Source: Treponema sp. (lineage in GTDB: Bacteria; Spirochaetota; Spirochaetia; Treponematales; Breznakiellaceae). From it: a DNA stretch of 33,159 nucleotides. Where the stretch lies: the NCBI GenBank assembly GCA_031274285.1, contig JAISQJ010000124.1:1-33159 (forward strand), read 5' to 3'. Within the stretch, counting starts at the first letter, position 1, and every line of letters begins with the position of its first letter. Below the pieces are notes generated by a model, which was given only the letters and a program-made list of their open reading frames with translations, ran no database searches and had not been told where the DNA came from. The translations under genes and the position numbers were made by a program. Shown in pieces: positions 1 through 33,159 of the stretch.

Positions 1-52
1 GGTCTGTTAAAAGAGCGGGAATTTTGTTATAACGTAGAGTAAGGAGAAGCGC

Positions 53-676
53 ATGGCCCGGGAAGCGGCGGCCCCGACAAAGAGTAACCTTATCCGTATG
101 AAGGAGCGGCTTGCCACCGCGGAGGAGGGGTACGACCTGTTGGAGCAGAAGCGGGAGCTCCTGGTGATGGAGCTGATGCAGCAGGTGGAGCAGGTGAAGC
201 TTTTGGAGCGGGACCTGGACGCCCGGACGGCGACGGCTTACCCGGCTTTGAAGCGGATGCTCATCGCGGTGGGCCGGGAGCGGGCGGACCGGCTGGCCAG
301 GGATATCCATTACCGCTTCGAGCTGGAGGAAAAGCGGGTTACCGCGGCGGGGATGGCCCTGCCGGGGCTGGAAATCCGGCTTCCCAACGTGGAACTGAAG
401 TATTCCCCGGCGAATTCATTTGCCGAATGTGATGAAACTGTGCTAGAATTTTTTCAACTGCTCAGGATATGCACGGAGCTTGCGGCGGTACGGACTATCG
501 CGTGGCGGCTTGCCCGGGAGCTGCGGAAGACCCAGCGGCGGGTAAACGCCCTGGAAAAGATGGTTATCCCCAGCGCCAGGGAGACCAAGGCCTATATTGA
601 GGCGGCCCTGGAAGAGCGGGACAGGGATTCGTTCTTTACGAGCAAACTACTCAAGAGGAAGGCCGGGGCCGAATGA
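53..676 (+). CDS. atpD: V-type ATP synthase/ATPase subunit D
   Basis: This is the central-stalk (rotor) subunit of an archaeal/V-type rotary ATPase, coupling the catalytic A/B head to the membrane ring. The 207-residue length is normal for the family. The N-terminal segment has the expected start (TKSNLIRMKERLATAEEGYD, about residues 9-28), followed by a long heptad-rich helix. A matching C-terminal helix (LRKTQRRVNALEKMVIPSAR) completes the two-helix coiled coil. AAGGAG lies 6 bases before the ATG. The next gene overlaps it by ATGA at 673-676. In T. pallidum, as I recall, subunits I and K follow D; here a universal-stress protein does, so the membrane subunits must be encoded elsewhere. Subunit B would be expected upstream but lies outside the window. 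The family call is confident. Confidence 0.95.
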   Translation: MAREAAAPTKSNLIRMKERLATAEEGYDLLEQKRELLVMELMQQVEQVKLLERDLDARTATAYPALKRMLIAVGRERADRLARDIHYRFELEEKRVTAAGMALPGLEIRLPNVELKYSPANSFAECDETVLEFFQLLRICTELAAVRTIAWRLARELRKTQRRVNALEKMVIPSARETKAYIEAALEERDRDSFFTSKLLKRKAGAE

Positions 677-1158
677 CGAAGCCTATCATTTCTCACATCG
701 TTGTGGTTATTACCGGTTCGGATGCCTCTATTCTGGCCGCCAAGTATGCGATTATCATGTCGAAGGCCTACCGCTGCAGGATGACCGCGGTTTATGTGGT
801 GGATACCGCCACCATCCGCCAGCTTACCTTAAGCAAAATTTTTATCCAGGAAGAGAGTCAGGAATACGAAAAGAGCCTGGAAGCCAACGGGGAGCGTTAC
901 CTTTCCTTTGTGGAGGAGCTTGCCCGGGCCAAGGGGGTGCGGATTGAGCGGGAGATCCGCCGGGGCGCGGTGTACACCGAGATTCTGACGGCGGCGGACG
1001 ATAAGAAGGCGGACCTTATTGTCCTGGGGGGCTGGGAGAAGGAGCGGAGCGCCAGGGATATTATCAGCCATGCCCACCGGGAGATCATGGTGAACGCCAA
1101 GTGTTCGGTTCTTCTGGTTAAGGAGCCCGGCATCGACCAGCTATACAAGCAGGCCTAG
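673..1158 (+). CDS. universal stress protein (UspA fold)
   Basis: The 161-residue protein has the UspA layout: a first strand (HIVVVITGSDAS), a helix over residues 20-32, a second strand with a conserved aspartate (MTAVYVVDTA), a long helix, and late strands ADLIVLGGWE and CSVLLVKEP. The classical ATP-binding signature G-x2-G-x9-G-S/T after LGG is not visible; the segment reads GGWEKERSARD instead. It may therefore belong to the non-ATP-binding branch, although this is inference. It is translationally coupled to the V-ATPase D gene (ATGA overlap), which hints at a role tied to energy status or ion pumping. Its stop codon lies inside a repeated element (see 1155-1260). Confidence 0.85.
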   Translation: MTKPIISHIVVVITGSDASILAAKYAIIMSKAYRCRMTAVYVVDTATIRQLTLSKIFIQEESQEYEKSLEANGERYLSFVEELARAKGVRIEREIRRGAVYTEILTAADDKKADLIVLGGWEKERSARDIISHAHREIMVNAKCSVLLVKEPGIDQLYKQA

Positions 1159-1260
1159 CAGCCTGTTGCACTTGTGGATTTTTTGCATAAATATGCAAAA
1201 AATCCCGATTAATGGGCATGCTTTTGGAGTTTTTTAAGCGCGAAGCGCAACAAACTCCTA
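1155..1260. repeat. short interspersed repeat with two stem-loops
   Basis: The intergenic DNA between 1158 and 1277 folds into two hairpins. The first has perfect 13-base arms at 1176-1188 and 1193-1205 with a 4-base loop. The second pairs GGAGTTT (1226-1232) with AAACTCC (1252-1258) and contains GCGC-GAA-GCGC inside. Bases 1241-1259 recur exactly (19/19), reverse-complemented, at 14429-14447. Bases 1155-1170 recur reverse-complemented at 17421-17436 with 14 of 16 matches. The stop codon of the upstream gene is part of the element. No open reading frame is associated, so it looks like a non-autonomous or REP-like repeat; transcript stabilisation or termination is possible. Confidence 0.6.
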
Positions 1261-1276
1261 GCAGCATGGGGGAAAT

Positions 1277-1684
1277 ATGAGGATAGCGATAGTTTGTGTT
1301 CCACGGCAGCGGGGAGGAATTCCCGGTTATGCCGTTTCCCTGGCCAAGGGGATGGAGTCCATGGGGCACCGGGTGGATACGATTGATGCATGGACCGAGG
1401 ACGGGATGCGGCTTCCCGGTTACGAGTACATTGTGGTGGCGGCGGAATCCGTTTCCTCTTTTTCCGGTAAGCTTCCGGACCCCCTGGCCAAGGTGCTTTC
1501 CGCGGGAAGCGGCCTGGTGGGAAAGCGGAGCGCCGCCTTTGTCAAAAAGTCCGGCCTTTTTTCAAGCCGGGCCCTTTTTAATGTGATGCGGGCCATGGAA
1601 AAAGAGGGGATGCGGGTGAATTGGAGCGATATACTCCTGAACCCCGCCCATGCGGAAGCCCTGGGGAAGCGTATCGGGGCCTAG
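1277..1684 (+). CDS. flavodoxin-like fold protein, function unknown
   Basis: The 135-residue protein shows an alternating beta-alpha pattern like flavodoxins: strand MRIAIVCV, helix GYAVSLAKGMESMGHRV, strand YEYIVVAAES, helix PDPLAKVLSA, strand KRSAAFVKKS, helix LFNVMRAMEKEGM. The phosphate-binding loop that holds FMN (T/S-x-T-G-x-T) is absent. After the first strand it reads PRQRGGIPGYA instead, so either FMN is not bound in the usual way or the fold has another use. GGGGGA lies 3 bases before the ATG. It follows the repeat at 1155-1260 and precedes the J-domain gene by 33 bases, so it may be co-transcribed with the genes downstream. I do not recognise a specific family. Confidence 0.6.
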   Translation: MRIAIVCVPRQRGGIPGYAVSLAKGMESMGHRVDTIDAWTEDGMRLPGYEYIVVAAESVSSFSGKLPDPLAKVLSAGSGLVGKRSAAFVKKSGLFSSRALFNVMRAMEKEGMRVNWSDILLNPAHAEALGKRIGA

Positions 1685-1717
1685 GCCCTGCCCGGTATTC
1701 GCTAGATCGCGGGCGCT

Positions 1718-2494
1718 ATGACCGACTACTATACTACCCTGGGAGTCAGGCAGGATGCCCCCACCCAGGAGATTAAGCGGGCCTTTCGGGATAAGGCCAA
1801 GCGGCTGCACCCTGATATTGCGGGAAAAGAAGCGGAAGGGGAGATGCGGAAGCTCCTTACCGCCTACGAGGTGCTCTCTAACCGGGAGCGCCGCTACGAA
1901 TACGATCGGGCCTACCACCGTTTTATCAAGAAAGTCGATTTTGACTACCGTTCCTGGCTGCGGGAACGGTTTGAGGAACCGGAAAGCCGGGCCAAGCTGG
2001 TGTTTTATGAGCTGCTCCACCTGGAAGAAGATGCGGCCGTTGCCGTTTGGGACCGTTCCGGAGGCCTGGATTTCCCCCTGGACCGTTACCTGGACCGGGA
2101 AGACTGGATGGACTGCGGCTACCTCTTGGCCGAGGAACTGGACCGCCGGGGCCGTGTTTACGAGGCCTTTGAACTTCTGATACAGTTGGTGCGGGAAGAG
2201 CGGCGGCGGCCCTACTTTAAGCACTTTATGGACGACCTTGAGGCTTTCCTTAAGGAGCTGGTGCGGCTGCGGCTGCGGTCCGGTGTGGGGGATGAACTCT
2301 GGATCGACTGCCTGGAAACCCTGCTGGAGCTTGGGTTTTCCCCCCGGGACGAGGCCCGCTGGATGCGTTCCATGGCGGAGACTCTGTTGAAGATGGGGGA
2401 CAAGGCCGCGGCGGAAACCATTATCCGGGAGGCCCTGCGGCGGGACCCGGCCCTGCCCAGCGCCGCCCGGCTTAGGCAGAAGCTCAATGTGTAG
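1718..2494 (+). CDS. DnaJ-domain protein
   Basis: Residues 3-68 form a J domain (YYTTLGVRQDAPTQEIKRAF) with the diagnostic HPD at residues 31-33, the site that stimulates DnaK ATPase activity. There is no Gly/Phe region, zinc finger or DnaJ C-terminal beta domain, so this is a type III J protein and not the DnaJ chaperone itself. The remaining ~190 residues are helical and charged, and the end (residues ~225-258) resembles a TPR-like helix pair. It lies 24 bases before the methionine aminopeptidase gene. It probably recruits DnaK to a particular client; the client cannot be read from the sequence. Confidence 0.85.
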   Translation: MTDYYTTLGVRQDAPTQEIKRAFRDKAKRLHPDIAGKEAEGEMRKLLTAYEVLSNRERRYEYDRAYHRFIKKVDFDYRSWLRERFEEPESRAKLVFYELLHLEEDAAVAVWDRSGGLDFPLDRYLDREDWMDCGYLLAEELDRRGRVYEAFELLIQLVREERRRPYFKHFMDDLEAFLKELVRLRLRSGVGDELWIDCLETLLELGFSPRDEARWMRSMAETLLKMGDKAAAETIIREALRRDPALPSAARLRQKLNV

Positions 2495-2518
2495 GCCGGC
2501 GATGGGTAACAAGGTTGG

Positions 2519-3289
2519 ATGGCCGTCATGATTCGCCTGAAGAATGAAAAACAGATCAACGGGATCCGTACATCCTGTAAACTCCTGTCCGCCATGTACC
2601 GGGAACTTATGCCCCTGGTAAAGCCGGGGGTCCAAACCCTGGACCTGGACCGCTGGGTCCGGGACTGGATCAAAAAGGCCGGGGGCCGGCCGGCCTTCCT
2701 GGGCTACGGTCCCCGGAAGAATCCCTACCCCGCGGCCATCTGCATCTCCATTAACAACGAGGTGATCCACGGCATCCCCGGTAAGCGGAAGATTCTGGAG
2801 GGGGACCTGGTTTCCCTGGACTGCGGCATCGATCTGGGGGGCTTTATCAGCGACCAGGCGGTGACGGTGGAGGCGGGGCGGGTGGCGCCGGAACTCCACG
2901 CCCTGAATATGGCGACCAGGGAATGTCTTTACCAGGGCATTGCCGCGGTTAAGGCCGGGGACCGGCTGCTCCAGATTGCCCGGGCCGTGAGCGCCCGCGC
3001 CAAGCTGGGGAACTACGGGGTGGTGCATCAGTTCTGCGGCCACGGGGTGGGGCTGGAACTCCACGAGGACCCCCAGGTTCCCAACTATCCCCACGGTCCC
3101 AATCCCCGCATGTCCCGGGGCATGGTTATCGCCATTGAGCCCATGGTCAACCTGGGGACCGCCGATGTGGAGATTCTGCAGGACGGCTGGACCGTGGTCA
3201 CCGCGGACGACAGGCCCTCCGCCCATTGGGAACACACGGTGGCTATCTTTGAGGATCGTGCGGAAATATTGACGGATCCCCTGGAGTGA
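2519..3289 (+). CDS. map: methionine aminopeptidase, type I
   Basis: This enzyme removes the initiator methionine from nascent proteins. All five metal ligands are visible: D101 (SLDCGIDL), D112 (ISDQ), H175 (GHGVG), E207 (AIEPM) and E238 (WEHT). The substrate-site histidines are H84 (EVIHGIPG) and H182 (LHEDP). The 256-residue length is typical, and there is no N-terminal zinc-finger extension, so it is the short type Ia form. Two starts are possible. ATG at 2519 has AAGG only 4 bases upstream; ATG at 2528 gives the protein MIRLKNEKQ with a 13-base gap. Neither is clearly better. Confidence 0.95.
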   Translation: MAVMIRLKNEKQINGIRTSCKLLSAMYRELMPLVKPGVQTLDLDRWVRDWIKKAGGRPAFLGYGPRKNPYPAAICISINNEVIHGIPGKRKILEGDLVSLDCGIDLGGFISDQAVTVEAGRVAPELHALNMATRECLYQGIAAVKAGDRLLQIARAVSARAKLGNYGVVHQFCGHGVGLELHEDPQVPNYPHGPNPRMSRGMVIAIEPMVNLGTADVEILQDGWTVVTADDRPSAHWEHTVAIFEDRAEILTDPLE

Positions 3290-3290
3290 C

Positions 3291-3309
3291 GGCGGGGAAC
3301 GGCCCCGCC
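3291..3309 (+). terminator. GC-rich hairpin after map, possible terminator
   Basis: Directly behind the map stop codon, GGCGGGG (3291-3297) pairs with CCCCGCC (3303-3309) around a 5-base loop. No T tract follows, so intrinsic termination would be weak; it may only stabilise the 3' end. The remaining spacer to the protease gene is AT-rich and contains a tandem ATT run at about 3338-3353. Confidence 0.35.
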
Positions 3310-3438
3310 CGGCGAAAATTGTAACTTCCCTGGGAATTTATTATTATTATTAGTGGGAATCAACGGGATCCCCAAGGATAAAATCTGAATAATCGCGGTT
3401 AGTACAGATAATTCAAATATACCTAGGAGCGTAAATCC

Positions 3439-4947
3439 ATGAATTTTAAACAACAATTGTCGTCAAAGAATCTCTTTGTGTTCAATTTGGTGCTGGTGGG
3501 GGCCATCTTCGGCTTTTCCCTGGCCTTTCTTTCGTTTTCCTGTTCCACGCCGGGGTCCAAAAAGACCGTGCTGGCCGAGGAGAACCCGGTCATTATTCCG
3601 GAATCCGCCCTGGATGTGGCCGAGGGGCTCCAAACCGCCTTCCGCTCGGTGGCCGACAAGGTGCTGCCTTCGGTGGTGGAGATTCAGACCGTATCCGTCA
3701 GCCGTCAGCAGGCGCCCAACTACCCCGGCATCCCCTGGGAGTTCTTTTTCGGCCCCCGGGAGGGGGAGCCCGATTCCCGGAATCAGCAGCGGGAATTCCG
3801 TTCCCAGGGCATGGGATCGGGGATTGTGGTACGCCGGGACGGGGGAACCTACTATGTGCTGACCAATAACCATGTGGTGGATGGGGCTACGGAGATTACC
3901 CTGGTGGCCATGGACGGCACGGAGTACAAGGCGGAGCTGGTGGGCAAGGATGAGCGGAAGGACCTGGCCATGGTGTCCGTTAAAACCAACGACAGCCTTC
4001 CCGTGGCGGTGCTGGGGGATTCGGACGCCGTAAGGGTAGGGGACTGGGCCATTGCCGTGGGGAACCCCCTGGGCTTTATGTCCTCGGTAACCATGGGCAT
4101 TATCAGCGCCGTGGGCCGGACCGGGGGCCCCGCGGGGAACATCAACGACTTTATCCAGACCGACAGTTCCATCAACCGGGGGAATTCCGGCGGCGCCCTG
4201 GTGAATATCCGGGGAGAGGTGATCGGCATCAATACCTGGATTGCCAGCAACAGTTCCGGCGGCGGTTCCGTGGGCCTGGGCTTTGCCATCCCCATCAACA
4301 ACGCCAAGCGGGTTATCGACGACTTTATCAGCTCCGGCAGTTCCACCTACGGCTGGCTGGGGGTTTCCTTAAGCGATCCCGACCGGGAAATCCTGGCCGC
4401 CCTGTCCGCGGAGGGGAAGCGGGGGGCCCTGGCTTCCCAGGTCTTTATCGACTCCCCGGCGGATAAGGGGGGCATAAAGCCCGGCGACTTTATCACCCAT
4501 GTGGACGGCAGGGAGGCCCGGGATTCTACCACCCTGTCCCGGATGGTAGGGGATCTGCGGGCCGGAGACCGGGCCACCTTTACGGTGATCCGGGGCGGCG
4601 TGGTCCAGGAGATTCCGGTGCGGATCGAAAAGCGGACCGACGAGGTGGCGGCGAACAACAAGAAGCTCTGGCCCGGGGTCATGGCCCTGCCCCTTACCGA
4701 GCAGGTCCGCAGCGCCTTCGAGCTGGACCGGAACGCCCAGGGGCTCTTTGCGGCCCAGGTCCTGGCGGACAGCCCCGCGGACGTAATCGGCCTTAGGCGG
4801 GGGGACCTGATCACCGGGATCAACGGCGAGCCGGTGCGGGATCTTCAAACGTTCTACCGTCTTTTGAGGGAAAACACCTCCCGGGAACTGTGGTTCACCT
4901 TTACCCGGGGCGAATCTTCCCTGGAAACCTTAAAGTACAAGAAGTAG
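3439..4947 (+). CDS. htrA: HtrA/DegP-type periplasmic serine protease
   Basis: This is a trypsin-like quality-control protease of the cell envelope. The catalytic triad is H145 (TNNHVVDG), D175 (ERKDLAMV) and S250 (NRGNSGGA). Two PDZ domains follow at roughly 304-397 and 410-495, each with a carboxylate-loop-like G-W-L-G-V or P-G-V-M start and a PADxxG(I/L)xxGD signature. The 502-residue length fits DegP. Residues 11-35 form one hydrophobic segment ending LSFSC at C35, which could be a lipobox, so the enzyme may be lipid-anchored instead of soluble or held by a TM helix. TAGGAG lies about 10 bases before the ATG. It appears monocistronic, with long AT-rich spacers on both sides. Confidence 0.95.
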   Translation: MNFKQQLSSKNLFVFNLVLVGAIFGFSLAFLSFSCSTPGSKKTVLAEENPVIIPESALDVAEGLQTAFRSVADKVLPSVVEIQTVSVSRQQAPNYPGIPWEFFFGPREGEPDSRNQQREFRSQGMGSGIVVRRDGGTYYVLTNNHVVDGATEITLVAMDGTEYKAELVGKDERKDLAMVSVKTNDSLPVAVLGDSDAVRVGDWAIAVGNPLGFMSSVTMGIISAVGRTGGPAGNINDFIQTDSSINRGNSGGALVNIRGEVIGINTWIASNSSGGGSVGLGFAIPINNAKRVIDDFISSGSSTYGWLGVSLSDPDREILAALSAEGKRGALASQVFIDSPADKGGIKPGDFITHVDGREARDSTTLSRMVGDLRAGDRATFTVIRGGVVQEIPVRIEKRTDEVAANNKKLWPGVMALPLTEQVRSAFELDRNAQGLFAAQVLADSPADVIGLRRGDLITGINGEPVRDLQTFYRLLRENTSRELWFTFTRGESSLETLKYKK

Positions 4948-4958
4948 CCATCTATCCA

Positions 4959-4982
4959 AGCCTGCCCAGCCCTGGGCAGGCT
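4959..4982 (+). terminator. strong inverted repeat downstream of htrA
   Basis: AGCCTGCCCAG (4959-4969) is perfectly complementary to 4972-4982, beginning 11 bases after the htrA stop codon. A 17-base T-rich tract (5012-5028, one G) comes only 29 bases later, so this is not a textbook intrinsic terminator, but the pair probably marks the end of the transcript. Confidence 0.5.
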
Positions 4983-5165
4983 GAGGTACTACCCTACGCC
5001 GCTTAACCAAATTTTTTTGTTTTTTTTTGGAAAAGAATAAAGCAAAACCGCCTCTTCGCGCCCATATAAGGTGGTTGGGGCTTTCTCCAAATTTCGGCTT
5101 TTAAAAAGGCTGCCGGTTTGGCTGGAAGTCCCCACTAAAATTTTGTATGGTAAAGGAGTAGACAG
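4983..5165. other. AT-rich spacer between htrA and the 61-residue ORF
   Basis: This stretch contains the T-rich tract at 5012-5028. A weak stem pairs AACCGCC (5046-5052) with GGTGGTT (5070-5076). AAAGGAG serves the next ORF. I see no gene, no tRNA and no convincing promoter pair. Confidence 0.4.
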
Positions 5166-5351
5166 ATGTTGCGGGAGAGTAATGCCGACCGGGCCGGGGA
5201 CCCTAAGAAGTATCTAGGAGCCGTCGTCGGGGCAATTATGAAAGAAAACGTGCGGGACTACGCCCACAAAGTGGGTTTTTATGTGGTAGAGCAGACCAGG
5301 GATACGGTAAAAATTGTCGCTCCCCCCGGTTTTGAACCCCGGCAATGGTAA
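5166..5351 (+). CDS. 61-residue protein resembling the C-terminal end of a larger family
   Basis: The short ORF has AAAGGAG 7 bases before its ATG and ends KVGFYVVEQTRDTVKI...PPGFEPRQW. From memory, endings of the type GFYVIEQTGDTVKI close much longer hypothetical proteins (DUF3782 or PD-(D/E)XK-like) that are common in treponemes and some cyanobacteria. If so, this is either a stand-alone copy of that C-terminal module or the remnant of a deleted gene that kept a functional ribosome binding site. No function can be assigned. It is followed 46 bases later by the large exported protein gene. Confidence 0.5.
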   Translation: MLRESNADRAGDPKKYLGAVVGAIMKENVRDYAHKVGFYVVEQTRDTVKIVAPPGFEPRQW

Positions 5352-5397
5352 CCCCCCTGCCTTTTGCCGGTTTTAGGCTAGGTTTAGACAGCCCCTC

Positions 5398-8300
5398 ATG
5401 AAAAAGCCCCTGTTTTTAGCGCTTTTGCTCCTCCTTTTCCCCCTGGTTGGGGGGGCGGTGACGGTGACGTGGGATGGTGATCAAAACAATGGCCTCTGGG
5501 GCGACGGCGGCAACTGGGATACCGGCTCCCCGCCAAATTCCGGCGATGATGTGGTTATTCCTGGCGGACTTTTTACTACATACCCTAATTCAATACCTTC
5601 TCTGGTTATCCAGGCCGGATCAAATGCATGGGGGAGTCTGACCCTAGGCTCCTCGGTGACCCTGGAGATTACCGGGACCGTGACAATCAAAACCGGGACT
5701 ACCTTTAACCTTATCGGCCCTGGAACCTTTAAGGCGGGGGCTGTGACCATAGAACATGACGGGGTAAATCCGGCGGTAGCTCTGAACCTCTCCGTCAATG
5801 CCGCTTTGGAAGCCACGGGGGCTGTAACTGTTGCAAGCGGGGCCCTTAACCTAAGTGGTGACGGAACCATTGAAGCGGGGACCGTAGCTATTCAGACCGG
5901 GGCGGCCCTTGACCTGGGCGATAGAACTATTACGGTAGGAAACGCCGTGACCAGCGCAGGAACCATCACAGCCAGCGGGGGCAGTATTGTTGTTACCGCC
6001 GGGGATTTTACCCAGACCGGGGGCAGTATAAGCGCGGGCGGGAACATCACCGTTACCGCCGCCGGCAATCTTACCATCGGCGGCGGGATCACTTCGACCG
6101 CCGGGACCGTGACCTTGAGCGCCGGCTCCGGCATAAGCCTGGGGGCGGATATAAACGCCGCCGCCGGGAACATTACCTTTAGCGCTGCGGTGACACTTTC
6201 GGGAAACGCTGCGGTGGCTTCAAGCGGCGGGAATATATACTTTGCCGGAAACCTTCTTGTTCCCCAATCCAGGGCCTTGACCTTGGACTGCCAGGCCGTG
6301 TCCATCGCCGGGAATGTGGAACTCTACGGCGCACTTTACGCCGGCCCCGCGTCAAGCAGTAGTATTACTATCACCGTGGGCGGTAATTGGATTCAAACCA
6401 AAAGCGGATTTTCCGACATGGCTAACACGGGGACCTTTTACCCCCAGGCGGGGACCGTTATTTTTACCAGCGGCGCGGTGACCATCGACGGTATCAATAC
6501 CGCCTGGCATAACCTTGAATTTAGTTTTGCTGCGGGGCCTGCCGTCAAATTCCGCAATTACCCCGCCGCAGCCTACGATTCGGTTGCCGCGCTGGGCCAT
6601 CATATCGGCGGGGCCCTGACGGTTGCCGCCGGGGGCAAGCTGACCAGACTTTCCCCGGTGGCCGGCGATTATGCTGACGCCTCTGGTCTTCCGGCGGATC
6701 CCCTGGACGAAGCGGTGCTTAACAACGGACAGGCTAATAAATTCTGGAATCTTTTTTATAAGGCCAATGATTTTTCTTCCCTGGGCAATAATACGGAGGT
6801 GGACTGGTGCTGGATTCGGCCCAGGGTTTCGGGGGCCATACATTTGCCGGTCGTTGATGAATGGAAGCGGCCCCAGGATCCCGGCTACGCCGCATCGAAT
6901 GCCCGGTACAACGCGGGCTGGAACGCCCCCTATGTTATCTACAGTTTTACCGAGGATTGGGATCACAACGGCAGAATCGATCATATCCGGGTCCAGTCGT
7001 ATGCGCCCCTGGACGGGGATTTTTCCGGCCTTAACGTGAATATCGGGGGCGGTTACCGGGTGACCGGCTACAGTACCCCTACGGTCCAAACGGAGTATTT
7101 TTTTTACATCACCCTGGAGGAAAAGGAACACCCCGACACGGATCAAAGGCCCCCGGTACAGAGCATAAGCGGAAATCTCTACGCGTCGGGGGGGCCCCGG
7201 ATCCTGGAAAGCGCCAGGATCCCCATCGACACGGCCCCGCCCCGGATAGTTTCCTCCCTGGCCCTGCCGGGGGGGAATGAACTCTTTATCCGCACCAGCG
7301 AGGCGGTGGAATTTGTTCCCGGCGCGGGGAATTCCATCACCGCCAATGGGCGGACCGGGGCCTTTACCGTCACGCCGGCGCCGGGGGGAACCGCCGGCCG
7401 GGAGTTTATCATCGGCAATGTTCCTCCCATGGGGGCGGGGCTTTTGTCCGGCGGGGGAAAATTTGCATTTGGCCCCGCCCCGGCCGCCGGCCCCGGTTAT
7501 TTTAGGGATGTCCCCGGAACCTTCCAGTATCCCCCCAAAATAGGGAATGAGACTTTGACCGGCTGCCCCCTCTGGTGGCCGAAGGACCGGGAATACGGAT
7601 ATGGGACCCCCGCCGGCTATATTGATGCGGCGCAGTCCTGGCCTCCGGCCTGGAACCCCGCCGGCCCGCCCCCGCCCGGCCTTACGGCGGCCATACGGGC
7701 GCCGAATTTCAACCGGCGGGATCCTTCTTCACCTGATTATGGGCGCCGCCTTACCGACCTGTTGATCGCCGCCCCCCCGGTCAATGCCAATTCCCCCTTC
7801 TTTGTGCAGCCCGTATATGCCCACGATTTTACGGGGACCGCGGAACTCAACCCCCTGTCCCGGATCTTCGTATTTGACGGTTCAAAACAGCTTTTGGATA
7901 TGGACGTGACCCTGCAGGCCAAGCTAAACAGCCCCGCGCTGCCCGGCTTTACGGGCCTTAGGCTCTACTGCGCTTCCGATAAAAGCATACCGGCGGAATT
8001 CCGTTCCAGCGGGGAGCGGGACGGGCTAGAGGGGATTTGGCTTCCGGGCCTTCCTCCGGGCTCCCCGGCTCAGGGCCTGATTCCCCGCCGTTACGGGGAC
8101 GCGTACCAGGCAGACGGCGATCCTTCCCCCGGTAACGACCTCTATAACTTTACTATCCCCCACGAGGCCCTGGTAAGCGGCGGGACCCTGGAATTCTACT
8201 TCCATCCCCAGGGCGGCGTTTCATCGGACCTTTTCGTGGCCCGGCTGGACACCGGCAATTCCGCGCCCTGGTACCGCAATGTAAAGCCCTTTTCCTTCCG

Positions 8301-8607
8301 GGTAGGGGAGCTTAAGCGGCAGCGCAGCGGCGTTACGATTCTCAATAACGTTATTAACCCCAACCGGGGAGACCGCGTGATACTCTACTACAGCCTGGAC
8401 CAGGGCGGCCGGGTAACGGCCCAGGTTTTTACCATGGACGGAACCCTGATCAAGGTTCTGGAACAGTCGGGGAAGCATGCGGGGGACTATGCGCTAAGCT
8501 GGGATGGGAAAAACCTGGGGGGCCGCTCCGTAGCCCGGGGGCTGTATTTTATCCGCATCGTGGCCCCCGGCATTGACGAAATCCGCAAGGTGATGGTGGT
8601 AAAATAA
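5398..8607 (+). CDS. large exported beta-rich protein with C-terminal FlgD-like domain
   Basis: The 1069-residue protein begins with a signal peptide (MKKPLFLALLLLLFPLVGGA). Residues ~20-350 are low-complexity repeats of short strands rich in Gly, Thr, Ala and Val (TVTIKTGTTF, AGNITVTAAGNLTIGGGITS), suggesting a beta-helix or filamentous stalk. Residues ~480-960 are Pro/Gly/Tyr-rich and less repetitive. The last ~95 residues (from VTILNNVINPNRGDRV to IRKVMVVK) match the FlgD Ig-like domain seen at the C-terminus of many exported proteins; the markers are LSWDGKNLGGRSVARGLYF. It is probably surface-exposed or periplasmic, possibly an adhesin or a glycan-binding protein. No catalytic motif was seen. 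The start has only a weak ribosome binding site. The gene converges on mutL with a 9-base gap. Confidence 0.75.
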   Translation: MKKPLFLALLLLLFPLVGGAVTVTWDGDQNNGLWGDGGNWDTGSPPNSGDDVVIPGGLFTTYPNSIPSLVIQAGSNAWGSLTLGSSVTLEITGTVTIKTGTTFNLIGPGTFKAGAVTIEHDGVNPAVALNLSVNAALEATGAVTVASGALNLSGDGTIEAGTVAIQTGAALDLGDRTITVGNAVTSAGTITASGGSIVVTAGDFTQTGGSISAGGNITVTAAGNLTIGGGITSTAGTVTLSAGSGISLGADINAAAGNITFSAAVTLSGNAAVASSGGNIYFAGNLLVPQSRALTLDCQAVSIAGNVELYGALYAGPASSSSITITVGGNWIQTKSGFSDMANTGTFYPQAGTVIFTSGAVTIDGINTAWHNLEFSFAAGPAVKFRNYPAAAYDSVAALGHHIGGALTVAAGGKLTRLSPVAGDYADASGLPADPLDEAVLNNGQANKFWNLFYKANDFSSLGNNTEVDWCWIRPRVSGAIHLPVVDEWKRPQDPGYAASNARYNAGWNAPYVIYSFTEDWDHNGRIDHIRVQSYAPLDGDFSGLNVNIGGGYRVTGYSTPTVQTEYFFYITLEEKEHPDTDQRPPVQSISGNLYASGGPRILESARIPIDTAPPRIVSSLALPGGNELFIRTSEAVEFVPGAGNSITANGRTGAFTVTPAPGGTAGREFIIGNVPPMGAGLLSGGGKFAFGPAPAAGPGYFRDVPGTFQYPPKIGNETLTGCPLWWPKDREYGYGTPAGYIDAAQSWPPAWNPAGPPPPGLTAAIRAPNFNRRDPSSPDYGRRLTDLLIAAPPVNANSPFFVQPVYAHDFTGTAELNPLSRIFVFDGSKQLLDMDVTLQAKLNSPALPGFTGLRLYCASDKSIPAEFRSSGERDGLEGIWLPGLPPGSPAQGLIPRRYGDAYQADGDPSPGNDLYNFTIPHEALVSGGTLEFYFHPQGGVSSDLFVARLDTGNSAPWYRNVKPFSFRVGELKRQRSGVTILNNVINPNRGDRVILYYSLDQGGRVTAQVFTMDGTLIKVLEQSGKHAGDYALSWDGKNLGGRSVARGLYFIRIVAPGIDEIRKVMVVK

Positions 8608-8616
8608 GTACCTGGG

Positions 8617-10572
8617 TTAGCTCCGGTTTACCCCGTGGTACAGGTCGGCCCGGCTTAACTCCACCCATATCGGGCGGCCGTGGGGGCAGCGGGGAATGGG
8701 GAGGGCCAGGGCGCTCTCCGCCAGGGTGAAGGCGGTCCTGTCGTCCAGCCGGTCGCCGTCCTTTATGGCCCGGTGGCAGGAGAGGGTGGCGGCCCAGTGT
8801 TCCGCCATGTTTTCCCCCGCGTTTCGCAGGTCCCGCAGGGCTTCCAGGGTTTCGCCGTCCGAGAGCCGCCAGCCTGCAGGCAGGGCCGTGATCTGCCAGC
8901 GGCCGTTTCCCTCTTCCTGGATGCCGATTCCCAGTTTATCCAGTTCCCCCTGTTTTGCCCTGAGGAAACGGTCCTCCCCGGCGTCCTCAACGCTAAAGGG
9001 GATGGGGGCCAAAAGTTCCTGCCGGGCAATGGGCCTGGAGAGGAACTGGTCGTACAAGATGCGCTCGTGGGCCGCGTGCTGGTCGATAAGGTAGAGCTTT
9101 TCCCCCCGCTCGGCCAGGAGGAAAAGGCCGAAGGCCCGGCCGATGAAACGGAGGCCCGTCGGCCCTATGGGCCGATCCCCGCCCGGCCCCCCGGCCCGGC
9201 CCGCGTCCGTCGGCCCTACGGGCCGACCCCCGCCGCGCTCCGCCGGCCTGGCTCCGTAGGGCGGTTCGGCCTCCGCGGTTTCCAGGCCCCGGCCCGTGTC
9301 CGTCGGCCCTATAGGCCGGCCCCCGCCGCGCTCCGCCCGCCCCGGCCGGGGGGCAAAGTCCGGCCTCCTGTTCAGCAAGGCTTCCATGGCAAGGCTGTCG
9401 GCGGGGCGGCCGCCGGTCCGGGGGCCGTCCCGGGGCCCCGCCCCCTCCCTTGAAAAGCCGTGTTCCCGGCCCCCGGAGGAAGGACCTTCGGGGAACAGGG
9501 GGGCCGGCGGCTCCAGGGCAGGGCGGCTTGACTTTTGCGGAGAGGAGCGCAGGAAGTCCCGCAGCGCCGAAGTTATGGCGTGGTGCAGGGCGCCGCCGTC
9601 GGCAAAGCGGGCCTCCCGCTTGGCGGGGTGGATGTTAAAGTCCGCCAGCGCCGGGTCTATGTCGATGTAAACCGCCCCCACCGGATGCACCCCATTGGGG
9701 AACCAGCCCTGGAGCCCGTATTCCAGGGCCTGCAGCAGGCTGTAGTCCTGGATTCGGCGGTGGTTGGCAAAGACAAATTGCTGCCGCCGGTCGCTGCGGT
9801 AAAGCTCCGGCCCCCCCGCCACAATGGTCACCCGAAAACCCTCGCCCAGGGCATAGATCTCGTGGAGCAGGTTTTTCTCGGAAACCGATTTCGCCCCGCC
9901 GCCTTCCCGCAGAACCATGGCAAAACGCTCCTTCAGGCTTTCCGCCCTGGGAAGCGATAATTTGAGTACCCCGTCCTGGGTAAAACGAAAATCAAGGTCC
10001 GGGAGCACCAGGGCCTTGTCGATAAGGGCCTGGCGGCAGAGCAGGGCCTCGCTGCCCCCCCGTTTCAGGAAACGTTTCCGCGCGGGGATAGTGTCAAAGA
10101 GACCCAGCGCCCGGACGCTGGTACCCCGGCCCCGGTTCCCCGCTTCGATGCGGGGGGGCCGGTTTTCGCCGGGACCGGCCAGGAGCTTCCATGCCTCCCC
10201 GCCGCCGTCGCTGCTTACAATCTCCAGCGCCGCCACCGCCGCGGCCGCGGCCAGGGCCTCCCCCCGGAAACCCAGAGTCACCGCGGAACTAAGATCATCC
10301 AGGGAACGGATCTTGCTGGTGGCATGGGTAAGGGTGCAGAGTTCCAGGTTTTCCCGGTCCATCCCCTCGCCGTCGTCGTCTACCTCCACCCGGCGGCTGC
10401 CCCCCTCATCGATAAACACCTCGATCCGCTTTCCCCCGGCGTCGATGGCGTTATCCAAAAATTCCCGCACCAGCGCGGCGGGGCGGTCCACCACCTCCCC
10501 GGCGGCAATCTTTCGCGCCTCCTCCGGGGGCAGCACCGCGATTCGGCGGGGCCTCTCCCTTAGTGTAATCAC
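8617..10572 (-). CDS. mutL: DNA mismatch repair protein MutL
   Basis: This is the GHKL ATPase that links mismatch recognition to strand incision. The N-terminal domain has IAAGEVVDRPAALVREFLDN (catalytic Glu, Mg-binding Asn), DDDGEGMD and GFRGEAL. The C-terminal domain has DQHAAHERILYD, SCHRAIKDGDRL and CPHGRP, the three motifs of endonuclease-type MutL found in bacteria lacking MutH. The last acidic residue of the first motif is Asp where DQHA-x2-E-x4-E expects Glu. The linker holds a DNA-level repeat (see 9156-9337). The preferred start is GTG at 10572, because GGAGG sits 9 bases upstream; a TTG at 10593 is also open but overlaps xseB. The protein is 651 residues. It is third in the operon xseA-xseB-mutL. 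Confidence 0.95.
   Translation of the reverse strand: MITLRERPRRIAVLPPEEARKIAAGEVVDRPAALVREFLDNAIDAGGKRIEVFIDEGGSRRVEVDDDGEGMDRENLELCTLTHATSKIRSLDDLSSAVTLGFRGEALAAAAAVAALEIVSSDGGGEAWKLLAGPGENRPPRIEAGNRGRGTSVRALGLFDTIPARKRFLKRGGSEALLCRQALIDKALVLPDLDFRFTQDGVLKLSLPRAESLKERFAMVLREGGGAKSVSEKNLLHEIYALGEGFRVTIVAGGPELYRSDRRQQFVFANHRRIQDYSLLQALEYGLQGWFPNGVHPVGAVYIDIDPALADFNIHPAKREARFADGGALHHAITSALRDFLRSSPQKSSRPALEPPAPLFPEGPSSGGREHGFSREGAGPRDGPRTGGRPADSLAMEALLNRRPDFAPRPGRAERGGGRPIGPTDTGRGLETAEAEPPYGARPAERGGGRPVGPTDAGRAGGPGGDRPIGPTGLRFIGRAFGLFLLAERGEKLYLIDQHAAHERILYDQFLSRPIARQELLAPIPFSVEDAGEDRFLRAKQGELDKLGIGIQEEGNGRWQITALPAGWRLSDGETLEALRDLRNAGENMAEHWAATLSCHRAIKDGDRLDDRTAFTLAESALALPIPRCPHGRPIWVELSRADLYHGVNRS
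9156..9337. repeat. three palindromic repeat copies inside the mutL linker
   Basis: The core CGTCGGCCCTACGGGCCGAC and close variants occur at about 9157-9176, 9208-9227 and 9301-9320. Each is a near-perfect palindrome followed by CCCCGCC. The second and third copies share about 40 bases, extending into CGCGCTCCGCC. In the MutL frame they encode RP(I/V)GPT, usually preceded by a Gly-rich stretch. The repeat is therefore read in frame in the disordered inter-domain linker and does not break the gene. Confidence 0.75.
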
Positions 10573-10576
10573 GGTA

Positions 10577-10870
10577 CTAATCCTCCCCGTCAAAAAGTTC
10601 CAGTTCGGGACTTTCGGTGTCCGGGGCCTCCGTTTCGTTCAGCAGCAACTCTATCCGGCTTTCCACCTTTTCCAGGTCCTTTTCCAGAGTCCTGGCGATG
10701 CGTATCCCCTCCTCAAAGGCCCTTAGGGCCTCGTCCAGGGGCACATCGGTTTGGCGGATCAGCTCCCCCAGTTCTTCCAGCTTTTCCAGCCGTTCCTCAA
10801 AATTTTTCATCCGGGGGGGATTCTTTATGCCCGCCTCTTTTTTCCCCGGTTTTTCAGATCTCTTGGCCAT
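10577..10870 (-). CDS. xseB: exodeoxyribonuclease VII small subunit
   Basis: XseB is a small helical protein that binds the XseA arms to form active exonuclease VII, which degrades single-stranded DNA. The core FEERLEKLEELGELIRQTDV, then LDEALRAFEEGIRI and LEKVESRIELLL, is diagnostic. ATG at 10870 is chosen because GGAGG lies 7 bases before it; the longer open frame to 10936 would overlap xseA and has no such site. This gives 97 residues, slightly above the usual ~80 because of a basic N-terminal extension (AKRSEKPGKKEAG) and an acidic tail. It ends 4 bases before the mutL GTG, so the two are probably translationally coupled. Confidence 0.92.
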   Translation of the reverse strand: MAKRSEKPGKKEAGIKNPPRMKNFEERLEKLEELGELIRQTDVPLDEALRAFEEGIRIARTLEKDLEKVESRIELLLNETEAPDTESPELELFDGED

Positions 10871-10898
10871 CAGCAATCCTCCATCCTTCAAGGCCCCT

Positions 10899-12110
10899 TC
10901 AATGCTCCGCCGTACTAACCGTTTCCGTAACCGCACCGATGCGGCCTTCCCACAGCCGGATACTCAAAGGATCGCCGCGCTCCGCATCCGCGGCCCGGCG
11001 CAGCAGCTTCCCGGTACGGCAGTTTATGGTCACGGAAAAACCCCGCTCCAGAATGGCCCTGGGACTGGACGCTTCCAGACCGGCACAGGTAATCTGCAGA
11101 CGGCGCCGCAGTTCCGCTATTTTTCCCCCCAGGGCGGCCACCAGGTCCTCCTTGGCGTCGTCAAAACGTATAAGCCGGGGCTGCAGGATACCCCGGAAAC
11201 GGTATTCCAGGTCTGCCAGGCCAAAGGGCTTGGCCAAAAGCCGGACCCGCTCAATCCTGGATCTGATGATCCGCTCCAATTCCGCTGCGGCCTCCCGGAT
11301 ACTCAGCAGCGCGGCCTCCCGGTTTTCGCTCACCAGCTCCGCGGCCGCCGACGGGGTAGGGGCCCGCAGATCTGCGGCAAAATCGCAGAGGGCCCAATCC
11401 ACCTCGTGCCCCACGGCGCTGATAACGGGGATCTCCGATGCGGCCACCGCCCGGACCACCGCTTCCTCGGAAAAGGGAAGCAGGTCCTCCAGGGCGCCGC
11501 CCCCCCGGCCCACGATAAGCACATCCCCCAGGGCCCAGCGGTTAGCCTGAACAATACGCCGGGCTATACCCTCCGCCGCGCCGCTCCCCTGGACCAGGGT
11601 AGGCAGGATAATTACCCGTACCCCCGCGGCCCTCCGGCCCAGGACATTCAGAATATCCCGCACCGCCGCGCCCGTGGGGGAACTCACCACCGCCACCACC
11701 GAGGGGAAGCGGGGAATAGGCCGCTTACGCCCCTCGTCAAAAAGCCCCTCCGCGGCAAGCTTCCGCTTCCGCTTTTCCAGCATGGCCAGAATATCCCCGG
11801 TCCCCGCAAGACCCATTTCCTCGCAGATAATCTGGTAATTCCCCCGCTGGGGGTAGACCGAAACATTCCCCCGGACCCGGACCAGCATACCGTCCCTGGG
11901 CTCAAAATCCAAACCCCGCTGCTGCGCCCGGAACATCACCGCCTGGATCACCGCACCCCCGTCCTTCAGGGTAAAGTAAAGGTGGCCGGAACCGGCGGCA
12001 TGGCAGTTGGAAATTTCCCCCTCCACCGTCACGCCGGAAAAAGAACCCTCCAGGGCCCTGCGGATCCGGTCGGTAATCTGTGAGACACTAAATACCTGTT
12101 CCCCTGCCAT
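10899..12110 (-). CDS. xseA: exodeoxyribonuclease VII large subunit
   Basis: This is the catalytic subunit of exonuclease VII. An N-terminal OB fold (residues ~1-100, FSVSQITDRIRRALEG and VEGEISNCHAAGSGHLYFTL) is followed by the catalytic domain with VVSSPTGAAVRDIL, GRGGGALEDLLPFSEE and VGHEVDWALCDFAADLRAPT. A coiled-coil region and the C-terminal strand (ILERGFSVT) follow. The 403-residue length is within the normal range. The ribosome binding site GGAGGG sits unusually close to the ATG, but no better start is seen. It is the first gene of the leftward operon with xseB (28 bases downstream) and mutL; its promoter must lie in the palindrome-rich spacer 12111-12486. Confidence 0.95.
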   Translation of the reverse strand: MAGEQVFSVSQITDRIRRALEGSFSGVTVEGEISNCHAAGSGHLYFTLKDGGAVIQAVMFRAQQRGLDFEPRDGMLVRVRGNVSVYPQRGNYQIICEEMGLAGTGDILAMLEKRKRKLAAEGLFDEGRKRPIPRFPSVVAVVSSPTGAAVRDILNVLGRRAAGVRVIILPTLVQGSGAAEGIARRIVQANRWALGDVLIVGRGGGALEDLLPFSEEAVVRAVAASEIPVISAVGHEVDWALCDFAADLRAPTPSAAAELVSENREAALLSIREAAAELERIIRSRIERVRLLAKPFGLADLEYRFRGILQPRLIRFDDAKEDLVAALGGKIAELRRRLQITCAGLEASSPRAILERGFSVTINCRTGKLLRRAADAERGDPLSIRLWEGRIGAVTETVSTAEH

Positions 12111-12486
12111 CCCTCCAGCATAGCAGAGAGCAGCCCCGGCATAAAGCGGAGCCCGCCGCCTCCCCCGTTGGGCGCCTCCCCGCCTCCGGCGGGGACCGGG
12201 CTAATGAACAAGCCGCCGGAGGCGGCGTCGTACAATCGCTTCCTTAACTCACAGCCCCGCAGGGGCTGATTCAGGGCTCCGCGCCTGGGGGCGCTCCGGT
12301 TCCCTCCCCCGCGAACCAGTGAGCGGGTTCTCCGCGCCGGGACTAAACCCCTCCTATCCCTGGCGCTTCGCCGGGCGCCGCGGTTATGTCCCATCTTCAG
12401 CATTGCCTGTCAATCACTTGCCTGGCAATGCTATTGCCTTGACAATTCAGCCCCATCGTTTATCATTCCTCCATGGAGATTAACCA
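12111..12486. repeat. palindrome-dense spacer between divergent genes
   Basis: The 376 bases hold no convincing gene but many inverted repeats. CCCCGCC/GGCGGGG lies at 12178-12194. GCCGCC/GGCGGC lies at 12212-12226. CCGCCTCCGGCGG (12180-12192) is the exact reverse complement of 12213-12225, so the two can also pair with each other. CAGCCCC/GGGGCTG lies at 12252-12268, and GAACC/GGTTC at 12313-12330. AGCATTGCC (12399-12407) pairs with GGCAATGCT (12424-12432). The GC-rich part resembles clustered REP-like elements. The last pair lies just upstream of the promoter at 12439. Confidence 0.6.
12439..12466 (+). promoter_or_regulatory. sigma-70-type promoter for the DUF1266 gene
   Basis: TTGACA (12439-12444) is followed after 16 bases by TATCAT (12461-12466), 20 bases before the ATG at 12487, with TGGAG in between. 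The inverted repeat AGCATTGCC...GGCAATGCT (12399-12432) ends 7 bases before the -35 box and could be an operator. The leader would be very short, about 10-15 bases. Confidence 0.65.
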
Positions 12487-13575
12487 ATGAAAAAGCTACT
12501 GCTCATGGTCATTGTTTTAGTAAACAGCATCTCCTTAAATGCGGAAGATGCCGGTAAAATTGTCGCCTTAGAGATAACTGGCATCCCGAATCAGTATGAT
12601 GGTAAATATGGAATGGCCCAAATCTATCTTGATGGCGGTGAGCGCCCAAGGGTGAACCACAGAATCTTTGGAACCATGTTTTCCGGAGAACTTAAATTTA
12701 CTGATGGCACGGCCTGGACAGCAGACATGGTTGAAAAAAATGTCAGGTATCAAGTGATATTAGTTATTGTTGACAGACAGGACGACAGCGCCTCTATTAC
12801 CAAATATTCCAGGCGGTTCTTAATTGACTCCGATGTTGTTTCCCTGAACTTTGATCTGGATTTTTTTGATTCTCCCTATGAGGCGTTGCAGCGGTATTCG
12901 CCGTTACGAAGCAAATTGCCGGAGGAAAAATTATGGGCATTAGCATTAACAGGTTTTCTGACAACAGCAAACCATGACCAGCACGATCTGCTGGGATTCA
13001 ATGATATAAACGAATCCAACAAGACAAACTATTCAAATCTCTTGAAAAGAGACTGGGGTATTAATAACAGGGACGAACTATTGGCGACGATTCAAAATAC
13101 AGAAACTAATGGCCATGCGGGCAGACTAAGACAGATAAAACAAATTATACAAGAAACGATAGATGGGCGGGGAAGCTTTTCAATAATCGCCGTAAATAAT
13201 AAATACCATCTTGATTCCCGTAATTACAACTATTTAAAATTCGTAGTATTAAATTGGGACCGGTTCAATAACAGAAGCATACAGGCATGGGATTTAGGCA
13301 GGGTGATTGCACTCTGCAGATGGGGCTATAGCGCAGGATTCTTGACCGAAGAAGAAGCTTGGGAAAAGATAATGTATTACGCACGAAAGATACAACCGCT
13401 GTACGAGTCCTGGGAAGAATACGGATATGATTATTATATGGGCCGTATTTTTTGGGCATCCGGATTTGGCGACGATGTTAATTATTTGCATCAAACTGAC
13501 AAATTATACAAAGATTTAACAGGGGAGCAGGGATACTGGAGAAATTTTATATGGAACCAAAATTTGGGGGAGTGA
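12487..13575 (+). CDS. exported DUF1266-domain protein
   Basis: A signal peptide (MKKLLLMVIVLVNSISLNA, residues 1-19) precedes a beta-rich segment and then a DUF1266-like C-terminal half. The recognisable pattern is a Trp-Asp-x-GR-x2-ALCRWGY motif (AWDLGRVIALCRWGYSAGFL), EEAWEKIMYYARKI, YESWEEYGYDYYMGRIFWAS, then a final Gly/Trp-rich stretch. The function of DUF1266 is unknown; here it is predicted to act outside the cytoplasm. Base composition is clearly more AT-rich than in the flanking xseA and 13605 genes, suggesting a different origin. It has its own promoter (12439). The next gene starts 29 bases after its stop. Confidence 0.75.
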   Translation: MKKLLLMVIVLVNSISLNAEDAGKIVALEITGIPNQYDGKYGMAQIYLDGGERPRVNHRIFGTMFSGELKFTDGTAWTADMVEKNVRYQVILVIVDRQDDSASITKYSRRFLIDSDVVSLNFDLDFFDSPYEALQRYSPLRSKLPEEKLWALALTGFLTTANHDQHDLLGFNDINESNKTNYSNLLKRDWGINNRDELLATIQNTETNGHAGRLRQIKQIIQETIDGRGSFSIIAVNNKYHLDSRNYNYLKFVVLNWDRFNNRSIQAWDLGRVIALCRWGYSAGFLTEEEAWEKIMYYARKIQPLYESWEEYGYDYYMGRIFWASGFGDDVNYLHQTDKLYKDLTGEQGYWRNFIWNQNLGE

Positions 13576-13604
13576 TTTGGGGGAGTGAGCACCCCCGGCC
13601 CGGG

Positions 13605-14429
13605 ATGAAGAAATCAAGCCTTTTCCTGTTTTTCTGCCTTGCCCTGCCCCGCTGTTTTTCCCAAGTTACCCTGGATAAGGGTCCGATGCTTGTTGGGGAA
13701 TCTGTCCGGGCTGCCGACCCCATGGTCTTGGTGGAGGGGGGAACTTTTCGGATGGGCAGTACCAATGGCGAAGCCTATGAAAGGCCGGTCCACACCGTAA
13801 AGCTGAACAGTTTCTATATGGGGAAGTATGAGGTGACCCAGGAGGAATGGATGGAACTCATGGACTTTAACCCCAGCAATTTTAAGGGCGATAACCTGCC
13901 GGTGGAAAACGTGCACTGGTTTGAGGCGGTGGAATACTGCAACAAACTCAGCCTAAAGGAGGGCCTAAACCCCGCCTACCGGGGCTCCGGCAGCGCCATT
14001 ACCTGTGATTTTAGCGCCTGCGGTTACCGGCTCCCCACGGAGGCCGAATGGGAGTACGCCGCCAAGGGGGGAAACCGGAATGCCAAGGCCTTTGAGTACG
14101 CCGGGGGGAACCGTGCGGATAGCGTGGCCTGGCATAACGGGAACAGCGGAAGCCGGACCCGCCCCGTGGGGACCAAAGAGCCCAACAGCTTAGGGCTTTA
14201 CGACATGAGCGGGAACGTTTTTGAGTGGTGCTGGGACCGGTATGGGCCCTATAGTTCCGATACCCAGGTAAATCCCCAAGGCCCTTCGGACCCCGCTTTG
14301 GATGGGTACCGCGTTATACGCGGCGGGAGCTATGACCTTGACGCCCGGTATGTCCGTACCGCCTACCGGGACTACGGCAGCCCCTCCAGCCGGAACCTCT
14401 ACCAGGGCTTCCGACTCGTCAGACCCTAA
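13605..14429 (+). CDS. exported SUMF1/FGE-fold protein without the catalytic cysteines
   Basis: The frame is open from 13551, but the ATG at 13605 gives a clean signal peptide (KKSSLFLFFCLALPRCFS) and avoids overlap with the upstream gene, so I chose it (274 residues). The SUMF1 fold is clear: MVLVEGGTFRMGS, FYMGKYEVTQEEW, LPVENVHWFEAVEYCN, YRLPTEAEWEYAAKGG, GLYDMSGNVFEWCWDRYG, YRVIRGGSY and GFRLVRP. In true formylglycine-generating enzymes two cysteines follow the GGSY motif. Here that stretch reads DLDARYVRTAYR, so sulfatase activation is unlikely. Treponemes carry many such paralogues. The base composition is GC-rich like the core genome, unlike its neighbours. Confidence 0.85.
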   Translation: MKKSSLFLFFCLALPRCFSQVTLDKGPMLVGESVRAADPMVLVEGGTFRMGSTNGEAYERPVHTVKLNSFYMGKYEVTQEEWMELMDFNPSNFKGDNLPVENVHWFEAVEYCNKLSLKEGLNPAYRGSGSAITCDFSACGYRLPTEAEWEYAAKGGNRNAKAFEYAGGNRADSVAWHNGNSGSRTRPVGTKEPNSLGLYDMSGNVFEWCWDRYGPYSSDTQVNPQGPSDPALDGYRVIRGGSYDLDARYVRTAYRDYGSPSSRNLYQGFRLVRP

Positions 14430-14447
14430 GGAGTTTGTTGCGCTTCG
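14429..14447 (-). repeat. copy of the interspersed repeat (19-base core)
   Basis: This stretch is the exact reverse complement of 1241-1259. It begins in the stop codon of the SUMF1-fold gene, paralleling the copy at 1155, which includes the stop codon of the universal-stress gene. The following ~100 bases to 14546 continue in frame for a few codons but contain nothing recognisable. Confidence 0.6.
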
Positions 14448-14546
14448 GGCTGTGATGTATGCGGCCGAAAGGTCATCAAGAGAGACCATCTTAAAGCCGT
14501 TGCGTGCGAAAAAGCTCTGTCCCTGATGGTATTTCCGTCAGCTTCA

Positions 14547-15368
14547 TTAATCCTTTGTCCACTTCCCATCGTTAAATACATACGTCCCCTTCTGTCTTCC
14601 GTTACCGCTGTAACAATCATAAAATAATTCATCCACCGGATCTCCATAGAATTCCAACTCAACATTTTCGCCTATGGTAACGGTTGTTATTTTGCTGCCC
14701 CGTGATGACAATCCTCCCGCAACCAAAACAACGGAATCGGGAATAACAAGGCTGGTCAAATAGTTATCCATATAAATATTCGTATACAATTCTTTAAGGG
14801 AGCCGGGAAGAACAATGCTTCTCAACTCATTATCCATAAAAGCGCCTGAGTCGATAGTATGTACACTGTCGGGAATTACTATTTCCGTTAATTGATTGGA
14901 CGCAAACGCCAACTGCCCTATTTTTTCCAGTTTTGCGGGAAGCGTAACGGCGGTCAGTTTATTACTCTGAAATGAGATAGTATCAATTACGGTTAGATTA
15001 TCGGGAAAAACAACGCTCTCGAGCATGTTATTTGAAAAGGCGGCTACTATTTTTGTTACCGTACTTGGAACAGTTAAAGAAGTTAACTTGTTGCCGGTGA
15101 ATGAAAAAAAACCTATCGTTTCAAGCCCTTCCGGTAAAACAAGGCTGGTCAACCCCTTGTCATCAAATGCGAACTCACCGATCACCGTCACCGGAAGGCC
15201 GTCGATGGTTTGGGGAATGGTTATTTCAGAAGCGTTTCCCTTAAAACCGGTAATGGTCAGGCTTTTCCCGTCGGGGTTCATTTCCGTACCAAATGAGACC
15301 GTCTGGGCCTGAATAGTTACGGCGATCAACAGCGGCAATAAGGACGAAACAAACAGTTTCTTGTACAT
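14547..15368 (-). CDS. exported BspA/TpLRR-type leucine-rich repeat protein
   Basis: A signal peptide (MYKKLFVSSLLPLLIAVTIQAQ) leads into about eight 22-23-residue repeats of the LRR_5 type. Each follows the pattern L-T-S-L-x-(V/L/I)-P-x-x-(L/V)-x-x-I-x-x-x-A-F-x-x-N; examples are LTSLVLPEGLETIGFFSFTG and LTEIVIPDSVHTIDSGAFMD. The repeats run from about residue 45 to 245, followed by a short polar tail. Such proteins are surface or secreted binding proteins in treponemes and Bacteroidetes; the ligand is unknown. AAGGGGAG lies upstream of the ATG. The gene converges on the SUMF1-fold gene and lies 42 bases downstream of the toxin gene on the same strand. Confidence 0.85.
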   Translation of the reverse strand: MYKKLFVSSLLPLLIAVTIQAQTVSFGTEMNPDGKSLTITGFKGNASEITIPQTIDGLPVTVIGEFAFDDKGLTSLVLPEGLETIGFFSFTGNKLTSLTVPSTVTKIVAAFSNNMLESVVFPDNLTVIDTISFQSNKLTAVTLPAKLEKIGQLAFASNQLTEIVIPDSVHTIDSGAFMDNELRSIVLPGSLKELYTNIYMDNYLTSLVIPDSVVLVAGGLSSRGSKITTVTIGENVELEFYGDPVDELFYDCYSGNGRQKGTYVFNDGKWTKD

Positions 15369-15410
15369 AAAATCTCCCCTTCTCCGTTAAGATGTACCGT
15401 TTCCCCTTTT

Positions 15411-15833
15411 CTAATTTTTTTCTTTGTATTTGAAATATTCATCTGACGTTTGTATTATCACGCCTTTTTCCTTATAGTCTTTTCCATTTCTTGTAATTAG
15501 TGTTTTTATATTATGTTCTTTGCTTGCAAAATATTGAAGCCCATCCTCAAAATCATTGAATTTAGAATTTAATGTTATATCCACAATATTCTCTTCGATG
15601 GGTAGTATACCGATAAAAAGACGTAATTTTCTCAATAATTCCTTTGATTTATCTATTCCAAATTTTTTCCTGATAAAATAGAATACATTTGCGAATACAA
15701 CGGCTGTTGTAAATAGTTCTACTTTTTTTAACACTCCCAAGTCGAGTATTCCAGCTGAAGAATCATAAAATATTTCTCTTTCCAATAAAACATCGAGAAT
15801 AATATCAGAATCGATAAATATTTTTTCTTTCAT
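15411..15833 (-). CDS. PIN-domain toxin (putative ribonuclease, VapC-like)
   Basis: The 140-residue protein starts MKEKIFIDSDIILDVLLERE, with the PIN-domain acidic residues D8, D10 and D14. It later has FNDFEDGLQYFAS (the second acidic cluster) and NIKTLITRNGKDY, where a PIN aspartate is replaced by Asn but the strand is typical. PIN toxins are Mg-dependent RNases, often tRNA-specific. The open frame extends to 15881, but the ATG at 15833 overlaps the antitoxin stop by ATGA, which decides the start. The low GC content and two-gene arrangement support a toxin-antitoxin module. Confidence 0.85.
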   Translation of the reverse strand: MKEKIFIDSDIILDVLLEREIFYDSSAGILDLGVLKKVELFTTAVVFANVFYFIRKKFGIDKSKELLRKLRLFIGILPIEENIVDITLNSKFNDFEDGLQYFASKEHNIKTLITRNGKDYKEKGVIIQTSDEYFKYKEKN

Positions 15834-16081
15834 ATTTCTTTCGTTAATATATAACGTATTTTTGGATCTTCCAATGCCCATTCTTCAGCTTCTTTTTCAG
15901 ATATAATACCAGTTAAGCTTTCGACCAGCGTTGAGTGTTTTTTAGGAGTTTCTTTTTTTGTAACTAAATTTCTAAAATAATTTTCCACCAATTTCGACAG
16001 GCTATTATTATTGTTCTGGGCATACTCCTTTGCCGATTCAATAACCGATTTATCCAATTTCAGCGTTAATTTTGTTTCCAT
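15830..16081 (-). CDS. antitoxin of the PIN module (ribbon-helix-helix-like)
   Basis: The 83-residue protein begins with METKLTLKLDKSVIESAKEY, typical of ribbon-helix-helix-like antitoxins of the DUF6364 type: a short strand with alternating K-L-T-L-K-L, then a helix with NNNSLSKLVENYFRNLV. The C-terminal half (residues 45-83) is charged and would bind the toxin. TAGGAG lies 6 bases before the ATG. It precedes the toxin with a 4-base ATGA overlap, the usual order for autoregulated pairs. A promoter with paired direct repeats lies immediately upstream (16093-16131). Confidence 0.8.
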   Translation of the reverse strand: METKLTLKLDKSVIESAKEYAQNNNNSLSKLVENYFRNLVTKKETPKKHSTLVESLTGIISEKEAEEWALEDPKIRYILTKEI

Positions 16082-16092
16082 AATTATCTCCT

Positions 16093-16131
16093 ACACGTAT
16101 AAGTATAATCTCAAAAACACGTATTCGTCAA
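16093..16131 (-). promoter_or_regulatory. promoter and candidate operator of the toxin-antitoxin pair
   Basis: Read on the minus strand, TTGACG (16131-16126) is followed after 18 bases by TATACT (16107-16102); TTATAC one base earlier gives 17. The octamer ATACGTGT occurs twice in direct orientation, at 16124-16117 within the spacer and at 16100-16093 after the -10 box, 24 bases apart. This placement suits binding by the antitoxin or its complex and repression of the operon. Confidence 0.6.
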
Positions 16132-16181
16132 GCGGTTTTGGAAAATTTTAACAAAAATTCCTTTAAGATAGAAGGGGAACA

Positions 16182-16514
16182 TTATGTCTGGTCTTTGGCC
16201 TTGTAATTTTCGGATAAAATTTCTTTTAGGGTTTCCTGGAAAACTTGCTTCATATCGGAAATAATCGCCTGATGTAAACGTTCAAAAGATTCATCGGGGG
16301 TATCTGAAACGCTAAAAAGTTGGTGGGGTTCAACCGCAAGGGCTTTGGCGAGGCGTTCCAGCATTTCGGGCTTGGGGTATTTGTTGCACGTCTCGATCAT
16401 GGCGATATAGTGGGTGGACACATCAGCCTTTTCTGCCAGTTGCCCCTGCGTCAAGCCCAGTTTCTGGCGGTTTATCTTGAAATTCCGAGCCAATATTTCT
16501 CTAATGCCTGTCAT
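16182..16514 (-). CDS. XRE-family helix-turn-helix regulator
   Basis: The 110-residue protein has a Cro/CI-type HTH at residues ~9-68 (INRQKLGLTQGQLAEKADVS, HYIAMIETCNKYPKPEMLER, LAKALAVEPHQLF). A ~40-residue acidic helical tail follows (FERLHQAIISDMKQVFQETL), probably for dimerisation or partner binding. The ribosome binding site is weak. It is 100 bases upstream of the toxin-antitoxin genes on the same strand. It could control those genes, itself, or the divergent lipoprotein gene at 16767, whose upstream region holds two palindromes. No phage genes are nearby. Confidence 0.85.
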   Translation of the reverse strand: MTGIREILARNFKINRQKLGLTQGQLAEKADVSTHYIAMIETCNKYPKPEMLERLAKALAVEPHQLFSVSDTPDESFERLHQAIISDMKQVFQETLKEILSENYKAKDQT

Positions 16515-16666
16515 GTCTTTCGGTAAAATGACCTCTTTGGCAATAATATATGTTTTATCCCGCTTGACTAATTTCCTTTATGGTCATTATAATTTGCCTT
16601 AGTGTGCATATTCCTGCAGAATTTTGTGGTTTCTTAGCCGAAATTTGGGGAATTGTACCTCAGAGC

Positions 16667-16747
16667 GGGTCATTTTGACCCAACCCCTGTCCTTGAGGGC
16701 GGGAATTTGAAGGGGCGAAAGCCTCAAAATGTATGAGAATTCATACA
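16667..16747. promoter_or_regulatory. two palindromes in the divergent spacer 16515-16766
   Basis: GGGTCA-TTT-TGACCC (16667-16681) and TGTATGA-GAAT-TCATACA (16730-16747) are perfect inverted repeats with 3- and 4-base centres. The second ends 20 bases before the ATG of the lipoprotein gene. Both have the size of operator sites and lie between an XRE regulator and an orphan lipoprotein that are divergently transcribed. No clear promoter hexamers were found. The rest of the 252-base spacer holds no gene. Confidence 0.45.
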
Positions 16748-16766
16748 AAGACATTGGAGGGTAGTT

Positions 16767-17222
16767 ATGGAAACTACAAAAAAATGGAGCAAATTGCTCC
16801 TCGCTGGAATGCTCGGCATGGTGCTGGGATTCGGAATGATGGTTGTTGGGTGTTCAAGCATCCCCAAAAGCTTCCAAAGAGGTAGTGGCGGCGAAACTAC
16901 TATTTTACTTCGTCAAGGATTAGACTTTGATCAAGTCTTTCGCGAAGTAGCCTTTCTTCTTAATAGGCACGGCTTTGAAACAGAGACGATACAACCAGAG
17001 GTTGGTTATATACGTACTCGTTGGAATTTCACGTGGAATGATTCAGGCAAAACCCTTGAAGTGTACAGGGTACGTATTCTTTGTAACTTTAATCCCAGTC
17101 GAACTCAGTTAATTGTTAAGGCTGAGGCAGAATATTTAAATAGAGGCGACTGGGTAAGCGGCTTTGACACAAGAGCCATAGAAACTTTGCGTACAGACCT
17201 TAATAATGTCATTGGCAATTAA
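16767..17222 (+). CDS. orphan lipoprotein, function unknown
   Basis: The 151-residue protein has a charged N-terminus, a hydrophobic stretch (LLLAGMLGMVLGFGMMVV) and a lipobox V-V-G-C with C29 as the predicted acylated cysteine. The mature part resembles small alpha/beta domains: LDFDQVFREVAFLLNRHGFE, a YIRTRWNFTW strand, then strands VYRVRILCNF and LIVKAEAEYL. GGAGGG lies 6 bases before the ATG. It is more AT-rich than the core genes. I do not recognise a family. Confidence 0.7.
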   Translation: METTKKWSKLLLAGMLGMVLGFGMMVVGCSSIPKSFQRGSGGETTILLRQGLDFDQVFREVAFLLNRHGFETETIQPEVGYIRTRWNFTWNDSGKTLEVYRVRILCNFNPSRTQLIVKAEAEYLNRGDWVSGFDTRAIETLRTDLNNVIGN

Positions 17223-17703
17223 TCTGGACTGGTAGCGGTCTCTACAGCAGATTTTTCATCGTATATCAGGGCCGTAAGGTAACGGCATGCGTAACGGTGA
17301 CTGACAAATAACGCTGGGGGCGGTGGACGGCGTAGCCGTTCTCCGCCCTTTCCATTTGATTTTATGGTTTAATGAAATATAACTATTTTACTCTACAAAC
17401 TCCGAAAGTACGCACATTGATGCAACAGCCTGCTAACTAACCCTTGCCGTATTTCAGTCATTTGGCGGTTCTTCCTGGGCTGGGGGGTAGGGGGAGCATT
17501 GTCCGCGGTAGGCGGGCGGCCCGGCGATTTTGCCCCGTAGCCTAAAGCGTTTTCCTGGCCTAGGCCATGCCGCATAAGCGCCGGGACATGCTCGCCGGCT
17601 CGCATGCACCTTCGGGGCCCCCCTTACGCCAAATTCGGCGCTTTCCCGGCGCCGTGGGGCGGGCCGTTAGGGTTCGCTCTTTTCATTCCGATACTAGAAG
17701 GGT
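17223..17703. other. gene-free spacer with a repeat copy
   Basis: Nothing in these 481 bases reads as a gene or tRNA. It contains the hairpin at 17318-17348, CAAACTCC at 17396-17403 and, at 17421-17436, a reverse-complement copy of 1155-1170 (14 of 16 bases). These are parts of the same interspersed repeat in the opposite orientation. From about 17440 the composition switches back to GC-rich. The spacer thus forms the boundary of the AT-rich island. A promoter for the 17704 gene was not recognised. Confidence 0.5.
17318..17348 (+). terminator. long hairpin downstream of the lipoprotein gene
   Basis: GGGCGGTGGACGGC (17318-17331) pairs with GCCGTTCTCCGCCC (17335-17348) around a 3-base loop, with two non-Watson-Crick positions. 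Only TTT follows, so it is a possible but weak intrinsic terminator about 95 bases after the lipoprotein stop codon. Confidence 0.4.
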
Positions 17704-19365
17704 ATGCGTGTCCTGGCGGTCCTTTACGGCGGCAATCTCCGGCCCGAAGCTTTCCAAGGAGTCTTTCCCGGGGGGAAGAGCGCGTTTGACCTGGCTCTGG
17801 AACGGGTACGCCTCTTTCCCGGCTGGCAAAAGACCGTGATCCTGGGGGGGGATTTTCCCGGTTTGGAGTTTCCCCCCCATACGGAACTGGTGCAGAGGCC
17901 CCGCTGGACCCGGCGTGACCTGCTGGAGGCGGTGTCCCGCCTTTCCCAGGGTTGGGATTTGAGCTGTTTTGCCTGGGCGGATTGTCCCTTTCTGGACCCG
18001 GAGCTGACGGGGGCCATGATGGTGCGGCATCTCCGCTACGGGGCGGAGTATTCCTACGCCGACGGCTGGCCCTACGGTTTTGCCCCGGAACTGCTGGCCC
18101 CCGGTACCGCGGGAATCCTTGCCAAGATTGAGGGGGACGGGGAACATCCGGTGGAGCGGGACAGCATTTTCGCGGTGATCCAAAAGGATATCAATAGTTT
18201 TGACATAGAGACCGAAATTTCGGCGGTGGACCTGCGATCCCACCGCCTGGCCCTCTGCGCGGATTCAAAGCGGAACCTCCTGCTCCTTACCCGGTTTTCC
18301 GCGGCCGCGGGAACCGGGGAGGGGATTCCCGGCGCCGGGGAGGCCGAGGGGATCATCGGTGAAAGGCCGGAGATTCTGAGGACTCTGCCGAACTTTTACC
18401 CTATCCAGGCCGCCCGGCCCTGTCCCCAGTCCTGCGCCTTCTGTCCCTATCCGGCCCTTGCGGGTCCCCCGGCGGCCTCCGCGGCCGGGGAGGAGTTCCT
18501 GGATCCCGGCAAATTCGAAGCCCTCCTTGACCGGATTACGGCTTTTTCCGGGGATGCGGTGATCGATCTTTCCCTTTGGGGGGAACTGGCCCTGCACCCC
18601 CGGCGGATGGAGCTTATCCGGGCGGTCCTGGAGCGGCCCCAACTGGCCCTGGTCATTGAAACCAGCGGCATAGGCTGGAAGGACTCCGATCTGGAGGAGG
18701 CCGCGGCCCTGGCCGCGGGGGCCAGGCCGGCCCTCCGCAATCCGCTGCCCCCCCTGTCCTGGATCGTGTCCCTGGATACGGCGGATGGCGGCCGCTACCG
18801 GGAGATCCGGGGGCCCGGCTTTGCCGAGGCCTCAGGCTGCGCCAGGAAGCTCCTGGCCCTCTTTCCCGCCGATGCCTATGTCCAGGCCGTAAGGACCAGC
18901 GGCGCGGAGGATGACATTGAAAAATTCTACCGCTCCTGGAAGGAGGCGGCCCCGGGGGGGAACAGCAATATTATCATCCAGAAATACGATGATTTTTGCG
19001 GGGTCCTGGAAAAAAAGCAGGCCTCCGATATAGCTCCCATTGAGCGGCAGTGCTGCTGGCATATCATGCGGGACCTGCCGGTGCTGCTGGACGGCACCGT
19101 TCCCCTCTGCCGGGAGGAGCTTTCCGCCCTAAGCGGGGGAGGCCGTGTGTTAGGGAATATCTATCAAGATTCGCTTGAGACTATCTGGTCGGCGGGGGAG
19201 AAGTATTATGCTGAACACTGTGTATGGCAGGCTAAGGCCGCAGGGAAAACCCGGTTTGCCGGGCAGCCCGGTATTGAGGAACAAGGCGGGAGTGATGGAG
19301 CAGAAGGTCCGGCCTATCCAGGGATCTGCGCGAAATGTGATGAATACTATACCTACAATTTTTAA
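17704..19365 (+). CDS. spiro-SPASM protein: nucleotidyltransferase-like domain fused to radical SAM/SPASM
   Basis: Residues ~1-200 look like a cytidylyltransferase-type domain: a short glycine loop after the first strand (VLYGGN), WADCPFLDPE, and EYSYADGWPYGFAPELL, which parallels DYAAYSGLPYGAGVESVA in the 20347 product. Radical SAM cysteines C240, C244 and C247 follow (CPQSCAFC, the CX3CX2C cluster site). A TIM-barrel-like core comes next (IDLSLWGELALHP, LVIETSG, IVSLDTADGGRYREI). The SPASM-type cysteines are C450/C451, C469, C506, C542 and C545, for auxiliary Fe-S clusters. I recall this as a spirochaete-restricted family of unknown substrate. It is first in a run of five tightly spaced genes and overlaps the next. 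The first domain lacks an obvious full NTP-binding signature, so it may only bind. Confidence 0.85.
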   Translation: MRVLAVLYGGNLRPEAFQGVFPGGKSAFDLALERVRLFPGWQKTVILGGDFPGLEFPPHTELVQRPRWTRRDLLEAVSRLSQGWDLSCFAWADCPFLDPELTGAMMVRHLRYGAEYSYADGWPYGFAPELLAPGTAGILAKIEGDGEHPVERDSIFAVIQKDINSFDIETEISAVDLRSHRLALCADSKRNLLLLTRFSAAAGTGEGIPGAGEAEGIIGERPEILRTLPNFYPIQAARPCPQSCAFCPYPALAGPPAASAAGEEFLDPGKFEALLDRITAFSGDAVIDLSLWGELALHPRRMELIRAVLERPQLALVIETSGIGWKDSDLEEAAALAAGARPALRNPLPPLSWIVSLDTADGGRYREIRGPGFAEASGCARKLLALFPADAYVQAVRTSGAEDDIEKFYRSWKEAAPGGNSNIIIQKYDDFCGVLEKKQASDIAPIERQCCWHIMRDLPVLLDGTVPLCREELSALSGGGRVLGNIYQDSLETIWSAGEKYYAEHCVWQAKAAGKTRFAGQPGIEEQGGSDGAEGPAYPGICAKCDEYYTYNF

Positions 19366-20347
19366 TGAGACCGCCGCTTCCTATACCGCGGTGGGGGGAA
19401 CCGAGCGGCTGGGTTCCACGGGGCTTTCCGCGGTACTGCTGAACCGCCGGGGTCTCTTTTTCCGGCGCAGCCTCTTCCAAGAGCTGGAGAAAGCGGGGTT
19501 TGACTACGTTATTTCCATGGAGAGCGCCCCGGATCGCTACGACATTGAGGACCTTTCCGGCCGTTTCCCCTTTGTGCGCTTTGTCCTGATCCCCGAGGGG
19601 CTTAACGCCGGGGAACAGATCAACCTGGGCGCCGGCGAATCACCCAGTCCCCTTTTCTTCGTGCTTTGGAACGATCTTAAGATCATCACCGGCGGCGGTG
19701 CGGAGCGGATGGCGGAACGGCTCAGCCTTTCCCCGGAGGAATTGAAAAAGGCCCCGGCCTCCCAATTCCGGCGGCTCTGCACGGTCCCCTGGCTCCTCAA
19801 CGGTCGTTTTGAAACCCATCCCACCCTCATCGCCCCGGCGGTGTACCGGAGGAATGTGAGAACCCTGGTCTTTGCCCCCCGGCGGGAAGGGTTCCCCAGC
19901 CTCTACCCCTTTGACGGAGTGGGGATCTACGACCGGGAGCGGTTTATCAACCTGGGGGGCTTCGATTCCCGGATACGCAACCCCTACTGGCAGCTCATGG
20001 ATTTCGGCTTCCGGGCCTGCCTTTGGGGGGAGGAGATTGGCGTCACCCAGCATATCAAGCTCTGCAGCGAGGGGATGATCCCCGTGGAAGACAACACCGT
20101 TGACGAGGGGTACCGCCGGTTTTACCTGAAGAATATCGCCCCCGTCTTCCGGGGGGACCATGCGCACCTGCCCTGGCGGCGTTTTCCCGGCTACCTGGCC
20201 AACTCCGGCTGGGATATTTTTGGCGCGTGGGAGGAATTTAACGAGGCCCGCCGCTGGGTTCATACCAACCGTAAGCGGTGGAAAAGCGATGCCCGGATGG
20301 TAAACGAACGCTGGGAGGATGTGGGCGCCCCCCCGGAGGAAACTTAG
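19340..20347 (+). CDS. GT2-like glycosyltransferase family protein
   Basis: The frame is open from 19175, but the first ~50 codons are out-of-frame overlap with the upstream gene. ATG at 19340 (MNTIPTIFNETAASYTAVGG) gives a 335-residue protein; 19295 is an alternative start. Features consistent with a GT-A fold are VLWNDLKI (DxD-like), FDGVGIYDRERFINLGGFDS (the acceptor-side motif common in GT2 enzymes) and WQLMDFGFRACLWGEEIGVT (ED/DFG-type base region). No membrane segment is visible, so it probably acts in the cytoplasm. It is overlapped by the neighbours on both sides, indicating translational coupling. Likely role: transfer of a sugar made or activated by the next gene products. The acceptor is unknown. 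Confidence 0.65.
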   Translation: MNTIPTIFNETAASYTAVGGTERLGSTGLSAVLLNRRGLFFRRSLFQELEKAGFDYVISMESAPDRYDIEDLSGRFPFVRFVLIPEGLNAGEQINLGAGESPSPLFFVLWNDLKIITGGGAERMAERLSLSPEELKKAPASQFRRLCTVPWLLNGRFETHPTLIAPAVYRRNVRTLVFAPRREGFPSLYPFDGVGIYDRERFINLGGFDSRIRNPYWQLMDFGFRACLWGEEIGVTQHIKLCSEGMIPVEDNTVDEGYRRFYLKNIAPVFRGDHAHLPWRRFPGYLANSGWDIFGAWEEFNEARRWVHTNRKRWKSDARMVNERWEDVGAPPEET

Positions 20348-21099
20348 TGGCCGGCCCTACGGCGGTGGTACTCCAGGCCCGGCTGGACTCCTCCCGGCTG
20401 CCGGGCAAGGCCCTGCTCCCCCTGGGGGGACGGCCCCTCCTCTACCGGGTCATGGAGGCCCTGCGCCGTATTCCCGCGGACCGGTACATTCTGGCCTCCC
20501 CGGAGGACTGCGGGCGGCCCTTTGGTCCCCTGGCGGAGGAGGCGGGTTTCCAATTCTGCCCCGGCCCCAAGGACGATGTGCTGGGCCGCTACTGCCTGGT
20601 TATCCGCCGCTACGCCCTGGGCCGGGTGATCCGGGCCACCGGGGATAATCCCTTCGTGTTTCCCGACGCGGCCGCGGCCATAAACGGCGAGGCCCTGGAC
20701 GCCGATTATGCGGCCTATAGCGGTCTTCCCTACGGCGCGGGGGTGGAGTCTGTGGCTGCGGAAGCCCTGCTCCGGGCGGACCGGGACTGCCCCCCCGGCG
20801 CGGCCGGAACCATGCCCCCGGAACGGGAGCATGTCTGTCCCTACCTCTACAGTCACCCGGAGCTTTTCCTCCTCCACCGCCCCCTGGCGCCCCCGGCCTG
20901 GCGGGGGCCCTCCCTGCGGCTCACCGTGGATACCCCCGAAGATTATGAACGCTGCCTGGCCCTTTGGGAGGCCCTGCAAGCGGAGGCCCCAGGCGATCCC
21001 GCGGAAGGGACCCCTGTGACCCCGGACAGCGGGACCCTCATCGCCGTTTACCGCCGCCTGGCCGGGGCCGGGGCGCCCCTGTTTCGGGAGCCCCGGTGA
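20347..21099 (+). CDS. SpsF-like cytidylyltransferase
   Basis: The protein begins at GTG 20347, whose G is also the last base of the preceding TAG; GGAGGA lies 6 bases upstream, which decides the start over the longer frame from 20278. The N-terminal signature VVLQARLDSSRLPGKALLPL is the nucleotide-binding loop of CMP-sugar/SpsF-type transferases. It is followed by GRPLLYRVMEALRR, DDVLGRYCLVIRRY, IRATGDNPFVFPD and LTVDTPEDYERCLAL, all family hallmarks. At 250 residues it is of normal size. It should activate a sugar acid or related compound as its CMP derivative for the glycosyltransferases beside it. The next gene overlaps by GTGA. Confidence 0.85.
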   Translation: MAGPTAVVLQARLDSSRLPGKALLPLGGRPLLYRVMEALRRIPADRYILASPEDCGRPFGPLAEEAGFQFCPGPKDDVLGRYCLVIRRYALGRVIRATGDNPFVFPDAAAAINGEALDADYAAYSGLPYGAGVESVAAEALLRADRDCPPGAAGTMPPEREHVCPYLYSHPELFLLHRPLAPPAWRGPSLRLTVDTPEDYERCLALWEALQAEAPGDPAEGTPVTPDSGTLIAVYRRLAGAGAPLFREPR

Positions 21100-23099
21100 A
21101 GGCGGTCCCGGTGGAAGTCTCCGTAGCGGGGGCCGCCCTGGGGGAAATCCCCGCGGTAAAAGCCAGCCAAACTACGGCCGCGGGCCCGATTCTGGTCGTT
21201 CCCTGCGTGGAGGCCGGCAGGGGAGGGGGCCACCTGGCCCGCTGCGCGGCCCTGGTCCGGGATCTCGGGACCCTGGGCCGGGACGCCCGGCTCTACCTTG
21301 CCTCCACCGGGACGGCGGCCTTCAAGACCCTGGCCCCCCTGCTGAAGGGTCTTGCCGCGGCGGGGCCCGGGGACATCCGGGATACGGCCTGGGCATTCAT
21401 CGTGCTGGACCGTTTCCAAACCCCCGGCCGGGAGTACCGTTTCTGGTCCTCCCTGGCCCCCCTCATCGGCATTGACGAGGGCGGCCCCTGCCGGGACCGT
21501 TTCGATTTCCTCATCGATCTGCTCCCCGGTCCGCCGGGCCGGTCCCTCCCCAACTTCCTGGACCCCGGCCTGCTCCCTCTGCCTGTCAGGCGCCGGCCCC
21601 CAAGCGCTGCACGGACGGACCAAACGCTCCCCCCCAGGGTCCTCATCAGCTTCGGCGCCGAGGATAGTGCGGGCCTGGGGCCCCGCTGCGCCGCGGCCCT
21701 GGCCGCGTTGAAGCCTACCCTCATCAGCCCCCGGGCCCCGTCTCTGGAGGGGGTCACGGTGCTGCCGGCCCTGCCGGCCCTGGGGGAACATCTGGCCGAA
21801 TACGATCTCCTGCTTACCCACTTCGGCCTTACCGCCTTTGAGGCCCTGGGGGCCGGTGTCCCGGTGCTCCTCCTTTCCCCCAGTTCCTACCACCGGCGCC
21901 TGGCCGGGGCCGCGGGTTTCATCTCCGCCGGTTCCGGGGGCCGGGGGGTCCGGCGGCTTAGGCGACTCCTTATTGGGACGGTAAAGCCCGGCAAAGCGCC
22001 GGCCCGGCGGGGGCCGGCCGGATCGGGGAGTTTTTCCGGGGAAACGGCTTTTCTTGATACCCTGGGGGAGCACTGCCGCTCCCTGGCCCGCCGTTACGGT
22101 CTGGACCAAAAGGCCGGGCCCTCGCTGGCCTCTTACCTTGTGGCCCTTCAACCGGAGTTTCAAAGCCGCCGCTGTCCCCTCTGCGGGGACGGGCCTTATG
22201 GGGGCGGGCCCTCCCAGGACCATCCCGTGCTGGCCCGCTTCCCCAACCGGATTTTCCGCCGCTGTCCCCGCTGCGGCCTTTGGTACATGAGCCGCACCGA
22301 CCGGCCCCCCGTCGAATACGCCGGGGAGTATTTCTTTGAGTCCTACCGGAAACAGTACGGCAAGACCTACCTGGAAGATTTCCCCAACCTCATGGCCATG
22401 GGGGAAAAGCGGCTTTCCCGCATAGTCCCCCTGGTCCCCGCGGTTCCGGGAAAGGCCAAGCTCCTGGACATAGGCTGCGCCTACGGCCCCTTCCTCAAGG
22501 CCGCTTCCCACGCAGGCTTCGAGGTCCTCGGCCTGGACCCGGCGGAAGAGGCGGCGGCCTATGTCCGGGACACCCTCAAGCTGCCCGCGGTCCGGGGTCT
22601 TTTCCCCCCCCCTAAAGACGGGGCTCCGGGGGAAGATGCCGGAATGTATGCCCCCGGAACCTATTCCGTCGGAATGTATTCCGTCATCACCCTGTGGTAT
22701 GTGATCGAACACATGAGGAACCCCGGAGAAGCCCTGGCGGAGGCCCGGCGGCTCCTTATGGACGGGGGGGTCCTGGCCTTTTCCACCCCCTCCTTTGCGG
22801 GAATTTCAGGCAAAAAATCCCCCGCCGCCTTTCTGGAAAAGAGCCCCCAGGATCACTGGACCATCTGGGCCCCCCGGATCTGCGGGAGGATCCTGAGGCG
22901 CCAGGGCTTCGCGTTGAAAAAAATCGTAGTCTCAGGCCACCACCCCGAGCGTTTTCCCCTGGCAGGAAAGCTTTGCGCCGCAAAACGGGGTCCGGTCTAC
23001 CAGTTTTTGCTGCTCCTAAGCCGAATTTTCGGCCTGGGGGATACCTTCGAAGTCTATGCGGTAAAAATTCCGCAAAAACCCGGTAAGGAACGAACATGA
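21096..23099 (+). CDS. fusion of PseG-like GT-B domain and SAM methyltransferase
   Basis: GTG at 21096 overlaps the previous stop as GTGA with CGGGAG 5 bases upstream, giving 667 residues. Residues ~30-300 resemble PseG, the UDP-sugar hydrolase of pseudaminic acid synthesis. They include GRGGGHLARCAALV, with the histidine at residue 46 in the catalytic-His position, RVLISFGAEDSAGLG, and HFGLTAFEALGAGVPVLLL. Residues 360-393 hold four cysteines in two CxxC pairs (CPLC, CPRC), a probable zinc knuckle. Residues ~450-620 are a class I methyltransferase with LLDIGCAYGPF, FEVLGLDP and WYVIEHMRNPGEAL. A short GMY/TYSV repeat interrupts the domain near 517-530. The substrate is unknown, but the fusion implies release or transfer and methylation of the same glycan intermediate. 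Confidence 0.75.
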   Translation: MKAVPVEVSVAGAALGEIPAVKASQTTAAGPILVVPCVEAGRGGGHLARCAALVRDLGTLGRDARLYLASTGTAAFKTLAPLLKGLAAAGPGDIRDTAWAFIVLDRFQTPGREYRFWSSLAPLIGIDEGGPCRDRFDFLIDLLPGPPGRSLPNFLDPGLLPLPVRRRPPSAARTDQTLPPRVLISFGAEDSAGLGPRCAAALAALKPTLISPRAPSLEGVTVLPALPALGEHLAEYDLLLTHFGLTAFEALGAGVPVLLLSPSSYHRRLAGAAGFISAGSGGRGVRRLRRLLIGTVKPGKAPARRGPAGSGSFSGETAFLDTLGEHCRSLARRYGLDQKAGPSLASYLVALQPEFQSRRCPLCGDGPYGGGPSQDHPVLARFPNRIFRRCPRCGLWYMSRTDRPPVEYAGEYFFESYRKQYGKTYLEDFPNLMAMGEKRLSRIVPLVPAVPGKAKLLDIGCAYGPFLKAASHAGFEVLGLDPAEEAAAYVRDTLKLPAVRGLFPPPKDGAPGEDAGMYAPGTYSVGMYSVITLWYVIEHMRNPGEALAEARRLLMDGGVLAFSTPSFAGISGKKSPAAFLEKSPQDHWTIWAPRICGRILRRQGFALKKIVVSGHHPERFPLAGKLCAAKRGPVYQFLLLLSRIFGLGDTFEVYAVKIPQKPGKERT

Positions 23100-24646
23100 A
23101 AGAGCGGATCATTATCTTAGGGGCCGGCGTCATGCAGGGGCCGGTCATCGGCATAGCAAAGGAAATGGGGCTTTACACCGTGGTGGTGGATGCGGATGAC
23201 CAGGCCGTCAACGTGCCCATGGCGGATCGCTTTGAACGGATCGATCTTAAGGACAAGGAGGGCATCGAAGCCCTGGGCCGTTCCCTCCTTGACCGCGGCG
23301 GCCTTGGGGGGATCATGACCGCGGGGACGGATTTTTCCGCCTCCGTGGCCTGGGTAGCGGAACGGCTGGGCCTGCCGGGGATCCCCTACGAGGCCGCCCT
23401 GAACGCGTCGGACAAGGGGCGGATGCGCGGCTGCTTTGCAAGGGCCGGGATTCCTTCCCCGGCTTACCGGGTGCTCTCCGGCCCCGCCGAATCCCCGGAG
23501 GGCCTTTCCCTGCCGGCGGTGGTGAAACCCGTGGACAACATGGGGAGCCGGGGCTGCCGCCGGGTGGATTCCCCCACGGAAATGGCGGCGGCCCTGGGCG
23601 AGGCCCTGGGCTTTTCCCGTTCCCGCCGGGCCATCGTGGAAGATTTTATCGAAGGGCCGGAATTTTCGGTGGACGCCATTGTCTACGATGAGGAGATAAC
23701 TATCTGCGGCCTGGCTGACCGGCATATCTTCTTCCCCCCCTATTTCATCGAGATGGGCCACACCATGCCCAGCAATTTCCCCCAGGGGGACCAGGACGCC
23801 ATGCTGGAGACCTTTAAGGCCGCGGTCCGGGCCCTGGGAATCGCCGGGAAGGGCCGCCGGGGGGCCGCCAAGGGGGATGTAAAACTCAGCCCCAGGGGCC
23901 CCATGATCGGGGAAGTGGCGGCCCGGCTCTCCGGGGGCTACATGTCCGGCTGGACCTACCCCTATGCCTCCGGGGTCCGGCCCATCCGGGGGGCTATCCA
24001 GGCGGCCCTGGGCCGCCGGCCGGACGAACTGGTTCCCAGCCGTTCCTGGACCTGCGCCGAACGGGCCTTTATCTCCATCCCCGGTCGGGTGCGCTCCATT
24101 CAGGGTCTGGAGAAGGCCCGGGCCCCGGAAGGCGTGCGGGACCTCTTCCTCCGGGCGGAAACGGGGAAGGATGTACATTTTCCGGAAAACAACGTTTCCA
24201 AGTGCGGGAACATCATCGCCAGCGCGCCCGGCCGGGACGAGGCGGTCCGCCTGGCGGAGACTGCGGCCCGGTCCGTCCTCATCCGCCTGGAAGTCCGTAA
24301 CCCGGCCACCGATGCCTTCCTGGCTGCGGAAACGGCCTTTCCCCCCAGCGCCTTTACCCTGGGGCCGGAACTCCGGGCCGCCCTGGCCCTGCTCCCCGAT
24401 CCCCCCCTCCGGTCCGGGGACCCCCTGGGTATTGTTCCCTTCCCCGAATTCACCGCCTCCGCCCTCCGGGACTATGCGGGCCGGGGGGTCGAAGAATCCC
24501 TGGATGCGGTCAGGGAGCTTTGCGGCCTGGCCCTGCCCCTGGGGCCGTCCCTGCTGGGAAGAAGCTTTTGGTCCGCCTTTATCCGGGGCGGCTATCAGGG
24601 AGCGGTTTATTTTATCGATAATCTAAGGGCGGAATTCAGGGAGTAA
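23096..24646 (+). CDS. ATP-grasp ligase-like protein
   Basis: The 516-residue protein overlaps the methyltransferase gene by ATGA. A Rossmann-like N-terminus (IIILGAGVMQGPVIGIAKEM) leads to the ATP-grasp core: DKGRMRGCFARAGIPSPAYR, LPAVVKPVDNMGSRGCRRVD, AIVEDFIEGPEFSVDAIVYD and VKLSPRGPMIGEVAARLSGG. This family uses ATP to join a carboxylate to an amine or other nucleophile via an acyl-phosphate. In place of the usual E-x-N-x-R the last motif reads GEVAARLSGG. The ~200-residue C-terminal extension has no recognised domain. In this setting it most likely adds an amino acid or other amide to the sugar made by the neighbouring enzymes. It is the last gene of the run. Confidence 0.8.
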   Translation: MKERIIILGAGVMQGPVIGIAKEMGLYTVVVDADDQAVNVPMADRFERIDLKDKEGIEALGRSLLDRGGLGGIMTAGTDFSASVAWVAERLGLPGIPYEAALNASDKGRMRGCFARAGIPSPAYRVLSGPAESPEGLSLPAVVKPVDNMGSRGCRRVDSPTEMAAALGEALGFSRSRRAIVEDFIEGPEFSVDAIVYDEEITICGLADRHIFFPPYFIEMGHTMPSNFPQGDQDAMLETFKAAVRALGIAGKGRRGAAKGDVKLSPRGPMIGEVAARLSGGYMSGWTYPYASGVRPIRGAIQAALGRRPDELVPSRSWTCAERAFISIPGRVRSIQGLEKARAPEGVRDLFLRAETGKDVHFPENNVSKCGNIIASAPGRDEAVRLAETAARSVLIRLEVRNPATDAFLAAETAFPPSAFTLGPELRAALALLPDPPLRSGDPLGIVPFPEFTASALRDYAGRGVEESLDAVRELCGLALPLGPSLLGRSFWSAFIRGGYQGAVYFIDNLRAEFRE

Positions 24647-24652
24647 TGGTAC

Positions 24653-25762
24653 GTGCTTAGTGTAAAGTCAAAAACAGCCCTTACTCTTCTTCTCTTCTGG
24701 GGGGCCCTCGCTCTCATGGGCGCGGAAAACCTGGGAAATTCCGGCCCCTTCACCCTGGACGATACCCTGGCCCTCCTGGGGAGGCGGAATGAAGCCGCCC
24801 GGAGCCTGCCGGCGGAATTCCGCTGGGACCCCTTCTTCAGCGCCGGGGTCTTCAGCACCGCGGCCCACAACCTGTCTTTCCGGGCCGGGGAGCCGGGGGA
24901 ACAGGGCTTTTTCCTCCTGGACGGCAAGGACCTGTACCCGGTCCAGGCCCCCTACCTGTCCCAGGGCCTGCTGTATTTTCCGGAGGACTTTGTTACCCTG
25001 GCGGAAAAGGTCCTCTTTCCCCAGCCGGAAAGGGCCCCCGCGGCGGAGGCCGGGTCCTTTAGGATTGCGGCGATCATCGTGGACCCCGGTCACGGGGGCA
25101 AGGACCCCGGCGCCATCGGCAGATTCACCGGGAACGGACATTCCTGGTCCCTAATCGAAAAGGACATAACCCTCAAGGTATCCAGGGAGGTCCACGCCCT
25201 CCTCAGCCGGACCTACCCCGGCAAGCGGATACTCCTTACCAGGGATCGGGATGTGTTCCCCAGCCTGGCGGAACGGGTGGAACTGGCCAACTCGGTTTCC
25301 CTGCCGGAAAACGAGGCGGTGATCTTCATTTCGATTCACGCCAATTCCTCCTTCAACAAGAACGCTCGGGGCTTCGAGGTTTGGTACCTGGACCCCAATT
25401 ACCGCCGGGAACTCATCGACAAATCGAAATACGGGGAATCCGCGGCCATTGTAAACAGCATGATGGAAGAGGAATTTACCACCGAAAGCATCATGATGGG
25501 CCAGAATATCCTCAACCGCATGGGTCAGGCCGTGGGGAATGCGACTCCCAGCCGGGGGCTCAAGGCGGAAAAATGGTTCGTGGTAAGGAATGCCCAGATG
25601 CCCGCGGTCCTGGTTGAACTGCCCTTTGTCACCAACGAGCGGGATGCGGCGATCATGGCCGATGACGCTTACTTGAAGCTATTCGCCGATGCGATCTATA
25701 AGGGGATTGTGGATTTTGTAGGGGCCTTTGAGCGGACCGGAGGGTTTACCGCCATCCAATGA
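24653..25762 (+). CDS. N-acetylmuramoyl-L-alanine amidase (Amidase_3)
   Basis: This periplasmic zinc amidase cleaves the bond between MurNAc and the peptide stem. A signal sequence (TALTLLLFWGALALMGAEN) precedes a ~110-residue N-terminal domain of unknown role and the catalytic domain from ~138. Zinc and catalytic residues are H147 (DPGHGGKDPG), E169 (LIEKDI), H229 (SIHANSS) and E322 (LVELPFVTN). The start is GTG at 24653 with AGGGAG 9 bases upstream. It overlaps the GerMN gene by ATGA. The order amidase - GerMN - flaA, as I recall it from T. pallidum TP0247-TP0249, suggests a conserved envelope/flagellum function such as opening the wall for periplasmic flagella. Confidence 0.93.
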   Translation: MLSVKSKTALTLLLFWGALALMGAENLGNSGPFTLDDTLALLGRRNEAARSLPAEFRWDPFFSAGVFSTAAHNLSFRAGEPGEQGFFLLDGKDLYPVQAPYLSQGLLYFPEDFVTLAEKVLFPQPERAPAAEAGSFRIAAIIVDPGHGGKDPGAIGRFTGNGHSWSLIEKDITLKVSREVHALLSRTYPGKRILLTRDRDVFPSLAERVELANSVSLPENEAVIFISIHANSSFNKNARGFEVWYLDPNYRRELIDKSKYGESAAIVNSMMEEEFTTESIMMGQNILNRMGQAVGNATPSRGLKAEKWFVVRNAQMPAVLVELPFVTNERDAAIMADDAYLKLFADAIYKGIVDFVGAFERTGGFTAIQ

Positions 25763-26289
25763 GCCTGAAAAACAGCCTTTTTTTTATACTCCGCTTCTTT
25801 AAGGCAAAGGGCAGACGCCGTTTGACCTTTCTTATCCTGATCGGCCTCTTTGCCCTGGGGGATTTTCTGCTTATGGGGCTTGTACGGCGCACTTTTGTCT
25901 TTTATTTTGTGTCGGATCGGTCGATAATTGTTGAAGATCGAATGCTTCGGCGTTCGGAGAGCCGGGAAAGCGACATAACCCGGTATGTGGAGGAATTCCT
26001 CCTGGGGCCCGGATCTCCGGATCTTGCCCCCCTCTTTCCCAGGGAGACACGGCTGCGGAGCCTGTTGTACCGGGACGGCGTGGTTTATGCGGACCTTTCC
26101 GAATCTGCGGCATTGCCCTTTTCGGAGCAGGGGCCCGGGGACCTTGGCCAGGGGCTTGCCGGGAGTTTTGAGACCCTGTACCGGGGAATCAGGCGGAATT
26201 TTCCCTATGTCCGGGATGTCAGGCTTTTTGTCGCCGGGAACGCTGCCTTTTCGGGGGAGTTTGGGGAAAAGGAAGCCCCGGGGCCGTAA
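25759..26289 (+). CDS. membrane-anchored GerMN-domain protein
   Basis: The 176-residue protein has a basic N-terminus and one membrane segment (residues ~22-42, FLILIGLFALGDFLLMGLV). It then has a GerMN-type domain with YVEEFLLGPGSPDLAPLFPR, LRSLLYRDGVVYADLS and, at the end, LYRGIRRNFPYVRDVRLFVA. GerMN domains are found beside amidases in sporulators and non-sporulators and are thought to bind wall components. ATGA overlap with the amidase implies a functional pair. A short spacer with a strong promoter separates it from flaA. Confidence 0.8.
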   Translation: MSLKNSLFFILRFFKAKGRRRLTFLILIGLFALGDFLLMGLVRRTFVFYFVSDRSIIVEDRMLRRSESRESDITRYVEEFLLGPGSPDLAPLFPRETRLRSLLYRDGVVYADLSESAALPFSEQGPGDLGQGLAGSFETLYRGIRRNFPYVRDVRLFVAGNAAFSGEFGEKEAPGP

Positions 26290-26307
26290 GAATTTAGGAT
26301 AAAGCCG

Positions 26308-26335
26308 TTGACAAATCCCCTGGGGTTTGTATACT
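26308..26335 (+). promoter_or_regulatory. strong sigma-70-type promoter of flaA
   Basis: TTGACA (26308-26313) and TATACT (26330-26335) are spaced by 16 bases. The spacer is itself an imperfect palindrome (AAATCCCCTGGGGTTT, 26314-26329), a possible operator. AAAGGAG precedes the flaA ATG at 26398, leaving a ~55-base leader. No sigma-28 flagellar promoter motif was seen, which fits the known sigma-70 class expression of FlaA in spirochaetes. Confidence 0.7.
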
Positions 26336-26397
26336 TTAGGGGTAAATGGTTTGATCATTAACGCATCCCGACGGATGTGGGTAGAAAGGAGTAATGA

Positions 26398-27456
26398 ATG
26401 AAACGGATGTTCATTCTTGTTGCCGTTGTGTTGTTTCTGACGGGTTCCCTCTTTGCGGATGAGGCGATTTTGATTGACTTCTCCGTGCTGGGAGCGGATA
26501 TCCTGGCTAACCAGGATGGTGAGCCAACGCAGAATAGCCGTACCCTTATGGATTTCCGAAACGTTGCCGGTCAGGGTTACACCCCGGATCAGTACGCGGT
26601 GATGAAAACATCACTTGCCCTCCCAAACTGGGAGGTAAGCCTGTCCTCATCTTCCCGGACGGTGGAGAATATCGGTAACAGTTATGTCCGGTCCTCCGCA
26701 TCCCAGCAGTGGGGCAGTGTCATGGGTGTCCGGATCCACTACCCGCTGGGGCCCAACTATTCCAAGGCATGGATTCGGCCTCCCTTTGAGATTCCCGCCT
26801 TTGAACCCCAGGCCAATATCGATGAAGACGGGAACATTGAACCGGCGGACGGGGACGGCATTACAGGCCCCAGCCGTTTTGAGGCTCCCACCGGCGATGA
26901 CGGCAGGATCGATCCCACCCAGCCCGCCTATGGGGTTGTGAAGAACGTGGGAACCATCAAATCGGTCGAAGTTAACGCCTACGGCCTTAATTTCCCCCAC
27001 GGCCTGTCCATTATCCTTATCGACAGCCAGGGAAACGAAAAAACCTATTTCATGGGCTACCTGAACTATGAAGGCTGGAAACCCCTGCGCTGGAACAATC
27101 CCCAGTACATTTCCGAGGTACGGAACCGGGAACTGCGGATCTATCCCCTCTATCCCTTCTCAACACCCTTTGTAAAGTTCGGCGGTTTCATTCTCCACCG
27201 GGATGCCGACGCTATCGGCGGTGATTTTATCAGCTACTTCAAGGATGTAAAGCTCATCTACGACCGCGCCGTAGCCGATCCCGACAGGGATATTAACGAT
27301 GAGGCCATTTGGCACATCATTTACGACCGGGAGACGCAGAAAAAGACCTATGAGATGGAACGGTTCGGCAAGAATCAGGTTCTCCGGTACCTGGAGGAGC
27401 AGAAGCGGGCCAAGGAAGATGCGTTTACTCCTACGCCTACCCCGGACAGTAATTAA
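26398..27456 (+). CDS. flaA: flagellar filament outer-layer (sheath) protein FlaA
   Basis: FlaA coats the FlaB core of the periplasmic flagellum in spirochaetes. A signal peptide (MKRMFILVAVVLFLTGSLFA) precedes a mature start DEAILIDFSVLGADI. Family signatures include NSRTLMDFRNVAGQGYTPDQ, MGVRIHYPLGPNYSKAWIRP, KSVEVNAYGLNFPHGLSIIL, MGYLNYEGWKPLRWNNPQYI, RIYPLYPFSTPFVKFGGF and ISYFKDVKLIYDRAV. The 352-residue length matches the ~37-kDa class. The C-terminus is a charged tail ending TPTPTPDSN. It is monocistronic, with its own promoter (26308) and a strong terminator (27491). The glycan-type gene cluster lies just upstream, with the amidase and GerMN genes in between. Confidence 0.95.
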   Translation: MKRMFILVAVVLFLTGSLFADEAILIDFSVLGADILANQDGEPTQNSRTLMDFRNVAGQGYTPDQYAVMKTSLALPNWEVSLSSSSRTVENIGNSYVRSSASQQWGSVMGVRIHYPLGPNYSKAWIRPPFEIPAFEPQANIDEDGNIEPADGDGITGPSRFEAPTGDDGRIDPTQPAYGVVKNVGTIKSVEVNAYGLNFPHGLSIILIDSQGNEKTYFMGYLNYEGWKPLRWNNPQYISEVRNRELRIYPLYPFSTPFVKFGGFILHRDADAIGGDFISYFKDVKLIYDRAVADPDRDINDEAIWHIIYDRETQKKTYEMERFGKNQVLRYLEEQKRAKEDAFTPTPTPDSN

Positions 27457-27490
27457 CCAGTAATGTAAAGGGGCGGTCTCGCCCGTGTAT

Positions 27491-27521
27491 AAAAAGGCTG
27501 TCGCGAGACAGCCTTTTTTTT
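27491..27521 (+). terminator. intrinsic terminator of flaA
   Basis: AAAAAGGCTGTC (27491-27502) pairs with GACAGCCTTTTT around GCGA, followed by a run of eight T in total up to 27521. This is a classic Rho-independent terminator 35 bases after the flaA stop codon. Confidence 0.9.
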
Positions 27522-27542
27522 CGGCTGATCTTGTGGTATCGT

Positions 27543-28793
27543 ATGAAAGTAGATTTACCGCCGCCGAGCCGGAAGGTTCTGCGGGACGAATATGAAAAAT
27601 ACAAAGAACTCCGGACCTTAGTTATCCGTGATCTGGAATCCTATCTGGAATCGAAGTTTTCCCATCTTGGCTCGCGGCTCCTGGCAAAGGGCCGGCTTAA
27701 GGATTTTGCCAGCTTCTATAAAAAACACCTTGGAATTCTTAAATCAAAGGCCGGCCGGTCAAAAGATTTCGACTATCCGCCGGTAATTACCGACCTCATC
27801 GGTATTAGGGTGGTGTGCCCCTTTCTGGAAGACATGAAGGAGGCGGAGAAGATCATCAAGGATGATTTTGAGGTGGTGGAAATAGAACGCAAGGGGGCGG
27901 GCTATTCCTTTAAGGAGTTCGGCTACGAGTCCACCCATTTTCTGGTGATCATCCCCCGGCATATTTTAGCGGCCCGCGGGGATTGCCTCTGCCAAATCGC
28001 GGAAATTCAGGTCCGTACCATCCTCCAGGATGCCTGGGCGGAAGTGGAACACGAACTGGTCTACAAAGCGGAATTTACCCCCTTCGATGAACCCATGAAA
28101 CGGAAACTGGCGGCGGTGAATGCCAGCCTTTCCCTGGCGGATACCATTTTTCAGGAGATCCGCGCCTACCAGCGCCAGCTTAACGGGGAATTGGGAAAAC
28201 GGAGGGATTCGTTTTATAGAATTATTGAAGAATCCACCGACGCCCTGCTTTTGCCGGAGCAGGAAGATGTAAAAATAAGGGACTCCGGGGTCCAGGATAC
28301 CCAGCGTCCTATTTCAGGCGGCACCGTGGACGATATGCTCCTTAACGCCCTCTATGCCCATAACAAGAACCGCTTTGACGAGGCCATTACCTTCTATAGC
28401 CGTATTCTGGAAATGAAAATAGACGATGCAATCCGATCCCTTATCCACAAGCACCGGGGCATGGCCTACTTTGCCCAATCCATGTACCAGGATGCCATTG
28501 ATGATTTTTCCAGCTCCCTCGAGTGGGATAAAAAATCTTATAAGGCCGCCTATTACCGGGGGGTGGTCCGGGCGGTTATGCGAAGCTATGCCCAGGCGGT
28601 GGAAGATTTTTCCCTTTCCCTTTCCCTTAATCCTTATCAGGCTTTTTGCCTTTTCAGGAGGGGACAGGCCTATTACCATATCGGAGATTATCCGGCGGCC
28701 CTGGCGGACTGCGAAGCTTCGCTGGATTTAGAGCCGGAAAATGAAGCGGTGCACAAATTTCGGAAAATAATACGAAATAAATTAAAAATGTAA
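27543..28793 (+). CDS. small alarmone synthetase-type RelA/SpoT protein with C-terminal TPRs
   Basis: The frame is open from a TTG at 27531; ATG at 27543 (MKVDLPPPSRKVLR) is preferred, although the ribosome binding site is poor. Residues ~40-200 form a RelA_SpoT synthetase domain: SRLLAKGRLKDFASFYKK, VITDLIGIRVVCPF, FGYESTHFLVIIP and IAEIQVRTILQDAWAEVEHE. No hydrolase (HD) domain, TGS or ACT domain is present, so it should only make (p)ppGpp or a related nucleotide. Residues ~265-410 contain about four TPR units (NALYAHNKNRFDEAITFYSR, SSLEWDKKSYKAAYYRGVVR, SLSLNPYQAFCLFRRGQAYY), a protein-binding platform unusual for small alarmone synthetases. It begins 22 bases after the flaA terminator. 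Confidence 0.88.
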   Translation: MKVDLPPPSRKVLRDEYEKYKELRTLVIRDLESYLESKFSHLGSRLLAKGRLKDFASFYKKHLGILKSKAGRSKDFDYPPVITDLIGIRVVCPFLEDMKEAEKIIKDDFEVVEIERKGAGYSFKEFGYESTHFLVIIPRHILAARGDCLCQIAEIQVRTILQDAWAEVEHELVYKAEFTPFDEPMKRKLAAVNASLSLADTIFQEIRAYQRQLNGELGKRRDSFYRIIEESTDALLLPEQEDVKIRDSGVQDTQRPISGGTVDDMLLNALYAHNKNRFDEAITFYSRILEMKIDDAIRSLIHKHRGMAYFAQSMYQDAIDDFSSSLEWDKKSYKAAYYRGVVRAVMRSYAQAVEDFSLSLSLNPYQAFCLFRRGQAYYHIGDYPAALADCEASLDLEPENEAVHKFRKIIRNKLKM

Positions 28794-28794
28794 C

Positions 28795-28822
28795 GTGACA
28801 GACAAAAACTTTACACTATTAT
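28795..28822 (+). promoter_or_regulatory. candidate promoter of the peptide transporter operon
   Basis: GTGACA (28795-28800) and TATTAT (28817-28822) are separated by 16 bases, each one mismatch from consensus. They start 1 base after the stop of the alarmone gene and lie ~75 bases before the binding-protein ATG. The leader contains an imperfect stem around 28855-28877 (TACCGGAAAGCGGTA). Confidence 0.5.
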
Positions 28823-28897
28823 GATCTCTATGACAGCTTATGATTCTCTGGCAGTACCGGAAAGCGGTACGGAGATCGTTTTATTGTGGAGTGAAAA

Positions 28898-30682
28898 ATG
28901 GTGTTAAGAAAAAGTCTTGTTATTGTCGTAACAGTATTACTGCTGGTGTTATGCGGTGTATGCATTGCGTCCTGTACGGGAGGGGGCTCTTCGTCAAGCC
29001 CGGGTTCTTCGGCCCGGGGAAGCCTTCCCCGGAATGAAACTTTTTACCTAAACGGCATGCTCTGGGGCGCGGTAACCCAATGGAATCCCTACAGCACCGG
29101 CGGTATGACCTTTGGAATTTCCCTAAACAGTTCACTGGCACGGCAGCTCATTTACGAAACCCTGTTCCTGTACAATCTGCTGGACGGAAAATTGTATCCC
29201 CATCTGGGAGACAGTTATACCTGGGAAGGCCAGACCCTTACGATTGCCCTGGACAGGAATGTTAAGTTCAGTGACGGTACGCCTATGACCGCCGCCGATG
29301 TGGTTAATTCTTATATGCTGCAGAAAAACTATCAGACCCTGTATTCCGGTTACTGGTCCTACATTGAAAGTGTATCGGCCCTTGATGATCACACCGTAGT
29401 GATCAAGGCCAATCCGAATAACTGGAATCCCAAGCTGGTAGAAGTAACCCTGGCGGCCCTGTATATTACCCCCAAGCACGTGTGGGATAAGATCACCGCC
29501 GAAGCCGGAACGGATCGCATGGCCGTAGCCCGGTACACCAACCAGAATCCCATCGCCACCGGTCCCTATAAGCCCCTTACCTGGGATGAAACCAAGGCGG
29601 TCCTCCAGCGGGTAGATACCTACTGGGGGAAGGATTCCCCTAAATTCGGCAAGCTCCCGGCCCCAAAATATGTAGCCCACAACGTGTACAAGGACAATGC
29701 CACCGGGGACGCGGCATTCCGGGCCGGGGAAGTTGACATGTCCCAGCAGTTCATCGCCTCCGTATGGACCTTCCCCAAGGAGGTGGAGACCTTTATTTCC
29801 AAGCCGCCCTATTATTTCCCCGGCGCTATTCCCATGCTGGTGTTTAATACCAAGAGGCCCGGCCTGGATGATCCGGTGGTCCGCAGGGCTATCGGTATGT
29901 CCCTGGATTATGAAACCATCGGGCAGAATGCCATGTCCGGTTATACCGCCAAGATGGTGCCCTCCCTCATGCTCCCGGTTCCCGCGGAGCAGGTCCTCAT
30001 CGATGCGGAAGCCCTTAAACCTTATCAGTGGAACGGAGTGTTGCAGGAAGCTATCGCCGCGGCTAATAAGCTGCTGGACGATGCCGGCTGGATAAAGGGC
30101 GCCGATGGTATCCGCGCCAAGGGAGCGGTAAGGCTTTCGTTCCAGGCCGAATGTCCCACGGGCTGGTCCGACTGGAATGCCACCCTGGAAGTGGTTGCCC
30201 AGGCCGGGCAGAAGATCGGCATCGATATTAAGACGTATTTTCCCCAGCAGACCGTTTGGCAGAGCGATAAGGACAACGGCAGTTTTGATATAATTATGAA
30301 CGCCTACGGCGGTCCCGGCCCCGCTTCCCCCTGGAACCGGGCCTACCAGGCCATGGGAAGCAAGGATATTCCCCCCGAGGGAACCCCCAATAATATTCAG
30401 AACCTGGGCCGCTGGATGAACGACGAGGTTAATGGAATCCTCGCTCAAATTACCGTGGAGAACGATGCGGCCAAGCTCAAGCAGCTTTGGACCCGGCTGA
30501 ACATCATCTACCTGCAGGAAATGCCGGTAGCGGGGCTTATGTACCGGCCCGCCCTATTCCACACCACCAACAACACCGTATGGACCGGATTTCCCAAACT
30601 CAACGACGGTTCCAATATTCCGCCTACCCTTTGTACTGACGGTTACGGGATCAAGGGTCTGTATAACTTAAAAGCGAGATAA
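28898..30682 (+). CDS. family 5 (peptide-type) ABC transporter substrate-binding lipoprotein
   Basis: The 594-residue protein carries a lipoprotein signal (residues 5-26, ending I-A-S-C with C26 as lipid site). A Ser/Gly-rich linker and the solute-binding fold follow. Family 5 markers are LIYETLFLYNLLDGKLYPHL, SYTWEGQTLTIALDRNVKFS, DGTPMTAADVVNSYML, RVDTYWGKDSPKFGKLPAPK and PVVRRAIGMSLDYETIG. The closest types carry peptides, but oligosaccharide-binding members look alike, so the substrate is left open. TGGAG lies 7 bases before the ATG. A terminator follows (30687), then two permease genes and an ATPase gene. The binding protein is likely made in excess of the membrane part. Confidence 0.92.
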   Translation: MVLRKSLVIVVTVLLLVLCGVCIASCTGGGSSSSPGSSARGSLPRNETFYLNGMLWGAVTQWNPYSTGGMTFGISLNSSLARQLIYETLFLYNLLDGKLYPHLGDSYTWEGQTLTIALDRNVKFSDGTPMTAADVVNSYMLQKNYQTLYSGYWSYIESVSALDDHTVVIKANPNNWNPKLVEVTLAALYITPKHVWDKITAEAGTDRMAVARYTNQNPIATGPYKPLTWDETKAVLQRVDTYWGKDSPKFGKLPAPKYVAHNVYKDNATGDAAFRAGEVDMSQQFIASVWTFPKEVETFISKPPYYFPGAIPMLVFNTKRPGLDDPVVRRAIGMSLDYETIGQNAMSGYTAKMVPSLMLPVPAEQVLIDAEALKPYQWNGVLQEAIAAANKLLDDAGWIKGADGIRAKGAVRLSFQAECPTGWSDWNATLEVVAQAGQKIGIDIKTYFPQQTVWQSDKDNGSFDIIMNAYGGPGPASPWNRAYQAMGSKDIPPEGTPNNIQNLGRWMNDEVNGILAQITVENDAAKLKQLWTRLNIIYLQEMPVAGLMYRPALFHTTNNTVWTGFPKLNDGSNIPPTLCTDGYGIKGLYNLKAR

Positions 30683-30686
30683 AAGC

Positions 30687-30727
30687 CCGGGACAGGGGCC
30701 GGCGGTCCCTGTCCCGGTTTCTTTTTT
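30687..30727 (+). terminator. intrinsic terminator between binding-protein and permease genes
   Basis: CCGGGACAGGG (30687-30697) pairs with CCCTGTCCCGG (30707-30717) around a 9-base loop, followed by TTTCTTTTTT. It lies inside the transporter operon, so partial read-through would set a high ratio of binding protein to permease. Confidence 0.9.
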
Positions 30728-30740
30728 GTGAGGTTTTTCC

Positions 30741-31757
30741 ATGCAGGGTTATTCAAAGTATTTGGGCAGGAAGCTGCTTTGGTATAGTATAACACTTTTT
30801 ATCGCGGTGCTGCTTAACTTCATGCTGCCCCGGCTTATTCCCGGTAATCCTATTGCCTTTCTTGTGGCCCAAACAACCCAGGGCTTAACCGACGCTTCGG
30901 TAACTAAGCGGATCTACGAAGCCTATCTTACCGAGTTCGGCCTGGATAAACCAATCTGGCAGCAGTTTTTTATTTATATCGGCAATCTGCTCCAGGGACG
31001 GATGGGAGTTTCCATTATCCAGTACCCCCGTCAGGTTTCCGATATCATCGCCGCATCGGTCCCCTGGACCCTTAGGCTGCAGATACCGGCTATTTTTACC
31101 GGATGGATCCTGGGCAATACCCTGGGCGCCCTGGCCGCTTACCGCAAGGGGATATTTGACAAGGCCTTTTTCCCGGTATTTCTTTTTATCGCCGCTATCC
31201 CCGCCTTTGGACTTGCCATAGTGAACGTCCATTTCCTGGCCAACATGCTCAACCTCTTTCCCGGCCGGCTGGGCTATGCCTTTAACTTTATCGGTCCCGA
31301 TTGGTCCAATCCGGCCTTTATCCTTTCGTTCTTAAGCCATTACCGCCTGCCCTTCCTCACCATGGTGCTGGTGGCCATAGGCGGCCAGTCTTTGGGGATG
31401 CGGGAAATGTCCATCTACGAACTCAACGCCGACTACGTTAAGTACAGCCGGCTCTTAGGGATAAAAGACAATAAAATTGTCTCGTACGTGTTCCGCAACG
31501 CCATGCTGCCCCAGATCACGGGGCTGGCCCTTTCCCTGGGCACCATGATCGGCGGAAATTTGATAGCGGAAATTGTATTCAGCTATCCCGGCATCGGAAC
31601 CACGCTGTTTGCGGCTATCAGTTCCCAGGATTTCCCCCTGGTGTCGGGCTGCACCCTGATCATCACCATTACGGTGCTGTCCGCCAATTTCCTGGTGGAT
31701 ATTGTCTGCGGACTTATCGACCCCAGGATACGGCTTACCCAGCAGGAGGAGGGCTGA
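30741..31757 (+). CDS. peptide-type ABC transporter permease (DppB-like)
   Basis: The 338-residue membrane protein starts with a TM helix (residues ~13-33, LWYSITLFIAVLLNFMLPRL) followed by the family start PGNPIAFLVAQ. Other helices are near residues 118, 145, 211 and 280. The cytoplasmic EAA-like loop that contacts the ATPase is YVKYSRLLGIKDNKIVSYVF followed by RNAMLPQITGLALSLG. The C-terminal signature is IVFSYPGIGTTLFAAISSQD. It starts 13 bases after the terminator's T tract with a weak ribosome binding site. The second permease gene starts 1 base after its stop codon. Confidence 0.92.
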   Translation: MQGYSKYLGRKLLWYSITLFIAVLLNFMLPRLIPGNPIAFLVAQTTQGLTDASVTKRIYEAYLTEFGLDKPIWQQFFIYIGNLLQGRMGVSIIQYPRQVSDIIAASVPWTLRLQIPAIFTGWILGNTLGALAAYRKGIFDKAFFPVFLFIAAIPAFGLAIVNVHFLANMLNLFPGRLGYAFNFIGPDWSNPAFILSFLSHYRLPFLTMVLVAIGGQSLGMREMSIYELNADYVKYSRLLGIKDNKIVSYVFRNAMLPQITGLALSLGTMIGGNLIAEIVFSYPGIGTTLFAAISSQDFPLVSGCTLIITITVLSANFLVDIVCGLIDPRIRLTQQEEG

Positions 31758-31758
31758 C

Positions 31759-32715
31759 ATGGGACACCTTCTTAAAATCGCCTTTAAATCGGGAAAGTTC
31801 CGTCTGGGCTTTGTCACTATTTTGACGCTCCTCTTTATGGTCGTTTTCTATCCGGTTTTCGACCATACCGATCCCCTGTCCATGGACGGGGCCATGTTTG
31901 AGCCCCCGAATCTGCATGAATATTTGATGGGACAAAGGGAGCAGGAACGGGAGACACAGGCGGCAGCCGATGAAGAAGATGAGCTTCTCTCCCAGTTTGG
32001 CATGGAGGTGGTTAAGAAAGACGCCCCCAAGACCCTGCATATTCTGGGGACCGATAATTTCGGCCGGGATGTGCTGGCGGAATTGGCCGCGGGAACCCGG
32101 ACCAGCCTTACCATTGGTCTTTTGGCGGGCGTCATCGCCACCATCATCGGCCTTAGTATCGGTCTTACGGCGGGTTACCTGGGCGGCCAGGTTGACAATC
32201 TGCTTTCCACGGTTACCAACATCTTTATTGTCATCCCCTCCTTCGTGATTCTGGTCCTGGTTTCCGTAAGCCTGAAGTCCCGCAGCTTTCTTACCACCGC
32301 CCTGGTAATCGGTATTACCGCCTGGCCCTGGACCGCCCGTTCCGTCCGGGCCCAGACCACGAGCCTCCGGAACCGGGACCACGTGAACCTTTCTAAATTA
32401 TCCGGCCACAGCATGCCCAGGATCATTGTCCGGGACATCCTTCCCTAAGTGGCGTCCTACGTGATGATGGCCTTTATTCTGCAGGTAGCCTCGGGTATTC
32501 TGGCGGAGGCAAGCCTTTCCATGCTGGGCCTGGGACCCCAAAACGTGGCCAGCCTGGGCCTCATGATGCACTGGGCCATGGACTTTAGCGCCCTTCCCAC
32601 CGGCGCCTGGTGGGCCTTCCTCCCGGTGGTCCTGGTGGTAGCCCTGATCAGCTTCTCCCTTAATCTTATCAATTCCGGGCTGGATCAGATATTTAATCCC
32701 CAGATAAGGAGCTGA
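31759..32715 (+). pseudogene. peptide-type ABC transporter permease (DppC-like) with in-frame stop
   Basis: ATG at 31759 with GGAGG upstream opens a DppC-type permease: a TM helix, a charged loop (GQREQERETQAAADEEDELL), then LGTDNFGRDVLAELAAGTRT and the TM core. The EAA-like loop ends SMPRIIVRDILP. The next codon is TAA (32446-32448), where the family normally has Asn (ILPN). The same frame continues without interruption: [40 protein letters not shown], and so on to TGA at 32713-32715. Together, 318 residues match a full-length permease. The first piece (229 residues) would lack the last membrane helices. Options are a recent nonsense mutation, a sequencing error, or split expression. TAA is an ordinary stop in other genes here, so recoding is not indicated. 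Confidence 0.8.
32449..32715 (+). other. C-terminal part of the interrupted permease, possible restart
   Basis: A GTG codon directly follows the in-frame TAA, and two ATG codons lie 15 and 18 bases beyond the TAA's end. An 88-residue product (VASYVMMAF... to FNPQIRS) could therefore be made by termination-reinitiation. No good ribosome binding site precedes it. It includes two predicted membrane helices and would have to assemble with the N-terminal piece. Confidence 0.35.
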
Positions 32716-32722
32716 TAACGAT

Positions 32723-33159
32723 ATGAACGCCGCCATGCTGGAAGTAAAAAACCTAACCACCTACTACAAGACCCGGATGAACGAGAAGATCTGTTCCGTG
32801 GACAATGTGTCCTTCTCCCTGGAGGACGGTAAATCCCTGGGGATTGCCGGGGAATCGGGCTGCGGGAAATCCACCCTGGCCATGAGCGTCATGGGCTACT
32901 ATTTCCCGCCCCTGTACTACGAGGGGGGCAGTATCGTTATCGACGGCAAGGAAATTACCTCCCTTAACCCCGATACCATACGGCAGAACGTATTGGGTAC
33001 CGACATCGCCTACATCCCCCAGGCCGCCATGAACGCGTTGAACCCCACCCGGAAAATTATGCGGTTTATCGAGGACGTGCTGAAGGCCCACGGTTCAACG
33101 CTGACCCAAAAAGAGATGCGGGACCTGGCGGAGGACCGGTTCGGCATATTAAACCTGCC
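32723..33159 (+). CDS. peptide-type ABC transporter ATP-binding protein (DppD-like), cut by window end
   Basis: The ATG at 32723 lies 7 bases after the permease stop. The visible ~145 residues include LEVKNLTTYYKTRM, the Walker A motif GESGCGKST (residues 43-51) and the Q-loop region IAYIPQAAMNALNP. The LSGGQ signature, Walker B and the C-terminal oligopeptide-binding extension lie beyond 33159. It supplies energy to the two permeases upstream, which suggests that a functional second permease was expected. Confidence 0.93.
   Translation, partial: MNAAMLEVKNLTTYYKTRMNEKICSVDNVSFSLEDGKSLGIAGESGCGKSTLAMSVMGYYFPPLYYEGGSIVIDGKEITSLNPDTIRQNVLGTDIAYIPQAAMNALNPTRKIMRFIEDVLKAHGSTLTQKEMRDLAEDRFGILNL

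Follow-up and report, generated by a model that had tools for sequence, protein, structure and literature searches.

A probable spirochaete gene set for a flagellin nonulosonate: a proposed tailoring and activation module that includes a radical-SAM/Twitch protein

The window, meaning the whole 33,159-nt stretch of Treponema sp. DNA that was analysed, carries five open reading frames (A to E), all of which we confirmed on the plus strand between positions 17704 and 24646 (Table 1). The sequence-only reading of this locus as a cluster of five overlapping genes holds, as do its domain readings, though the overlaps themselves had to be corrected. Based on conservation among relatives and on the DNA, new starts were assigned to B, C and D, giving overlaps of 26 nt between A and B, 1 nt between B and C, and 4 nt both between C and D and between D and E. 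The ATG of B falls within the stretch of A that encodes its invariant terminal CDEYYTYNF, and B starts inside the end of A in 67 of 79 readable close relatives. The loci nearest the window belong to termite-gut Treponema and Breznakiellaceae.

Table 1. Genes of the cluster and their conserved downstream neighbours, in window coordinates
Gene	Product	Start	Position	Strand
A	spiro-SPASM protein TIGR04321, 553 aa		17704..19365	+
B	GT-A fold protein	corrected to ATG 19340	19340..20347	+
C	SpsF/NeuA-type cytidylyltransferase, predicted CMP-nonulosonate synthetase	corrected to GTG 20347	20347..21099	+
D	PseG-like UDP-sugar hydrolase half + cysteine-rich linker + SAM methyltransferase	corrected to GTG 21096	21096..23099	+
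E	ATP-grasp ligase, L-amino-acid-ligase type	ATG 23096	23096..24646	+
amidase	N-acetylmuramoyl-L-alanine amidase, conserved neighbour		24653..25762	+
GerMN	GerMN-domain protein, conserved neighbour		25759..26289	+
FlaA	FlaA flagellar sheath protein, conserved neighbour		26398..27456	+

The order A-B-C-D-E-amidase-GerMN-FlaA recurs in 13 families of the class (f1, f3-f5, f8, f9, f11, f14, f17-f21), so the arrangement is not due to chance. In Treponemataceae, C and D form a single ORF of ∼830–880 aa with the C domain first, a fusion that ties the two in function. In G056 (1.14 Mb) and G165, which we take to be T. pallidum and T. denticola respectively, A, B and the C-D fusion are contiguous and E lies elsewhere in the genome. 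Four further families are referred to by their presumed identities: f6 as Borrelia-like, f12 as Sphaerochaeta-like, f25 as Leptospira-like and f29 as Brachyspira-like. The adjacency of A, C and D holds outside the class as well, where D is reduced to its PseG-like half in two genomes (G042 and G007) and a third (G003) retains the order flaA-amidase-D-C-A. There, E is mostly 720–809 aa long, with an extra FMN-dependent dehydrogenase domain in all three of the E proteins scanned.

Gene A matches TIGR04321 with 513 bits (E 8e-154; curated cut-off 250 bits), a family found above cut-off in 291 of 393 Spirochaetota genomes. Its product consists of an SpsF-like N-terminal domain (residues ∼1–220), a radical-SAM core (∼225–440) and, after it, a Twitch-type auxiliary cluster domain. 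In the structural model (pLDDT 90.2), residues 225–553 form a radical-SAM/Twitch unit comparable to BtrN (Z 21.0) and SuiB (Z 22.8), and the core has the partial TIM-barrel fold of radical SAM enzymes. The CX3CX2C motif is intact in the window protein (CPQSCAFC), while the match to PF04055 stays below cut-off (18.1 vs 29.5 bits) and that to the Pfam SPASM model passes (23.8 vs 21.5 bits). Despite this match, the label ‘SPASM’ does not suit the protein: the seven-cysteine, two-cluster SPASM motif was not found in A, which has only four conserved cysteines (C451, C469, C542 and C545, spaced CX17C...CX2C), a Twitch-type auxiliary site as in BtrN (PMC9012708).

As the sequence-only reading had proposed, the N-terminal domain of A takes up a nucleotidyltransferase fold in the model, in which residues 1–232 match 6oew (Z 21.6, 220 residues aligned). 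Residues 6–220 of A align in hhalign with the entire C family at a probability of 97.3, which shows that this domain and C are related. An active nucleotidyltransferase in A is not supported, since the triphosphate-binding loop that C retains is not conserved: the first 90 residues of the A alignment contain no conserved column, whereas C has six invariant residues. Two acidic positions of A that match cytidylyltransferase metal ligands are kept in 65 and 80 of 85 orthologues.

The radical-SAM motif itself has a patchy distribution. All three CX3CX2C cysteines are present in 45 of 85 A orthologues, and the motif is absent from the other 40, including those of G056 and G165; nearly all of these have lost two or three of the cysteines, usually all three. 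The four Twitch cysteines are retained in 84 of the 85. Parsimony places 13 changes of the motif on the A tree, at least six of them on well-supported branches (quick tree, midpoint root). At matched Twitch identity (0.35–0.5), conservation of the core is 0.268 in motif losers vs 0.311, with the N-domain equal. In the window's family, by comparison, 77 of 79 readable loci retain CX3CX2C, which suggests selection for catalysis there. Selection thus appears, from these alignments, to maintain radical chemistry in some lineages, and other lineages can do without it. The radical SAM step had been put forward as the novel chemistry of the cluster, but with the motif absent in about half of the lineages it cannot be the shared chemistry, and the role that A has in common across lineages must be something else. 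Oxygen was considered as the cause of motif loss and rejected, as the Leptospira-like f25 genomes, which we take to be aerobic, keep the motif.

Tentatively, we read A in about half of the lineages as a former radical-SAM enzyme that would have lost its SAM-cleaving cluster and kept both its Twitch [4Fe-4S] site and its nucleotide-sugar-binding-like domain. Flagellin glycosylation would still require it for a function that involves no radicals, be it as a redox protein, a scaffold or a partner of C. This would be a rare case in which the SAM cluster has been lost repeatedly while the auxiliary cluster site is almost unchanging. A more doubtful alternative is that A is an iron-sulphur scaffold or sensor that couples glycan activation to flagellin export, with both enzyme-like parts being pseudo-enzymes. 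The unconserved triphosphate-loop residues would fit such a role, as would the repeated loss of one cysteine motif alongside the persistence of the other, but the retention of CX3CX2C in the window's family, with the selection for catalysis that it suggests there, and of the two metal-ligand-like acidic positions in most orthologues speaks against it. This alternative concerns A only and is compatible with the explanation that we prefer for C, D and E.

C scores 78 bits against PF02348 (cut-off 22.6) and has 6oew as its best PDB match (E 3e-44); its invariant residues are Q33, R35, S38, R40, K44, D123 and D218, with the loop QxRxxSxRLPxK. D joins a Methyltransf_23 domain to a weak PseG-like half, which keeps the GxGHxxR motif and matches 3hbm at E 5e-4 with the full profile and 1.4e-3 with the half alone, but does not match the NCBIfam PseG model. 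E scores above both cut-offs for ATP-grasp (41.3 bits) and LAL_C2 (62.7 bits) and matches 3vot at E 2e-38. Genes for a PseC-like aminotransferase and a long PseB-like dehydratase are adjacent in, for example, G056 (C1:84815 and 85965) and the window's genome (C173:11518 and 12678). PseH, on the other hand, scores above cut-off in one of 55 genomes and gives no match at all in 20 of them, including G056 and the window's genome. Because PseH is so rarely found, E is a natural candidate for acylating the 4-amino group, possibly replacing PseH. The acylation could also be the work of GNAT proteins that have diverged too far to be recognised by the PseH model.

Gene B behaves differently. No Pfam or NCBIfam model matches it. 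A GT-A fold is seen in its AlphaFold model (pLDDT 89.6), with the polypeptide GalNAc-transferases (GT27) as the closest folds (Z 20.5, 265 residues aligned, against 15.2 for the group that follows), although a sequence search with B gave no GT27 match. B is present in all five Borrelia-like genomes and in three aflagellate f9/g44 genomes, with a diverged form in eight of nine f12 genomes; no clear orthologue was found outside the class, where matches are at best weak (E 1e-24 or worse). The opposite case also occurs, as G246 has A, C, D and E and is missing B. In the Borrelia-like genomes the neighbourhood without A, C, D and E reads B-amidase-(GerMN)-FlaA, in the aflagellate f9/g44 genomes B, amidase and GerMN stay contiguous, and B and the amidase are together in two of the three f12 genomes read. 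Since B persists beside the amidase when A, C, D and E are gone, it belongs to another unit, and the nonulosonate module probably does not include it. B was also considered as the flagellin transferase on account of its GT27-like fold and rejected as the main reading, as it stays in genomes without flagellin or the sugar set, while Maf tracks that set exactly.

The dissociation of B in both directions counts against the earlier proposal of one five-gene pathway. In its strongest form, with the radical-SAM reaction of A as the defining step, such a pathway would account for the gene order conserved across much of the class and for the intact CX3CX2C in the window and in the 77 of 79 nearby loci. 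Across the whole phylum it is nevertheless contradicted, both by B and by the absence of the motif from nearly half of the orthologues through several separate changes, and we regard it as highly improbable.

To place the remaining genes, we scored co-occurrence across 80 spirochaete genomes, taking E < 1e-40 as a strong NeuB match and PF01973 as Maf. Flagellin is present in 66 genomes, strong NeuB in 63, Maf in 61, E in 60 and A in 59. Every one of the 59 A-positive genomes also has E, flagellin, a strong NeuB and two to five copies of Maf. A and E agree in 79 of the 80 genomes, and Maf is missing from 19 of the 21 that lack A. These 21 comprise five Borrelia-like genomes, which have flagellin and no A, E, NeuB or Maf; 14 genomes without flagellin, none of which has A or E; and two drafts (G321 and G317), in which A is absent yet Maf, NeuB and flagellin are present. 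A Fisher test on this table ignores kinship and is descriptive only. Co-occurrence of the five genes, which the earlier reading named as a check, is seen for A and E; the distribution of B does not follow. G056 retains A, B, the C-D fusion, E, one NeuB, four Maf and the PseB-PseC pair, and G165 has A, B, the C-D fusion, E, NeuB and Maf. NeuB was sought beside the cluster and not found there; it is elsewhere in the genome, with lineage-specific neighbours. The sugar gene set A, C, D and E is thus kept by nearly all flagellated spirochaetes and is missing from the Lyme-disease group. As the flagellated genomes without the pathway amount to about one clade, the link to flagella and to FlaB sites rests on few independent events.

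These distributions also bear on whether the cluster instead serves to produce a glycan of the envelope or cell wall, attached to peptidoglycan or lipid, with the amidase link functional and the adjacency of flaA incidental. The grouping of B with the amidase and GerMN genes in aflagellate genomes, with the amidase in f12 genomes, and with amidase, GerMN and FlaA in the Borrelia-like genomes would favour this. A and E, however, are absent from all 14 flagellin-less genomes and travel with Maf and NeuB, so the envelope argument applies to B but does not extend to the other four genes, for which we consider it unlikely.

T. denticola flagella require glycosylated FlaB, and in Leptospira this modification appears to glue core to sheath. 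The T. denticola glycan is reported, from work by Kurniyati in 2017, to be Pse5Ac carrying an N7-(2-methoxy-4,5,6-trihydroxyhexanoyl) group, for which we compute a mass of 450.185 Da. Building such a structure would take a single amide ligation and a single O-methylation, the former provided by E and the latter by the methyltransferase half of D. T. denticola FlaB carries a 450.2 Da glycan (PMC9481697), so that a product that fits the cluster is already known. Leptospira FlaB retains the two motifs that are glycosylated in T. denticola, VEVSQL and DRIAS, and B. burgdorferi has other residues in place of the two serines (PMC7431986). Of 58 flagellins compared, 53 come from pathway-positive genomes; the DRIAS serine is found in 51 of these (and in all three of the window's genome) and is Asp in the five Borrelia-like sequences; the VEVSQL serine is found in 47 of the 53 and is Glu in those five. 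This contrast represents one evolutionary event and is suggestive only. In L. biflexa FlaB1, glycan density lies at the core-sheath interface (PMC13144727), and Maf is described in the cited literature as the Pse transferase. The proposal of an activated, decorated nonulosonate-type sugar with a flagellar target is supported by these site residues together with the co-occurrence with NeuB, Maf and flagellin.

We therefore consider it likely that A, C, D and E form the tailoring and activation module of a nonulosonate O-linked to FlaB Ser/Thr in spirochaetes. What has been computed is which genes are present and in what order, the fusion of C with D, the co-occurrence, the folds, the losses of the motif and the residues at the FlaB sites; the enzyme activities and their sequence, as follows, are inferred. 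PseB-like and PseC-like enzymes, encoded elsewhere, would make a UDP-4-amino sugar, to whose 4-amine E would join an unusual carboxylic acid in place of the acetyltransferase PseH; the acylated amino group would end up as N7 in the nonulosonate. UDP would be removed by the PseG-like half of D, a NeuB-type synthase encoded elsewhere would condense the sugar with phosphoenolpyruvate, C would make the CMP-sugar, and Maf proteins would attach it to FlaB in the cytoplasm. The O-methyl on the acyl group would come from the methyltransferase half of D. Our reading of A is a guess, namely that it probably binds the nucleotide sugar or acts as a partner of C and that, with an intact CX3CX2C as in the window, it may add an oxidative tailoring step.

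In the literature, of which our coverage was partial, we found no publication on ‘spiro-SPASM’, none linking Treponema, radical SAM, SpsF and flagellin, and none assigning tailoring genes to the spirochaete FlaB glycan. The family and the glycan are known separately; linking them, splitting off B, proposing E for PseH and the pattern of motif loss are new as far as this partial literature shows. The result is a small, testable gene set for FlaB glycan tailoring, including in the presumed T. pallidum genome, with Borrelia, which is without the whole set, as a natural contrast.

Among known systems, the closest is CMP-pseudaminic acid/Maf glycosylation of flagellin in Campylobacter, Helicobacter and Aeromonas, which shares the PseB-like, PseC-like, PseG-like, NeuB/PseI-type, cytidylyltransferase and Maf parts and the Ser/Thr target. 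Spirochaetes differ in mostly being without a clear PseH and having an ATP-grasp ligase instead, in the fusion of C, PseG-like and methyltransferase domains in Treponema, and in having a radical-SAM/Twitch protein among the clustered genes. The 450.2 Da glycan on T. denticola FlaB (Kurniyati 2017, cited in PMC9481697) is likely of the same product class as that of the window's cluster. It cannot depend on the radical chemistry of A, since A of G165 has no CX3CX2C. BtrN (4m7t), the Twitch radical-SAM alcohol dehydrogenase of butirosin biosynthesis, is the best PDB sequence match of A (E 1.7e-16) and is like it in fold (232 residues aligned) and in its four-cysteine single auxiliary cluster, whereas A has an added nucleotidyltransferase-like domain and many of its orthologues are without the radical-SAM cysteines. 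The Leptospira borgpetersenii cytidylyltransferase 6oew, the best match of C, is also the best PDB match of the A N-domain (E 7e-6), which differs in having no conserved triphosphate loop. Finally, GT27 polypeptide GalNAc-transferases are like B in fold (Z ∼20 vs ∼15 for the next groups), but B is 10–12% identical to them, has no lectin domain, and reads PYWQxLDFGFR in its acidic motif region in place of the GT27 sequence.

The GT27-like fold protein B, the amidase and the GerMN gene form a distinct conserved envelope unit. In Borrelia-like and aflagellate genomes the latter two genes still adjoin B. Directly 3′ of flaA lies a gene for a RelA/SpoT-domain protein with TPR repeats, whose position is kept in several families. 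The stretch from the exonuclease VII gene to the start of the cluster holds the DUF1266, FGE-sulfatase-like and BspA-type genes, which fall outside the conserved neighbourhood.

Away from the cluster, in genomes of T. denticola and T. pallidum size, NeuB has two neighbours: a DnaJ-domain protein and a second, conserved one of ∼650–680 aa, whose T. denticola version had no hit among the Pfam and NCBIfam models. The 1.14 Mb genome, read as T. pallidum by its size, carries four PF01973 (Maf-type) matches, a striking share for a genome so reduced.

In Leptospira-like, Brachyspira-like and f27-family genomes, orthologues of the ATP-grasp ligase E carry a fused dehydrogenase domain of the FMN-dependent (alpha-hydroxy acid) type, which could possibly perform a redox step on the acyl precursor.

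Coordinates of flanking, NeuB-adjacent and fused genes (L, locus)
Feature	Position
B, amidase and GerMN gene	L180:9232-12870; L183:7638-10102
RelA/SpoT-domain protein with TPR repeats	window 27531-28793
DUF1266, FGE-sulfatase-like and BspA-type leucine-rich repeat proteins	window 12487-15368
NeuB-adjacent gene pair	L104:10660-13031; L105:10732-13178
E–dehydrogenase domain fusions	L158:8419-10674; L160:8176-10377; L166:7738-10017
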